Notes under the pieces: model-generated
Seen by the model: the letters and a program-made list of their open reading frames with translations, nothing else
Told to the model about the DNA's origin: nothing
The model's database searches: none
Origin: Pseudorhodobacter turbinis
Lineage (GTDB): Bacteria; Pseudomonadota; Alphaproteobacteria; Rhodobacterales; Rhodobacteraceae
NCBI RefSeq assembly: GCF_005234135.1
Contig: NZ_CP039965.1
Location: 868,001 to 932,000 of the forward strand
DNA length: 64,000 nucleotides
Direction: 5' to 3'
Translations under genes and position numbers: made by a program
Part shown: positions 1 to 64,000 of the stretch, one piece after another
How positions within the stretch are numbered: the stretch's first letter is position 1
Layout of the letters: every line of letters starts with the position of its first letter

Positions 1-314
1 CCGCCATAATGATAGGCCCCATAGAGAGAGGTCATTGCCAACCCCTGGAACGAGATCAGCGCCACAAGTGCGATGTCGCCTGTCGCGCGCAGAACGAAGG
101 GTAACGCCCAAAAGCTGCAGATCGATGCTGCTAGCACGAAGAGACCTACTTTCCCCTGCGGGGAGGCAATGAAAAGGTAGATGCACATCGGTTGCGCGAT
201 GAGCGGTCCGAAAAGATGTGTGAAAACGAAGGTGCGCGCCATCTCGCGCGCAGTCCTCCGCTGACGGATAGCTTCGGGTATGAACCAATCTATAATCTTG
301 GTATTCATTGTCAT
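1..314 (-). CDS. N-terminal part of a membrane sensor kinase (gene runs off the window)
   Basis: Reading the minus strand from an ATG at 314 gives an open frame to the window edge, about 104 residues starting MTMNTKIIDWFIPEAI. It contains at least two hydrophobic segments. It aligns by eye with the start of the kinase at 11900-13357: both share H(L/I)xGP near the first segment, then FW(A/I)xPF(V/L)LR, then (Y/F)H(Y/N)GG. I therefore read it as the membrane input domain of a paralogous histidine kinase; the catalytic part is not in the window. It lies 112 bp downstream of the alpha-oxoamine synthase on the same strand, so the two may be co-transcribed. Confidence 0.6.
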   Translation of the reverse strand, partial: MTMNTKIIDWFIPEAIRQRRTAREMARTFVFTHLFGPLIAQPMCIYLFIASPQGKVGLFVLAASICSFWALPFVLRATGDIALVALISFQGLAMTSLYGAYHYG

Positions 315-426
315 AAGCTCGGCCTTTGTTATTCCCATCGCACACGTCCGAAGCCGTAAGCAGCGGCTCGGCTTCTCCAGCAGTCACGATAGGCAAGGGC
401 GCGTTGATCGAACTTGCGGGGGTGGG

Positions 427-1767
427 CTAGATTGCCAAAGCTTGCGGTGGCTTAGTCTTCCGGTTTTCAAGCTGCGCAGTGGCGGAAATTGCAGCAGCCT
501 CCATGCAAGCGGCTGCTGTCTCGATCTCGTTGGCGGTATGTCCAGCCATCACCTGCAGGCGAAAGCGGGCCTTGCCTCTGGCGACCGCAGGAAATTCAAC
601 AAGGTTCGCCAGCAGACCGAGTTCAGGTAGCTTACGTGCGGTGAGGCGCGCCAATCCCTCATCTCCTGATGCCACTGCGACAATAGCTGAAGGATCTCCA
701 TAATAGCCAAGCCCACGGCGGGTGAGCTGTTCGCGCAAAGAAAGAACATTGTTCATCAACCGTTCGCGCAACACTGCCCCTTCTGGTGCCTCGATGATGT
801 CAAGTGCGCAGGTAACGGTCGCGACCTGCGATGGCGATAACGCGTTCGAGAAGGTGCATGAAGGGCTGTAGAAGCGCAGATACTCCTTCACCGCCGGGCT
901 GTTTGTTACGACAAAACCACCATTCGACGCAAAGGTCTTAGAGAAGCTCCCCATCACCAAGTCAACCTGTCCGAGCATTGACTGCATACCAATATGCCCA
1001 GTGCCGCTCGGACCAAGATTGCCAAGGTCATGCGCGACGTCGACCATCAAAGTTGCACCATACTCACGCGCGAGGCTTTGCAAGGCTGCAATGTCGGGAG
1101 TGTCGCTGTCCATTGAGAACAGGCTTTCCGTGGCAATCATGATGCCGGCATCAATATCTTTGGCTCGAATCTTGGCGAGTTTGGCCCGACAGTCGTCCAC
1201 GCTGTTGTGCCGAAACGGGACCACGTTGCGCGTCGCGGCGGCCGCTCCGGTTTGCAGGCAGGAATGGGCGAGGGCATCGATCAAAATATAATCTTGGGAG
1301 CGGACGAGCCCTTTAATAACACCAAATCCTGCGGCCCAGCCGGTTGGGAAGAGTACCGTATAGGACATGCCCAAAAAGCTGGCCAGCCGCCGCTCCAACT
1401 CGACCGAGGTCGAGGTATTGCCGACAAGCGCCGGCGAACCCGCCGAATGCACGCCCATCCGTTCGATGGCTTCGACTGCAGCTGCTTTGACCACCGGGTG
1501 CGATGAAAGGCTCAAATAATCTTGTGAAGAAAAGTTCGCGCCTTCGAACAGGTTGCCGCGGTCGTCGCGTACCGCGCAGCTCGCGTTGGGACCACTTTCG
1601 GTCGAGCGCGAGAAGGGCCACGTGCCACTTCGCCGACGAGTGTCCTGCCATTCAAAGAACCCCCCGCAACGATCGAGAAGGTCCCGCCCCTTAGGCTGAC
1701 GAAAGTCGCGCATGCTTCCAAGAAGTGCTGCGTTGGGGACGGGGTCAAAGAATATGTTGTCAGTCAT
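427..1767 (-). CDS. PLP-dependent alpha-oxoamine synthase, CqsA/LqsA- or serine palmitoyltransferase-like
   Basis: 446 residues. The fold-type I alpha-oxoamine synthase signature is clear: NFSSQDYLSLSSHP near residue 80, the DxAH cofactor motif as VDVAHDLG (243-246), and the Schiff-base lysine in SFSKTFASNGG (Lys277). Members condense an acyl thioester with an amino acid (KBL, AONS, SPT) or make alpha-aminoketones used as autoinducers (CqsA, LqsA). Stretches such as GWxAxxG, the AH at 167-168 and PFRHN resemble CqsA from memory, but the SAGSPAL stretch is more SPT-like, so the substrate is open. An N-terminal extension of about 75 residues precedes the catalytic core. The start is supported by GGAGGTGATC just upstream. 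The sensor-kinase gene downstream suggests a signal-synthesis role. Confidence 0.75.
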   Translation of the reverse strand: MTDNIFFDPVPNAALLGSMRDFRQPKGRDLLDRCGGFFEWQDTRRRSGTWPFSRSTESGPNASCAVRDDRGNLFEGANFSSQDYLSLSSHPVVKAAAVEAIERMGVHSAGSPALVGNTSTSVELERRLASFLGMSYTVLFPTGWAAGFGVIKGLVRSQDYILIDALAHSCLQTGAAAATRNVVPFRHNSVDDCRAKLAKIRAKDIDAGIMIATESLFSMDSDTPDIAALQSLAREYGATLMVDVAHDLGNLGPSGTGHIGMQSMLGQVDLVMGSFSKTFASNGGFVVTNSPAVKEYLRFYSPSCTFSNALSPSQVATVTCALDIIEAPEGAVLRERLMNNVLSLREQLTRRGLGYYGDPSAIVAVASGDEGLARLTARKLPELGLLANLVEFPAVARGKARFRLQVMAGHTANEIETAAACMEAAAISATAQLENRKTKPPQALAI

Positions 1768-1848
1768 GGCGGATCACCTCCAGCGAAGTTTATACATAGA
1801 ATCATTTCGCATCAAAAGGTTACCAAGAGGTAAAGAAAAAATGTCCAC

Positions 1849-2652
1849 TTAGAAGGTAAAGTTTATACCCACACGGGCGATCACAGCCTCATTCTTGAAT
1901 TTATAATCGATTTGTTCGCCGGGAAACGCGACCGAGTCTGTCCCTTTAATACGTTCGTCGGCAAGATCGACATAAAGAACTTCAGCTTTGAGGTTTAGGT
2001 GCTCTGTCATTCGCCGCTCCATCCCAAGGCCAGCCACGTACCCTACGCGGGTGCTTTTGTTGCTCCAGCCAGGGGAGGAGTAGCCTAGGTCAGGAAGGTC
2101 GAGAGAGAACGTATTTCGGACTCGTCCGGCTGCAAGGCCCGCCGTCGCGAAGTAAAGGTTGCGACCCACGGCATAGCCGCCACGGGCGCGAAGTGTTGCC
2201 AGTGTGCCAAATTCTGTACGGTAAGCGGTATTGGTATCAATGCCGTTAAATGGAGGCAAAGGATTTGGGTCGACCCGACTGAACTTCAGTTCCTGCGCGT
2301 GGTCAAGTCCAGAGATATCAATCTCGACCCCGCTTACGAACGCGCCATGCTGCCTGTTTATACCAAGCCCAATTCCTCCTGTAAGGGATTCTTTCGATCC
2401 GTCAATCGAATTCGGGAACAACCCGTTTTCTACGTCGAGCGTAAGGAGCGAACCAGAATACCCAGCCCGCTCAGCTTCACCAGTAGAGCGAAACGCTCCG
2501 AAGCTTAGCCCAACATAGGGCCCGCTCCAATCGTTCCAAACTTCCTGCGCGCTTGCTTCCGCAGAAATCGCAACACTTATAAGCGTCGCAAGACCCCACG
2601 CCTGAAGCCACCGAGTTACCACAAGGCTATCTTGTGCATTTTGTCCATCCAT
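1849..2652 (-). CDS. outer-membrane beta-barrel protein (Omp25/RopB-like)
   Basis: 267 residues. A hydrophobic leader ends in a signal-peptidase-like ASA/QE site near residue 36. The mature part has alternating beta strands (GPYVGLSFGAF, VGYVAGLGMERRM, LKAEVLYVDL) and ends with the aromatic NFTF typical of barrels inserted by the BAM complex. This fits the small porin/opacity type outer-membrane proteins common in alphaproteobacteria. It lies 81 bp upstream of the synthase on the same strand and could share its promoter. No ligand can be assigned. Confidence 0.75.
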   Translation of the reverse strand: MDGQNAQDSLVVTRWLQAWGLATLISVAISAEASAQEVWNDWSGPYVGLSFGAFRSTGEAERAGYSGSLLTLDVENGLFPNSIDGSKESLTGGIGLGINRQHGAFVSGVEIDISGLDHAQELKFSRVDPNPLPPFNGIDTNTAYRTEFGTLATLRARGGYAVGRNLYFATAGLAAGRVRNTFSLDLPDLGYSSPGWSNKSTRVGYVAGLGMERRMTEHLNLKAEVLYVDLADERIKGTDSVAFPGEQIDYKFKNEAVIARVGINFTF

Positions 2653-2793
2653 TTGGCTGTCTTCCTTCTTGGCTCACCACAAGTTCTACATACCAACAAA
2701 ATATCAACAAAATCTTTTCAACTTCACCGTATGGATGATAATCTTTGAGCAACAAAGATGTAACCACCGCCGTGCGGCGCAATAAATGCCAGC

Positions 2794-2914
2794 TGGACTT
2801 GTCGCGTTTTCGTGCCGCACCTAGTGCTCGTTTAAGCCACCTTACGCTCGAATGCGACGGGACTTTTCCAACCCAATGCTGAGTGACGGCGGCGCGGGCA
2901 GCGGATAAACTTAA
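2794..2914 (-). mobile_element. 3-prime end remnant of an IS3-family element
   Basis: On the minus strand it encodes RRRHSALGWKSPVAFERKVA and a stop, the C terminus of the IS3-type OrfB found (split) at 13776-17141. It is followed by the element end, read on the plus strand as TGGACTTGTCGCG, close to the ends of the IS3 element at 13738-17543. The rest of the element is deleted; an IS51-type element was inserted at its inner edge. Confidence 0.8.
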
Positions 2915-2964
2915 TGAACCGCCCCGGGTTTACCGGAGAGTAAAACTCTCCAAGGATAACCCTT

Positions 2965-3297
2965 ATGACACAACGCAAACATATCCCGTCTTATACGGCT
3001 GAGTTCCGCGCGCGCGGCGTTCGGCTTTTCAATGAACAACGCTCGGAATATCGCAGTGACAATGCTGCTTATCAGGCAATTGCACCCAAGCTGGGCTGTG
3101 CTCCTGATAGCCTGCGGGGATGGTGCCGTCAGTCTGAACGCGATGCTGGTGCCCGCAACGGTCCCACCTGTGAGGAGAAGGCCCGGATCAAAGAGCTTGA
3201 GCGTGAGGTTCGGGAACTGCGCCAAGCAAATGAGATTCTGAAGAAGGCTTCTGCGTATTTTGCTCAGGCGGAACTCGACCGCCCGTTCAGGAAATGA
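2965..3297 (+). CDS. IS3-family transposase OrfA
   Basis: 110 residues. The N-terminal helix-turn-helix (YTAEFRARGVRLFNEQ, APKLGCAPDSLRGW) binds the element ends. It is followed by a leucine-zipper-like segment (ELEREVRELRQANEILKKASAYF), the usual OrfA arrangement. The last codons overlap the OrfB start by 4 bp in the -1 frame, so a fused OrfAB made by frameshift is possible. Confidence 0.9.
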   Translation: MTQRKHIPSYTAEFRARGVRLFNEQRSEYRSDNAAYQAIAPKLGCAPDSLRGWCRQSERDAGARNGPTCEEKARIKELEREVRELRQANEILKKASAYFAQAELDRPFRK

Positions 3298-4199
3298 TTT
3301 CATTCATTGAAGATTACCGCACGGACTTTGGTGTCGGGTCGATCTGCAAGATTTTGCGGGTCGCACCATCGTCCTACTATGCAAATTCGGCGATCAGACG
3401 AGATCCCCGGCTCGCCTCAAACAGGGCGCGCCAAGACGTAACGGACAGCGTGGAAATCCGGCGCGTTCACGATGAAAGTCGTGGCCGCTATGGCGCCAGA
3501 AAGGTCTGGCACCAACTGCGCCGTGAGAGCAAGGACATCGCCCGATGCACTGTCGAACGCTTGATGAAAGTTATGGGATTACAGGGCGTTGTTCGCGGCA
3601 AGCCAGTCATCACGACGAACCCCGATGCCTCTCAGCCGTGTCCGGACGATAAAGTGAACCGCGAATTCAAAGCACAATCCCCAAACCAGCTCTGGGTCAG
3701 TGACTTCACTTATGTTTCCACATGGCAGGGCATGGTTTACGTCGCATTTGTTGTCGACGTCTTCTCTCGAAGGATCGTCGGCTGGCGGGTCTCAACATCG
3801 ATGACAACAGCCTTTGTGCTCGATGCCTTGAACCAGGCGATCTGTCAGCGCAGCCCTGAAAAAGGCGGCGGGTTGATACATCATTCCGACCGCGGATCTC
3901 AATATTTGTCCATTAAATACACTGAGCGATTGGCGGACGCTGGGATCGATCCATCTGTCGGAACCGTGGGAGATTCCTACGATAATGCCCTCGCTGAAAG
4001 CATCATTGGCCTGTTCAAAACTGAGGTTACAAAGTTGCTCGGCCCATGGAAATCAATGGGCCAGCTTGAATGGGAAACGCTGAAATGGGTCGATTGGTAC
4101 AACACCAAGCGCCTGCACAGTGCCATCGGATATGTCACGCCGCATGAAGCAGAGGAGATGTTCTATGCAACCTTGAACCCAAATGAAAAAGCAGCCTAA
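3294..4199 (+). CDS. IS3-family transposase OrfB (DDE integrase core)
   Basis: 301 residues. An rve-type DDE core is present: first Asp in WVSDFTYV, second in HHSDRGSQY, Glu in NALAESIIGLFKTE. The tail RLHSAIGYVTPHEAEE is standard for the family. It starts in an ATGA overlap with OrfA. There are no internal stops, so the element may still be active. Confidence 0.92.
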   Translation: MISFIEDYRTDFGVGSICKILRVAPSSYYANSAIRRDPRLASNRARQDVTDSVEIRRVHDESRGRYGARKVWHQLRRESKDIARCTVERLMKVMGLQGVVRGKPVITTNPDASQPCPDDKVNREFKAQSPNQLWVSDFTYVSTWQGMVYVAFVVDVFSRRIVGWRVSTSMTTAFVLDALNQAICQRSPEKGGGLIHHSDRGSQYLSIKYTERLADAGIDPSVGTVGDSYDNALAESIIGLFKTEVTKLLGPWKSMGQLEWETLKWVDWYNTKRLHSAIGYVTPHEAEEMFYATLNPNEKAA

Positions 4200-4240
4200 C
4201 ATTCGAAACAAACGCTCTCCGGCAAACAAGGGGCGGTTCA

Positions 4241-4330
4241 TAAACCGCTCTCATGGTTTGCCGTGCAAACCCCTTCCGGGCAATGCCATCTCGGCTTTTG
4301 GCTCGCGAAGAACTGCGTTGCTTCCTAGCC
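4241..4330 (-). mobile_element. IS3-type OrfA C-terminal remnant with a short palindromic repeat
   Basis: The minus strand encodes EATQFFASQKP, matching the OrfA end at 17205 (KKATVFFASQKP). It is the other side of the IS3 remnant at 2794-2914 before the IS51-type insertion. The OrfB body is missing. About 45 bp here (4243-4287) resemble, in inverted orientation, a segment at about 4497-4540 inside the IS5-type gene; both contain a CCGCTCTCA(C/T)GGTTTG-like block and CCGGGCAA. Confidence 0.6.
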
Positions 4331-4401
4331 TCCAGACCCATTAAATTGGTTGAGGACTGGCGGCGCGCGTGATTCAATTCCCACTGAGCATGGGGGGAAT
4401 T

Positions 4402-4616
4402 ATGAGTAATCTTTACTGGCTGAGCGAAGACCAAATTGCGCGGCTGCGGCCTTTCTTTCCGAAGAGCCATGGCAAGCCACGGGTGGATGATCCGTTGCCC
4501 GGCAACGGTTGGTTTTCAAACCGTGAGAGCGGGCGGGTTTTGAGCGGCATTATATTCATTAACCGCAATGGTTTACGTTGGAGCGACGCTCCGAAAGAGT
4601 AGGCCCGGCCAAGACC
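4402..4616 (+). pseudogene. IS5-family transposase, 5-prime fragment
   Basis: Starts MSNLYWLSEDQIARLRPFF with GGGGG upstream and runs through GIIFINRNGLRWSDAPKE, typical of IS5 (IS427-like) transposases. An unusual insert of about 14 codons (PLPGNGWFSNRESG) sits between KPRVDD and RVLSG, where the family normally continues directly. A 1-bp loss after DAPKE creates a TAG; compensating for it gives EYGPAKT. The IS1111 element at 4617 interrupts the gene; the continuation is at 6005. Confidence 0.8.
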
Positions 4617-4699
4617 CTTTTGTGGTTGCCGCCCATATTGCAAGAAGTTTTTGACCCTGTTGGGGTGTGATCGAGTGCGAACTTTTGTCAGGCCTCAAG

Positions 4700-4880
4700 A
4701 TGCGGCATTTCCAAAAGCCGCGGGCCGGGATGGTGATCAGCGGATCGGGTCCAAATCTCTACACCGAGCTTTCTTACTCTCAGGGTCTTACTGGTTTTCC
4801 CTATCCGGATCTGTTCGATCGTTTTGCCCATTCAGGTCGTCGTCTTCTTACACTCCCTTGGCACCGTCGCTAGCAGGTTG
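4700..4880 (-). ncRNA. candidate IS1111 guide RNA (bridge/seek RNA), copy 1
   Basis: Non-coding region downstream of the transposase. Blocks conserved with copy 2 are GGATCGGGTCCAAAT, CGAG and CTGGTTTTCC (4742-4800, read on the plus strand). The variable block CTCTACA at 4757-4763 equals the right flank at 6005-6011, and GGGTCTT at 4783-4789 is the reverse complement of the left flank AAGACCC (4611-4617). Transcription direction is inferred from the transposase. The RNA ends are not determinable from sequence. Confidence 0.65.
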
Positions 4881-4946
4881 ACATGAACATCATGCCGAGC
4901 CCACCAGCGCCGGATCCCTGTAATCTTCGTTCTTCGTTAGCATCGC

Positions 4947-5918
4947 CTATATTTGGCGGGCCATTTTGTTGGCCAGCGCGATCGCAAGCAGCATCATGGG
5001 TTTGCGCTCCAACATTCGTGACAACCAGCTGCCCTCCAAAATGGTTCGCTGCCCAAGCCAGCCTAATCGCGACATTGCGCCAATGATCAGGAGACGTCGG
5101 ATATCGGCTTGGCCAGCCTTGGTCATCCGCCCCAAACGTTCCTTGCCTCCAGAAGAATGTTGCTTGGGAACAAGACCCAACCAAGCCGCAAAGTCGCGTC
5201 CAGTTTTGAACTGTTCCATGTCTGGGCCGAAAGCTTCCACGGCAACGGCCGTCAGCGGTCCAACACCCGGCATGGTCTGAAGCCGGCGCGCCCTGTCTGA
5301 CTCGGCGGCCAGCGTCTTGAGTTTTGTGGTGCGCTCGATGACACGCGCCGTTTTTTCTGCAATCTGCGTCAGCAGATCCAAGCACTCCTCGCGGATAAGT
5401 GCATGCAAGTCGACGGTCTCATCTTCTACAAGGGCCGTTATGCGATTGAGGTGGTGCATTCCTACGGGAAACACATGTCCGTGCTCATATAGAAGCGCCC
5501 GCAATGCATTTACATCCGCGGTCCGCTGATGAACCAGTCGTTCACGGCCACGGAATAAGGCTGCGCGAGACTGCTGTTCGACCGTTTTGGGTTCAACAAA
5601 ACGCATCTCCGGCTGGCGGGCAGCGATGACGATCGCTTCAGCATCAGCAGCATCATTTTTCTGACGTTTAACGAACGGGCTAACGTACTGTGGCGCGATC
5701 AGTTTTACCTCATGGCCAACTGCTTCCATCTCGCGCGCCCAGTAATGCGCGCTGCCGCAAGCTTTAAAAATGACCAGGCAGGGCTCCTGCTGAGCCATGA
5801 ACACAGAAAACTGCGTTCGCGTCAGCCTTTTGCGGAACTGAACCTCCCCCGTTCGAGGGGGACCATGAACCTGAAAAACATTCTTTGCCAGATCGACCCC
5901 AATCATCATATCCTTCAT
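4947..5918 (-). CDS. IS1111-type DEDD transposase, probably inactive
   Basis: 323 residues from ATG at 5918 (MKDMMIGVDLAKNVFQVHG) after a GGACGGCGAG leader. The DEDD domain shows D in GVDLAK and the QKNDAADAEAI block, but the catalytic Glu of the usual MEAC motif is Lys (IFKACGSAHYW, Lys52); copy 2 has MEAC. The C-terminal Tnp_20 part with PGVGPLTA and GRDFAAWLG follows. A TAG at 4947-4949 replaces the Trp codon seen in copy 2 (ARTVWAL). Without it the frame would run to 4890 and end LVGSA. Two independent lesions suggest a dead enzyme that could only be complemented in trans. Confidence 0.8.
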   Translation of the reverse strand: MKDMMIGVDLAKNVFQVHGPPRTGEVQFRKRLTRTQFSVFMAQQEPCLVIFKACGSAHYWAREMEAVGHEVKLIAPQYVSPFVKRQKNDAADAEAIVIAARQPEMRFVEPKTVEQQSRAALFRGRERLVHQRTADVNALRALLYEHGHVFPVGMHHLNRITALVEDETVDLHALIREECLDLLTQIAEKTARVIERTTKLKTLAAESDRARRLQTMPGVGPLTAVAVEAFGPDMEQFKTGRDFAAWLGLVPKQHSSGGKERLGRMTKAGQADIRRLLIIGAMSRLGWLGQRTILEGSWLSRMLERKPMMLLAIALANKMARQI

Positions 5919-6004
5919 CTCGCCGTCCTCCTCTTCGCGTGGCGTTGAACAACACCACTTTGGCACATTACGATGCCGTCTTGGGAGGGCGGCACCCACT
6001 CCAT

Positions 6005-6091
6005 CTCTACAACCGTTGGAAGTGGTGGGGTGACATGGGCGTCTTCGCCCGAATGATGGACGGATTGGCCCCAATGGCCCTGACCGAAAAG
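6005..6091 (+). pseudogene. IS5-family transposase, internal fragment after the IS1111 insertion
   Basis: Continues the gene begun at 4402: LYNRWKWWGDMGVFARMMDGLAP. A frame change follows (NGPDRK in another frame) and the remaining two thirds of the transposase are deleted. The fragment abuts the permease gene, whose original upstream region has therefore been replaced. Confidence 0.75.
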
Positions 6092-6130
6092 CTCGATCTG
6101 AGCATGGCGCAGTGTCGATAAGGATCGCCG

Positions 6131-7321
6131 ATGTTGAATATCTTAATCTTGGGTGTCGCCGTTCTCGCCGGGGCGCTTATGTTGTGGCCACGTGTCGCGA
6201 ATGCCCCTGTCTGGCGCGCAACGATTACGCCCCTTGCCTCGATCATCGGAAGCGGGTTCCTTGTCCTCGGCCCGATCCTCGATGTCAGTTTCGGGGCCTT
6301 TGCGCCCGCGGTCATGCTGGGCCTTTGTGTGGTCGCATATTTATTCGGCAGTGCGATCCGCGCCAACATTGCCCGCATCGATCAACCGGCCGAACGCCAA
6401 AGCCTTGTCGTAAAAGCCGAGACCGTCGCCTCTGCGGTTCTCGCCTTCGCTTTCATCATCTCTGTCGCGTATTACCTGAACCTTTTTGGCGCATTCGGTG
6501 TCAGCCTTACCGCAGTAGACGATGGTTTTCATGCGCGCTTGCTGACCACTGCTGTTTTCCTGCTGATTTTGGTCGTTGGCTGGACCAAGGGGTTTTCGGC
6601 CTTGGAGCGCATGGAGCAAATCTCGGTTGGTATCAAACTGGCGATCATTGCGGGGTTGCTGTTCGGTCTTGCCGTTCATTTCGGCAAGACAGCCCGAGGG
6701 GGCGGGCTGGAGTTCGAACCCGCGAGCGTCAGCGGATGGGCCGCAGTTACGCTTATGGCCGGTTTGCTGGTGACCGTGCAGGGGTTTGAGACCTCTCGCT
6801 ATCTTGGCGCGACCTATAATGCACGGACGCGGATCCGCTCGATGCGGCTGGCACAATGGCTTTCTACCGCCATCTACTTGGTTTATATCGGCCTTTTGAC
6901 ATATGCTTTTGATACCAGCACATTGACGCTCGATGAAACTGCGATCATCGATCTGATGGAAGTCGTCTCTCCCATCCTGCCGATGCTGCTGGTTGCCGCG
7001 GCCCTAAGCGCACAATTCAGCGCCGCCGTGGCCGACACAAGCGGCTCGGGCGGTTTGATCGCCGAGATCTCAAAAGGAAAGGTTTCCCCAAAGCTTGCAT
7101 ATAGTATGCTGGTGGGGGTTGGTCTTTTGCTGACATGGACTGCGAATGTATTTGAAATCATCAGCTATGCGTCACGGGCCTTTGCGGCCTACTACGCCAT
7201 TCAAGCCGCCATTGCGGCGCTGTCCTCTCAGGCGCAGGGGCTGCGGGGCAAGACAGTATTGTTCGGCGCAATGGCGGTTTTAGGATGCGCCATCGCCATT
7301 TTCGGAGAACCTGTCGAATGA
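6131..7321 (+). CDS. multi-spanning membrane permease, amino-acid/amine type
   Basis: 396 residues, almost entirely hydrophobic, with roughly eleven predicted helices. Features such as SIIGSGFLVLGPILD near residue 37 and VTVQGFETSRYLGATY near residue 215 resemble APC-superfamily permeases. It heads a probable three-gene unit: it overlaps the next MFS gene by ATGA and lies upstream of trimethylamine monooxygenase. A role in uptake of methylated amines or related osmolytes is inference from context only. The start at 6131 lies just after the IS5 fragment. Confidence 0.65.
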   Translation: MLNILILGVAVLAGALMLWPRVANAPVWRATITPLASIIGSGFLVLGPILDVSFGAFAPAVMLGLCVVAYLFGSAIRANIARIDQPAERQSLVVKAETVASAVLAFAFIISVAYYLNLFGAFGVSLTAVDDGFHARLLTTAVFLLILVVGWTKGFSALERMEQISVGIKLAIIAGLLFGLAVHFGKTARGGGLEFEPASVSGWAAVTLMAGLLVTVQGFETSRYLGATYNARTRIRSMRLAQWLSTAIYLVYIGLLTYAFDTSTLTLDETAIIDLMEVVSPILPMLLVAAALSAQFSAAVADTSGSGGLIAEISKGKVSPKLAYSMLVGVGLLLTWTANVFEIISYASRAFAAYYAIQAAIAALSSQAQGLRGKTVLFGAMAVLGCAIAIFGEPVE

Positions 7322-8526
7322 GCGGAAAACGCGCCGGCATAACAGCATTGGTCCTGACCACCTTTTTCTATTTGTTCGAGTTTGTTACCCGCATCGAACC
7401 CGGCCTCGCCATTGAGGCGATCGCCACCGATTTCAACCTGGCGCATGGCAGTGTCGGAACCTTGTCGAGCATTTTCTTTTGGGTCTATGCTCCGATGCAG
7501 TTGGTGGTGGGCGTTCTGCTTGACCGATATGGCGCGCGCCCTCTGATCGTTCCGGCCATTGCGGCCTGTGCCTTGGGCGTGTTGCTTTTTGGTTTGGGCA
7601 ACGATCCGGCGGTTGCTGCAGTGGGGCGTATCTTGACCGGTTTTGGGGCGTCTTTTGCTTTCGTTGGGGCGCTCTATGTCGTCAACCACAGCTTCGCGCC
7701 CGAGCGGTTTGCGGTGCTGTCCGGATTGGTGAATACCGTCGGAATGCTCGGGACCGCAGTGGGGGCGAACCTGCTGGCGAATGCAATCAGTACTTACGGG
7801 TGGAGACCGGTATTCGACACGACGGGCATTGCCGGATTGGTGCTGTTTGTCTTGGCATTCCTGTTTCTAAGGGGGCTGCCAAAACCGATCGCGGTTGGGC
7901 CGCCGGATCGTATTACCGCAGCATTTTCAGGGCTTTACGATATTCTTGCAAGCCGTCGTATCTGGATTATCGCGCTGACAGGGGCCCTATACTACATGCC
8001 TATCAATGTCTTTGGCGGGTTGTGGGGGCAAAGTGACCTTGTGAATGATCACGGACTGGAACCGGTCTCGGCCGAGATGGCCGTCTCGATGATCTATTTC
8101 GGCATGGCGCTGGGGAGTGTCGGCGCCGGTGCTGTTTCTGACTGGCTTGGCCACAGAAAATGGGTCATCGCATCAAGTGCGGCGCTTTCGGGGTTGGCCT
8201 ATGCCTTCGCGATCTACTTCGAGACGTCTTCGGTCGCATTGATTGGCGGTGCGCTTTTTGTTGCGGGCGTCTTTGGAGGCGCGCAAATGCTTACCTTTGC
8301 CATGGCAAAAGAAGGCCGGCCCACGGCAGAAATCGGAAAGGTCATTTCCTTTATCAACATGATCGGGATCGCCTCGGCCATCCTGTTCCAGCCATTGATC
8401 GGTTGGCTGATCGATATGACCGGTGACAATTATCACAGGGCGATGTCGGTTGTGCCCCTCTGTGCAATCGCCGCCGCGTTCTTGATCCTGTTCGTCAAAG
8501 AATGGCGCCACCCAGACCACCGATAA
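7318..8526 (+). CDS. MFS transporter
   Basis: 402 residues with twelve likely helices in two halves. The MFS loop motif appears as GVLLDRYGARPLIV after helix 2 and again as GAVSDWLGHRKWVI in the second half. The start MSGKRAGITALVL at 7318 shares ATGA with the stop of the permease, indicating translational coupling; an earlier possible start at 7285 would overlap by 37 bp. Substrate unknown. The pairing with a permease and tmm suggests transport of an organic nitrogen compound or of the oxidation product. Confidence 0.75.
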   Translation: MSGKRAGITALVLTTFFYLFEFVTRIEPGLAIEAIATDFNLAHGSVGTLSSIFFWVYAPMQLVVGVLLDRYGARPLIVPAIAACALGVLLFGLGNDPAVAAVGRILTGFGASFAFVGALYVVNHSFAPERFAVLSGLVNTVGMLGTAVGANLLANAISTYGWRPVFDTTGIAGLVLFVLAFLFLRGLPKPIAVGPPDRITAAFSGLYDILASRRIWIIALTGALYYMPINVFGGLWGQSDLVNDHGLEPVSAEMAVSMIYFGMALGSVGAGAVSDWLGHRKWVIASSAALSGLAYAFAIYFETSSVALIGGALFVAGVFGGAQMLTFAMAKEGRPTAEIGKVISFINMIGIASAILFQPLIGWLIDMTGDNYHRAMSVVPLCAIAAAFLILFVKEWRHPDHR

Positions 8527-8792
8527 CCACGTGAAAAACAGTCGTAATGCGGCTTTAACGCGGCCTGTTCCGCGATGGGGTTCAACTTCCTGACCAAAAC
8601 AGGTAAGGATACAAGTGTGTTCAAAATTGTAGCGCCGGATCGACTTCGGCGCAGGGTGTAGATGCACCATGGAGAGTCTGTTTGAAACAGGCTCTTTGTT
8701 GGCCTGCCATCGGATTGAACCAGCATAATCAGACCGCAACCTTCCCCGATTTTTTCGGAGGGGATGTCGGCATACAAAATGAGGAAAACGCA
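8527..8792 (+). promoter_or_regulatory. long leader/intergenic region before tmm
   Basis: 266 bp without a gene. It contains a GC-rich stem-loop near 8745-8765 (CCCCGA, T-rich loop, TCGGAGGGG) shortly before the ribosome-binding site GAGGA at 8781. A separate promoter for tmm or a cis-regulatory leader is possible. I recognise no known riboswitch class. Confidence 0.3.
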
Positions 8793-10160
8793 ATGACAGC
8801 AAAGAGGGTAGCCATCATCGGTGCCGGGCCATCTGGATTGGCCCAATTGCGGGCATTTCAATCTGCCCGCCAAAATGGCGAAGACATTCCGAAAATCGTT
8901 TGCTTTGAAAAGCAGGACGACTGGGGAGGTTTATGGAACTACACTTGGCGCACAGGGCTCGATATCCACGGGGAGCCGGTTCATTCGTCGATGTATCGCT
9001 ATCTTTGGTCAAACGGCCCGAAGGAAGGTCTGGAATTTGCCGATTACTCTTTTGAAGAGCATTTTGGAAAACAGATTGCCTCCTATCCGCCGCGGGCTGT
9101 CTTGTTCGATTACATCGAAGGTCGTGTGAAAAAGGCCGACGTGCGCGACTGGATCCGTTTCAATACGCCGGTGCGTAACGTCCGCTATAATGCGGCCGAC
9201 GGAACCTTCATCGTCACCGCGCATGACCACCTCAAGGACAGCACCTATGAGGAAACCTTTGATCATGTGATCTGCGCTTCCGGCCATTTCAGCACGCCGA
9301 ACGTCCCCTATTACGAGGGTTTCGAGGATTTCAACGGCCGCATTCTTCACGCGCATGATTTCCGCGACGCGCGCGAATTTGAGGGCAAGGATCTGCTTAT
9401 CCTGGGCGCCTCCTATTCCGCCGAGGATATTGGCTCGCAGTGTTGGAAATACGGCGCCAAATCGATCACCACATCCTACCGCAGCGCGCCAATGGGCTTT
9501 GACTGGCCTGACAATTGGGACGAGGTGCCCGGTTTGGTCAAGGTGGATGGAAATACCGCATATTTCAAGGATGGCACCTCACGCCACGTTGACGCGATTA
9601 TCCTGTGTACCGGCTACAAGCACTTTTTCAACTTCCTACCTGATGATCTGCGGCTGAAAACGTCGAACCGGCTGGCAGCGGCGGATTTGTACAAGGGCGT
9701 GGTTTTTGTGAACAACCCGAAGATGTTCTATCTGGGCATGCAAGACCAGTGGTTTACGTTTAATATGTTCGACGCACAGGCGTGGTGGGTCCGCGATGCG
9801 ATTATGGGGAAGATCGAAATTCCATCGGATATCAATACCCTGAAGGCTGATGTCGCAGATCGCATCGCAAGAGAAGATGCAGCTGTCGGTGACAAGGGCG
9901 CGATCCAGTATCAGGGCGATTATGTTCAGGAGCTGATCGCGGAAACCGATTACCCAAGCTTTGATGTGCAGGGCGCTTGTGAAGCATTCTTCGCGTGGAA
10001 AAACCACAAGAAGGAGGCCATCATGGAATTCCGCAACAAGTCCTACAAATCGGTGATCACCGGAACCATGGCACCTGCGCATCACACACCCTGGAATGAG
10101 GCGCTCGACGATTCACTGGAGTCCTATTTGCAGGACGATGTCCTTTCCAAGACAGCCTGA
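8793..10160 (+). CDS. tmm: trimethylamine monooxygenase (flavin-containing monooxygenase)
   Basis: 455 residues from ATG at 8793, preceded by GAGGA. It oxidises trimethylamine to trimethylamine N-oxide with FAD, NADPH and oxygen in the cytoplasm. Seen: FAD-binding GAGPSG at residues 10-15, the FMO identifying motif as [11 protein letters not shown] near residue 170, and NADP-binding GASYSAED shortly after. Long stretches ([36 protein letters not shown]) match roseobacter Tmm as I remember it. TMAO demethylase (tdm) and the TmoXVW transporter, which often accompany tmm, are absent here. Downstream, a hairpin and then IS remnants follow. Confidence 0.93.
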
Positions 10161-10212
10161 CGGCATTGCCGCGCGGTGATCAATCTCCTGACGCGGCGTA
10201 GCTAAAACTTGT

Positions 10213-10252
10213 GCCACCTCCCGGTGTTTCCACACGAACATCGGGAGGTGGC
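10213..10252 (+). terminator. strong hairpin after tmm
   Basis: GCCACCTCCCG pairs perfectly with CGGGAGGTGGC around a loop that can extend the stem (TGTT/AACA). It lies about 50 bp after the tmm stop. There is no T-run, so it may be a processing/stability hairpin rather than a classical intrinsic terminator. Confidence 0.5.
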
Positions 10253-10323
10253 CTACGGACGTCATGCCTTGCGGAGGAGACTGGCGATTGCGATGCGGAT
10301 CTCGCAGGTCAGGCGTCCGGGCC

Positions 10324-11152
10324 GGTTCTGTCGCAAACTTTTGCGATCTTTCGTTTGTTGGCTGATTTTGCGACATGGTTCTCAAACAAGCAAGCAACAG
10401 GATGTATCGGATGTCGGTTGATTTCAAGGGAGCCCATTATCCTAAAAGCGTAATCCTGTGCGCGGTTTATTTCTATGTGCGATATAGAGTTTCCTAACGC
10501 GACCGGGAAGGAATCATGGAGGAGCGTGGAGCTGAAGTTGACCATGCAACCTTGAACCGTTGGGTGGTTAAGTTTGCGCCGCTGATGGCGGCACAAGCGC
10601 AGTCCCGCAAGAAGCCAACCGCCAAATCTTGGCGCATGGACGAAACCTACATCAAGGTTAAAGGCAAATGGACCTATTATTACCGGGCGGTCGACAACAC
10701 AGGAAAAACCCTTGATTTCATGCTGTCTGAGCGTCGCGACAAGGCGGCGGCCCGTCGATTTTTCAAGCGCGCGATTGGCAAAAATGGCGTGCCTGACCGT
10801 GTCGTCATCGACAAGAGCGGCGCCAATCTGGCGGGTCTGCAAAGCATCAATGTGATCCTGAAGTTCACGGGCTCAGGCAACAGCATCAAGATCCTGCAGG
10901 TCAAATACCTCAACAACATTATTGAACAGGACCACCGCTTCGTAAAGCGGATCACGGGCCCAATGCTTGGCTTCAAGGCCTTCCATTCTGCCGAGGCTAC
11001 CTTGGCTGCGGTCGAGACCGTGCACATGAATGACCCGAAGGGGAAAATCTATGCCAACGGCCTCACCGCGTTTCAGCAGTTTGCTGCGCTCGCAGCATAG
11101 GTATGTCCAGGCTATGCCCGCACTCAAACTCCAACAAAATTTGCGACAGAAC
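10324..11152 (+). mobile_element. IS6-family element (copy 1), inactivated
   Basis: Terminal repeats GGTTCTGTCGCAAA at 10324 and its inverse TTTGCGACAGAAC ending at 11152. No 8-bp target duplication is visible. The left side is the tmm downstream region and the right side is the middle of an IS66 transposase, so it marks a deletion or rearrangement joint. Confidence 0.85.
10375..11100 (+). pseudogene. IS6-family transposase with a nonsense mutation
   Basis: Begins MVLKQASNRMYRMSVDFKG. An ochre TAA replaces the Tyr codon in RVSYRDLEGIMEE, as read from the intact copy at 18469-19191. After it the frame reopens (from 10516) and keeps the DDE core: MDETYIKVKGKW, VVIDKSGANLAG and NNIIEQDHRFVKR. 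One extra codon is present near the C terminus compared with the other copy. Confidence 0.88.
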
Positions 11153-11819
11153 TCATTTTGAAAGGCTTCTCAGGCATCCTCCAAGTGGACGGGTATGCAG
11201 GATACAATCGCCTGCTCAAACGTGTCGATGATAGGGTTGCGCTGGCTTACTGTTGGGCCCACGCACGCCGCAAACTGCACGAAGTTGCACAATCTGGCAC
11301 TGCCCCCATCGCCAAAGACGGGTCAAAACAGATCGCTGTACTCTACCGGATCGAAAAGGATATCCGAGGCCTGGCATCCGGGGTGCGACTGGCAGCACGG
11401 CAAGACAGATCAGCACCGTTGATTGCCGCGTTTGAAGCGTGGCTCACAACCAATCGCGCCCGGCTGCATGCAAAAGCCCCTTTGGGCGAAGCGCTCAAAT
11501 ACATCGCAAAATACTGGGATGGACTGTGCCTGTTTCTGACTGACGGTCGCATCGAGATGGACAATAATACCGTGCGAGCGCACAATCCGGCCCATCGCTT
11601 TGAATCGCAAAAACGCGCTCTTCGCTGGCCACGACGCCGGAGCCACAAACTGGGGCGTCATCGCTTCCTTGATCGAGACCTGCAAATTAAACGGTGTCGA
11701 TCCGCATGACTATCTGACCGATACGCTCACAGCCATCGTCGCAGGCCACAAACAGAACCAGATCAACGACCTGCTGCCGTGGAATTACGTCAAATAGGTG
11801 GGATCGGCGCAACGCTTAC
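11153..11819 (+). pseudogene. IS66-family transposase (TnpC) 3-prime remnant
   Basis: Encodes GFSGILQVDGYAGYNRL, AYCWAHARRKLHEV and ALKYIAKYWDGLCLFLTDG in one frame. After an extra base near 11574 (in the conserved DNNTVERTIRP region) the frame shifts and continues as NRKNALFAGHDAGATNWGVIASLIETCKLNGVDP to a stop at 11797. The element end CGCAACGCTTAC at 11819 fits the GTAAGCG ends of IS66. The 5-prime two thirds were lost at the IS6 junction. Confidence 0.88.
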
Positions 11820-11899
11820 CTTGCTGCGATGAGAATGGGCCGGTGATTGTCAAAGGAGTTGCCCACCGACTTCATACGGCGTCTCTGATTTCAGGGGGA

Positions 11900-13357
11900 T
11901 TACCGCGACTGGATCAAATCACCCAAATTGGACCCATAGGCGCTGACGTCAGGCAGACAAGACAAATGATCAGCGGGCAGTATTACAGTAAAAGCACTGC
12001 CTACACCTTGTGTGCTTTCGACTGCAATCGAGCCGCCCATGGCACGACAGAGACTGTCCGCGACGGTTAGGTTCAGTCCGGTACCGCCGTAACGACCGGT
12101 AGTGCCGCATCGGGACGTCGAGAACGCCTCGAAGACCGATCGGGCGGTCTCTGGATCGAGACCTTCGCCGGTATCAGCAACGACGATACAAAAAACCCGC
12201 GTCTCTGCGTCCCACTGCTCACGAACCGAAACCGTAATCGTACCATCCTGTGTATGCTGAGCGGCATTCTCCAAGATACCTTCTAGGATTTCACGTATCC
12301 GGTGCGCGTCGGTCCAAACATTTGCGGGTGTATCTTCAAGATTTAGCACGATCGTATTGCTGCGTGACTCGATTGTCTCACGCAGCCGTTCGACGACGCC
12401 CCGCACGAGGGGCTCTATGGCGCAAGGCTGTATGTCGAACTCCATCTGGCCTGCCTCTACTTTGGACAGATCAAGGATCATGCTGATTAGACGGACAAGG
12501 TAGCGGCCCGCGTCGACGATATGTTCTACGTCCTGCCGTAGCTGCCCATCGCCAACGTCGTCAGCATCGTCCAACAGCAATTCGCCATATCCGATGATCG
12601 CATTGAGTGGGGTACGTAACTCGTGACTCATCCCCGCCAGGAACGTTGATTTGGCCGAACTGGCTTTGTTCGCTATCGCCACCGCTTGGCGTAACTCGAT
12701 TGCAAGGTTGCGGCGGTGCTTGACTTCGACCTCAAGCTTGGCCCCTGCGTCAAATATTCTGGCAAAGTAGATTGCCATCACTGCAACGTAGCAAAGAGTA
12801 GCCACCGTCGAAACAGCACCAAGACCACGCAGCGCCGCAAGGGACATGTCGTTCTGCTCTGGCGGGAAAAGCAAATAGGCAGCCAGGAAGATGACGCCTG
12901 AAACGCCTGAGGTAATGATGAGATGAAATTTCAGATGCCGATCTCCACCCATATAGAACACCGACAAGATCGGGATGATCATAACCCAACCCAGTGTGGG
13001 CGAAGTGGAGCCGCCATTGTGGAAGCAGCTCCATAGAACCGCAAAGTGCAGGTTGAGGATCGAAGTCAGGACGAGGCAAGAATATTTTACGCCCATGCGC
13101 AAAAGAAACGGGAAGATCCAGAACCCTAGGATGCTGACGAGCAAAATGATAATGTCGAACCCCGGCGTCGGGTCGAAAACGTAGAGAGCTAGAGGAACAG
13201 TCGAGCCCATGAAAGGGCCGAGGATGTGACTGATCAGAAACATTCGAGCGCTATTCGCCACATCACGGTCGGACAGGAGCACAGCGGGCATGAAGAAGCT
13301 TGCAAGCCGAGCATAACCAAGGACTATCTTGGCGAAAACTGCTCTTGTTTGGGACAT
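11900..13357 (-). CDS. six-TM membrane sensor histidine kinase
   Basis: 485 residues. About six hydrophobic helices occupy residues 40-205, followed by a linker, a HisKA domain with MSHELRTPLNAIIGYGELL (phospho-acceptor His245) and an HATPase_c domain with the N box (ILENAAQHT), G1 (DTGEGLD) and G2 (GGTGLNL). No receiver domain is fused. A six-helix membrane input domain without a periplasmic loop is the architecture of CqsS and LqsS. The start of the protein at 1-314 is clearly related, so the two kinases are paralogues flanking the synthase region. A cognate response regulator is not in the window. Confidence 0.88.
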   Translation of the reverse strand: MSQTRAVFAKIVLGYARLASFFMPAVLLSDRDVANSARMFLISHILGPFMGSTVPLALYVFDPTPGFDIIILLVSILGFWIFPFLLRMGVKYSCLVLTSILNLHFAVLWSCFHNGGSTSPTLGWVMIIPILSVFYMGGDRHLKFHLIITSGVSGVIFLAAYLLFPPEQNDMSLAALRGLGAVSTVATLCYVAVMAIYFARIFDAGAKLEVEVKHRRNLAIELRQAVAIANKASSAKSTFLAGMSHELRTPLNAIIGYGELLLDDADDVGDGQLRQDVEHIVDAGRYLVRLISMILDLSKVEAGQMEFDIQPCAIEPLVRGVVERLRETIESRSNTIVLNLEDTPANVWTDAHRIREILEGILENAAQHTQDGTITVSVREQWDAETRVFCIVVADTGEGLDPETARSVFEAFSTSRCGTTGRYGGTGLNLTVADSLCRAMGGSIAVESTQGVGSAFTVILPADHLSCLPDVSAYGSNLGDLIQSR

Positions 13358-13636
13358 TAGACTAAGCTCCGCAGTTCGACAATGATGCCTTGGTATTGCG
13401 GAAACAAGCCGCGCGGCGCCTTTGCTGTGCCATTAGTCGTCCACAAGGGTTAACGTTTGATGAGTTTTGTTTATTTTTTGGGGATGTCCGCATATCGTGT
13501 TGGGATCTCCTCATCCTGAAAGTCCACCAATCAGAATAATCCTCTTCCGTATTAGTCCAGAAAGCCCCAAGTTCTTTCAAAGGAACATAAAGGAGACGAA
13601 GGTTCATGGAATGGAAGCAAAGAAACGTCCGGGACG

Positions 13637-13737
13637 TTGGCTGAGATGATCTGCGGGAGTCAAGATCCGGGCTCTTACTTTCATTATCGTTCCAGCACAT
13701 ATCTCACGGAGTTCTTTGAGGATTGCGACCTTAGCTT
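13637..13737 (+). pseudogene. 5-prime fragment of an IS-split nuclease-like (probable defence) gene
   Basis: Reads LAEMICGSQDPGSYFHYRSSTYLTEFFEDCDLS from TTG at 13637 (first ATG at 13646); the frame stays open back to 13556, so the true start is uncertain. The frame stops at the IS3 end at 13738. Joining 13737 to 17547 after removing one near-duplicated triplet (CTT/ATT) continues without a break as FTHDGSWRRQWVMSRLEEV. See the fragment at 17544. Confidence 0.7.
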
Positions 13738-13899
13738 TGGACCTGTCGCGCTTTCGTGCCGCTCCAAGTGCTCGTTTAAGCCACCTTTCGTTCAAAAGCG
13801 ACCGGACTTTTCCAACCCAATGCTGAGTGGCGTCGTCGCGGATTGTAGAAGCCGTGTGTGGATGCCCCTTTCAATGCAAGAAGTTTTTCAGATTGCTTG

Positions 13900-14110
13900 G
13901 AACAAGTGATCAGTGCAGTCGTGTGTCCGGCCTTTGAATGCGGCTTTCACACGCCGCTGGCCTGTATGGTGTCCGTGGATCGGGTCCAAATCGTTGATGC
14001 GAGCACAAGGCTCCTGGCTTCTATCTGGTTTTCCCAACCCCGTCTTATGACCGTTGTTCCTTACTCTCCTTCGCCCTTCTCACATTGCCGGTTTACTCCA
14101 ACGCATGGTG
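13900..14110 (-). ncRNA. candidate IS1111 guide RNA (bridge/seek RNA), copy 2
   Basis: Same scaffold as copy 1: GGATCGGGTCCAAAT, CGAG, CTGGTTTTCC (13978-14034, plus-strand reading). The variable block at 13992-13999 (CGTTGATG) matches the right flank CATTGATG (16427-16434) at 7 of 8 bases. GGCTTCTA at 14016-14023 is the exact reverse complement of the left flank TAGAAGCC (13846-13853). The region lies between the transposase stop and the element end, as in the IS1111 group. Confidence 0.68.
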
Positions 14111-14920
14111 CAAAGCTTATGTAGCCAGCGGTGGAATTCGATAGTTCTCTTTTGTGGTTGTTAACGCCCAAACGGTACGGGCAAGCTTGTTTGCCAGGGC
14201 AGTCGCCACCAGCATACGAGGCTTGCGCGCCAGCATCTTGGCAAGCCATGATCCAGGTGGTGGACCTTTCCGGATGGCCCAACGGATGACGGCCATTGCG
14301 CCTGTGATCAGCAATCGCCTTATATCGCGCTGCCCCATTTTTGAGGTTCTACCCAGGATTTGTCGCCCACCGGTCGACTTCTGCCTTGGTACAAGCCCGC
14401 ACCAAGCTGCAAACTCACGCCCATTAGAAAATTCTTCCATTGGTGGCGCGAAGGCCTGAATGGTCGTAGCACACATAGGCCCAACTCCGGGGATCGTCAT
14501 AAGCCGTGATGTTGCTTCATCTGTTTTTGCTCGGCCTTTGATCTCGTGATCCAGCACCACAATCCTTTCGTCAAAAAGAGCGATCTGATCAATGTATGCT
14601 TGGCAAAGGCTTAGAATTTGCGCGGGCAGGTCAACCGCGACTTCATCAAAGCTGGCTATTATTCGTCTAAACTGAACCATCCCTTGAGCGACGACGACAC
14701 CGTATTCTGCTAAATGACCCCGCAAAGCGTTTACCAACTGGGAGCGTTGGCGGACAAATAAATCGCGTGTTCGAAAGACCATGCCCTGCGACTGTTGTTC
14801 TGCGCTTTTGACCGAGACGTAGCGCATCGTCGGGCGCGATGCCGCCTCAGCGATCGCTTCTGCGTCATTTGCGTCGTTCTTTTGACGCTTCACAAACGGC
14901 TTAACGTAAACAGGTGGAAT

Positions 14921-16118
14921 GGTAATCGCCCCCTTTTTAACGGGGTGCATCTGTAGAACTTACGCGGCCATTTTCAGTTTCATAGCGGGTGTGATGCCGC
15001 CGATGCCCATGTTCGGGCGGTCGTTGTTATATGTCCAGAGCCATTGTGTGGCCTGATCCTGAGCCTCCTCGATGCTTTCGATGATGTATTGATCCAGCCA
15101 TTCATGCCGAACCGTCCGGTTGTAGCGCTCGACATAGGCGTTCTGCTGGGGCTGTCCGGGTTGGATGTGCTGGATCGTAACACTATGTTTCTCAGCCCAT
15201 TTTCTCAGTGTTTCGCTGATATATTCCGGCCCATTGTCGACCCTGATCGTGCCCGGTTTTCCGCGCCATTCGATAATGCGATCAAGGCTGCGGATGACCC
15301 GTTCGGCAGGGAGCGAGAAATCAACCTCGATCCCCAGCCCTTCGCGGTTGAAGTCGTCCAACACATTCAAAAGCCGAAAAGCCCTGCCGTCGCCGAGGCG
15401 ATCCGCCATGAAGTCCATGGACCAGGTCACATTCGGTCTGTTCGGGACCGCCAGAACGTCAGGCTTCTCCCGTTTCAGCCGCTTGCGCGGCTTGATGCGC
15501 AGGTTCAGTTCCAGCTCACAGTAGATCCGGTAGACCCGCTTGTGGTTCCACGGATGCCCCTTCACGTTGCGCAAATGCAGGAAACACAGGCCAAATCCCC
15601 AAGTCTTGCGCGCATCCGTCAGCCCTGTCAGCAGATCGGCGATCACCTCGTTCTCGTCTTTCAGCTTCGGGCTGTAACGATAGCAGGTCTCGCTGACCTC
15701 GAAGGCCCGGCACGCCAGCGCGATGCTGACGCCCCGTCGCTCTACCGCCGTTTCGGCCATCTCGCGGCGCTGAGATGGCCCCGTTACTTTTTTCCGAGGG
15801 CTTCCTTCAATAAGTCCGCCTGCATGCTCAGATCTGCATACATCCGCTTCAGCCTGCGGTTCTCTTCCTCCATGGCTTTCATCTGGCTGACCATGGATGC
15901 ATCCATGCCACCATACTTCGCACGCCATTTGTAAAACGACGCATTGCTCATGCCATGTTCACGGCAAAGCTCGGCCACCGGCACACCACCTTCGGCTTGG
16001 CGCAGGATCGCAAGGATCTGGGGTTCGCTATATCTGGTCATTTTCATTCAAAATCTCCTCGTTCATCTTGCCGAGAAAATTCTACTTCCGCAGCCCCTTA
16101 CTTTCGGGGGGGATTACC
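14921..16118 (-). mobile_element. IS3-family, IS407-type element (copy A)
   Basis: 1198 bp bounded by GGTAATC...GATTACC with further inverted C/G-rich ends. It is flanked by a perfect 4-bp duplication GAAT (14917-14920, 16119-16122), the size expected for the IS407 group. It sits inside the IS1111 transposase gene. Copy B at 34665-35862 has the same length and the same deduced proteins, in opposite orientation. Confidence 0.92.
14960..16047 (-). CDS. IS407-type transposase OrfAB (programmed -1 frameshift)
   Basis: OrfA (16047-15784, 87 residues, [20 protein letters not shown]) carries the HTH and a coiled-coil tail. It ends GGA AAA AAG TAA; the A-AAA-AAG heptamer allows a -1 slip into OrfB, which continues [14 protein letters not shown]. 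OrfB holds the DDE core: [19 protein letters not shown], and Glu in [14 protein letters not shown]. Identical in deduced sequence to copy B. No lesions seen. Confidence 0.9.
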
Positions 16119-16426
16119 GAATAAGGCGCGCCTCGTGGCCAAGCTTGCCAATCTCACGCCCCCAATAATGGGATGTAGCGCAAGCCTCCATCGCAACAAC
16201 GCACTTTGGAAGCTCACTCAGGAACGCGGTAAGCTGAGGGCGCGACAATTTCTTGCGGAACACGACAGAACCATCAGCGGCAGCCCCGTGCAGCTGGAAG
16301 CTCCGTTTTGCTAAATCAATTCCTACTATGCTAACATTCTCCATGGATGCTCTTCCTTTGTATGACAGTTTAAGCTGCTATCATTCTGGCACATTGCGAT
16401 GCCGCCGGGTGGGGCATCCACCCCAT

Positions 16427-17141
16427 CATTGATGTATTCAAAGATCGCCATCTCGGCCTGCCTGCGCGTTTCCCAAGATCTGCGCCAGATCAGTTCCGCT
16501 TTGATGGTTTTGAAGAACGTCTCAACAGCCGCATTGTCATAGCAATTTCCTTTGCCACTCATGGACACTTTGAAGTCGTGCTGTCGCAGGATTTTCTGAT
16601 AGTCGTGCGAACAATATTGCGATCCGCGATCCGTGTGATGAATGCAGCCCTTCGGCGGCGCTAGGAAGGCTATTGCCATGTTCAATGCCCGGATCGCCAG
16701 ATCCCGTTTCATGCGGTTACTTATGGCCCAGCCGATCACGCGCCTTGAATGCAGGTCCAGTATCACAGCGAGATACAGCCATCCCTCACGCGTCCAAATA
16801 TAGGTAATGTCACCAGCCCATTTCTGGTTTGGTTGGTCCGCTGAGAACTCACGGTCCAGCAAGTTCGGCGCAATATTGAACTTATGATTGCTGTCCGTCG
16901 TGGCTTTATGTTTGCGCGTTCTGACCACAGATATACTGTTCTGGCGCATCAAACGCCCCACGCGACGATGGCCAATATCCAAGCCTATCTCTTTCAGTTC
17001 TTCAGTCATGCGCGGCCTGCCATAGCTGCCAAGGCTGAGACGGGATTGTTCTTTGATATGTGCCAAGGTGACCATATCAGACCGTTGTCTGCGACTGCCT
17101 GGGCGGTTAGGCGAGCGCCCGTAATCCGCGCGCGCTGACAT
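16427..17141 (-). pseudogene. IS3-family OrfB, 5-prime part (3-prime part at 13776-13852)
   Basis: Encodes RQRSDMVTLAHIKEQSRLSLGSYGRPRMTEEL, then the DDE core with WAGDITYIW, HHTDRGSQYCS and AAVETFFKTIKAELIW, ending at EYIN where IS1111 inserted. The missing end, FYNPRRRHSALGWKSPVAFERKVA and stop, is found at 13852-13776 on the same strand, so the gene is complete apart from the insertion. Confidence 0.88.
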
Positions 17142-17204
17142 TCATGACATGGCACATCCGTCCAATGGAAAATGCAAATTGGTGTTCTTCGATGAATCTA
17201 AACC

Positions 17205-17480
17205 TCACGGCTTTTGACTCGCGAAGAACACCGTGGCCTTTTTTAAGATTTCCCGCTCCTCCTTGAGGATGCGGTTCTCACGCCGAAGCCGGTCATTCTC
17301 CTGAGCCAGTCCCAAATCATCTTTCGACACCACACCCGTGTCTCGGTGCGCTGTAATCCACTTGTTCAGCGTCGACATACCGACACCAAGATCATCAGCC
17401 ACTTGCTTGCGTGTAAGCCCGCTGGTCAGCGCTATACGCACCGCATCTTGCCTAAATTCGTCTGTTCGTTTCAGTCCCAT
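17205..17480 (-). CDS. IS3-family transposase OrfA
   Basis: 91 residues from ATG at 17480 (MGLKRTDEFRQDAVRIAL), with AGGAG 7-11 bases upstream. HTH with RKQVADDLGVGMSTLNKWI, then a heptad region ENDRLRRENRILKEEREILKKA, ending FFASQKP. It is intact but its partner OrfB is split. Confidence 0.9.
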   Translation of the reverse strand: MGLKRTDEFRQDAVRIALTSGLTRKQVADDLGVGMSTLNKWITAHRDTGVVSKDDLGLAQENDRLRRENRILKEEREILKKATVFFASQKP

Positions 17481-17543
17481 AGTCAGTCTCCTTTGTTGCA
17501 ATAAATGCTATCAAAGGAGCGGCATCAAACCGCGACAGGTCCA

Positions 17544-18402
17544 ATTTACGCATGACGGCAGCTGGAGGCGGCAATGGGTAATGAGCCGACTTGAGGAAGT
17601 TTTGGCGCTTCCTCAGCAAAGAGCGGATGTGCCATCCGATTCATTTATTCGGATCATCCGCAGGTTGCTCGATATGAGCGATGCTCAGCCGGGCGATGAA
17701 AATAGGTCCAATGCGCTGGCCGCTCTTAATTCAGTTTTGAAGAGGGAAGGATGGGAAGCGTTCTACGATCAGGACGCCGCTGCTCAGTTACGGCACATCA
17801 AGACAAACAGTATTGCTCAGATCGTAAATCCACATCGCCCTCTATCACCGGTCGAAGTTGCTCGAAGCAAGCAGCTTTCTGATTATTTGGAACGGTGCTC
17901 CGAAGATGAACTTATTGAGGAAGTTCTTCTACCTCTGTTTCGACAGCTCGGTTTCCACCGCATCACCGCGGCGGGTCATAAAGACAAAGCCATGGAATAC
18001 GGAAAAGATGTATGGATGAAGTATACCCTCCCTACGCTTCATGTTCTGTATTTTGGCATCCAGGTGAAAAAGGGAAAACTGAACTCGGCAGGTGTGAGTA
18101 AGTCTGGAAACGCAAATGTCGCAGAAATACATAACCAAGTCAGCATGATGATTGGTCATGAAATATTCGACCCCGAACTGAACCGCAGAGTCTTGGTTGA
18201 TCATATGTTCATTGTCGCTGGCGGTGAAATCACGAAACAGGCTAGAAACTGGCTGGGCGGTAAGCTCGACGCCGCAAAGCGATCCCAAGTAATGTTTATA
18301 GATCGAGATGACATCCTAAATCTGTTTATCACAACAAATCTGCCTCTCCCTGCCGACGCGCTTCCTCAGCGACCAGATGATCCTGACGAAATTCCGTTTT
18401 AA
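17544..18402 (+). pseudogene. 3-prime part of the IS-split nuclease-like (probable defence) gene
   Basis: About 285 residues continue from the fragment ending at 13737; an internal ATG at 17581 could still give 273 residues. The N-terminal part (SRLEEVLALPQQRADVPSDSFIRIIRRLLD) is helical and resembles AbiJ-type N-terminal domains as I recall them. After ELIEEVLLPLFRQLGFHRITAAGHKDKAMEYGKD, the pair EYGKD ... FGIQVKKGKL has the spacing of a PD-(D/E)xK nuclease core (D and QxK). I infer a restriction-like or abortive-infection nuclease. The product was probably lost when the IS nest inserted, unless the internal start is used. Confidence 0.62.
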
Positions 18403-18449
18403 CCATCTGGAGTCATTAAGCAGACCTGAAGATTTCAGCGGGCTGCATA

Positions 18450-19242
18450 CCCGCTAGCCTGGGCATACCTATGCTGCGAGCGCAGCAAACTGCTGAAACG
18501 CGGTGAGGCCGTTGGCATGGATCTGCCCCTTTCGGGTCATGTGCACGGTCTCGATCGCAGCCAAGGTAGCCTCGGCAGAATGGAAGGCCTTGAAGCCAAG
18601 CATTGGGCCCGTGATCCGCTTTACGAAGCGGTGGTCCTGTTCAATAATGTTGTTGAGGTATTTGACCTGCAGTATCTTGATGCTGTTGCCTGAGCCCGTG
18701 AACCTCAGGATCACATTGATGCTTTGCAGACCCGCCAGATTGGCGCCGCTCTTGTCAATGACGACACGGTCAGGCAGGCCATTTTTGCCAATCGCGCGCT
18801 TGAGAAATCGACGGTCGGCGGCCTTGTCGCGACGCTCAGACAGCATGAAATCAAGGGTTTTTCCTGTGTTGTCGACCGCCCGGTAATAATAGGTCCATTT
18901 GCCTTTAACCTTGATGTAGGTTTCGTCCATGCGCCAAGATTTGGCGGTTGGCTTCTTGCGGGACTGCGCTTGTGCCGCCATCAACGGCGCAAACTTAACC
19001 ACCCAACGGTTCAAGGTTGCATGGTCAACTTCAGCCCCACGCTCCTCCATGATTCCTTCCAGGTCGCGATAGGAAACTCTATATCGTACATAGAAACAAA
19101 CCGCGCACAGGATTACGCTTTTAGGATAATGGGCTCCCTTGAAATCAACCGACATCCGATACATCCTGTTGCTTGCTTGTTTGAGAACCATGTCGCAAAA
19201 TCAGCCAACAAACGAAAGATCGCAAAAGTTTGCGACAGAACC
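18450..19242 (-). mobile_element. IS6-family element (copy 2), one end truncated
   Basis: The right end keeps TTTGCGACAGAACC (to 19242). The left end lacks the GTTCTGTCGCAAA repeat; similarity to copy 1 stops near 18450, at GCCTGGGCATACC. Loss of one end should prevent independent transposition although the transposase is intact. Confidence 0.75.
18469..19191 (-). CDS. IS6-family transposase, intact
   Basis: 240 residues starting MVLKQASNRMYRMSVDFKG. Zinc/HTH-like N-terminal part with YRVSYRDLEGIMEERG, then the DDE catalytic core: Asp in RMDETYIKVKG, Asp in RVVIDKSGAN and Glu in NNIIEQDHR. It is the undamaged version of the gene at 10375-11100. Confidence 0.92.
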   Translation of the reverse strand: MVLKQASNRMYRMSVDFKGAHYPKSVILCAVCFYVRYRVSYRDLEGIMEERGAEVDHATLNRWVVKFAPLMAAQAQSRKKPTAKSWRMDETYIKVKGKWTYYYRAVDNTGKTLDFMLSERRDKAADRRFLKRAIGKNGLPDRVVIDKSGANLAGLQSINVILRFTGSGNSIKILQVKYLNNIIEQDHRFVKRITGPMLGFKAFHSAEATLAAIETVHMTRKGQIHANGLTAFQQFAALAA

Positions 19243-19418
19243 CTTACCTTTCCGGCCGCGCATTTATCAAGTTCCGTTTTTTACTTGCGAGACGGGGCGC
19301 CTTGAGGATACGTCCGCGCCTTACTGTTCCAATGTGTGGCAAGCGGCAAAACGGCACCACCAACCGGCAGCACCGCCTCACTTCATTCGTCCCAGATCAT
19401 CAGCAAACTGCATCTGAC

Positions 19419-20186
19419 CTATGTGAACAGGTCAGACCCGGCCTTGCTCAACCCCGTCCCCGGCGCATTCCAGTTTGCCGCATCTCCGCTAAGGTGGTGC
19501 AGTTGGGTCAAGCCCGTCACATCGCCTCCGTCCCCGGCAAAGCCCTGCGCATGCGTCCCACCATAAATGGACAGCTCATAGAATTCACCGCGCAAGCTTG
19601 CGCTCCTCAAGGCCTCAAAATCCCGAATGGTTGGCAAAGCTGGATTATCCGCAGTTGCCGTCTCGGAGATAATCTCGGCACCATCAATCCAGACCTTTAG
19701 AGCAGCACTACTGCCATCATTCGCAGAGAACGAAATAACCAACCGCTTACGGCCGTCCGACATACTGTCGGTCGGCGTGTAAAGACTGGAAAACTCCGGT
19801 GAACTTTGCGTGCCCGCGCTGATGCTCAAACGGCGGAACGCAGACCGCGAGTCGTAGACCACTTTCAACGTCGTTGATCTATACTCCATCAACGTGATGG
19901 AGCCCGATGTCGCAGCATCAAGGTCACAGTCCAGCACGATGGTAATCGCTTCCGTCCCGGAGGCCAGAACCGGCCCGGAGATATAGCTATCCGATGCCGA
20001 TTTTGTGGCATAAGGGCCGCTGGTAAGCACTGCAGAAACCGCAACAGGATCCGGCATCCAACCGATATTCCCAACTTGATATAACCCTGCAGCAAGGCCG
20101 GTAACATCTTGTGGCCGCGCGCCATCCTCTAGGATGACCGCATTCGCATAATCTGTGTCGCCATCTGGTCTATAAATGAAGGGCAT
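19419..20186 (-). CDS. conserved protein after the head-spike-like genes, jelly-roll (LamG-like) candidate
   Basis: 255 residues from ATG at 20186 (MPFIYRPDGDTDYANAVILED), 4 bp after the stop of the preceding gene. The central region alternates short beta strands (ITIVLDCDLD, GSITLMEYRSTTLKVVYDS, RLVISFSAND, ALKVWIDGAEI, GEFYELSIYGG), a pattern typical of concanavalin/LamG-like folds. With its position as third gene of the GTA-spike-like set, a role in a particle surface fibre or adhesin is plausible. Not recognised as a named family. Confidence 0.6.
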   Translation of the reverse strand: MPFIYRPDGDTDYANAVILEDGARPQDVTGLAAGLYQVGNIGWMPDPVAVSAVLTSGPYATKSASDSYISGPVLASGTEAITIVLDCDLDAATSGSITLMEYRSTTLKVVYDSRSAFRRLSISAGTQSSPEFSSLYTPTDSMSDGRKRLVISFSANDGSSAALKVWIDGAEIISETATADNPALPTIRDFEALRSASLRGEFYELSIYGGTHAQGFAGDGGDVTGLTQLHHLSGDAANWNAPGTGLSKAGSDLFT

Positions 20187-20190
20187 ATCT

Positions 20191-21846
20191 TTATCCTGTG
20201 ATTGTGAGTTTGCCTGTGCCACCAGCGACCGTAGGCGGCGCGATGCCAGGCATAGCATTGACTGTGAACTTCCCCTCGCCGCCGATCACATCCCATTCGC
20301 TTGGTTCTGGATCGACAGGATCAGGTATTTCGAGCCCGACACCGGCAACAGTCCAGCGGGTTTGCGGCTCTATCGGAACACCGGGGTATCCTGTGGCGGC
20401 ATAAAGTGCAGGATCATGTGCGATCAGACAGTCTTTATACATGCGTGCATCGTAGTCCGCGCTACCATACAGAATGAAGGTGCCATACTGTCCGGTTGTG
20501 CCAAAATCCACGACATCCCCATTCGCGACCGGATTGGCCAAATTGACTGAGACCTGCCCTGCAGCAGCATTGGTGATTGCGACGGTTCCCTCGTAATCCG
20601 CGCTCAACCCTTGGCCATTGCGCCAGATCGGCAACATATCCCTTTCCGAGAATGTGTCACCACCCCGCCAAAGCGCGAAGCCCATTGCTTCTTGCTGATG
20701 CGGACGGGGGCTCGCAACCGACTCGCCACGCAGTTTGCGCATGGTGGTCATCGTCGTCCCGGCAGGCAGTGTCGCGGTGCCCATCACTGTCGAACCATCG
20801 CTCGATACGCTGAACTCCAATGCGGACGGGATTTCCATCCAGTCGTAGCAATAGCCTGCATGCGCTGCAATGTGCTGCGCGTAAACTATCTGTCCATCTG
20901 CTTCCAGAATTGATGGATGGATATAGGTTTCCCCATATTGATCCTTTACCCCATCTACGTAATCACCAAACAAGCAAACCGCCTGCGACACACCGACCTT
21001 GGCGCGGTTGCCATCAAGATAGGGTTGCGCCAGGAAATCCTTACGGACCTGCACGGCCGGGTAGCCGTTTGACTTCGGCATCCCATAGATTACCCCGCCC
21101 TCATTATTATAGCCATAATTCGGATTCGGTGGGTCATAGGTTTGCGATGCCGTCATGATTTTCGGATGCAAAAGCATCAAGCCAAGCTTGCAATTATCCC
21201 CGAGCAGCCCGTAACCGCGCCCCGTCGTATCAATGATACAACGCTCAATCGTGGACGGATCGCTGTTCGTGAAATCATAGGGCGTGCCATCGCCATTGCG
21301 CCCTATAAAATGCGGGTTACGTCGATCGATGAGATACGGCGACACGGATGCTTCTGAATTTGACCAGCAATAGATCGCCAGCTCGGGCTCAAACCCCTCG
21401 GCGCGGGCAAAAGCCACTGTCGCCACGTCCTTCGACCCATCACGTGAAGTGTTGTCGTCGTCCAGCATACTGTTCATGCTCGTTCCGGACTTGCTCAGGT
21501 CGACCAACACCTGCGGATAGCCCCCCGACACGTAGTGCATCATGTTGAACCACGCCACAGCACCGGCAGACAGCTTGCCTGCATCAATATTATCCTGTGA
21601 CACATCCACGCGCTCGGGTTCCCCGCTATCGCTATTGTGACCCGAGCGGATAAACACACCTTCCACACCATGCAGCAACTCCGGCACCGGAATCTGCTTA
21701 TACCTGCTCCCGCCACGCATCAGGGCAATCGCATTTTCGGACTGCCCCAAAACCGCCGTTACCCTCGGACGGCGGGGTGGCACAGGGCCACCACCGCCTG
21801 ACCGCCTCACCGCGGTCTGCATCAATCCTGAACCAAGTCCCAGCAT
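20191..21846 (-). CDS. GTA head-spike fibre-like protein (GhsB-like candidate)
   Basis: 551 residues. Near the N terminus, VTAVLGQSENAIALM resembles the GQSN block I of SGNH/GDSL hydrolases; later parts are beta-rich with repeats near the C terminus (GGEGKFTVNAMPG, GGTGKLTITG). It overlaps the preceding small gene by one base (TAATG), implying coupling. In Rhodobacter capsulatus, GhsA (rcc01079) and GhsB (rcc01080) are encoded together and form GTA head spikes that bind recipient capsule. The small partner here looks like GhsA, so GhsB is the natural inference. A phage tail esterase is the alternative. Confidence 0.55.
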   Translation of the reverse strand: MLGLGSGLMQTAVRRSGGGGPVPPRRPRVTAVLGQSENAIALMRGGSRYKQIPVPELLHGVEGVFIRSGHNSDSGEPERVDVSQDNIDAGKLSAGAVAWFNMMHYVSGGYPQVLVDLSKSGTSMNSMLDDDNTSRDGSKDVATVAFARAEGFEPELAIYCWSNSEASVSPYLIDRRNPHFIGRNGDGTPYDFTNSDPSTIERCIIDTTGRGYGLLGDNCKLGLMLLHPKIMTASQTYDPPNPNYGYNNEGGVIYGMPKSNGYPAVQVRKDFLAQPYLDGNRAKVGVSQAVCLFGDYVDGVKDQYGETYIHPSILEADGQIVYAQHIAAHAGYCYDWMEIPSALEFSVSSDGSTVMGTATLPAGTTMTTMRKLRGESVASPRPHQQEAMGFALWRGGDTFSERDMLPIWRNGQGLSADYEGTVAITNAAAGQVSVNLANPVANGDVVDFGTTGQYGTFILYGSADYDARMYKDCLIAHDPALYAATGYPGVPIEPQTRWTVAGVGLEIPDPVDPEPSEWDVIGGEGKFTVNAMPGIAPPTVAGGTGKLTITG

Positions 21847-22115
21847 TAGCGAAGCCCCACGAGGTTTGTCGCTGTTGTGCCAGTCGCATAAACACGCGCC
21901 ACCCGTACAGGCAGAACAGTACCACCCGGAATGCCCACAAAGGTCACAAGGCCACCACCCTGCATCTCCACCCGCAAATCTCCGCCGCTGCCAACATAAA
22001 TCGCGCGCGTGGCAAATTCCAAGTCGACTCCATTGCTTGGTGCAATTGCCAAGGCCTTATCCGCAGGCGCGTCAAGACCAGATGCAAAAGTTCCGAATTC
22101 ATCAACTGCACTCAT
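21846..22115 (-). CDS. spike base protein, RCAP_Rcc01079 family (GhsA-like)
   Basis: 89 residues: FASGLDAPADKALAIAPSNG, LEFATRAIYVGSGGDLRV, FVGIPGGTVLPVRVARVYA, TGTTATNLVGLR. This pattern (ATRAIYVGGxGD, G.LPVRV, AxGTTAxxIVGL) is the one I know for the Rcc01079 spike-base family of gene transfer agents and related phages. It is the first gene of a three-gene unit. In R. capsulatus the spike genes are unlinked to the main GTA cluster, which fits its isolation here. Confidence 0.75.
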   Translation of the reverse strand: MSAVDEFGTFASGLDAPADKALAIAPSNGVDLEFATRAIYVGSGGDLRVEMQGGGLVTFVGIPGGTVLPVRVARVYATGTTATNLVGLR

Positions 22116-22761
22116 GTTCGTTCTCCGTTGTTTTCATTTCGCGCCGGACAAGAGACGCCTACATTCACTAGTTTGCGCCCTAACCACCCTGATCAACGGC
22201 TACACAAACAATTATGCCTGCGCCGATACGTCCATGATCTGGGCGGGTTCGACCATGCGAGCTTTTTCCAAGACAGCCGCAGGCCCACATGGCTGGAACC
22301 GGATCGCTATGGATTGTCCGCACCCACAAGGCCAATCCGTGACCGCTTGCTTTGGATCTGCTTTCTCATTTTCATCACCTTCAGGTTGGCCAATCCACAA
22401 TGGAACCGCCCAACAACATCACCCACCCGGATTGAGGTTTTGAAAATGCACCGAACGCTGCCCCTGAAACCTCCTTGGCAATCGGTTCAGAGGACGAAAA
22501 TGAATACGGATACGGACGGTTAGGGAACATCTGCACGCCTTACCACCGCCAAACTGAGGCCCTGATTGAGGCGCTACAAAGAGCCTAAATGAGTCATCGA
22601 AAAGGATAGTGACAATGCCAGGGGTTCCGCTGTTTAACGCAACTTATGCAGACAGAAAATTTGCATTTCGGCGCTGGCCTTTCGGCACCACCGTCAACCG
22701 GAACGCCACCACTGCGGTGGCAATCGATTGCGCAGACGGGAAAAGACGAAGGACCACCTCT
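22116..22761. other. 646 bp without a confident gene
   Basis: Several overlapping frames are open but none has a convincing start and homology. A coherent stretch on the plus strand (about 22440-22588, ...PETSLAIGSEDENEYGYGRLGNI..., TEALIEALQRA, stop) follows a TGA and lacks an ATG. It looks like a decayed gene end. The region lies between the spike-like operon and tRNA-Val. Confidence 0.4.
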
Positions 22762-23067
22762 ATGGAAGAAGAAAACGGCGCAGCTAACCACATCGACCGC
22801 CGCCCACCCTACGATTCAGAGCGCGTCATGCTGGCCAGCAAAGATTGGGTTGAAGGCGGCTACCAAGCTATCAATGCCCGCAACACGACCGTTCCCTCCT
22901 CACCCAAAGAGCGAAAATGGGCGCAATGGGCCTCTATCGCAGCGGCTCTTATCTGGAGCGCGGTCGTGGTGGGCGTTGTCGAATGGGGTAAATTGTTTAA
23001 AATTATTCAGTCCCAAACACCGAACATATTTCAAAAATGGTGGGTGATAAGGGATTTGAACCCCTGA
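22762..23067 (+). CDS. small single-TM protein of unknown function
   Basis: 101 residues from ATG at 22762 (MEEENGAANHIDRR). It has a charged N terminus, one clear membrane helix (WASIAAALIWSAVVVGVVEW) and a basic tail. GAAGGA lies 8-13 bases upstream of the start. The last codons run into the opposite-strand tRNA-Val, which argues for caution. Function unknown. Confidence 0.4.
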   Translation: MEEENGAANHIDRRPPYDSERVMLASKDWVEGGYQAINARNTTVPSSPKERKWAQWASIAAALIWSAVVVGVVEWGKLFKIIQSQTPNIFQKWWVIRDLNP

Positions 23068-23112
23068 CATCTTCGATGTGAACGAAGCGCTCTACCACTG
23101 AGCTAATCACCC
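23038..23112 (-). tRNA. tRNA-Val (CAC)
   Basis: The minus strand folds as a cloverleaf: GGGTGAT acceptor, D arm GCTCAGTGGTAGAGC, anticodon stem CTTCG/CGAAG with loop TTCACAT (anticodon CAC), T arm CAGGGGTTCAAATCCCTTA, acceptor ATCACCC, A and an encoded CCA. A T-run follows at 23033-23037. Confidence 0.95.
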
Positions 23113-23125
23113 GACAGTGGGTGGT

Positions 23126-23560
23126 TTAATCGTTGTCGCCCCCAGCTGCAAGTCCCTCTTTAGGACCGTCATGCAAGCCGGTTTTCGCACCCGACCGGCG
23201 CAGTTTAAGGATAAGGACCTCGGTCCCACCCTCGGCTTTCTGGCGGTTTACCTTCATCTTACCCAGAGGTGGGACGTTCAGCTCTTCTCCCGCTGAAAGC
23301 GCATCGCCAAGAACACCCAAGGACGCCTCCAAGATCAACTTAACGTCCTTCTTTTTGACACCCGTCGCTTTGACAATCCGTTCCACCAACTCTTGCTTTT
23401 TAAGCATATGCGGCTGGTCAGCACCCGCATTGGCCAGCTTCGGCGCATCAGCACTTGCAGCCCCCTGCACCGAAACGGTCGGAACGATCACCGTCGCTGG
23501 CTTGATGGCCGCTGTGCGTGTCTTTTTTGCATTCGGGACGACTGTATTTGGTTTCGCCAT
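23126..23560 (-). CDS. HU-family DNA-binding protein with long N-terminal extension
   Basis: 144 residues. The HU/IHF fold begins about residue 52 (MLKKQELVERIVKATGVKKKDVKLILEASLGVLGDALSAG) and continues with LNVPPLGKMKVNRQKAEGG, the arm region that lies in the minor groove. It is preceded by about 50 Ala/Lys/Pro/Val-rich residues and followed by a glycine-rich tail, making it longer than the usual 90-residue HU. It sits between lon and tRNA-Val, an order common in Rhodobacterales. Nucleoid structuring is the expected role. Confidence 0.88.
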   Translation of the reverse strand: MAKPNTVVPNAKKTRTAAIKPATVIVPTVSVQGAASADAPKLANAGADQPHMLKKQELVERIVKATGVKKKDVKLILEASLGVLGDALSAGEELNVPPLGKMKVNRQKAEGGTEVLILKLRRSGAKTGLHDGPKEGLAAGGDND

Positions 23561-23653
23561 GATGGAACCTGCTTCCTTTTATGCATTGGTCGGGGTGAAC
23601 TCGCGTATTCTAGGGCTGACAATCCTGTGCAATGCGCCCCTCTAACGACAGAA

Positions 23654-23676
23654 GGGCGCAAGCAATGCCTGCGCCC
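23654..23676 (-). terminator. candidate hairpin after lon
   Basis: GGGCGCA ... TGCGCCC forms a 7-bp GC stem between the lon stop (23699) and the HU gene. On the minus strand it is followed by TTCTG rather than a long T-run, so termination is only plausible. Confidence 0.4.
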
Positions 23677-23698
23677 CCATTGATCTGCAATAGCGTGC

Positions 23699-26107
23699 TT
23701 AATGCGCAGTCTGTTGAATGGCACTATCAGCACGGGCCTGCCGCGCGGCGGCGGCGGCCTCCTCGGCGGCCTCATCCCATTCGACAGGCTCTGGTTGGCG
23801 CACCAAAGCGTGTTTCAAAACCTCGCGGACATGGGTCACCGGGATAATGATCAAGCCTTCTTTCACATTATCGGGGATTTCCGAAAGATCTTTTTCATTC
23901 TCTTTCGGGATCAACACGGTTTTGATACCGCCCCGCAATGCAGCCAGCAGCTTTTCTTTCAAGCCCCCAATCGGCATCGCATTCCCGCGAAGCGACACTT
24001 CGCCCGTCATCGCAATATCCTTGCGCACCGGGATTTGTGTCAACACCGAAACGATCGACGTGACCATTGCAAGACCGGCAGATGGACCATCCTTGGGCGT
24101 CGCCCCGTCCGGCACGTGGACGTGAATATCCGTCGTCTCGAACTTCGGCGGTTTCACCCCGATTTCCGGGCTGATGGAGCGGACAAAGCTGCTTGCCGCC
24201 TCAATGGATTCCTTCATCACATCGCCCAGCTTACCAGTCGTTTTCATCCGGCCCTTGCCCGGCAAACGCAGCGCCTCGATCGAAAGCAACTCACCCCCGA
24301 CAGAGGTCCAAGCCAAGCCTGTCACCACGCCAATCTGATCTTCCTCTTCGGCCAAACCATAGCGATGACGCTGCACACCAAGGAAGCCTTCCAGCCCCTC
24401 GATTGTCACATCAACCGATTTGGTTTTGCCCTTCACGATCTCTGTCACGGCCTTACGCGCCAGTTTTGCCAGCTCCCGTTCAAGGTTCCGTACGCCCGCC
24501 TCACGCGTGTAGGTGCGGATCACCTCCAAAAGCGCATCATCGGCAATCGAGAATTCACCCTTTTTCAAGGCGTGATTCTTGATTTGCTTGGGGATCAAAT
24601 GCTGCTTCGCAATCTCGCGCTTTTCATCCTCGGTGTAACCCGACAGCGGAATAATCTCCATCCGGTCCAAAAGCGGGCCCGGCATGTTGTAGCTGTTGGC
24701 CGTGGTCAGGAACATGACGTTCGACAGGTCATATTCCACTTCCAGATAGTGGTCGGTGAAGGTCGCGTTTTGCTCTGGATCAAGCACCTCAAGCATCGCG
24801 CTCGCTGGATCGCCGCGGAAATCCTGCCCCATCTTGTCAATTTCATCCAGCAAGATCAACGGGTTGGTTGTCTTTGCTTTCTTCAGCGCTTGAATGATCT
24901 TGCCCGGCATAGACCCGATATAGGTGCGCCGGTGACCGCGGATTTCCGACTCGTCACGTACACCCCCCAGCGAGATGCGAATGAATTCACGCCCCGTCGC
25001 CTTGGCAACAGACCGCCCCAAAGAGGTTTTCCCGACACCGGGGGGGCCGACCAAGCACAGGATCGGGCCCTTCATTTTGGCCGAACGTGCCTGAACTGCC
25101 AGATATTCGACGATCCGTTCCTTGACCTTTTCAAGCCCGTAATGGTCGGTATCAAGCACGGCTTGCGCCTTGGCCAAATCCTTTTTCACACGAGATTTGG
25201 TGCCCCATGGGACCCCAAGCAACCAATCGAGATAGTTGCGCACAACGGTCGCTTCCGCGCTCATCGGGCTCATGTTTTTCAGCTTCTTCAGCTCGGCCTC
25301 GGCCTTTTCACGAGCTTCTTTCGACAGGTCGGTTTTGGCAATCCGCGCCTCAAGTTCCGCAATCTCGTTCTGGCCCTCTTCGCCGTCGCCAAGCTCCTTC
25401 TGAATGGCCTTCATCTGCTCATTCAAATAGTACTCGCGCTGGGTGCGCTCCATTTGGCTTTTGACGCGGGTTTTGATCTTTTTCTCAACCTGCAAAACGC
25501 TCATCTCGCCTTGCATATGGCCGTAAACCAGCTCCAGCCGCTTGCCGACATCCAGCGTTTCCAGCAATATCTGCTTTTCGGAAACCTCAACGCCCAGATG
25601 CCCGGCAGCCAGATCGGCCAGCCGTGACGGCTCACGCGTTTCGGCCACGGCAGAAAGCGCCTCTTCGGGGATGTTTTTCTTGATTTTTGCGTAACGCTCG
25701 AACTCATCGGCCACGGCACGCACCAAGGCAGTCACAGTCTCTTCCTCACCCGGAAGCTCGGTCAGAGCCTCGGCTTCGGCCTCAAAGAAATCGGGGTTTT
25801 CGACAAATTCGGTGATGCGCACACGGGATTTGCCCTCAACCAGCACCTTTACGGTGCCATCGGGCAATTTCAGCAGCTGCAACACATTCGCCAAAACACC
25901 GGCGCGGTAGATACCATCCGCGTCCGGGTCGTCGACCGTCGGGTCGATCTGGCTGGACAATAGTATCTGGCGATCCTCTGCCATCACCTCTTCCAGCGCA
26001 CGTACAGATTTTTCGCGCCCTACGAATAGCGGCACAATCATATGCGGGAACAACACGATATCGCGCAATGGCAATACTGGGTAGCTCGGGGATTTGATCT
26101 CGCTCAT
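23699..26107 (-). CDS. lon: ATP-dependent Lon protease
   Basis: 802 residues, normal LonA length. Order: N-terminal substrate-binding domain (SYPVLPLRDIVLFPHMIVPLFVGR), coiled-coil helices, AAA+ module with Walker A GPPGVGKTS near residue 355 and Walker B LILLDEIDKMG, and the Ser/Lys protease domain with catalytic Ser in DGPSAGLAMV and Lys in KEKLLAALRGG. It degrades misfolded and regulatory proteins in the cytoplasm. Followed by an HU gene. No damage seen. Confidence 0.97.
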   Translation of the reverse strand: MSEIKSPSYPVLPLRDIVLFPHMIVPLFVGREKSVRALEEVMAEDRQILLSSQIDPTVDDPDADGIYRAGVLANVLQLLKLPDGTVKVLVEGKSRVRITEFVENPDFFEAEAEALTELPGEEETVTALVRAVADEFERYAKIKKNIPEEALSAVAETREPSRLADLAAGHLGVEVSEKQILLETLDVGKRLELVYGHMQGEMSVLQVEKKIKTRVKSQMERTQREYYLNEQMKAIQKELGDGEEGQNEIAELEARIAKTDLSKEAREKAEAELKKLKNMSPMSAEATVVRNYLDWLLGVPWGTKSRVKKDLAKAQAVLDTDHYGLEKVKERIVEYLAVQARSAKMKGPILCLVGPPGVGKTSLGRSVAKATGREFIRISLGGVRDESEIRGHRRTYIGSMPGKIIQALKKAKTTNPLILLDEIDKMGQDFRGDPASAMLEVLDPEQNATFTDHYLEVEYDLSNVMFLTTANSYNMPGPLLDRMEIIPLSGYTEDEKREIAKQHLIPKQIKNHALKKGEFSIADDALLEVIRTYTREAGVRNLERELAKLARKAVTEIVKGKTKSVDVTIEGLEGFLGVQRHRYGLAEEEDQIGVVTGLAWTSVGGELLSIEALRLPGKGRMKTTGKLGDVMKESIEAASSFVRSISPEIGVKPPKFETTDIHVHVPDGATPKDGPSAGLAMVTSIVSVLTQIPVRKDIAMTGEVSLRGNAMPIGGLKEKLLAALRGGIKTVLIPKENEKDLSEIPDNVKEGLIIIPVTHVREVLKHALVRQPEPVEWDEAAEEAAAAARQARADSAIQQTAH

Positions 26108-26301
26108 CTCATTTCCTTATCTGGCAGGAAGGCCATGTCCCGGCATTTCGGCAACATCGGCTTTCCCCACTTTGGATACTTTATTTGGTGTTGCGCTGCC
26201 ACGCTGTCAACCAGCCCGCCCCAATTTGCACCTATCATGCGCTGATGGTAAATGCACGGCAAACGTCGATTGTTGCGGATTTAGCATAAATCGGGTTGCG
26301 G

Positions 26302-26658
26302 TCACCCAACTGGTAACAGGGCGGCAGCAATCCGGCGCCCCTCGGACAGCAACACATTATAGGTGCGCGCCGCCGCCGGGGAGTTCATCACCTCAACCCC
26401 AATTCCCGCGGCTTCCAGCGTCTCCCGAAACGCTGTGGGGGCATGCGCAATCTCGGCCCCCATACCCACGAAAAGCACATCAATCTTGCCGACCAAGGCA
26501 AGCGGCGTATCCGTATCTTGCAACCCACCCCACGGCCCCGCATCCCACGGCGTTACCAACATCGGCCCATGAATAACCTGCCCGGCAACCCGAAAGAAAC
26601 CCGGCCCATAGCTGTCGATGGGCTGGGCATTGTCATATGTGATTTCGGTTAACCGCAT
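26302..26658 (-). CDS. Mth938-like domain (DUF498/NDUFAF3-type) protein
   Basis: 118 residues: GPGFFRVAGQVIHGPMLVTP, DVLFVGMGAEIAHAP, GIGVEVMNSPAAARTYNVLLSEGRRIAAALLPVG. This is the small alpha/beta domain shared with mitochondrial NDUFAF3. In alphaproteobacteria it regularly follows secF, as here (3-bp gap), so it is probably co-transcribed with the Sec genes. Exact biochemical role unknown. Confidence 0.85.
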   Translation of the reverse strand: MRLTEITYDNAQPIDSYGPGFFRVAGQVIHGPMLVTPWDAGPWGGLQDTDTPLALVGKIDVLFVGMGAEIAHAPTAFRETLEAAGIGVEVMNSPAAARTYNVLLSEGRRIAAALLPVG

Positions 26659-26661
26659 CAG

Positions 26662-27627
26662 TTACGCATCAATGTTGGAAAATTGTGTGCCCGGCGCATC
26701 GCCCTTCTTCGGGTCCCGATCGACACCAAGGTAAAGCACGACGTTCTTGGCCACGTAGACCGAGGAATAGGTCCCGACCACAACACCAAAGGTAATGGCA
26801 AAGGTAAACCCGCGGATCACATCACCGCCCAGCACCAAAAGCGCTGTCAGTGCCACCAATGTCGTCCCCGAGGTCATCAATGTCCGGCTCAAGGTTTCAT
26901 TCACCGCAAGGTTCATCACATCGATCAGCGGAGTGGTCTTATACTTCACCAAATTTTCGCGCAAACGGTCAAAGACCACCACGGTATCGTTGATCGAATA
27001 GCCCAAGATCGTCAGCAGTGCCGCGATCACCGCCAGATCGAACTTGATCTGGAACAATGCAAATATCCCCACGGTGATAATCACGTCATGCGCCAGCGAA
27101 ACCACGGCCCCGACCGCGAACTGCCATTCAAACCGCAGCCAGATATAGATCAAAATCGCCCCAAGCGCCCCCAGAACCGCCAAGACAGCCGACCAGATCA
27201 GCTCTCCCGAGACCTTCGGGCCGACGGATTCGACCGACGGAAAGCTGATCGAAGGATCAACCTCCTGCAAAGCACCCTCGATCTCAAGGATCAGTTCCGG
27301 CGTCACCGCCTCATAGCCCTCTTGCGCCTGAACACGCACCATCGCCACGTTCTTATCGTCGCCGAAGCTTGGATCAAAAACCTCGGTGATGGTCACATCG
27401 CCCAGCCCCAAGGGCTCCAACGCCGCGCGGTAAGCCCCGACATCCACCGAAGCGGTGCTTTCGGTGCGGATCGTGGTGCCGCCCTTGAAGTCGATGCCGA
27501 AATTCAACCCCATCATGACGATGATAATCAAGGATGCGGTCACCGCGACAACAGACGCGCCAAAGGTATACTTGGCATAACCAAAGAAGTTGAAGTTTGT
27601 TTCTTGTGGAACAAGTCTTAGACGCAT
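26662..27627 (-). CDS. secF: protein translocase subunit SecF
   Basis: 321 residues. First membrane helix followed by GLNFGIDFKGGTTIR, the periplasmic P1 domain, then five further helices with the conserved GYSINDTVVVFDRLREN and NLAVNETLSRTLMTSGTTL. With SecD it uses the proton gradient to support protein export through SecYEG. It lies 10 bp after secD. Confidence 0.96.
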   Translation of the reverse strand: MRLRLVPQETNFNFFGYAKYTFGASVVAVTASLIIIVMMGLNFGIDFKGGTTIRTESTASVDVGAYRAALEPLGLGDVTITEVFDPSFGDDKNVAMVRVQAQEGYEAVTPELILEIEGALQEVDPSISFPSVESVGPKVSGELIWSAVLAVLGALGAILIYIWLRFEWQFAVGAVVSLAHDVIITVGIFALFQIKFDLAVIAALLTILGYSINDTVVVFDRLRENLVKYKTTPLIDVMNLAVNETLSRTLMTSGTTLVALTALLVLGGDVIRGFTFAITFGVVVGTYSSVYVAKNVVLYLGVDRDPKKGDAPGTQFSNIDA

Positions 27628-27637
27628 GGTTTCACCC

Positions 27638-29305
27638 TCACACTTCGATGGTTTTGGGGCGGCGGTACTGGAACCACGTTGCCACGAACAGCCGCGTCAC
27701 AAAGATCGCGGTAAAGACGGAGGTAAGAATCCCGATCCCCAAAGTAACCGAGAACCCGCGTACCGGGCCGGAGCCGACCATAAACAAAATCGTCGCGATG
27801 ATGAAGGTGGTGACATTGGCATCCACAATCGCCGAAAGCGCCTTTTCATAGCCCAGCTCAATCGCCCGTGCAGGCCCACGCGCTGTTTTCAGCTCTTCGC
27901 GGATACGTTCAAACACTAGCACATTGGCGTCAACCGCCATGCCGATGGTCAGCACAATCCCCGCAATCCCCGGCAAGGTCAGAGTGGCGCCAATCATGCT
28001 CAGCGTGCCGAAAATCAGCATCACGTTGAACCCCAACGCGACAGAGGCCATCACACCAAACCAGCCATAAGATGCGATCATGAAGACAAGAACCGCCCCC
28101 ATCGCAACCAGCGAGGCAAGCCGCCCCGCGTCGATGCTGTCTTGTCCCAATTCAGGGCCAATCGTACGCTCTTCAAGAAAGGTCATCTCGGCCGGCAAGG
28201 CACCTGCACGCAGCAACACGGCCAGATTGGTGCTTTCTTCAACGCTGAAGTTCCCGGTGATAATCCCCGAGCCACCCGCGATATGCGATTGGATAACAGG
28301 GGCCGAGATCACCGCCCCGTCCAGCACGATAGCAAACGGGCTGCCGATGTTATTCGCGGTATAATCCCCGAACTTGCGCCCGCCCGACGGGTTGAAACGG
28401 AAGCTCACGGCGGGGCGGTTATTCTGGTCAAAGGCAGGCTGCGCATCGGTCAAATCCTCGCCTGTCACCACAGGCGTTTGTTCGACAATGTAATATTGCC
28501 CCTCATTGTCGAGCGACGGCAAAAGCAGGTTGCGCGCGCCGGGGTTGGTCCCCGCATCGCTGGTCTGCCCCACAACCGGATTGAAGGTCAGCTTCGCCGT
28601 GGTCCCGATCAGGGCTTTCAGCTCCGAGGCGGAACCGATGCCGGGGACCTGAATCAAGATCCGGTCATCGCCTTGCCGTTGGATCGTCGGTTCCCGCGTG
28701 CCCGCCGCATCAACGCGGCGGCGAATGATTTCTAGCGACTGCTGGATGGTGCGGCTGTCGGTTGCCACACGTTCAGCCTCTGACAGTTGCAAGACGATCA
28801 CGTCGCCCTCTGCCGTCACCTCGATATCATTTTGCCCGACGCCCGTCAGCGAAACCACCGGCGTGGCCAAGGCCCGCACCGCAGCAAGCGCAACAGGCAT
28901 CCCTTCGGGCTTGGCAATCGCGACCCGCAAAACTCCGTCAACCGAAGGCTGACGGCGCACGCCCCCAACATCATCGCGCACGTCGCGCAGGGCATCGCGC
29001 ACATCGGGCCACATGCCGTCGATTCTGGCGGCATAGACATCTGCCACCTGCACTTCTGCCAGCAAATGCGCGCCGCCGCGCAAATCAAGCCCGAGGTTCA
29101 CCAGCCCCGAGGGCAAATAAGACGGCCACATCGCAATGGCCGCCTCCTGCTCGGGCGTGGCCACGCCCCCTGCTGCTTCCACCGCCGCTACGGCGTCATT
29201 ATGCGTTTCAACCTGTGTATAAAACAGGTTCGGCACGGTCAGGATAACCCCAAGGGCGCACAGCCCCCAGATTATCGCGCGCTTCCACAGCGGGATCTGC
29301 AACAT
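27638..29305 (-). CDS. secD: protein translocase subunit SecD
   Basis: 555 residues. N-terminal helix, LGLDLRGGAHLLAEV, large periplasmic domain (P1 head and base), then the six-helix RND-like part with GMAVDANVLVFERIREEL and GYEKALSAIVDANVTTFI. Part of the order yajC-secD-secF, the auxiliary Sec complex of the inner membrane. Confidence 0.97.
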   Translation of the reverse strand: MLQIPLWKRAIIWGLCALGVILTVPNLFYTQVETHNDAVAAVEAAGGVATPEQEAAIAMWPSYLPSGLVNLGLDLRGGAHLLAEVQVADVYAARIDGMWPDVRDALRDVRDDVGGVRRQPSVDGVLRVAIAKPEGMPVALAAVRALATPVVSLTGVGQNDIEVTAEGDVIVLQLSEAERVATDSRTIQQSLEIIRRRVDAAGTREPTIQRQGDDRILIQVPGIGSASELKALIGTTAKLTFNPVVGQTSDAGTNPGARNLLLPSLDNEGQYYIVEQTPVVTGEDLTDAQPAFDQNNRPAVSFRFNPSGGRKFGDYTANNIGSPFAIVLDGAVISAPVIQSHIAGGSGIITGNFSVEESTNLAVLLRAGALPAEMTFLEERTIGPELGQDSIDAGRLASLVAMGAVLVFMIASYGWFGVMASVALGFNVMLIFGTLSMIGATLTLPGIAGIVLTIGMAVDANVLVFERIREELKTARGPARAIELGYEKALSAIVDANVTTFIIATILFMVGSGPVRGFSVTLGIGILTSVFTAIFVTRLFVATWFQYRRPKTIEV

Positions 29306-29324
29306 AAGATATGGCTTTCTGAAC

Positions 29325-29648
29325 TTAGGCCGCAGCCGGTTCGGTTTTGGACATGACTTGCGCGATAGTGTGCTTAAGCGCTTTCACCTTCACGCCATCA
29401 GCGATTTCCACCTCGACGATGCCATCATCACCAACCTTGACAACCTTGCCAAGAAGACCGCCTTGGGTCAGCACCTGATCGCCACGGCGCAGCGCCTCAA
29501 CCATGGCTTTATGCTCTTTCAGCTTCTTTTGCTGGGGGCGGATCAACAAAAAGTACATGATCGCAAAGATCAAGACCAATGGCATCAACGAGGTCAAGGT
29601 TCCGGTGAGACCATCAGCGGCCTGCGCATAGGCGGGGGTTGCAAACAT
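29325..29648 (-). CDS. yajC: preprotein translocase subunit YajC
   Basis: 107 residues. One membrane helix (LTSLMPLVLIFAIMYFLLIRPQQKKLKEH) followed by a small cytoplasmic domain with RRGDQVLTQGGLLGKVVKVGDD. First gene of the yajC-secD-secF unit, 19 bp before secD. Confidence 0.95.
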   Translation of the reverse strand: MFATPAYAQAADGLTGTLTSLMPLVLIFAIMYFLLIRPQQKKLKEHKAMVEALRRGDQVLTQGGLLGKVVKVGDDGIVEVEIADGVKVKALKHTIAQVMSKTEPAAA

Positions 29649-30409
29649 TCAAAAATTCCTCTCGGTCGGTGGGGAAAACCCCCGTTTTATCGCCGCGCAC
29701 CCTATATCCGGTGCGCGCCCTTCGCAAGCCAATGCGAAAGCAGCACGTCCTGCCCATATAGGCAAAGCGCGCCCGCGTCCAAGGCCACTAACCCGATCAA
29801 ACGTAAAAGTTTTCCAATCACACCCAGAAACCGATCACAGTTCTAGGATTTATGGTTTTCTTTCAATTGCTTGAAAACGACGCAACTTCTAGCGTGCCGA
29901 AATGCGAAAAGTATACGAAGCGCTGCTGGAACCGCACTTTTATCGCCCCGCAAGCCTAGGTTCAGGCCTTCGGTAACGGGGACGTCTCAGTCAAGTGCTT
30001 TTTGACATACGCATCCGACCGCATAGTTGCGGATTTGATAACAACGTCTTTCTGAGCCATTCTGCTTTCGCCGCGGCCTTCGTCGGAGATCATCCCGGGT
30101 GCATGCTTCGACCCGTGGGCAGCGCGATGGCTGCCAACATCGTGCTGGTTCAAATGCAATTCCGATGTGCCTATCTCATAGGCGTGCTCAATGTTGGTCG
30201 GCAACAGTCCTGACCACGGCATTATCGGAACCCGAAAATAGCACTAATACGCTGTTTACATTGGGTAAAGTAAATTATTGCGTAAGAATTTATGGCGGAG
30301 GGAATGAGTCACGCGCCCAACCCTCTCCCGTGCAGTTTTCCACCGCACGGGATTGCTCCGAAATCCTGCGCGCCATTGAGGGACAATAGCTTTCAGTTCG
30401 CTCGGCTGA
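29649..30409. other. 761 bp junction region without a confident gene
   Basis: Contains the yajC upstream region and then a minus-strand frame (30222-29962, 86 residues, ...GTSELHLNQHDVGSHRAAHGSKHAPGM...) that may be a gene remnant but has no recognised family. Near 30325-30355, CCCGTGC and GCACGGG form a hairpin with a GGTGGAAAACT-like loop on the minus strand. It separates the Sec block from the recombinase module. Confidence 0.35.
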
Positions 30410-30808
30410 TCAGCTGATTTTGCCGTTCGGGTCGTCACCACCAAGCTGGCGCACGGCATCAAGCAGATCCGAAATCGCGTCTTCGGCAGCCGCGAGCTTG
30501 ATCGCCACCATCAGATCCTCGCGTCCTGCCATCGCCAGGAAGGAGCCCAACACCTCGTCAGAGTGCCGCGCCAGCGCAATCAGGTGCGCACCGCTCGGTC
30601 CATACGTGCCCGAGAACCAGTTCTTCGCCGTCTTCTCGTTGGCACCCGTCCAAGCCGCCACGGTTTTGACACCCGCCCGACTGTCGCCGAGCGACCGCTT
30701 TAACGCCGATGCGATTTCTTCGACAAAGCATCCGTTCGTCTGATGGCCGCCTTTTCCATTATATCCGTTTTCTTTTGGAAAGAACTTGCCCTTTTTCGGA
30801 AACGACAT
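30410..30808 (-). CDS. small DNA-binding-like protein divergent from the recombinase
   Basis: 132 residues from ATG at 30808 (MSFPKKGKFFPKENGYNG), with AAGGAG upstream. The middle (FVEEIASALKRSLGDSRAGVKTVAAWTGANEKTAKNWFSGTYGPSGAHLIALARHS) looks like an XRE-type helix-turn-helix. Divergent orientation 94 bp from the recombinase suggests it regulates the module. Function inferred from fold and position only. Confidence 0.6.
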   Translation of the reverse strand: MSFPKKGKFFPKENGYNGKGGHQTNGCFVEEIASALKRSLGDSRAGVKTVAAWTGANEKTAKNWFSGTYGPSGAHLIALARHSDEVLGSFLAMAGREDLMVAIKLAAAEDAISDLLDAVRQLGGDDPNGKIS

Positions 30809-30902
30809 TCCACACTCCTTCGCTTTACATGAGTGAGAGGAATTCAACCGTTGATTCCGACGGAAGCGATGGATTTTCCTGGAATTATGAGGAGATACGC
30901 AT

Positions 30903-32477
30903 GTGACTGGTCGATGGGCGACCCATTCCGACAAGAGCGACGAGCCGCATGAAACGGATGTTCCTGCCGTCGCCTATGTGCGGATGTCGACCGATCACCA
31001 AAAGTACTCGACCGAGAGCCAGCTCGACATCATTCGGGATTACGCCACCGCCCGGGGCCTGCAGATCCTGCGCGTCTTCGAGGACTCCGGTCGGTCCGGA
31101 TTGCGGTTGGACGGCCGCGAAGCGCTGCAGAACCTGATGGCAGAGGTCCGAACCGGCCAGGCGGATTTCAAGGCCATTCTGGTCTATGACGTCAGCCGCT
31201 GGGGCCGGTTTCAGGATGCTGATGAAGGGGCCTACCACGAGCATGTCTGCTCTCGCGCCGGGATCCGGGTCCATTATTGCGGCGAGCAGTTCGAAAACGA
31301 CGGCAGCATCGGCTCCAACCTTCTGAAAACCGTCAAGCGGGTGATGGCGGGCGAATACAGCCGTGAGCTTTCGGTAAAGGTCTTCGCGGGGCAATGCCGC
31401 CTGGTGGAGCTTGGATACCGGCAAGGCGGTGCGGCTGGATATGGGTTGCGCCGGGTACTGATCGACGAACACGGCAACCCGAAGGGTGCCTTGTCCCGCG
31501 GCCAACAGAAGAGTTTTCAGACTGACCGTGTCGTTTTAGTTCCGGGCCCTGAGCAGGAACAAGACGTCGTGCGCCGCATGTATCGGATGTTCGTCGAGGA
31601 CGGCTGCTCGGAGCGTGAGATTGCGGAAACCGTGAATGCCGAGGGGCATCTGACGGATCTTGAGCGGTCATGGTCCCGAGCATCGGTGCACCAGGTCCTG
31701 ACCAACGAAAAATACATCGGCAACAACGTCTACAACAAGGTGTCCTTCAAGCTGAAGCACAAGCGAGTGGTGAACCCACGCGAAATGTGGATCCGGGCCG
31801 AGGGGGCCTACCCCGCCATCGTGGACGAGGCGCTATTTCTGCGCGCGCGCGAGATCGTTGACGCGCGCAGCCAGTATTTCACGGACGCCGAACTGCTCGA
31901 AGCCCTGCGCGCCGTGCTGAAACAGAAAGGCGTGCTGTCAGGACTGATCATTGATGAACAGGACAACGTGCCATCCTCCAGCGCCTTCCGGAACCGCTTC
32001 GGCAGCTTGCTGCGCGCCTACCAGATGATCGGCTACGAGCCGGAGCGCGACTATCGCTACGTCGAGATCAACCGGGCCTTGCGGCAGGCTCATCCGGGCA
32101 TTGTGGCCCAGATCCTCGACGGGGTCGCGGAACGCGGCGGCCAGGCTATGCAAGATCCGGACACCGACCTGATCCGCATCAATGATGAGTTCACGGTGTC
32201 GGTGGTGCTGGCCCGGTGTTTCGAGACGCAGGGCGGTTCCCTGCGATGGCGCATCCGCCTCGATACTGGCCTGGTGCCGGACATCACGATTGCCGTGCGC
32301 ATGGACGAATTGAACGAAGCGCCGCGCGATTATTACTTGCTGCCGAGCATCGATATGACCATGGCCAGACTGAATCTGGCCGAGCAGAACGGGCTGTCGC
32401 TGGACGCCTATCGCTTTGACACGCTCGACTATTTTTATGCGCTCGCTGGCCGGGCCCGGATCACGGAGGCCGCCTGA
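30903..32477 (+). CDS. large serine recombinase
   Basis: 524 residues, possibly starting with GTG or ATG near 30903. The N-terminal resolvase domain has VAYVRMSTDHQKYSTESQ with catalytic Ser29 and the downstream helices (LVYDVSRWGRFQD), then the recombinase domain (REIAETVNAEGHLTDLERSWSRASVHQVLTNEKYIGNNVYNK). It lacks an obvious zinc ribbon with four cysteines. It catalyses site-specific integration/excision. Its stop overlaps the next ATG (TGATG), so it is coupled to two ParB-like genes. Confidence 0.88.
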   Translation: MTGRWATHSDKSDEPHETDVPAVAYVRMSTDHQKYSTESQLDIIRDYATARGLQILRVFEDSGRSGLRLDGREALQNLMAEVRTGQADFKAILVYDVSRWGRFQDADEGAYHEHVCSRAGIRVHYCGEQFENDGSIGSNLLKTVKRVMAGEYSRELSVKVFAGQCRLVELGYRQGGAAGYGLRRVLIDEHGNPKGALSRGQQKSFQTDRVVLVPGPEQEQDVVRRMYRMFVEDGCSEREIAETVNAEGHLTDLERSWSRASVHQVLTNEKYIGNNVYNKVSFKLKHKRVVNPREMWIRAEGAYPAIVDEALFLRAREIVDARSQYFTDAELLEALRAVLKQKGVLSGLIIDEQDNVPSSSAFRNRFGSLLRAYQMIGYEPERDYRYVEINRALRQAHPGIVAQILDGVAERGGQAMQDPDTDLIRINDEFTVSVVLARCFETQGGSLRWRIRLDTGLVPDITIAVRMDELNEAPRDYYLLPSIDMTMARLNLAEQNGLSLDAYRFDTLDYFYALAGRARITEAA

Positions 32478-33388
32478 TGCCAGACGACGCCCAAAACATT
32501 GCCCAGAAACACGTCACTCTCATCCCCACCGACCGAATTCGCATCCTCAATCCCCGTGTGCGCAACCGGCGCAACTTCGAAGAAATGGTCGAGAACATAG
32601 CGAAGATCGGTCTGAAGCGACCAATCACCGTGGCGCAGCGTGCAGGAACCGACCCTACCGAATATGATCTCGTCTGTGGACAAGGGCGGCTCGAGGCGTT
32701 CATGGAGCTTCAGCAGGATGCCATACCGGCCATTATCATCGACGCCGACGAGAGCGACTGCTTGGTTATGAGCCTGGTGGAGAACTGTGCACGCCGCCAG
32801 CACAACCCGATCGACCTAATGCGCGAGATCGGTAACCTGCGCAAACGAGGCTACAATGATCGCCAGATCGCTAACAAGATCGGCGTCACGCCAGACTATG
32901 TCGGCATGATCGCGGGGCTTCTGGAGCGCGGGGAAGAACGGCTGGTCTCGGCCGTGGAAACCGGCCTTCTGCCGCTGAACCTCGCCATCGACATTTCAAA
33001 GACTGATGCCGAGGGCGGTCAGCGCGCTCTGATGGACGCCTACACCCAGAAAAAACTGCGCGGCAAGAAACTGGCCGCCGTGCGCCGTCTCATCCAGCAA
33101 CGCGATGCACAGGGTCCGCATCTTCATCGCACCCGCTATGGCAGAAGCGACGGCACCAAGCGCCCCCTGACCAGCGACGCGCTTGTGCGAGCTTATCAAC
33201 AGGAAGCAGAGCGACAGAAGATACTGATCAAGAAAGCCGAACTGACACAAGGCCGCCTGATGTTTGTCGTGGAGGCGTTTCGCGCACTGCGCGACGATGA
33301 CCATTTCCTGACGCTTTTACGTGCCGAGGGGCTGGACACCCTTCCCACCTGTCTCGGGCAACCACTGGATGCGGGAGCGGCAGAATGA
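32477..33388 (+). CDS. ParB/RepB-like protein 1
   Basis: 303 residues. ParB N-terminal nuclease-like domain (IPTDRIRILNPRVRNRRNFEEMVENIAKIGLKRPITV, DLVCGQGRLEAF) about residues 15-95, then an HTH (RKRGYNDRQIANKIGVTPDYVGMIAGLLERGEERL). The C-terminal part matches the plasmid RepB type rather than chromosomal ParB. No ParA is encoded nearby, so classical partition is unlikely. Coupled by overlaps to the recombinase and to the second ParB-like gene. Confidence 0.82.
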   Translation: MPDDAQNIAQKHVTLIPTDRIRILNPRVRNRRNFEEMVENIAKIGLKRPITVAQRAGTDPTEYDLVCGQGRLEAFMELQQDAIPAIIIDADESDCLVMSLVENCARRQHNPIDLMREIGNLRKRGYNDRQIANKIGVTPDYVGMIAGLLERGEERLVSAVETGLLPLNLAIDISKTDAEGGQRALMDAYTQKKLRGKKLAAVRRLIQQRDAQGPHLHRTRYGRSDGTKRPLTSDALVRAYQQEAERQKILIKKAELTQGRLMFVVEAFRALRDDDHFLTLLRAEGLDTLPTCLGQPLDAGAAE

Positions 33389-34302
33389 GCCGGGGCAAGC
33401 GCAAAACCCCGGACACGGTTACGCTCGGCTTTGAAAGCGATTGCGTCACCGTGCCGGTTGAGGCCGTCTTGCCCGTGCGCGCCCTCAGCGCTTCGGTCAA
33501 ATCCAGCCACAAGTACCGCCAGATCACGGCATCCATCAAAGAGGTTGGCCTGGTCGAACCGCCGGTCGTCACGCGATCCACGGGTGCGGAAGACACCTAT
33601 ATGCTGCTTGACGGGCATATCCGGATCGAGGTGCTGAAGGATCTCGGCATCGAACGGGTCGAATGTCTGATTTCCACCGACGACGAGGCCTTCACCTACA
33701 ACAAGCGGATCAGCCGTCTTGCGCCCATCCAGGAGCACAAGATGATCCGCAAGGCCATCGAGCGCGGTGTCTCCGAAGAAAAGATCGCCCTGGCGCTGGA
33801 CCTCAATCCGCGCAGCATTGTGCGCAAGGCCAAGCTCCTCGACGGGATCTGCGAAGAGGCCGTGGGCATCCTGAAGGACAAACACTGCGCGACCGCCGTG
33901 TTCGAAGTCCTGCGCAAGATGAAAGCCATGCGCCAGATCGAGGCGGCAGAGCTGATGATGAACGCGAACAATTACTCGCCAGCTTACATCTCCGCAATTT
34001 TGGCAGGAACGCCCCAGGCGCAGCTGGTGGACACGAAGAAACCCAAGAAGATGAGGGGCATCACTCCGGAGGCCATGGCCCGCATGGAGCGCGAGCTGGC
34101 CCGGCTGCAGGAGGGTATCACTTCGATCCAAGACTCCTACGGCCAGGACCACCTGCAGCTGACCGTCATCAAGGGCTATCTGGCAAAGCTGCTCGGGAAC
34201 GCCCGGATCATCCGGTATCTGATGCAGCATCGGCCTGAGTTTCTGGCGGAATTTCAAGCGATCACAGATATGGCCTCGACCCTGCCGCCAGAGGCGGAAT
34301 AG
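33385..34302 (+). CDS. ParB/RepB-like protein 2
   Basis: 305 residues. The ParB N-terminal domain (VEAVLPVRALSASVKSSHKYRQITASIKEVGLVEPPVV, YMLLDGHIRIEVLKDLG) is followed by an HTH (RGVSEEKIALALDLNPRSIVRKAKLLDGI) and a C-terminal region with a coiled-coil-like segment (MARMERELARLQEGITSIQ). It starts in an ATGA overlap with gene 1. The two proteins are diverged, so they may form a heteromeric DNA-binding pair acting with the recombinase. Confidence 0.82.
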   Translation: MSRGKRKTPDTVTLGFESDCVTVPVEAVLPVRALSASVKSSHKYRQITASIKEVGLVEPPVVTRSTGAEDTYMLLDGHIRIEVLKDLGIERVECLISTDDEAFTYNKRISRLAPIQEHKMIRKAIERGVSEEKIALALDLNPRSIVRKAKLLDGICEEAVGILKDKHCATAVFEVLRKMKAMRQIEAAELMMNANNYSPAYISAILAGTPQAQLVDTKKPKKMRGITPEAMARMERELARLQEGITSIQDSYGQDHLQLTVIKGYLAKLLGNARIIRYLMQHRPEFLAEFQAITDMASTLPPEAE

Positions 34303-34379
34303 CCAAGACTGCCAGATCTGATGGGGACCCGGACCCGACAAGCGCGGGGACCGCAGGAGACGCCGGACAGTGGGCCGCA

Positions 34380-34664
34380 TGACAAATTCCAATCTGAAGT
34401 TAAATCGATGCGATCTGGTGACCAAATTGCGATCAAATCCTCCTACACTCGAAAGCACGACCTGCCATTTGAAAACCATGGCCATGCAGTTTCCGTCATG
34501 GCCATCAAAGCGGTCGGTACAATAGTTGAGAATATGAATGACGGCCGCAATGTGCGTGTTGACTGGAAGCCGATTGCCGATAGGCGGGAATGGTACTTCT
34601 ACACCAGTCGACAGACTGTCTGGAAGGTTGAGGCGGACGATTGGGCTTCGGAAGGACTGGTGGG
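34380..34664 (+). pseudogene. fragment of an McrB-like AAA ATPase gene (N-terminal recognition part)
   Basis: Encodes FQSEVKSMRSGDQIAIKSSYTRK, AVSVMAIKAVGTIVEN, VDWKPI and REWYFYTSRQTVWKVEADDW. This pattern is what I know from the N-terminal region of AAA-family ATPases of McrB type (modification-dependent restriction). It is cut on the right by IS407 at 34665, and its beginning is missing on the left, where the recombinase module ends. An internal ATG is at 34408. The GTPase domain and McrC are absent. Confidence 0.6.
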
Positions 34665-35862
34665 GGTAATCCCCCCCGAAAGTAAGGGGCTGCGGAAGTA
34701 GAATTTTCTCGGCAAGATGAACGAGGAGATTTTGAATGAAAATGACCAGATATAGCGAACCCCAGATCCTTGCGATCCTGCGCCAAGCCGAAGGTGGTGT
34801 GCCGGTGGCCGAGCTTTGCCGTGAACATGGCATGAGCAATGCGTCGTTTTACAAATGGCGTGCGAAGTATGGTGGCATGGATGCATCCATGGTCAGCCAG
34901 ATGAAAGCCATGGAGGAAGAGAACCGCAGGCTGAAGCGGATGTATGCAGATCTGAGCATGCAGGCGGACTTATTGAAGGAAGCCCTCGGAAAAAAGTAAC
35001 GGGGCCATCTCAGCGCCGCGAGATGGCCGAAACGGCGGTAGAGCGACGGGGCGTCAGCATCGCGCTGGCGTGCCGGGCCTTCGAGGTCAGCGAGACCTGC
35101 TATCGTTACAGCCCGAAGCTGAAAGACGAGAACGAGGTGATCGCCGATCTGCTGACAGGGCTGACGGATGCGCGCAAGACTTGGGGATTTGGCCTGTGTT
35201 TCCTGCATTTGCGCAACGTGAAGGGGCATCCGTGGAACCACAAGCGGGTCTACCGGATCTACTGTGAGCTGGAACTGAACCTGCGCATCAAGCCGCGCAA
35301 GCGGCTGAAACGGGAGAAGCCTGACGTTCTGGCGGTCCCGAACAGACCGAATGTGACCTGGTCCATGGACTTCATGGCGGATCGCCTCGGCGACGGCAGG
35401 GCTTTTCGGCTTTTGAATGTGTTGGACGACTTCAACCGCGAAGGGCTGGGGATCGAGGTTGATTTCTCGCTCCCTGCCGAACGGGTCATCCGCAGCCTTG
35501 ATCGCATTATCGAATGGCGCGGAAAACCGGGCACGATCAGGGTCGACAATGGGCCGGAATATATCAGCGAAACACTGAGAAAATGGGCTGAGAAACATAG
35601 TGTTACGATCCAGCACATCCAACCCGGACAGCCCCAGCAGAACGCCTATGTCGAGCGCTACAACCGGACGGTTCGGCATGAATGGCTGGATCAATACATC
35701 ATCGAAAGCATCGAGGAGGCTCAGGATCAGGCCACACAATGGCTCTGGACATATAACAACGACCGCCCGAACATGGGCATCGGCGGCATCACACCCGCTA
35801 TGAAACTGAAAATGGCCGCGTAAGTTCTACAGATGCACCCCGTTAAAAAGGGGGCGATTACC
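34665..35862 (+). mobile_element. IS3-family, IS407-type element (copy B)
   Basis: 1198 bp, GGTAATC...GATTACC, same length and deduced proteins as copy A at 14921-16118 but inverted. The flanking 4 bp are TGGG and CCCC, so there is no target duplication. This suggests a deletion or recombination next to the element after insertion. Confidence 0.92.
34736..35823 (+). CDS. IS407-type transposase OrfAB (programmed -1 frameshift)
   Basis: OrfA 34736-34999 and OrfB in the -1 frame to 35823, joined by slippage on A-AAA-AAG at 34990-34996, giving KKVTGPSQ at the junction. The DDE residues are intact ([23 protein letters not shown]). Deduced sequence identical to copy A, pointing to recent transposition. 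Confidence 0.9.
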
Positions 35863-35933
35863 CCCCGGGGTAGTAGTGGGTCGTGTTCGTAATGCGAATT
35901 GAGTGCTTTTCCATGATCGGTCCAGTACAGTAT

Positions 35934-36743
35934 CTAGGTGTTTTTATTCTGTATCTTCAACGAGAACAGCAAAAAGACAGCCGTCGTCGTGACGATGATT
36001 ACACTTGAGGCAGCAGAAATTGTCGGGTCCAAGTCGAGGATGATTGAATTATACATCTGCACGGGCAGCGTTCGCATGCTGGGCGTTTGCAAGAACAACG
36101 CGACAGTGAATTCATCGAAAGAGTTTACGAATGCGAAGAGAAAGCCCGCAATCACGCCCGGTGCGATCAACGGCATCTTTATTTGAACAAAAGTACGCCA
36201 CGGAGGCGCGCCCAAACTTGAGGAAGCAAGCTCTAGCCTTTCGTCGTAATTCGCCAAGCTCGCCACGACTGTTGTGACAACAAAGGGAATCGACAGCATC
36301 GTATGGGCAAGAACAAGTCCTGTTTGGGTCCCTGCGAGATGCCATTTAAGGAAAACCGAATAAACGGCAAGGGCAATCACAATTGACGGTGCAGCAATTG
36401 GCGCCGTGTAGAACAGGAACAAATAAGAGTGGATTCGCCGCGTCGCATTTTTCATCCCGATGGCCGCTCCAACACCCAAGATCGTCGAAAGAACTGCAAC
36501 GATGCTAGCGATCTCAAGCGAACGAAAGAGTGATTTTACCCAAACCGGTGACGTGAAAAAACTGTGGTACCATCTCAAGGACCATTCTTGCGGAGGAAAT
36601 TGAAAGCTTGTCCCGGCGCTGAAGCTGGCGGGAATGATGATGAATGCCGGCAAGATAATAAGCAACGCAATCAAAAGCGTGATCAGTTGCAAGATCGGGC
36701 CCGGCCCAGCATCGCGTTTCTTAAAAAATGGAAAGGTAATCAT
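35934..36743 (-). CDS. ABC transporter permease, PotC/YdcV type
   Basis: 269 residues from ATG at 36743 (MITFPFFKKRDAGPG), with GGGAAAA 9 bases upstream; an earlier ATG at 36764 would overlap the previous gene by 17 bp. Six helices and the EAA loop as ELASSSLGAPPWRTFVQIKMPLIAPGV, the ATPase contact site. Partner of the next gene upstream. The ATPase and binding protein normally encoded with such permeases are not here: downstream lies IS407 copy B. Confidence 0.85.
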   Translation of the reverse strand: MITFPFFKKRDAGPGPILQLITLLIALLIILPAFIIIPASFSAGTSFQFPPQEWSLRWYHSFFTSPVWVKSLFRSLEIASIVAVLSTILGVGAAIGMKNATRRIHSYLFLFYTAPIAAPSIVIALAVYSVFLKWHLAGTQTGLVLAHTMLSIPFVVTTVVASLANYDERLELASSSLGAPPWRTFVQIKMPLIAPGVIAGFLFAFVNSFDEFTVALFLQTPSMRTLPVQMYNSIILDLDPTISAASSVIIVTTTAVFLLFSLKIQNKNT

Positions 36744-36747
36744 GTTC

Positions 36748-37629
36748 TTATTTTCCCAATTCATCTTGATCCAAGCCAGGACGACTTCCAATCTTGCGCA
36801 CGACCCCCATGATGACGATAGTTATCAATAGGACGACCGCGGCAAGAGCACCTGCTCCACCAAAATCCAACATCGTTGTAATGCGCGCGGCAATCAGCTG
36901 AGACACAAGGGATTCCTGTGGTGAGCCTAAGATTGCAGGCGTCACATAGAAGCCCAACGTCATAACAAATACCAGCGAGATGCCCGCCAGCAGACCAGGA
37001 ACCGAAAGTGGAAGGTAGATATCAAAAAAGGCCCGCCAGCGCGGTGCTCCGAGAGAGGAGGCCGCATCAAGCAAACGACGGTCAATACTGCGAAGATTAT
37101 TATAAAGTGGCAGCACCATATACGGCAGAAGAACTTGCGCCATCGCAATTGTCACACCGGTCGAGGTGCGTAACAGGACAACACCATCAATGCCAATCAA
37201 AGAGAAAAACGAGTCGACAGGTCCACCACGCTGAAGCAAAAGCACCCAAGCAAAGTTGCGCGCGATGACAGACGTCCAGAAAGGCAACATTACAATAATC
37301 ATCAGGATATTCCGCATCTTTGGCGAAACAAGCGTCATTGTATATGCATAGGGGTAAGCGATTATCGCAGTGACAATCGCGACTATCGCGCCAACTTTAA
37401 GCGTCCTGAGGATGACCCGAATTGTTCCTCCATCCTGCCACAGCGCAGTATAGTTTGAAAAGCCAACCTCTGGATCGGTAAAGCTTCTAATCCCGATGGA
37501 TATAATCGGATAGAGAAATACGCCAACCAAGAGCGCCAGAGAAGGTAGTAGAATCCAATAGCTAAGCCCCCAGTTGAAGCCCTTAAGGTTGAACGGATGT
37601 GGCCGTGATTGCGTCGTAGCTGTCGGCAT
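36748..37629 (-). CDS. ABC transporter permease, PotB type
   Basis: 293 residues. Six helices with EAA loop DAASSLGAPRWRAFFDIYLPLSVPGLL. Belongs to the spermidine/putrescine and related polyamine/opine permease family, forming the heterodimeric channel with the downstream PotC-like protein. It starts 11 bp after the histidase-fold gene, so it belongs to the same operon, which suggests uptake of that gene's substrate. Confidence 0.87.
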   Translation of the reverse strand: MPTATTQSRPHPFNLKGFNWGLSYWILLPSLALLVGVFLYPIISIGIRSFTDPEVGFSNYTALWQDGGTIRVILRTLKVGAIVAIVTAIIAYPYAYTMTLVSPKMRNILMIIVMLPFWTSVIARNFAWVLLLQRGGPVDSFFSLIGIDGVVLLRTSTGVTIAMAQVLLPYMVLPLYNNLRSIDRRLLDAASSLGAPRWRAFFDIYLPLSVPGLLAGISLVFVMTLGFYVTPAILGSPQESLVSQLIAARITTMLDFGGAGALAAVVLLITIVIMGVVRKIGSRPGLDQDELGK

Positions 37630-37640
37630 CGCTATCTTCC

Positions 37641-39158
37641 TTACATACGTTGGGGGCGAGGTGCCGCATAAGCAGTACCGTTCTGTTCTGTTGTCCAGTC
37701 CGCCAGCGCTGTGCTTTCTGCGTTGTCCAGATGATCCATGAGACGCCGGACATCGGGTATTCCAGAGGCTCCAGAAGCAAACGGCACAACTTCGCGCGTG
37801 AACTCGTAAAGTTGACGAGTTCCCTTTCCGAGAGGTTTTTGACCTCGCATGTCGATAGCTTGTGCGGCAACCATAAGCTCCATCGAGATGATGGAGCGCG
37901 CCAAAGTGTGCAATTCAAGCGCCCGCCGTGCGCCAAGAACCGCAAGTGAAGCACGGTCCATCACTGCATTCGAATGGCTGGAGCTGGCCAGCTCGCCCGC
38001 CAAGGGCGCGCACAGCAGGCGTGCTTCCGAGGTGATTGATTTGTGGAAGAGTGCCACACCGTTGAAGCCCGGCGCGCCAATTCCGTCGTCTTCGATCAAT
38101 CCGATGGGAAGCCCGGACCAAGTTGTATCAACCATCTTCGCCACGCGTTCCGTCGCGCTTGTCAAAACCGGTGTGAATGCTTGGCGCATCACATCAAGCG
38201 CCATACATAAGGTCACCATATCGAAATTTGCCGTCGCAGCCAGCGTGCGATGTTCAAGCGAAATCACAGGATTGCATTGGGCCGAATTCAACTCTTGGGC
38301 GATCTGCTGACCGGCGAATGTTAGGCTGTCATCTGCGGCACCGTGGATCAGTGGCAATGCCCGAAAGCACAACGGGTCTTGGTGGTTTCTGGGGCCCTCT
38401 TTTTCAAACAGATAGCTGCCGTCAAGCTCTGTGCGGAGTGCAGCACCATGAATATGCGCCCCTGAAAAGTGGCGCGATTCCAAAGCGGTGTTTGAAATAA
38501 TTGAGGGGTTTGCTGCAAAGCCATCCATGCTGACAGCGGCGACGCTGGTGGCAAAACGCAGTATACCATGCAAGGCCGAATAAGATATCGCGGCCATGCC
38601 TGTTGCAAGCGCACTGCTATTCAAAATCGCAAGCGCTTCGCCAGCTGCCAATTCGCAGTCCTGAAAAAGCGCGAGCCCAATGTCAGCCATCGCTGACATG
38701 TCGCTTTGACCCATAGATCCCCACAGATGCATCACAACCGGCTTGTTCTGATTCAGTGCATCTACCAAGATCTGTGCCAATTGCATGCGCGCGCCTGTCC
38801 GGCCGCTTGCCAAGGCGTTCAAAAGAACACAAAGCGTTGCGCGAACTATGTTCTGGCTTGCTTCTGGTCCGTGACCAACGTGATGGGTGCGCAGCAGGCG
38901 CTTGCTGAACTCCGCGATATGCTCTGGACTTAGACTTGCAGATGTTCGAGGGCCAACGCTGGTGGTTGCGCCATAAATCCGCTCGCCGCGTGCGATCGCC
39001 TCTTCAAGGATCTGACGACCCGTGGCCATCTGCTCTGCCACAACAGGGGCCAGAATGACGCCCGCACCTTGATGAGCGACCTGAACCACCTGTTCGATGG
39101 TAAGGTCAGAACCAGTGATTTCAATTTGCGGCAGCGCGCCTGATGATTGAAGTGTCAT
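37641..39158 (-). CDS. HAL/PAL-family lyase homologue lacking the MIO Ala-Ser-Gly triad
   Basis: 505 residues from ATG at 39158 (MTLQSSGALPQIEITG), with GGGAGAT upstream. The family fold is clear: IYGATTSVG (Tyr62 at the catalytic Tyr position), RLLRTHHVGHG, VRATLCVLLNALASGRTGARM, SAQCNPVIS and SSSHSNAV. The segment that normally reads GSVGASGDLAPLA is GSMGQSDMSAMAD, so the triad that cyclises to the electrophilic MIO group is Gln151-Ser152-Asp153. A standard ammonia-lyase reaction is therefore doubtful. It is first in an operon with two ABC permeases and is divergent from an IclR regulator. Confidence 0.82.
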   Translation of the reverse strand: MTLQSSGALPQIEITGSDLTIEQVVQVAHQGAGVILAPVVAEQMATGRQILEEAIARGERIYGATTSVGPRTSASLSPEHIAEFSKRLLRTHHVGHGPEASQNIVRATLCVLLNALASGRTGARMQLAQILVDALNQNKPVVMHLWGSMGQSDMSAMADIGLALFQDCELAAGEALAILNSSALATGMAAISYSALHGILRFATSVAAVSMDGFAANPSIISNTALESRHFSGAHIHGAALRTELDGSYLFEKEGPRNHQDPLCFRALPLIHGAADDSLTFAGQQIAQELNSAQCNPVISLEHRTLAATANFDMVTLCMALDVMRQAFTPVLTSATERVAKMVDTTWSGLPIGLIEDDGIGAPGFNGVALFHKSITSEARLLCAPLAGELASSSHSNAVMDRASLAVLGARRALELHTLARSIISMELMVAAQAIDMRGQKPLGKGTRQLYEFTREVVPFASGASGIPDVRRLMDHLDNAESTALADWTTEQNGTAYAAPRPQRM

Positions 39159-39400
39159 GTGCGATCTCCCTGTGCGTTCTGCACTGGCCACGCGCCGCGC
39201 GAACAAAATTCACATGTCTGACGACTTGTCGTGGTTAACATCAAGACGGCTCCTCCCAGTTTATTTTTGGCTACCTCGTTCAGCTCAACTACCCGGCAAA
39301 TGCGCAGTTCACCGCGGCCAAACGAGCTTTGGGCCTCCCGTCACCCACTTCCAATTAATTAGAGAAGATAAATCTCAACCACAAGCGCACAACCCAAATA

Positions 39401-39417
39401 GTTTCACTGAGTGAAAC
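39401..39417. promoter_or_regulatory. palindromic operator candidate (IclR-type)
   Basis: GTTTCACTGAGTGAAAC, a perfect 17-bp palindrome in the 407-bp divergent region between the lyase-like operon and the IclR gene. A near copy is at 41233-41249. IclR-family proteins such as KdgR bind similar GAAAC/GTTTC palindromes. Confidence 0.6.
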
Positions 39418-39565
39418 AACCGGTCTTGTGTTTTCAATCAGTCCATGCCTGAATCTCACACCAATTATCCGGCTTCTTTCAAACAAGATTTGCGTAAACA
39501 GTTCTGCCCTCCCTGCGGCACCGCCCCTTAAAGCAAAACCATGAAAACAGAGAGTTATAGACACT

Positions 39566-40339
39566 ATGAGCTTCGATCCGGTCCAATCCGTAACAAAGGC
39601 CTTCACCGTTCTTGAGTATGTAAACCGTCGCGGGCTTGCATCTATTAAAGACATCCACGAAACCACGGGCATCCCCAAACCCACTATCGTGCGGTTGCTG
39701 CAAACGCTTGTAGGTGTTGGCTATGTGGCCCAAGACGAACGAACACGTGGGTATCATGTTACAGCAACCGTGAACCGCCTAAGTTCCGGGTTTCATGGCG
39801 CTCCGATGGTCATTGAAGTCGCCCATCCGTTGGCCAATGCCCTGACCGATGACATTATGTGGCCCTGTGCGATCTGCATGCTTGATCTTGATGCCGTTGT
39901 TATCAATTACAGCACAACATCCAGCAGCCCCATCGCGCCCTTTCATGCATCTCTTGGGCGCAGGCTAAGCTTGGGCGGCCGTGCGCTTGGGCGCGCCTAC
40001 GCATGTTTTTGCCCGCAAGCAGAACAGGATATTTTGCGCAGCGTCATGCGGACGTCGAGAGACCCCGAGAACTACAGCATCACAGATGAAGCTTTCAAAC
40101 TCATGGTTTCTCAGGCCCGCAAGGATGGTTTCGTCGAAAGGAACGCCGATCTGGAACCAAGGTCGTCAGGTACAATTGCCTTCCCAATCATGCTCGGCGA
40201 GAGGGTTATGGCAACTTTCGGCGTTACTTATTTTCGATCGGCTATTGATAAAGCACAGACTCGTGAGGCACTGATTGACAAGACCCGCGACACCGTAACC
40301 AAGATTGAGGCCGCATTAGAAGCGGCCTATTGGCCTTAA
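39566..40339 (+). CDS. IclR-family transcriptional regulator (MhpR-like)
   Basis: 257 residues. N-terminal winged helix (SVTKAFTVLEYVNRRGLASIKDIHETTGIPKPTIVRLLQTLVGVGYVAQDERTRGYHVT) and C-terminal ligand-binding domain (SLGRRLSLGGRALGRAYACF, ARKDGFVERN). The regulator type typical of aromatic catabolism. Divergent from the lyase-like/ABC operon. The palindromes at 39401 and 41233 are its likely binding sites, so it probably controls both halves of the island. The effector is unknown. Confidence 0.88.
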   Translation: MSFDPVQSVTKAFTVLEYVNRRGLASIKDIHETTGIPKPTIVRLLQTLVGVGYVAQDERTRGYHVTATVNRLSSGFHGAPMVIEVAHPLANALTDDIMWPCAICMLDLDAVVINYSTTSSSPIAPFHASLGRRLSLGGRALGRAYACFCPQAEQDILRSVMRTSRDPENYSITDEAFKLMVSQARKDGFVERNADLEPRSSGTIAFPIMLGERVMATFGVTYFRSAIDKAQTREALIDKTRDTVTKIEAALEAAYWP

Positions 40340-40348
40340 AAAACCACA

Positions 40349-41152
40349 TCAATCTTGACTGACTAGGCTATCGAACTCTTTTGAAATTTTGGCACAGTTT
40401 CGGTAAAGCACGCTTTGGTCTGACGAAATAATAAATGAACTAGCGCCTTTGGCTGCAAAATCAGCTGCCTCTTCCGCACTCTCAACCATCAGCCAAACGG
40501 CCTTACCATGCTGTTTTGCTGCCGCCAGAATCCTATCGACGGCATTCACGACACATGTACTGTCGCGCGACGGCGCATTAAAGGCGACGGTCAAGTCCCC
40601 GCGACCGACAAACACCGCATCCAGCCCTTCAACAGCTAGTATCTCATCGATAACCAAAAGCGCTTCTGGATCTTCAATCATCGCGATGACACCGATGGCG
40701 GCATCGGCCGCATCAATATGTTCCCACATGCGGTTACCGCCATAATTTCCAGCCCGTGTCACGCCTGAAAAACCGCGCCGCCCGCCGCGATAACGACACT
40801 TTCCTACAAGCGCGTTGGCATCTGCAACACTGGAAATATGTGGCGCAAGAATCCCTGTCGCGCCGGCGTCGAGCGCTGTTGCAATGCTATCTCCTTCAAA
40901 CGAAGGAACTCGGATAACAGCCGCGATCCCCGCAGCCTTTGCAGCCAAAAGCGAAGTATCAGTTGCCGCATTCCCGAACACGCCGTGTTCTAAATCAATA
41001 ACCACGAAATCAAATCCGACAGCCCCCATGATCTCTACGCTTGAGGGCCCAGCCATCTTTACGAAACTTCCCTTCATCAAAGTGCCTTGGGCAATTTTTT
41101 CGCGTAAACTCAGGGTTGATACTTGTTGTGCCAACGGACTCTTCCTTCTCAA
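40349..41152 (-). CDS. HpcH/HpaI-family aldolase
   Basis: 267 residues. Metal-dependent class II pyruvate-aldolase TIM barrel: FDFVVIDLEHGVFG, VIRVPS, GATGILAPHISSVADANAL, GVIAMIEDPEALLVIDEILAVEGLDAVFVGRGDLTVAF. Such enzymes cleave 4-hydroxy-2-oxo acids to pyruvate plus an aldehyde. It is convergent with the IclR gene and divergent from the flavoprotein operon, sharing the promoter region with the second palindrome. Confidence 0.85.
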   Translation of the reverse strand: MRRKSPLAQQVSTLSLREKIAQGTLMKGSFVKMAGPSSVEIMGAVGFDFVVIDLEHGVFGNAATDTSLLAAKAAGIAAVIRVPSFEGDSIATALDAGATGILAPHISSVADANALVGKCRYRGGRRGFSGVTRAGNYGGNRMWEHIDAADAAIGVIAMIEDPEALLVIDEILAVEGLDAVFVGRGDLTVAFNAPSRDSTCVVNAVDRILAAAKQHGKAVWLMVESAEEAADFAAKGASSFIISSDQSVLYRNCAKISKEFDSLVSQD

Positions 41153-41232
41153 AAAAATAGAACGGCATGCCGGTGATTAATAGCTAGGGGGGGGCGCTCC
41201 AGGCAACTATCCTTATAGATTTACACATCCTT

Positions 41233-41249
41233 GTTTCACTTGATGAAAC
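41233..41249. promoter_or_regulatory. second palindromic operator candidate, plus half-site
   Basis: GTTTCACTTGATGAAAC lies between the aldolase and flavoprotein genes and matches the site at 39401 except at the centre. A third half-site, GTTTCACTAGGCG, begins at 41281. The placement in both divergent promoter regions of the island supports one shared regulator. Confidence 0.58.
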
Positions 41250-41343
41250 AGAAAAATAACTCTGTTGCCCCAGCAATCACGTTTCACTAGGCGCTACACT
41301 CCAAATGTATGCGCACTTGAAGCGCCTAGGCGGGAAATTTTAG

Positions 41344-41994
41344 ATGGCAAATCCGGATCCTATTTTTGTAGATATTAGAAAGCGTGACTATAAGCGCGGT
41401 ATCTTTAATGCCATCATTGCTCCGCGACCAATTGGATGGATTAGTACACTCGGCGCAGATGGAAAAGCCAACCTTGCCCCCTATTCATACTTTAACATCA
41501 TGAGCAACGATCCCCCTTTGCTCGTCTTTTCGTGCAATACTCCCGAAGATCGCCCCGAAAAAGACACCTTACGCAATTTGCGTGAAACAGGCGAATTCGT
41601 TTTCAATTTGGTCAGCTATGATCTGGTGAACGAGATGAACGCGACCTCTGCACCGGTCCCTCATGATGTTGATGAATTCGAATATGCAGGACTTGAAAAA
41701 GCGGCATGCCAATTTGTGAACGTTCCGCGCGTTGCGCGCTCGCCGGTTTCTCTTGAGTGCAAAGTGGTTGAGACACATAGGTTTGGTGAAGAACAAGGCG
41801 GCCCATCAGTGAACGTCACCTTTGGAAAAATTATCGGCATGCATATTGCCCCCGGCTTTCTGGACGATAACGGGTATTTCAACACTGCGCTTGCCCAACC
41901 CGTAACGCGGCTTGGCGGGGCGGAATATGCGATCTCGCAACCAACTTTCGAACTGCAGCGCCAATTCGTTCGTGCAAACGAAAACAATTATTAG
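41344..41994 (+). CDS. flavin-reductase-like FMN-binding protein
   Basis: 216 residues: KRGIFNAIIAPRPIGWISTLGADGKANLAPYSYFNIMSNDPPLLVFSC and KDTLRNLRETGEFVFNLVS define the split-barrel FMN-binding fold of the flavin reductase-like family. It heads the operon flavoprotein, cupin-like, amidohydrolase, PcaI, PcaJ. It might supply reduced flavin to an oxygenase, but none is encoded here, so it could act directly on the pathway substrate. Confidence 0.8.
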   Translation: MANPDPIFVDIRKRDYKRGIFNAIIAPRPIGWISTLGADGKANLAPYSYFNIMSNDPPLLVFSCNTPEDRPEKDTLRNLRETGEFVFNLVSYDLVNEMNATSAPVPHDVDEFEYAGLEKAACQFVNVPRVARSPVSLECKVVETHRFGEEQGGPSVNVTFGKIIGMHIAPGFLDDNGYFNTALAQPVTRLGGAEYAISQPTFELQRQFVRANENNY

Positions 41995-42005
41995 GGAGAG
42001 GATAA

Positions 42006-42812
42006 ATGACTTTGCGCCCAGTATCTCTCAATTATTTTTTGCCCGAAAGCCCGTCGGTCATTCGCGGGAACAATTTTACGGTAAGTTGCTTTCAGGGCCA
42101 GGATGCAACGGCATTTTCCTTCGGTAGCACAGATGAAACGATCCTTATTTCCGCGCGGAACCAAGCATCAGTAACGCTGAACGGGGTAGAAACGCAGATC
42201 CTCCCTCGCTCGGTCGCAATTTTGCCGGCGGGCAATATGGAGATTGGCATCCCAAAGAACGGACAAGTGTTTGCTCTGACGACAGGCCTTATTGACGATG
42301 CCAACCCGGTCCTGAACGCCGAAGCTTACGCTCAGGAGGATACGCGTGTGCGCCCCGTCGGGCAACCGCTGAAGGTAAACCACCCCAAGGCACATGAAGT
42401 CCATGTCTATCCGATAGATGAGGTGCCTTTTCCCGTTGGCAACCCACGGCTAAAGTTCCTGCAAAGCGCGACAATGAGTATCAATTGGGTCGAATATCAG
42501 GGCCCAAGAGACCGCACGAAGCTATCGCCACACGCACATGATGATTTTGAGCAGGGCTCGCTGGCAATTGAAGGTGACTTCATCCATCACATCCGCGCGC
42601 CCTGGGCTCGTGACGCGAATACCTGGCTTGAAGATGCGCACCTTGAGGCATCAGCAGGCAGCCTTGCGATCATCCCACCAGACCTTATTCACACCACCGA
42701 AGGTGTTGGTGTCGGCCCTCATATCCTTATCGATGTCTTTGGACCAGTGCGTCGTGATTTCGTAGAAAAGGGCTGGATGCACAACGCTGGAGATTACACA
42801 TCCAGTTCATAA
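42006..42812 (+). CDS. cupin-like protein of unknown function
   Basis: 268 residues with two beta-rich halves. The C-terminal half has the cupin metal-site pattern: LSPHAHDDFEQGSLAIEGDF, then ASAGSLAIIPPDLIHTTEGVG (H..H, E, H). The N-terminal half (LISARNQASVTLNGVETQILPRSVAILPAG) is a degenerate second cupin. Possible dioxygenase, isomerase or sensor role in the pathway. It lies 11 bp after the flavoprotein gene. Confidence 0.65.
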   Translation: MTLRPVSLNYFLPESPSVIRGNNFTVSCFQGQDATAFSFGSTDETILISARNQASVTLNGVETQILPRSVAILPAGNMEIGIPKNGQVFALTTGLIDDANPVLNAEAYAQEDTRVRPVGQPLKVNHPKAHEVHVYPIDEVPFPVGNPRLKFLQSATMSINWVEYQGPRDRTKLSPHAHDDFEQGSLAIEGDFIHHIRAPWARDANTWLEDAHLEASAGSLAIIPPDLIHTTEGVGVGPHILIDVFGPVRRDFVEKGWMHNAGDYTSSS

Positions 42813-42873
42813 AGGGCGCGCTCATAGTGTTTTGCGCACCGTCACTTCGATAGTTTTTGCACGCAGGTTTGAA

Positions 42874-43779
42874 ATGAATTCGAATGCTAACCCAACCGCC
42901 GATCATACCGCCACTGGTATATGCGATTGTCATGTACATGTTTTTGACGAACCGGAAAATTATCCTTTCGAAAACGCACCGGCATATGAGCCCCCGTACG
43001 CACCAGTGTCCGCACTGCGCAATACTGCGGATGAAGCCGGAATTGAGCGTCTCGTGCTTGTTCAACCGACACCCTATGGACGGGACCTTGGGCTATTGCT
43101 GAAATCCTTAAACGATTTTGGCGATCAAGCACGTGGGATCGGTGTTGCCGATGCCACAACGACCGTCGATGATCTTGCGCGTATGAAAAAGCTGGGAATA
43201 CGCGGCCTTCGGTTTGTTGAAAACCGTCTTGATGATGGGACCCGGATGCCTGGTACTACGCCGCTGGATGTGTTGCTGGACCACCTCGCTCCGAAACTTG
43301 CCGAAATCGGCATGCATGCGGAAATTTGGGCCCCCTTACCTGTTGTGCTGTCGCATTGGTCGCGCCTATCACGTTGCGGCGTGCGCCTCGTGCTGGATCA
43401 CATGGGTAGCTTTGACAGCTCGCTAGGCGTCAACCACGAGTATTTTCAACGACTATTATCTCTGACACGTGACGGCGACGTGTCAGTCAAGCTCTCGATT
43501 TGCCGACGCCCGGCTAAGGGCCAAGGATTTGATACCATCCGCCCCTTCCACGATGCGCTTGTCGAAGCCAATGCCGGTCAACTGCTTTGGGCAACAGACT
43601 TTCCATTTGTACGATATCCGGCACCCACTCCTGATGTCGCGCGATTGCTTTCGTTATTCCGAAGCTGGATCAATGATACCAGGTTGGAACGTCAAATTCT
43701 GCTCGAGAACCCCAGTCAGTTGTATTGGGCTAATAAACTCCCCGAATCTGAATATGTAATTGACGAGCGCTTGGCCTAA
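42874..43779 (+). CDS. amidohydrolase 2-family hydrolase (LigI-like)
   Basis: 301 residues from ATG at 42874 (MNSNANPTADH). TIM-barrel metal hydrolase motifs: CDCHVHVFDEPENYPF, ERLVLVQPTPYG, MHAEIWAPL, VRLVLDHMG and ATDFPFV (the catalytic Asp). This is the family of 2-pyrone-4,6-dicarboxylate lactonase and related ring-opening or lactone hydrolases of aromatic catabolism. Substrate not assignable. Confidence 0.82.
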   Translation: MNSNANPTADHTATGICDCHVHVFDEPENYPFENAPAYEPPYAPVSALRNTADEAGIERLVLVQPTPYGRDLGLLLKSLNDFGDQARGIGVADATTTVDDLARMKKLGIRGLRFVENRLDDGTRMPGTTPLDVLLDHLAPKLAEIGMHAEIWAPLPVVLSHWSRLSRCGVRLVLDHMGSFDSSLGVNHEYFQRLLSLTRDGDVSVKLSICRRPAKGQGFDTIRPFHDALVEANAGQLLWATDFPFVRYPAPTPDVARLLSLFRSWINDTRLERQILLENPSQLYWANKLPESEYVIDERLA

Positions 43780-43816
43780 TCTGCTCCGTAGCTTGCGGTA
43801 ACCTGGAGACTCCAAT

Positions 43817-44524
43817 ATGGACAAAACACGCGCATCGCTCGCAGAGGCTGTCGCCGACATCACCGACGGCGCAACCGTGATGATTGGTGGATTTGGTGGC
43901 TCTGGCGCGCCGATCGAATTGATCCACGCGCTGATCGACCAAGGTGCCAAAGATCTTACCGTGATCAACAACAACGCAGGCAACGGTCATGTAGGGATCG
44001 CCGCACTGATCGAACAGGGCCGCGTGCGCAAAATGATCTGCTCGTTCCCGCGATCCGCCGATCCCCGCGTCTTTACCCAAGCCTACCTCGCGGGTAAGAT
44101 TGATCTAGAGATCGTCCCACAAGGCACGCTAGCCGAACGGATCCGCGCGGGCGGGGCTGGGATTCCGGCGTTTTACACCCCGACCAGCTTTGGTACAGAA
44201 TTGGCCGAGGGCAAAGTGATCGCCCAATTCGATGGCCGATCCTATGTGCAAGAGCGCTGGCTTAAAGCCGATTTCGCGTTGATCAAGGCCGAAGTCGCTG
44301 ACTGCCACGGCAATCTGATCTACCGGATGGCGGCGCGCAATTTTAATCCGATCATGGCCACCGCTGCCGCAAAAACCATCGTGCAGGCTAGCCGGATTGT
44401 CCCGCTTGGCGACATGGACCCAGAGCATATCATCACCCCCGGTATTTTTGTGGACAGCGTGACCGAGGTTGCGCATCCCGCCCAAGAAGAATTGCTTAAC
44501 CGCGCGGAGGCGGTTTACCCATGA
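43817..44524 (+). CDS. pcaI: 3-oxoacid (3-oxoadipate) CoA-transferase subunit A
   Basis: 235 residues with the class I CoA-transferase subunit A features GATVMIGGFGGSGAP, VPQGTLAERIRAGGAGIPAFYTPT and KADFALIKAEVADCHGNLIYR. With subunit B it transfers CoA from succinyl-CoA to a beta-keto acid; beta-ketoadipate is inferred because a PcaF fragment follows. It overlaps subunit B by ATGA. Confidence 0.88.
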   Translation: MDKTRASLAEAVADITDGATVMIGGFGGSGAPIELIHALIDQGAKDLTVINNNAGNGHVGIAALIEQGRVRKMICSFPRSADPRVFTQAYLAGKIDLEIVPQGTLAERIRAGGAGIPAFYTPTSFGTELAEGKVIAQFDGRSYVQERWLKADFALIKAEVADCHGNLIYRMAARNFNPIMATAAAKTIVQASRIVPLGDMDPEHIITPGIFVDSVTEVAHPAQEELLNRAEAVYP

Positions 44525-45204
44525 CCCAGATCGACGCATTCAAACTTTCAAACGGCCAGATTGCTTGGCGCGCGGCGCAAGATATTGAAGACGGGGCCTA
44601 TGTGAACCTCGGGATCGGTTTCCCAGAAATGGTTGCGCAATTTCAACCTGAAGGACGTCAGGCAATCTTTCACACCGAAAACGGCGTCCTGGATTTTGGG
44701 AAAGCGCCAAAACCGGGCAATGAGGATTGGGATTGCATCAACGCCGGTAAAAAGGCGATCACTATTCGCCCCGGCACCGCGTTTTTCCATCACGCCGATA
44801 GCTTTGCGATGGTGCGTGGCGGGCATTTGGATGTTGCCATTTTGGGCGCCTATGAAATTGCACAAAACGGCGATTTGGCAAATTGGTCCACCGGAAAAGG
44901 CGGCGTGCCTGCCGTTGGCGGGGCGATGGATTTGGTCCACGGGGCCAAGCGCGTGGCTGTCATCACCGACCATGTGACCAAAACGGGCGAGCCAAAACTG
45001 GTTGCAGCCTGCACCCTGCCCCTGACTGGCGTGGGCTGTGTCACACGGGTTTATACGTCCTTAGCAGTGATAGACATTGAGGATAGCCATTTTGTGCTGC
45101 GAGAAAAGCTGCCCGCGATCTCGTTTGACGCGCTGCAAGCCCTCACTGGCGCATCTCTTCACACAGACGGTCCAGTCGCGGATCTGATCGTTCCGGAACT
45201 ATAA
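44521..45204 (+). CDS. pcaJ: 3-oxoacid (3-oxoadipate) CoA-transferase subunit B
   Basis: 227 residues. The catalytic Glu lies in IFHTENGVLDFG; GIGFPEMVAQF and GGHLDVAILGAYEIAQNGDLANW are typical. It forms the enzyme with the preceding subunit. The next gene, pcaF, starts 1 bp later but is truncated, so the thiolase step is lost at this locus. Confidence 0.9.
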   Translation: MTQIDAFKLSNGQIAWRAAQDIEDGAYVNLGIGFPEMVAQFQPEGRQAIFHTENGVLDFGKAPKPGNEDWDCINAGKKAITIRPGTAFFHHADSFAMVRGGHLDVAILGAYEIAQNGDLANWSTGKGGVPAVGGAMDLVHGAKRVAVITDHVTKTGEPKLVAACTLPLTGVGCVTRVYTSLAVIDIEDSHFVLREKLPAISFDALQALTGASLHTDGPVADLIVPEL

Positions 45205-45205
45205 T

Positions 45206-45337
45206 ATGTCCGATGTGTATATCTGTGACTATATCCGCACGCCAATTGACCGTTTCGGTGGCAGCCTCGCGTCGGTACGCGCCGATGATCTGGGGGCGAT
45301 CCCGATCAAGGCGCTGATGACGCGCAACACAAGGGTT
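45206..45337 (+). pseudogene. pcaF: 3-oxoadipyl-CoA thiolase, 5-prime fragment cut by IS6
   Basis: Encodes MSDVYICDYIRTPIDRFGG and RADDLGAIPIKALMTRN, the very start of PcaF-type thiolases, then runs into the IS6 end at 45338. No later part of the thiolase is found to the right of the IS, so the rest was deleted or moved. Confidence 0.88.
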
Positions 45338-46137
45338 GGCGTTGTCAGACAAATCCGAACCAGCCTCAGCTATGGCGGAGGCTCTCCCTATTACGCCGCG
45401 CAAAGGCCGCGCCACTCGTTCAGAGCAGCGGCGCGGTTGGTCTTGAAAGTGTCCCGAGAATAGAGGTGACGTTGCTGGTTGAAATGATTGTAGACGGAGG
45501 CGTGAACCGAGACAAACTTCTGCAGACCTCGCATGCCCCGAAATCCAAGCATCGCCCGCTCTTGTCGTCGGAAGGGCAAGTGTGAATTCTCAGCGCGGTT
45601 GTTTATCCAGCGGCCAGTTTCCTGCCTTTCAACACCACCCGTCTCTTTCAGCGCGGCACCGTATGAGCGGAGCTTATCAGTGACGAAAATCTCAGGCTGG
45701 CCATGTTTACGCATTGCTTTTCTGATGAATTTCAGCGCCGCCTTCTTGTCACGACGCTTGGTAACATAGCTTTCCAGAACCTCGCCCTCGTGATCCACGG
45801 CCCGCCAAAGATAGTGCTGCTTGCCGTTGATCTTAACGAAGACCTCGTCCAGATGCCACTGCCAGCGGCTCGATTTCAGCTTCTTGATTTCCGCCGCGAA
45901 CATCGGGCCAAACCGAAGCCACCAATATCGGACGGTTTCGTGGCAAACGTCGATGCCCCGCTCGTGGAGCAGATCTTCGACGTTGCGAAGCGACAGTGGA
46001 AACCGGACATACATCATCACCGCAAGGCTGATGATCTCGGGGCTGGTCTTGAAGTATCGAAAAGGCGAGCGCTTGGTCATGCAGAAAGCCTACGCATCCA
46101 CCCTGCCCCGCTCAAGCCAATTTCTTCTGACAGCGCC
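45338..46137 (-). mobile_element. IS6-family (IS26-like) element
   Basis: 800 bp with inverted ends GGCGTTGTCAGA (45338) and TCTGACAGCGCC (ending 46137). The flanking 8 bp differ (CAAGGGTT versus CATGCGCC), so the insertion was followed by a deletion, a typical IS26-like adjacent-deletion outcome. Confidence 0.85.
45391..46080 (-). CDS. IS6-family transposase
   Basis: 229 residues: MTKRSPFRYFKTSPEIISLAVMMYVRFPLSLRNVEDLLHERGI, then DDE residues in WHLDEVFVKING, FVTDKLRSYG and NNRAENSHLPFRRQERAM. Intact. A different IS6 subgroup from the copies at 10375 and 18469. Confidence 0.93.
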   Translation of the reverse strand: MTKRSPFRYFKTSPEIISLAVMMYVRFPLSLRNVEDLLHERGIDVCHETVRYWWLRFGPMFAAEIKKLKSSRWQWHLDEVFVKINGKQHYLWRAVDHEGEVLESYVTKRRDKKAALKFIRKAMRKHGQPEIFVTDKLRSYGAALKETGGVERQETGRWINNRAENSHLPFRRQERAMLGFRGMRGLQKFVSVHASVYNHFNQQRHLYSRDTFKTNRAAALNEWRGLCAA

Positions 46138-46291
46138 CATGCGCCTGCTTTCAGAAGAGGTCGATCGCGACATGGCCTTTTTGGGGGTAACCACGCCAAA
46201 CGGAATTCGTGACCATAGACAGGAACCATAACGGCACACGTTGTAACCAAAAAATGCAGGGGTTACCTGTAGGCCATCAGAAAATAGGAAA

Positions 46292-47554
46292 ATGAAAATG
46301 ATCGAAGACCAAACAGGCCTGCTAGATGAAATCCGCAGCCGCTTTGCCCATGTCGCGACCTGCCCGGTGCAAGGGGATCGCATCTTTTTCGAGAACGGCG
46401 GCGGGTCATTGACCCTGAGTTCGGTTGTGGAAACCTCGGTAAGAATGGCAGCAATTCCTGATAACCAAGGCCGTGACAATCCGGCATCCAAAGAGCTGAT
46501 GCGCCAGATAGCAGCTGCCAAGGCCAAGGCGCATGCTTTCTTCAATGCCAAAAGCGGGCAGGTTTTTGTGGGCGAAAGCGGCACCGAGCTGCTGTTCCGC
46601 CTGCTTTCCGTGGCCTGTTTGGGCGCCGAGAAACCCGGCGTGGTGCTGGGCAGCACGTTGGAACATCCTGCCTCCCGCTCAGCCGCTGTGCGTTGGGCGG
46701 GCATTGCGGGGCTGAAAGAGGTTGTCGTCGCGCATAATGACGCAACCGGCACCGTTACGGCCGATGACTACCTTTCCGCCATAACCCCCGATGTGAAAGT
46801 GGCCACGATTATCCACACGTCCCCCGTCACCGGCATGGGTGTTGATATTGCCGCAATCGCGCAGGCCATCCGCAAAGTGGCACCAGATTGCTTCATCATC
46901 GTCGATGGCATCCAACATGCGGCCCACGGCGGGATTGACGTCGATGCGGCGGATATCGACGGATATGTCATCTCTCCCTACAAAGTGTTTTCGAGGCATG
47001 GCTATGGCCTTGCCTGGATTTCTGACCGACTGGCCGCGTTACCGCACAATGCGTTGATCGGCGGACCAGAACAGAACTGGGAAATGGGCACTCGTGACAC
47101 CGGATCCTACGCCACATTTTCGGATGTCGTGGATTATTTCGACTGGCTGGGCAGCCGCTTCACCGACAGCAGCGACTTGCGCATCAAGATTGAGGCCGCA
47201 GGGCGGGCAATGAAGGCCCATGAGGCCTCTCTCATCGACGCGATGATGCACGGGACCGGCAACCAGAAAGGGTTGGCCGAACTGGACGGGGTTTCTGTTA
47301 TCGGCGGCCACAAGAACTCTGCGCGTGAAGGGCTTGTGTGTTTGGCCGTCGCGGGGATGGATTCTGTTGAGGTCGTGAAGCGATTGAATGATCAGGGGAT
47401 CCGCACCCATGTTCGCAAGGCAGACCACTACTCCGGCAATATCTTGCGCCCGCTGGGGATGGAGTCAGCTGTTCGCGTCTCCTTGGCCCATTACAATAGC
47501 CGCGAAGAGGTTGCCCGCTTTCTGGCGGTAATGCGCGGCATTGCCGAAGGCTAG
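46292..47554 (+). CDS. class V aminotransferase / cysteine-desulfurase-like PLP enzyme
   Basis: 420 residues, possibly from the second ATG at 46298. Fold-type I motifs: FFENGGGSLTLSSVVE, FVGESGTELLFRLLSV, LEHPASRSAAVRW, IIVDGIQHAAHGGIDVD (cofactor Asp/His) and ISPYKVFSRHGYG with the Schiff-base lysine. An active-site cysteine loop typical of NifS/IscS is not evident, so another substrate (amine, kynurenine-like or isopenicillin-epimerase-like) is likely. It lies outside the catabolic operon, after the IS6 deletion joint. Confidence 0.78.
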   Translation: MKMIEDQTGLLDEIRSRFAHVATCPVQGDRIFFENGGGSLTLSSVVETSVRMAAIPDNQGRDNPASKELMRQIAAAKAKAHAFFNAKSGQVFVGESGTELLFRLLSVACLGAEKPGVVLGSTLEHPASRSAAVRWAGIAGLKEVVVAHNDATGTVTADDYLSAITPDVKVATIIHTSPVTGMGVDIAAIAQAIRKVAPDCFIIVDGIQHAAHGGIDVDAADIDGYVISPYKVFSRHGYGLAWISDRLAALPHNALIGGPEQNWEMGTRDTGSYATFSDVVDYFDWLGSRFTDSSDLRIKIEAAGRAMKAHEASLIDAMMHGTGNQKGLAELDGVSVIGGHKNSAREGLVCLAVAGMDSVEVVKRLNDQGIRTHVRKADHYSGNILRPLGMESAVRVSLAHYNSREEVARFLAVMRGIAEG

Positions 47555-47663
47555 CGCCTAATACCCTGCAAGGTGGCTCTGCGGTACGAATCTGAATACA
47601 CCGCAGAGCGCCGGAGCGGGTCGACGGCCCAGCTTCAGGTAGTGCAATTGAGTCAAATAAAAG

Positions 47664-47680
47664 TGGAGCCCGGAGACGGA
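47664..47680 (+). repeat. near-copy of the tRNA-Phe 3-prime end (candidate att site)
   Basis: TGGAGCCCGGAGACGGA matches the plus-strand reading of the tRNA-Phe 3-prime end at 49171-49187 (TGGTGCCCGGAGACGGA) at 16 of 17 bases, in the same orientation. The two copies bracket a 1.5-kb segment with an AlpA-type excisionase gene and gene remnants. Confidence 0.45.
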
Positions 47681-47777
47681 GGTTGTGTTCCTCCTACAGG
47701 CACCGCATCAGCTGGTAGCTCCGGGAGTGTCATGAACTCTGTGTATCTGGTCCGGCCCATGCGGGTTTCAGATACGG

Positions 47778-48255
47778 TCACGCATTGAAGCGTTCATCGA
47801 ACATGATAGCGAATTGATTGCGGGCGGCAAACCATTCTCGGACATTTCTGCCGTCCTTTTCAAAATTGCGGATGGCTAAGTATATCAGCTTTGTGGCTGC
47901 ATCGTCCGTCGGGAACGAGCCCCGTGTCTTGATGGATTTGCGGATGACGCGGTTCAGGCTTTCGATGGCGTTCGTGGTGTAGATGATCTTTCGGATTGCG
48001 GGATCAAAGGCGAAGAATGGGATCACCTCTTGCCAAGCTCGACGCCAGGCCGGGGCGATGGACGCATATTTCCCTGCCCATTTTTGCTCAAACGCATCGA
48101 GTTGTGCAGCGGCCTGATCGGCGGTTGCGGCCCCGTAAATCGCGCGCAGATCGACTGCGACGGCCTTGCGGTCTTTCCAGGCGCAGAAGTTCAGGGAATG
48201 ACGCACCAGATGCACGATGCAGGTCTGGACAGCGGCTTCCGGGAAGGCTGCTGTG
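47778..48255 (-). pseudogene. IS256-family transposase, C-terminal fragment
   Basis: Encodes TAAFPEAAVQTCIVHLVRHSLNFCAWKDRKAVAVDLRAIY through YTTNAIESLNRVIRKSIKTRGSFPTDDAATKLIYLAIRN, the conserved mutator-type C terminus. Similarity stops at about 48255, where unrelated plus-strand coding sequence begins, so the N-terminal two thirds are lost. Confidence 0.88.
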
Positions 48256-48458
48256 ATGACCCAGCGTACCTGATGCGCCTCGCGCTTGACCAAGCCGTTG
48301 GTGCGACGGCGGCGAAAGCGATTACAGATATCTTCGGAACACCAGCAACCGAGAACGAACGCGGTTGGCTTGATGAGCTTCGCGATGCGTCGGACAACAG
48401 CGATCCACGTCTGACAGGACGCTCGCGTGCTGTGCTGAGAGGGATCTCCAACAAATGA
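48256..48458 (+). pseudogene. C-terminal fragment of an unknown gene
   Basis: The plus-strand frame continues out of the IS256 junction as AYLMRLALDQAVGATAAKAI, FGTPATENERGWLDELRDASDNSDPRLTGRSRAVLRGISNK and stop. Helical, charged and coherent. It overlaps the next small gene by ATGA, indicating a genuine former operon. Not recognised. Confidence 0.4.
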
Positions 48459-48625
48459 GCGAACCAATCTTCACTTTGCCAACAGCCCCAGCTGGACCGT
48501 GGGATCAGCTAACCGAGAACGAGAAGGCATGGATTGAGTTCATCAGGGTCATCAGCTGCGGCAGTGATCCACAGGTCACACCAGCGCGGGTGAAGGCGCT
48601 CAGGGAGCTTCTCGACGCGGGATGA
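48455..48625 (+). CDS. small unknown protein (56 aa)
   Basis: MSEPIFTLPTAPAGPWDQL and TENEKAWIEFIRVISCG, then PQVTPARVKALRELLDAG. It starts in an ATGA overlap with the preceding gene fragment and has plausible codon use. Acidic/helical, no membrane helix. Probably a cargo gene of the decayed element beside tRNA-Phe. Function unknown. Confidence 0.5.
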   Translation: MSEPIFTLPTAPAGPWDQLTENEKAWIEFIRVISCGSDPQVTPARVKALRELLDAG

Positions 48626-48687
48626 GGCGTTTAGCAGTGGAAAGTCAGCCGTTCCCCTTGGCTGGTCTCGCACCCGAGAGCTAACGG

Positions 48688-48930
48688 CTAATGGGCTTGC
48701 TCCGAAGAAAACAAGAAGTTTGCATTCGTCGCGAAGCAGGTCCGTAAAGTGCTGTCATGCTCGATTATGTCTTTCAATCGCCACCGCGTGCACCCTGGGC
48801 CAACTTTAACCGCACGAGGAAAATCTCCGGCACGCTTCCAACGCCAGATCGTGGCGGGTGATACTCGATATCGCTCTGCGACCTCTTCCACAGTCAAATA
48901 GATGTCGTCTGTTGCGAAGTGTTTCGTCAT
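48688..48930 (-). CDS. AlpA/excisionase-type helix-turn-helix protein
   Basis: 80 residues: DDIYLTVEEVAERYRVSPATIWRWKRAGDFPRAVKVGPGCTRWRLKDIIEHD is the MerR-like winged helix of AlpA/Xis proteins. These control integrase genes or act as excision directionality factors of elements integrated at tRNA genes. It lies 241 bp from tRNA-Phe, and no integrase remains in the window. Confidence 0.85.
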   Translation of the reverse strand: MTKHFATDDIYLTVEEVAERYRVSPATIWRWKRAGDFPRAVKVGPGCTRWRLKDIIEHDSTLRTCFATNANFLFSSEQAH

Positions 48931-49170
48931 CTCTTATCCTCGGCTTACTTCTACATTGGGGTTACATTCCTACTATAGACAGGTTCCGCAAAATCCGCCG
49001 TTGGGATTTTTGTTTTTTGACAACGAATCTTTCGTCACGGACGCGCGCACCCTCAGCCACAAACCAAAGCTGCATTTGCGTAAAGTAGTCCAGAGGTAGT
49101 CCAGAAACAACAAGACCAACGACATGCAAAAATGCATGTAAGGAAAACTTAATTACTTCAATAGGATAAA

Positions 49171-49246
49171 TGGTGCCCGGAGACGGATTTGAACCGCCGA
49201 CACGCGGATTTTCAATCCGCTGCTCTACCAACTGAGCTATCCGGGC
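49171..49246 (-). tRNA. tRNA-Phe (GAA)
   Basis: The minus strand folds as GCCCGGA acceptor, D arm GCTCAGTTGGTAGAGC, anticodon stem GGATT/AATCC with loop containing GAA, T arm GGCGGTTCAAATCCGTC, acceptor TCCGGGC, A and encoded CCA (49171-49173). A typical integration site for mobile elements. Confidence 0.95.
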
Positions 49247-49321
49247 ACGTATCGGGGTATTAGGCCAGCACGCGGGGGCTGTCCAGAGGGTTTAATCAAA
49301 AAAACGCATGGACTCCGTAAT

Positions 49322-49498
49322 TTACTGAAGTGGTAGGGTTTGGTCAGGCACATCGTCATCCTCATCCTGTGCCGTGATGGCCGCAGGAATCGCGTAAGAG
49401 CCGTTGAGCCACTTGCCAAGGTCAATATCGGCGCAGCGGCGGGAACAAAACGGCTTGTACTTGGGGTCGGTGTCACGGGCGCAAATAGGGCAGCTCAT
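49322..49498 (-). CDS. yacG: DNA gyrase inhibitor YacG (zinc-binding)
   Basis: 58 residues: [38 protein letters not shown], then an acidic tail. The two CxxC-type pairs (CPIC and FCSRRC) bind zinc. In E. coli YacG blocks GyrB. It overlaps the RNase gene end by 4 bp (ATGA), as often seen downstream of maf and RNase E/G in alphaproteobacteria. Confidence 0.9.
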
Positions 49499-50529
49499 GC
49501 AAGCACCTCAGCCAGCGCCAAACGGTCACGTTTGCGGACCAATTCGTATAGCCCCAGCGTGGTCCAACCGACCAGACTGGTCTCTGCCGCGCTGCCCTTG
49601 AACGCCGCGCGCAGTACTTGGTCAAGCACTGCACGGTCACGCTTGGGCATCGGGGCGAAATCAATCACGATCTGGCCACCCAGCCCGCGCAGGCGCAGCT
49701 GTCGCGGCAGTTCACGAGCCGCGGCGATATTGGCCTTTAGCCCCGCCGCAGGGGTCGTATCGCCACCCGTGTTCACATCGACCGCCAGCAAAGCGCGGGT
49801 CGGCTCTATCATCATATGGCCCGATTCCTGCAGCTCCACACGAGGGGAGAGCAGATCATCGATCATTTCCAGCACGCCATAATCGGCGAAACCACCTGTC
49901 AGCACTTCATCCGGTGCCGGATCAGCCCAGTCGCGCCATGCCGTCTCCTGCGCGCCCGCACCTTCGACCAACAGTTCAGGGCCGCCATTGATATCGGCCA
50001 GAACCGCCTCGGCAAGCTGGCGCATACCTGCGATATCTTCGGCGATATCCTGTGCATCCATACCTTCGCAGGCCGACCGCAAAATAAGCCCGAGGCCCTC
50101 GTCTGCGCCCTTCATCCCTGCATCCGCAAGGGTTTCCAGCTCTGCGCGGGTATCCTCATCCCTGATGCGGCGGGAAATATTGCGGCCCGGCGCGCCCGGC
50201 GTCACAATCGCATAGCGGCTTTTGAACAAAAGGCGTGTGGTCACGGGCACGGCCTTGCCGCCCTCGGCAGGGCCAGTCACTTGCACCAACAGCCTCGCAC
50301 CGGGCGCAATGCCTGCGGTTTGACGCAAAAACCCAGAGCCTTCGGGAAGTTTCACAAACACCCCACCTTGGCCCTTCATCGGCCGGTCGGCAACGGCGCG
50401 GTAGATGGCACCCGGCAGGGCAGCATCCGTTTCTGGATCAACCAGAAAGTCTTGCAGCTGGCCATCGACCAGCAAAGCGGCGGCAGGACGGCCCTGCACC
50501 TCGTCCATAATAACGATGCGGCCCTTCAT
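49495..50529 (-). CDS. rng: ribonuclease E/G-family protein
   Basis: 344 residues from ATG at 50529 ([23 protein letters not shown]), overlapping the maf stop by ATGA. It contains the catalytic DNase-I-like core: [50 protein letters not shown] with the metal-binding Asp pair. Shorter than RNase G (about 490), with no clear S1 domain or zinc link, so it is a compact family member. Its role in RNA processing is inferred from the family. Confidence 0.82.
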
Positions 50530-51104
50530 GGCTGCCCCTTCCAAATTGGATAGCCCGCCGTGACAAGCATCGCGGCAGTTTCGGCCACTGGTAGCCCCAT
50601 GATTGCGGTATACGATCCGGATATCCAAGGAATAAATGCCCCCGCAAGCCCCTGGATACCATACCCCCCGGCCTTGCCCTGCCAATCATTGCTGGCAAGA
50701 TAGCTGTTAATCTCGGCATCCGACAGACGCTTCATCTTGACGGCCGAAACCACCTCTCGGGTCCAGATTTGATCACCGCGCCGCACGGCCACAGCGGTGA
50801 TAACGCTGTGGCGACGACCACCAAGGGCGATCAGAAAGGCCGCAGCCTCACCCGCGTCAACGGGCTTGCCCATGATCCGGCGACCAAGAGCCACCGTGGT
50901 ATCGGCGCAAAGTGCGATGTCATCGGCCCCGACCTGAACGGCTTGCACTTTTTCACGGGCAATCCGCGCGCAATAGAGGCGCGGTAACTCGCCCTTCAAC
51001 GGGGTTTCATCAATATCGGGCGGCAAAACAGAATCCGGCACCACACCGATCTGCGCCAGTAATTCACGCCGACGCGGGCTGGCAGAGCCGAGAATCAGAC
51101 GCAT
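50526..51104 (-). CDS. maf: Maf-type nucleoside triphosphate pyrophosphatase
   Basis: 192 residues: [16 protein letters not shown] (substrate loop), [16 protein letters not shown] with the catalytic Asp, [10 protein letters not shown] and [31 protein letters not shown]. It hydrolyses non-canonical or dTTP/UTP-type nucleotides as housecleaning. Co-transcribed with infA (3-bp gap) and the RNase gene. Confidence 0.94.
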
Positions 51105-51107
51105 GGA

Positions 51108-51326
51108 TTATTTGAAACGATAGTTGATACGGCCTTTTGACAGGTCATAGGGCGTCATTTCGACCTGAACCTTATCGCCAGCAAGCACGCGGATACGGTT
51201 TTTACGCATCTTGCCCGCCATTGTTGCGATCAGCTCGTGGCCGTTCTCAAGTTCGACCTTGAATGTCGCATTGGGCAAGAGTTCCTTTACGACACCGGGG
51301 AATTCAAGAATATCTTCTTTGGCCAT
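51108..51326 (-). CDS. infA: translation initiation factor IF-1
   Basis: 72 residues from ATG at 51326: [19 protein letters not shown] and [19 protein letters not shown], then the OB-fold end [23 protein letters not shown]. Binds the A site of the 30S subunit. First of the infA-maf-RNase-yacG unit, a standard alphaproteobacterial order. Confidence 0.97.
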
Positions 51327-51456
51327 GGTCACTCCAATAAGTTTGAGCCCGCAAAAATGCAGGCTTTTGCGAGCATATGCGCCCAAAAGGCTCGATTTTC
51401 AAGGGAAAAAGCATGGGCAGGACTGCAATGCGCCCCCCTGCCCGCTTGATTTCGCC

Positions 51457-53232
51457 TCATTCTTTCGGAATCACGCGCAGATGAAGCTCGCGCAATTGTT
51501 CGTTCAGCGGTTCGGATGGGGCATCCATCAGCAGGTCCTCGGCGCGCTGGTTCATCGGGAACATGATCACCTCGCGGATGTTGGCCTCTTCGGCCAGCAA
51601 CATCACGATGCGGTCAATCCCTGCGGCACAGCCACCGTGGGGCGGGGCGCCGTATTTGAACGCCTTGACCATACCACCAAAGCGTTTTTCAACCTCGGAA
51701 TTCGGATAGCCCGCGATTTCGAACGCTTTAAACATGATCTCTGGCTGGTGATTCCGGATCGCGCCCGAGATCAGCTCATAGCCGTTGCAGGCAAGGTCAT
51801 ACTGATAACCCAGCACATCCAGCGGATCGCCATCCAGCGCCTCCATCCCGCCCTGCGGCATCGAGAACGGGTTGTGGCTGAAGTCGATCTTGCCCTCGTC
51901 GTCTTTCTCATACATCGGGAAATCGACGATCCACGCAAAGCGGAATGTATCGGTTTCGGTCAGCTTCAACTCGTTGCCGATCTCGTTGCGGGCACGGCCA
52001 GCGACGGCTTCGAACTGTTCAGGCTTGCCGCCGAGGAAGAAGGCGGCGTCGCCCTCATTCAGGTCAAGCTGTTGGCGGATTGCCTCGGTACGTTCTGGGC
52101 CGATGTTTTTGGCCAAGGGACCAGCGGCCTCCATCTGGCCGTCTTCACCTTTGCGCCAGAAAATATAGCCCATGCCCGGCAGGCCTTGCTGTTGTGCAAA
52201 GGCGTTCATCCGGTCGCAGAACTTGCGGCTGCCGCCCGTTGGTGCGGGAATAGCGCGGATTTCAGTGTCTTCATTTTCCAGCAGCTTGGCAAAGATCGCA
52301 AAGCCGGAGCCGCGGAAATGCTCGGACACTTCTTGCATTTTGATCGGGTTGCGCAGGTCGGGTTTATCCGATCCGTACAATTTCAGCGCGTCCTTATAGG
52401 CGATCAACGGCCAGTCGGCATCGACTTTCTTTCCCTTACCGAACTCCTCAAAGATCCCCTGAACAACGGGTTGCACGGCGGCAAACACGTCCTCTTGGCG
52501 GACAAAAGACATCTCCATATCAAGCTGATAGAAGTCGGTGGGCGAGCGGTCTGCGCGCGGGTCCTCATCGCGGAAACAAGGCGCGATCTGGAAATATTTA
52601 TCGAAACCCGACACCATGATCAGCTGTTTGAACTGCTGCGGTGCCTGCGGCAGGGCATAGAATTTGCCGGGATGCAGGCGCGATGGCACCAAAAAGTCCC
52701 GCGCACCTTCGGGGCTGGACGCGGTGATGATCGGGGTTTGAAACTCGTTAAAGCCCAAGTCCCACATACGGTTGCGGATGGACCGCACAACGTTTGAGCG
52801 CAGCATCATATTGGCGTGCAGCTTTTCGCGGCGCAGGTCGAGGAAACGGTAGGTCAGGCGGGTCTCTTCGGGATAATCCACCTCACCGAAAACCGGCATC
52901 GGCAATTCATCCGACGCGCCCAGCACTTCCATCTCGCGGATATAAACCTCAATCTCGCCGGTGGGCAGCTTGGGGTTCACAAGGCTTGCATCGCGCGCCT
53001 TCACGGTGCCGTCGATGCGGATCACCCATTCGGCGCGCACTTTTTCCAAAGCAGCAAAGGCCGGGCTATCGCTGTCGGCCAGAATCTGCGTCACGCCGTA
53101 ATGATCGCGCAAATCGATGAACAAAACGCCGCCGTGATCTCGCACCCGATGCACCCAGCCTGACAGGCGAATATCCTGCCCGACATTGCTGGCGTTGAGT
53201 TGGGCGCAAGTGTGGCTGCGGTAGGCGTGCAT
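51457..53232 (-). CDS. aspS: aspartyl-tRNA synthetase
   Basis: 591 residues from the third of three successive ATGs (53232, [14 protein letters not shown]), which has the best spacing to AAGGGA. OB-fold anticodon domain, class II motif 2 ([19 protein letters not shown]), the bacterial GAD insertion, and motif 3 (GIDRIVMLL). The QFKQL signature of the bacterial type is present. Charges tRNA-Asp; some alphaproteobacterial forms also charge tRNA-Asn. Confidence 0.97.
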
Positions 53233-53403
53233 CATCATTCCCTTTCCAAGGGCTGGTTTTCCGGTTGACCGTGATACACATCGCGCGGGCGGTGAAGTCA
53301 AGCCCGCGTAACGTCAGAACGGCCCTCTGCGCCATTTCGGCCCTTGCACCCCCGCGCACGCTGGCTATAACCCCCGAAGTTTTGCGCAGTTTGGGGGCCG
53401 ATC

Positions 53404-56733
<3,330 letters not shown>

Positions 56734-56809
56734 GGCAAACGGCCCCGTCAGGTAGGATATCAAACACGCCTGACACAGGGCCTACGCCTTTCGCATTTTC
56801 CAAGCATCA

Positions 56810-56840
56810 GCAGCCTGCCCCTCAAGGGCGGGCTGCTTTT
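56810..56840 (+). terminator. intrinsic terminator after carB
   Basis: GCAGCCTGCCC pairs with GGGCGGGCTGC around CTCAA (one internal mismatch), followed by TTTT. Confidence 0.75.
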
Positions 56841-56854
56841 ACATCATCACGCCC

Positions 56855-57172
56855 TTAATAAACCTCACCCACCTCATACATGACCGGCTCAAACCGGCTG
56901 CACAGACCCGCAATGATGCGATTGCGTTCGCGCATCTCGGGGGTGCGCAGCATCGCCTGAAAATCTTCGCGACGCTGCCATTTGGAATAATTCGCGATCC
57001 GGGTCTGTGCATCATTCATATGTAGACCCGCCCCCAAAAAGCCGGGTTGGCGGCTAATGAACTCTGCATAGGCACAATTCAGGGCCTCCATCAGGTCTGC
57101 GGCGGTTCCGGGCGTCATTTCAAATGTGGTGATTACAGTTTGTCCGTCGAAATTTTTCTCAATCACTGGCAT
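56855..57172 (-). CDS. antibiotic biosynthesis monooxygenase (ABM)-domain protein
   Basis: 105 residues from ATG at 57172 (MPVIEKNFDGQTVITTFEMTP). ABM-type ferredoxin-like fold: QTVITTFEMTPGTAADLMEAL, SRQPGFLGAGLHMNDAQTRIANYSKWQRREDFQAML. The family includes heme-degrading enzymes and small oxygenases; no specific activity is assignable. Stands alone, convergent with carB. Confidence 0.82.
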   Translation of the reverse strand: MPVIEKNFDGQTVITTFEMTPGTAADLMEALNCAYAEFISRQPGFLGAGLHMNDAQTRIANYSKWQRREDFQAMLRTPEMRERNRIIAGLCSRFEPVMYEVGEVY

Positions 57173-57418
57173 GGTTTGGCCCTCCTCTCGGGCCATCATG
57201 GCACAAATCGCAATGCCGTATACCGGATTTTTACAAGCTAAAATGATCAATTTTCCCGAATCCCTTGCGTTAATAGGCGAACACCCCTATGTTCTTCATT
57301 GCAACGTTAACTCTGCCGACCATTGCCTTTCCGTCTTACGGCCACAGCAACTGGATTCTTAGCTGACGTGCCGCGCCGCCGCATAGTGTGGGTGGAACAA
57401 AAGACAGGAGATCTCACG

Positions 57419-57625
57419 ATGGCCAAAGGCACCGTGAAATGGTTCAACGAAACTAAAGGCTTCGGCTTTATTGCCCCCGAAGGCAGCAGCAAAGATGTGT
57501 TCGTACACATCTCGGCTTTGGAACGCGCTGGTTTGCGCACCTTGGCTGATGGCGCTGCTGTGACCTTCGATATCGAAGCAGGCCGTGACGGTCGCGAATC
57601 CGCGACTAACCTCACGCTGGATTAA
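57419..57625 (+). CDS. cold-shock protein (CspA family)
   Basis: 68 residues from ATG at 57419 (MAKGTVKWFNETKGFGFIAP), after GGAG. The RNP1 (KGFGFI) and RNP2 (DVFVHI) motifs of the single-stranded nucleic acid-binding OB fold are present. Probably an RNA chaperone. The leader before it, about 160 bp, might carry temperature regulation but no motif is proven. Confidence 0.95.
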   Translation: MAKGTVKWFNETKGFGFIAPEGSSKDVFVHISALERAGLRTLADGAAVTFDIEAGRDGRESATNLTLD

Positions 57626-57658
57626 TCTGCTTCTCCCGATTTATCGGGCGGAATTTAG

Positions 57659-57690
57659 AAGGGCGGGCAGTTTTGTCCGCCCTTTTTTTA
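57659..57690 (+). terminator. intrinsic terminator after the cold-shock gene
   Basis: AAGGGCGG and CCGCCCTT form the stem and TTTTTTT follows at about 57682-57689. Confidence 0.85.
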
Positions 57691-57926
57691 TGGATTCTGG
57701 GCGATGCGCCCCACTTTTCGGCCGCATTGCACCCCCAAAGGCGTGCATCGCGAATCACCCACGCCCTAAAGTTGAACCAGCACAACGACTGCCTGTACAG
57801 AAAAGCTTGGTCTGCACATTAATTCCACCATTTCTGACGACAGAAACCGGCCGCACCTCCGTAGAAAAAGAGGCTGCTAACAATCCCGGCAGCGTATGAG
57901 GCGCCAAACGGCCGGAGACGATTGCA
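57691..57926. other. intergenic region, 236 bp
   Basis: No gene recognised. It should hold the promoter of the following membrane-protein gene. Confidence 0.4.
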
Positions 57927-58661
57927 ATGACTGGAAACCCTTCCCTATCTTCGACCGCGCAAACCAATATCCAAGGGCGCGGGCAAATGCCGGGAGCTAT
58001 TGTGATCGTGACCATTCTCTGGTTGGCTTCAAGTCAGGGGTATTACCAGATAGTCGCCACATTGGGCCTGGAAAGCGGTTATGACAATGCACCCGTGCTA
58101 TTCGCCGCCTACTATCTTGGCTGGGCCGCACTTACGCTTTGGCTGTTCCGCACCCTGATCACCACCAGCCTGAACCAAAGCACGCTGGCCCGCGAAGGGG
58201 TGATGTTGCTGCCCGTTTTGGCAGGCTTTGCACTCTTTGTGGTCTATGGTTTACCCTTGCTGCCAAAAGTATCCATCCTGCGCGCGCCCTTTGATCCGCC
58301 CGAATTCATGTTCGCCTCCGCTTGGTATTACCTGCCAAAATCGGCCGACATCCTGTTTCAACAAACATTGGCGGCAGGGATTATTCTAACTGCGGCAAGG
58401 TCGGGCTATCGTTTGCTGCCCATCACAATCGGGATGGCAATGGCTTTTGGCGGTTTCCATCTACTGCTGGCCTTTGACGGGTTTACGCCGACATATGTTT
58501 TCCGTTTCACCCTCTCAGCCACCCTTTTCGGGGCGTTGCTACCCTATCTCTACCTGCATGCCCGCCACGGGTTTCGCTGGGCTTACGCGCTTCATTGGGG
58601 ATATTACGCCCTTGATGCGACCGTTACCCACTTCATTCTGGCGGCCCCGCCATGGGCCTAA
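57927..58661 (+). CDS. integral membrane protein of unknown function
   Basis: 244 residues with about six to seven hydrophobic helices (GAIVIVTILWLASSQGYYQIVA, VLFAAYYLGWAALTLWLF, VMLLPVLAGFALFVVYGLPLL, LPITIGMAMAFGGFHLLLAF). No catalytic motif that I can name. Followed by msrB on the same strand with a 94-bp gap. Confidence 0.6.
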   Translation: MTGNPSLSSTAQTNIQGRGQMPGAIVIVTILWLASSQGYYQIVATLGLESGYDNAPVLFAAYYLGWAALTLWLFRTLITTSLNQSTLAREGVMLLPVLAGFALFVVYGLPLLPKVSILRAPFDPPEFMFASAWYYLPKSADILFQQTLAAGIILTAARSGYRLLPITIGMAMAFGGFHLLLAFDGFTPTYVFRFTLSATLFGALLPYLYLHARHGFRWAYALHWGYYALDATVTHFILAAPPWA

Positions 58662-58755
58662 CGCAGAATACGACGGTCACAGGCTTGTGCCTTGATGTGA
58701 TGCGACCTTTGCACCAGTTCTGTCCTATATTCGGTAGGAGTATAAGGAGTACACC

Positions 58756-59241
58756 ATGCTTTCACGCCGCAGTCTATTGACCACCACGCTTGCCGCCGCC
58801 GGGCTTTGCGCCTTGCCAGCCTGGGCAGCTGAATTCGAGATCACCTTCACGCCCGCAGAGTGGAAGGCCAGACTATCCCCTGCCCAATATGCGGTGCTGC
58901 GGGAGGAAGCGACAGAACGCGCATTCTCCAACACCCTAAAAGGCGAAACCTCACCGCTTTTGAAAGAGGCGCGCGAAGGCAATTATCATTGCGCAGGGTG
59001 TGACTTGCCCGTTTATGCATCGGCCACGAAATATGACAGCGGCACCGGATGGCCCAGCTTTTACGCCGCCATCGAAGGGGCTGTTGGCACGAAAGAGGAT
59101 AACAGCCTGTTCAGCCGCCGCACCGAGGTACATTGCCGCCGCTGTGGCGGGCATCTTGGCCACATCTTTGATGACGGCCCACAGCCGACAGGCAAGCGTC
59201 ATTGCCTCAACGGTTTGGCAATGACCTTTACGCCCGCCTGA
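58756..59241 (+). CDS. msrB: exported peptide-methionine (R)-S-oxide reductase MsrB
   Basis: 161 residues. The N terminus MLSRRSLLTTTLAAAGLCALPAWA is a Tat-like signal with twin Arg. The MsrB domain follows: zinc pairs CAGC and CRRC, GTGWPSFYAAI, GHLGHIFDDGPQPTGKRHCLNGLAM. The catalytic Cys is in RHCLN, where RYCIN is usual. It reduces methionine-R-sulfoxide in periplasmic proteins. Confidence 0.92.
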   Translation: MLSRRSLLTTTLAAAGLCALPAWAAEFEITFTPAEWKARLSPAQYAVLREEATERAFSNTLKGETSPLLKEAREGNYHCAGCDLPVYASATKYDSGTGWPSFYAAIEGAVGTKEDNSLFSRRTEVHCRRCGGHLGHIFDDGPQPTGKRHCLNGLAMTFTPA

Positions 59242-59297
59242 ACCAACACGCATATGTTGCGCCACAGGGACCGGAAGTGCCGGACCCTGTGGCCAGA

Positions 59298-60728
59298 TTA
59301 CAGCCCTTTGGATTGATAGGTCGCCGCTACCCGACTGATGGAGACAATATAAGCTGCAACGCGCAGATCCTCGACATCATTGCGCCCGTGCCACACCTCA
59401 CGCATCGCCTGATAGGCCGTCCGCATCGTATCATCGAGACCGGAGCGCACCAGTTCCAACTCTCCGGCACCCTTGAGGTACTTGCTCTTGAAACCCGGTG
59501 ACATGGTCCAGCCCAGGCCCTTATCGCTTGATAGCCTCTCCAGCTCGTTCACCAGCAAGACATGGCGCGCCTCTTCGGCACGACGCTGCATCCGGCCAAA
59601 ACGGATATGGCTCAGGTTCTTGACCCATTCAAAATAAGAGACCGTGACACCGCCCGCATTGGCATACATATCGGGAATGATCACCACACCCTTTTTGCGC
59701 AACACCTCATCTGCCCCAAAAGTGATCGGGCCATTCGCAGCCTCGATGATCAGCTTGGCCTTGATCCGCGCGGCATTGCTCAGGTTGATGACCCCTTCCA
59801 GCGCCGCCGGAATCAGAACGTCACACTCCTTTTCCAGCACCACGGCACCCTCTTCAACATAGGTGCCTTGCGCATAACCTTTGACAGAGCCGTGCTTGAC
59901 GATCCACTGGCGCAGATCTTCAATATCGATGCCGTCATCGTTAACGATGGCACCGTCCCATTCGATCACCGCGACAATCTTGGCCCCGTCCTCCTCGGAC
60001 AGGAATTTGGCGGCGTGATAGCCAACGTTGCCCAAGCCCTGAACGATAACCTTCTTGCCGTCCAGATCACCCGAGAGCCCCGCCAGCGCCTTATCTTCCG
60101 GATGGCGGAAGAATTCTTGCAGCGCGTATTGCACGCCGCGCCCCGTTGCCTCGACCCGGCCCTGAATACCGCCCGCATGCGGTGGCTTGCCGGTGACACA
60201 GGCCTTGGCGTTGATGTCGGCGGTATGCATCCGCGCGTATTGATCGGCAATCCATGCCATCTCACGCTCTCCGGTGCCCATGTCGGGCGCGGGGACGTTT
60301 TGCGCCGGATTGATAAGGTCACGTTTGATCAGCTCATAGGCGAAACGGCGGGTGATGGATTCCAGCTCGTGCGGCTCCCACGCGCGGGGATCAATGCAAA
60401 GCCCACCCTTGGAGCCGCCAAACGGCGTCTCTACCAGCGCGCATTTATAGGTCATCAAGGCGGCAAGCGCCTCTACCTCGTTTTGGTTAACCGAAAGCGC
60501 ATAACGGATACCGCCTTTCACCGGCTCCATATGTTCGGAATGAACCGAGCGGTAGCCGGTAAAGGTCTCGATCTTGCCACGCAACCGCACCCCAAAACGC
60601 ACGGTATAGGTGGAGTTACAAACCTTGATCTTTTGTTCCAGACCGGGGCTCAGGTCCATCAGCGCGGTCGCGCGGTTGAACATCAAATCAACTGAGTCGC
60701 GAAAGCTCGGCTCGCCAGAATTTTGCAT
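59298..60728 (-). CDS. gdhA: glutamate dehydrogenase
   Basis: 476 residues from ATG at 60728 (MQNSGEPSFRDSVDLMFNRA), with AAAGGAGG upstream. ELFV dehydrogenase motifs: KGGIRYALSVNQNEVEALAALMTYKCALVETPFGGSKGG (catalytic Lys), then NAD(P)-binding VIVQGLGNVGYHAAKFL. Interconverts glutamate and 2-oxoglutarate plus ammonium. Stands alone. Earlier in-frame ATG at 60776 lacks a ribosome-binding site. Confidence 0.95.
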   Translation of the reverse strand: MQNSGEPSFRDSVDLMFNRATALMDLSPGLEQKIKVCNSTYTVRFGVRLRGKIETFTGYRSVHSEHMEPVKGGIRYALSVNQNEVEALAALMTYKCALVETPFGGSKGGLCIDPRAWEPHELESITRRFAYELIKRDLINPAQNVPAPDMGTGEREMAWIADQYARMHTADINAKACVTGKPPHAGGIQGRVEATGRGVQYALQEFFRHPEDKALAGLSGDLDGKKVIVQGLGNVGYHAAKFLSEEDGAKIVAVIEWDGAIVNDDGIDIEDLRQWIVKHGSVKGYAQGTYVEEGAVVLEKECDVLIPAALEGVINLSNAARIKAKLIIEAANGPITFGADEVLRKKGVVIIPDMYANAGGVTVSYFEWVKNLSHIRFGRMQRRAEEARHVLLVNELERLSSDKGLGWTMSPGFKSKYLKGAGELELVRSGLDDTMRTAYQAMREVWHGRNDVEDLRVAAYIVSISRVAATYQSKGL

Positions 60729-61126
60729 ATGATCCTCCTTTGATCGCCCGTTGCGCAAAAAACGGGCGCCTTCCAAGGTAAGTCTAGCGAAGATTGCCTA
60801 AATTTCCAGCACAGAAACGCCAAAACGCGGCGAAGAGCGGAGGCCCCCGTAACGGGCGGAACTGCTGATTCTACGGGCTGTCATTTCGGCGGCTGCATTA
60901 ACCATAGGGCAAATTTTCAGCCGCGCCAAAAATCTGCGTTGTCACGCCCTGATCGACAATGCCGCGCCACAACCCCGACAGTTTCCATACGTATCGATTT
61001 GTCGATATTTTCAACCGAAAACGCCACATTTTTGCCCCACGTCACGCGCCAATTAGGGCTGGGAAAAGCTGTATCTGCGTCCGGAATTAACATCCTTCGG
61101 GCGTAGGCGTATCAAGGAATTTCATC
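60729..61126. promoter_or_regulatory. 398-bp divergent region between gdhA and the Tad genes
   Basis: No gene seen. It must contain the promoters of gdhA (minus) and of the Tad gene at 61127 (plus). No operator recognised. Confidence 0.4.
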
Positions 61127-62719
61127 ATGAAAAGCGTATTTGAGCTGAGGCTGCCAGCGACCACATCACAGGGTTATCCTTTCAGCCTTCACGGGATGAG
61201 GGGCCGTTTGCGTAGCTTTAAACGGCGCGAAGATGGCGCGTTGCTTATATTCGGCATTGTGTTGTTTGTCCTGATGACGATGCTGGGCGGCCTTGCTGTT
61301 GACCTGATGCGGTACGAACAACGCCGGACGGAATTGCAGCAAACGCTGGACCGGTCGGTTCTGGCGGCCGCTGCAATTAACCAGCAACTCGACCCCGAAG
61401 CCGTGGTAAACGACTATTTCGACAAGGCCGGCCTTTCCGAATACCTGCATGATGTCAAAGCCGAGACCGGCCTGAACTACCGGACGGTGACGGCCTCGGC
61501 AAAATCAACGCTGAAACCGTTCTTCATGCAAATGATCGGCATCAACAGCCTGACACCTGCCGCCGCCTCTGGCGCCGAGCAGCGTATCTCCAACATCGAA
61601 GTGTCACTGGTGCTGGATATCTCCGGCTCCATGCGGGGATCGCGCATCGATAACCTGCGCCCCGCCGCGCGGGAATTCGTGACGGCGGTCCTTGGCAGTT
61701 CCAGTCCGGGCCGCGTGTCCATCTCCATCATCCCTTATAACGCGCAGGTCAACATTGGCCGCCCGATGATGAATTCCTTCAACGTAGACGCGAACCACGA
61801 TAGCTCTTCCTGTATCGAACTACCGGATTCTGTCTTTAGTTCCATCGATCTGTCGACCACGACGAAGTTCCGGCACAATGCCCATTTCGACCCCTATTAC
61901 ACGCGGTCAGGGGCCTCTAGCCTGCTGTACAACTGCCCTCCGCAAAGCGGGAATGAGGTTGTTGCCCTTAGCCAAAGCACGACAGAACTACACAACTCCA
62001 TCGACAGCCTATACGCCGATGGCAACACGTCGATTGATGTTGGCGTTAAATGGGGCGCGCTTTTGCTGAACCATAACGCGAACTCGGTTGTGTCCGACCT
62101 AGTTACCGCCGGTGAGGTCGAGGCCGTGTTCAACAATCGCCCGCTGGATGCAGGCAGCATCCAGACCTTAAAAGTTCTGGTCGTGATGACGGATGGCCAA
62201 AACACCACCGAGTACAAGATCGACGATCCCTACAACTCCGGCTTGTCCAACATCTGGCGGAATGACGAAAACGGCAGGGTTTCGGTCTATTTCAACCGTT
62301 CCGGCAGCTATGACTGGTGGTGGCCACGTACCGGCGGGTGGAACACCTATCGCGATGGCGGAAACTCCGATTCCCGCCAACTGGAATGGCCCGAGGTGTG
62401 GGAAGAATACTCGGTACGCTATGTTGCCCAGTACTTTTACGCGAATGCCCTGGGCCACAGCTCCAGCAGCTGGCAAAACGCGTTTATGGATTGGGTCAGC
62501 TCTACCAAAAACAGCCGGTTGCAGCAGATTTGCAGCGCCGCCAAGGCAGACGGGATTGTGGTTTACGGGATCGGCTTTGAAGCGCCGACAAACGGCCGCA
62601 ACCAACTGCGGGCCTGCGCCACCACGGACAGCCACTATTTCGACGCCAGCGGGCTAGAGATCACCAGCGCATTCCGCGCGATTGCCAATAACATCAGCCA
62701 ATTGAGGTTGACGCAATGA
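61127..62719 (+). CDS. tadG: TadG-like pilus assembly protein with von Willebrand A domain
   Basis: 530 residues. N-terminal TadE/TadG-like helix (EDGALLIFGIVLFVLMTMLGGLAVDLMRYEQRRTELQQTLDRSVLAAAA), then a vWA domain with MIDAS SLVLDISGSMRGSRI and VLVVMTDGQNTTE, and the C-terminal helix region ending EITSAFRAIANNISQLRLTQ. Membrane-anchored, mostly periplasmic. It overlaps the next TadE-like gene by ATGA. Confidence 0.85.
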   Translation: MKSVFELRLPATTSQGYPFSLHGMRGRLRSFKRREDGALLIFGIVLFVLMTMLGGLAVDLMRYEQRRTELQQTLDRSVLAAAAINQQLDPEAVVNDYFDKAGLSEYLHDVKAETGLNYRTVTASAKSTLKPFFMQMIGINSLTPAAASGAEQRISNIEVSLVLDISGSMRGSRIDNLRPAAREFVTAVLGSSSPGRVSISIIPYNAQVNIGRPMMNSFNVDANHDSSSCIELPDSVFSSIDLSTTTKFRHNAHFDPYYTRSGASSLLYNCPPQSGNEVVALSQSTTELHNSIDSLYADGNTSIDVGVKWGALLLNHNANSVVSDLVTAGEVEAVFNNRPLDAGSIQTLKVLVVMTDGQNTTEYKIDDPYNSGLSNIWRNDENGRVSVYFNRSGSYDWWWPRTGGWNTYRDGGNSDSRQLEWPEVWEEYSVRYVAQYFYANALGHSSSSWQNAFMDWVSSTKNSRLQQICSAAKADGIVVYGIGFEAPTNGRNQLRACATTDSHYFDASGLEITSAFRAIANNISQLRLTQ

Positions 62720-63273
62720 TACGCCAAATCACCCCCGCCATCCTGCGGCGGCTTCGCAAACGCATCTTGCACACCATCCGGGCCGAGGACGGTGTTGCCT
62801 CGCTGGAATTTGTTCTGGCCATTCCCGTGATCCTCGCCGTTTTCATGGCCTCGATGGAATCGGGCGTATTGATGACCCGTTTCATCATGTTGGAGCAATC
62901 GGTGGATATGGTCATGCGCAACCTGCGTCTGGGCCAATACCCAAACCCCGACGCTGACCTGTTGAAAGACGAGATTTGCAGCCGCACCGTCATTATGAAC
63001 GACTGCAAACAAGCCATCTCGATCGAGATGATGCCGATCAGCACCACAGCATGGAACATGCCGGGCAACAACATGGGCTGTGTCGACCGCGAGGATAACG
63101 TGCAGCCCGCGTTGACCTTCGACCCCGGGGCCGCGCATGAGATCATGCTGGTGCGCGTCTGCGTGGTTCAGGATGCGGTCTTCCCGACCACCGGCATCGG
63201 GCTCAAGCTGCCCAAGGACGGTCAGGGTGGATACGGGCTTGTTGCTATGTCGGCCTTTGTGAACGAACCGTAA
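62716..63273 (+). CDS. TadE/TadG-like pseudopilin 1
   Basis: 185 residues. Basic N terminus, then EDGVASLEFVLAIPVILAVFMASMESGVLMTRF, the prepilin-like membrane segment with the conserved E near its start, and a Cys-containing periplasmic part (EICSRTVIMNDCKQA). A minor pseudopilin of the Flp/Tad system. Coupled to tadG. Confidence 0.85.
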   Translation: MIRQITPAILRRLRKRILHTIRAEDGVASLEFVLAIPVILAVFMASMESGVLMTRFIMLEQSVDMVMRNLRLGQYPNPDADLLKDEICSRTVIMNDCKQAISIEMMPISTTAWNMPGNNMGCVDREDNVQPALTFDPGAAHEIMLVRVCVVQDAVFPTTGIGLKLPKDGQGGYGLVAMSAFVNEP

Positions 63274-63284
63274 GGAATACCGAG

Positions 63285-63842
63285 ATGTCATTAATAACCA
63301 AAGCGCTTCGCCGGTTCACGCAGAATGAAGAAGGCTCAGTCATCGTCGAGGCCGTGATGGTCGTACCCATGCTCGCTTGGGCCTATGCCGGGTTGTTCAG
63401 TTACTGGGATGCCTACCGCAGCATCAATACGGTACAAAAGGCATCCTATACGATTTCGGATCTGATCTCCCGCAGCCAGGGGCCGGTGAACGACGCCTAT
63501 ATTGCCGGTATGCGCAACACCATGAACTATATGCTGGACGCCGGTGATGCGGGGCAGATCCGTGTCACCTCCTATCGGTGGAGTGACCTCGACAATGCCT
63601 ATACGATAATCTTTTCCCGCTCCCCCAACGGGGCGATGCCACAGTTGACCGATGCCGATTTGCTTACCCTGACCGCAAATTTGCCGACCCTGGCCGATGG
63701 TGATGCCGCCGTGCTGGTGGAAACGCATGTCCCCTATACCGCCCCGATGGCCTTTGGTCTGGCTCCGGAAGCGATTGACCAGTTTATCGTCACACGGCCA
63801 CGCTTTTTACCAAAGCTTTGCCATGAGGCCGAGGACTGCTGA
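63285..63842 (+). CDS. TadE/TadG-like pseudopilin 2
   Basis: 185 residues. RRFTQNEEGSVIVEAVMVVPMLAWAYAGLFSYWDAYRSINTVQKASYTISDLISR is the TadE-type prepilin segment. Third gene of the tadG-tadE-tadE unit, 11 bp after the previous one. The main Tad secretion genes are outside the window. Confidence 0.82.
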   Translation: MSLITKALRRFTQNEEGSVIVEAVMVVPMLAWAYAGLFSYWDAYRSINTVQKASYTISDLISRSQGPVNDAYIAGMRNTMNYMLDAGDAGQIRVTSYRWSDLDNAYTIIFSRSPNGAMPQLTDADLLTLTANLPTLADGDAAVLVETHVPYTAPMAFGLAPEAIDQFIVTRPRFLPKLCHEAEDC

Positions 63843-64000
63843 TCACAGCCCGCGTCTGGCGACCAGATCGGTGATGGCCTCGGCCATATAGCGCCCGGGT
63901 TGCGCAGGGGTGACACCACCCACACCCAGCCGCGACCCGACCCGCCACCAAAGGCCGGGCGCCCAAGCGCCCCCCATGCCCTTGGTCAGGATCAGCGAAA
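63843..64000 (-). CDS. C-terminal end of an unidentified gene
   Basis: The minus strand from the window edge encodes [51 protein letters not shown] and a stop at 63843-63845. Convergent with the Tad genes. A short-chain dehydrogenase end is possible but not shown. Confidence 0.5.

Follow-up and report, generated by a model that had tools for sequence, protein, structure and literature searches.

An IS1111-group insertion sequence of Pseudorhodobacter turbinis with a predicted guide RNA that matches its insertion site in an IS3-family transposase gene

Guide RNAs of insertion sequences were described in 2024, and target guides, their order, their programmability and their natural redirection have already been published (Siddiquee 2024, PMC11187229; Durrant 2024, PMC11208160). 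The IS1111 group is defined by a transposase of 330-350 amino acids with a GL-P----S(t)G motif. In passages of the same report, the seekRNA elements ISEc11, ISKpn4, ISPa11 and ISPst6 have a non-coding region downstream of the transposase gene (tnp), subterminal inverted repeats and tips of 7 bp and 3 bp, and two target words lie in one folded RNA, the top-strand complement first (PMC11187229). For ISEc11, RNA supplied in trans restores movement of an element without the region, and natural redirection between relatives is also described there (PMC11187229). The bridge RNA of IS621/IS110 is described as carrying both target and donor guide sets, which pair with both strands and overlap on the core (PMC11208160, PMC11208158).

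We analyzed a 64,000-nucleotide stretch of contig NZ_CP039965.1 of Pseudorhodobacter turbinis (positions 868,001 to 932,000), referred to here as the window, which contains two diverged elements, copy 1 and copy 2 (Table 1). Copy 2 shares the listed features of the four seekRNA elements and, like the IS621/IS110 bridge RNA, shows words for the target and putative words for the donor. It differs from the elements in the passages of the Siddiquee report (PMC11187229) in belonging to another lineage, in that the targets here are IS3 and IS5 transposase codons, and in a putative downstream donor word that those passages do not contain. IS621 as described (PMC11208160, PMC11208158) has its RNA upstream of tnp, the left target guide first and a CT core. 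Here the RNA follows tnp, the right target guide comes first, and the transposase strand carries an NG core; copy 2 is thus not of the IS621 type (IS110 group).

With high confidence in the explanation as a whole, we propose that the region encodes an IS1111-type guide RNA specifying the element's own insertion spot. The 3' non-coding part of the element would be transcribed as a seekRNA or bridge RNA, the folded transcript would form a stem interrupted by an internal loop, and a DEDD transposase with this guide RNA would insert the circular element at the target core. The 7-bp left tip with its core would come from the element; at the right junction the core is most likely the target's. The sequence itself shows the anatomy, a covarying RNA structure and the agreement of guide words with the target and with the element ends; transcription, transposase binding, circle formation and strand exchange are expected by analogy with published relatives. 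Copy 2 is a well-supported new natural example of the mechanism published in 2024, and the comparisons below, held-out set included, put the seekRNA/bridge-RNA code to a natural test in a lineage that passages of the published work do not name.

Anatomy of copy 2 and membership of the IS1111 group

Copy 2 is 2,574 bp long when the IS3-type insert in its transposase gene is counted. The home genome (4.25 Mb, 4 contigs) would, judged by its closest relatives, fall near Rhodobacteraceae/Roseobacteraceae. A search of it revealed four intact copies elsewhere (L002-L005), and an intact relative from this genome measures 1,372 bp. The two DEDD transposase domains, PF01548 and PF02371, were present both in intact L003 and in the C-terminal piece of copy 2, and this piece scored well above the cut-off of 140 bits for the NCBI family "IS110 family RNA-guided transposase" (Table 1). 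The transposase of intact relatives has 341 residues, and inspection of its translation by eye identified the motif GLVPRQKSTG. The subterminal inverted repeats, about 11-13 bp in IS1111 elements, are exact over 11 bp in copy 2 and L002-L005. The tips are asymmetric, 7 bp on the left and 3 bp on the right, a register that itself served to set the flanks; the target joined in this way reads through the IS3 gene. A long non-coding region follows tnp, and the right guide precedes the left in both window copies, which is the IS1111 order (top-strand complement 5' of bottom-strand complement). These features place copy 2 in the IS1111 group of the IS110 family; its repeats, its tips and the position of its non-coding region are as described for IS1111 elements in passages of PMC11187229. 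The transposase frame of copy 1 (4947-5918) seems damaged, with a TAG about 24 residues short of the end of its relative L007.

Table 1. Features of copy 2 and copy 1, with positions in the window
Feature	Position	Strand	Sequence	Remarks
Copy 2, IS1111-group insertion sequence	13855-16428	minus		ends from comparison with intact L002-L005
Copy 2 left subterminal inverted repeat	16411-16421	minus		preceded by 7-bp left tip 16422-16428
Copy 2 right subterminal inverted repeat	13858-13868	minus		followed by 3-bp right tip 13855-13857
Copy 2 transposase frame, C-terminal piece	14117-14950	minus		PF02371 and PF01548; NF033542, 231 bits
IS3-family insert splitting copy 2 transposase gene	14921-16118	minus		1,198 bp; 4-bp duplication
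Copy 2 predicted target-binding module of seekRNA/bridge RNA	13973-14045	minus		covariance model R1, 71.9 bits, E 4.9e-15
Copy 2 right target guide and core	14015-14022	minus	AGAAGCCA	5' side of loop; pairs with right target half
Copy 2 left target guide and core	13992-13999	minus	CATCAACG	3' side of loop; CATCAA/CG matched 8/8
Copy 2 putative right donor guide region	13963-13971	minus	CACCATACA	weaker
Copy 2 putative left donor guide	13920-13927	minus	GACACACG	same word type in 54/55 aligned elements
Copy 2 target, left half	16429-16434	minus	CATCAA	
Copy 2 target, right half and core	13847-13854	minus	CGGCTTCT	
IS3-family transposase gene hit by copy 2, N-terminal side	16429-17141	minus		NF033516, 283 bits for 16329-17141
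Copy 1, diverged element of IS1111 group	4619-6006	minus		within IS5-family gene; ends by copy-2 rule
Copy 1 predicted target-binding module	4738-4812	minus		model R1, 75.7 bits
Copy 1 guides	4757-4764; 4782-4790	minus	GTGTAGAG; TAAGACCCT	within target-binding module
Copy 1 putative left donor guide	4682-4689	minus	GACAAAAG	

Correspondence of guides and targets in the window and in relatives

An earlier note, made from the sequence of the window, had reported two blocks of copy 2 that match its flanks. The four words it quoted were found where it had placed them (CGTTGATG at 13992-13999, GGCTTCTA at 14016-14023, TAGAAGCC at 13846-13853 and CATTGATG at 16427-16434), but its register at one flank needs correction, since positions 16427-16428, which it counted as "right flank", are part of the element's 7-bp left tip. 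These two bases account for the single mismatch in that note; an error in the guide was considered as its cause and rejected, because the base sits in the element's tip. At the other junction the core reads CG (13853-13854), and with this core the left guide matches 8/8. Without the element tips the joined target is CATCAA-CG-GCTTCT, and in this register the right guide matches 7/8, the first core base being the mismatch.

The resulting match of 15/16 in copy 2 was equalled by 1 of 4,000 dinucleotide shuffles when both words were required in order and spacing within the non-coding region; copy 1 likewise matches 15/16, and 0 of 4,000 shuffles equalled it in the same scan. Two diverged copies thus follow one guide rule, as had been claimed, and the expectation that chance matching is unlikely holds under the shuffling check proposed with it.

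Relatives were collected from the home genome, 394 family genomes and named genomes. This first set comprised 140 loci, 135 of them with a transposase match; 87 had a repeat pair in register and 48 were dropped, as were L039 and L078 for a misplaced repeat, leaving 85 loci in use. An unanchored 6+6 scan had a chance background of about 9/12; taken alone, it failed to tell true from swapped flanks in many relatives, for example in L007, a relative of copy 1 (p = 0.11). Because this background was too high, the scan was replaced by tests anchored on the scaffold, which do separate relatives from permuted or swapped flanks. With the scaffold positions fixed, the 59 non-redundant sets of guides agreed with their own flanks at 7.95/12 bases versus 3.54 when permuted (maximum of 2,000 permutations: 4.25), in a version whose single fixed right-guide register undercounts the right side. 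Later scoring used 5 left bases instead of 6 and permitted two right registers, with permutations treated equally; 39 non-redundant elements, drawn from 46 of 67 distinct scaffolds with the 21 more distant ones excluded, then scored 8.97/11 versus 3.82 (maximum of 5,000: 4.90). As these settings were chosen after the first anchored result, the figure of 8.97 is tuned, while that of the held-out set is not.

For the held-out set the rule was fixed before the loci were fetched, from the same 394 genomes that had supplied part of the first set. Among 60 loci, 50 had an RNA match, 40 of these had repeats and 32 were non-redundant (losses of 10 without RNA match, 10 without repeat pair and 8 redundant). 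These 32 elements matched 7.88/11 guide bases versus 3.86 when permuted (sd 0.30, maximum of 5,000: 5.06). The main count retains five elements whose left tip indicates a misplaced repeat; without them, 27 elements score 8.67 versus 4.15. Both guides of L145 recur in the first set, and four further elements share a left or a right guide with that set; the 28 elements with guides new to the first set score 7.79 versus 3.85 (maximum 5.14). Left-side misses in the held-out set were L170 and L193 (1/5 each) and L194 and L145 (2/5 each). The elements' own flanks ranked best or tied best in 27/39 of the first set and 21/32 of the held-out set, and thus not best in about a third of relatives.

The anchored tests support the reading of the blocks as guides for two target halves. 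The comparison of predicted with actual insertion sites in related copies, proposed in the earlier note, therefore came out in its favor, and the target code it had offered holds across relatives; the code is not new, being the published seekRNA/bridge-RNA code. That 8-base words are easily found near any insertion, and that the matches are chance, could appeal to the unanchored scan but is extremely improbable given the window shuffles and the held-out score at fixed scaffold positions, which no permutation approached.

Four of 15 listed plasmid matches were inspected individually. Plasmid pP36_b of Phaeobacter piscinae carries an element with the guide words of copy 2 and the same target. 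On two Sulfitobacter plasmids (one strain) and one Alloyangia plasmid, the right guide matches 9/9 and the left guide partially, 3 or 4 of 5 by our own count. In an E. coli search with a published element as positive control, no place covered 80% of the query; the single place examined was a broken relative and was not used.

The structure was written on 46 aligned non-coding regions and comprises 16 pairs in a basal stem, a 3-pair inner stem, an internal loop and a 4-pair hairpin. Two-sided changes occur in 13/16 pairs, with 106 two-sided cells versus 27.0 in shuffles. Paired cells amount to 93.5%, versus at most 46.8% with the partners slid, a control biased towards the structure because it was drawn on those very sequences. 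Free folding of 13974-14052 returned the matching shape (z -1.75), and a 146-nt stretch of the long RNA folded no better than shuffles (z 0.79). Covariance model R1, built from the same 46 of 67 distinct scaffolds without the 21 more distant ones, matched the window at E <= 0.01 exactly twice, once in each copy and on the minus strand (Table 1); in the home genome at least 14 matches were obtained, with 150 of 1,399 first-look candidates scored.

This structure bears on whether the blocks might work as DNA, by homology between element and target or as a binding site, and not as RNA guides. The RNA is known here from sequence alone, which leaves room for such a reading. Against it, the blocks lie within the loop of a strongly covarying structure, one for each strand sense, and resemble RNAs described in passages of PMC11187229 as reprogrammable and co-purifying with IS1111 transposases. 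We regard action at the DNA level as highly unlikely, and a guide RNA as the better explanation.

Junction cores and putative donor guides

In order to trace the origin of the core, five host genes were compared with their nearest uninterrupted relatives. The four best relatives of the L002 host (86-90% identical) all read CG, as does its right junction. TG was found both in the relative and at the right junction for L003 (97%) and L032 (87%). For L005 the relative (88%) and the right junction read CG, and weaker relatives (82-83%) TG. The nearest uninterrupted relative of L061 (84%, among 30 compared) reads TG, yet its right junction is CG. The left junction core was TG in all five hosts. A right core from the target and a left core from the element thus fit four of the five hosts, L061 being the exception, and are also expected from the published tips.

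Among 96 element rows, which are not independent and include some with misplaced repeats, 32 have unlike cores at their two junctions; in these the left guide agrees with the right-junction core 21 times and with the left-junction core 9 times. As in IS621 in passages of PMC11208158, it is the first base of the core that is loose. One lineage (L191-L195 and L198-L200) combines a GG core in the left tip with CG in the left target guide and putative left donor guide, and its right junction shows GG, CG or TG; several states of the first core base are tolerated there.

A five-base word located downstream of the target module is identical to the final two bases of the right repeat followed by the 3-bp right tip. 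It was exact in 54/55 aligned elements with nine different tips, versus a permuted mean of 18.2 and a highest value of 28. The 55 elements are 46 of the first set and nine hand-picked held-out loci, and L145 among them equals L044 in its guides. A text-pattern anchor for this word had picked a wrong GGCC in some elements (62/77 exact, 5 more without anchor) and was replaced by alignment columns. More distant relatives contained their own tip word within a 70-base stretch in 22/22 cases; since 20 of these share the tip ATATA, its presence there is mostly conservation, and variation is tested by L115 and L140 alone. For the left tip, the complement of 4 tip bases occurs at the putative right donor region in 80/96 elements, a less clean counterpart in which one four-base type is not specific. 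Variation of guides with element ends, as in a two-loop bridge RNA, is thus seen strongly for the right tip and more weakly for the left.

Judged from these alignments, the downstream part of the RNA contains words that correspond to the element's ends; these most likely represent donor guides and would act as such. Alternatively, the target guides may be real and the downstream word a feature of right-end DNA, such as a repeated binding site, that tracks the tip in some other way. Passages of PMC11187229 report that an 82-nt seekRNA is sufficient for ISEc11 movement, and the word is located beyond the 75-nt target module, which sets the Durrant and Siddiquee reports at odds on this point; the tip shared by most distant elements would also suit a DNA feature. 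However, the word follows nine different tips almost without exception, and a complementary counterpart exists for the left tip, if a less clean one. We consider a DNA feature unlikely, though it keeps some weight, and retain donor guides as the preferred reading.

More broadly, IS1111 RNA is probably bispecific in general: a 3' domain past the approximately 80-nt seekRNA reported as sufficient would carry a left donor guide that tracks the right tip and core, which would give the long seekRNA its missing role. The same proposal assigns the left core to the element and the right core to the target, so elements like copy 2 would have a permanent T/C mismatch at the first base of the core, the loose position. 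Covariation evidence for an IS1111 donor guide is the addition made here, and it renders the purpose of the long seekRNA form testable. No later literature on IS1111 donor guides was recognized by title or start of abstract, which is weak evidence, as most subscription papers and bioRxiv were out of scope.

Target codons and neighboring mobile elements

IS4321 and IS5075, which are of the IS1111 type, sit in the ends of Tn21-family transposons. The present elements are similar in landing in another mobile element; the site is a transposon end there and a transposase coding sequence here. The families of the two target genes given in the earlier note, IS5 for copy 1 and IS3 for copy 2, were confirmed.

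An uninterrupted ATCAAYGGCTTYTAYAAYCC site was present in 54 of the 394 family genomes, and the site pattern read backwards had no match among the matches listed for these genomes. The residues I-N-G-F-Y-N-P are dictated by the pattern in frame and are no finding in themselves. Around the site, 26 of 30 fetched sequences share at least 10 of 18 downstream residues with an IS3-like reference, and 24 of 30 share at least 8 of 20 upstream residues; a stop was in view in 6 of the 30. Copy 2 has its target in a run of codons conserved among IS3 transposases. In the home genome no exact unoccupied ATCAAYGGYTTYTA remained; two uninterrupted IS3 copies (L234, L235) carry ATCAATGGGTTC, one right-half base off (GGGTTC for GGCTTC). 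The copy 1 site, as it stands in an uninterrupted relative, codes for K-T-L-Y-N within an IS5-family transposase (112.8 bits against a cut-off of 110). As read from the translated sites, the copy 2 guides address the I-N-G-F-Y codons of IS3-family transposases, and those of copy 1 the K-T-L-Y-N codons of IS5-family transposases. By aiming at conserved transposase codons in other insertion sequences, RNA-guided elements would find many landing sites at small cost to the host.

The window is dense with mobile elements. The IS3-family insert within copy 2 has an identical 1,198-bp copy in inverted orientation at 34665-35862, 18.5 kb away, and the pair is a possible substrate for inversion. A further inverted repeat pair, 10324-11114 and 18455-19242, consists of 706 nt at 98% and 77 nt at 95%. 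An ALIL pseudoknot (RF01497, 109.6 bits) at 3252-3368 adjoins an IS3-type reading frame starting at 3294. The home genome also contains a second IS110-family lineage (L012-L018 and L025-L028) with GTAACGGGG/CCCCGTTAC ends, several copies of which are preceded by a TTCTGGTTATGA-like sequence resembling the end of another gene.
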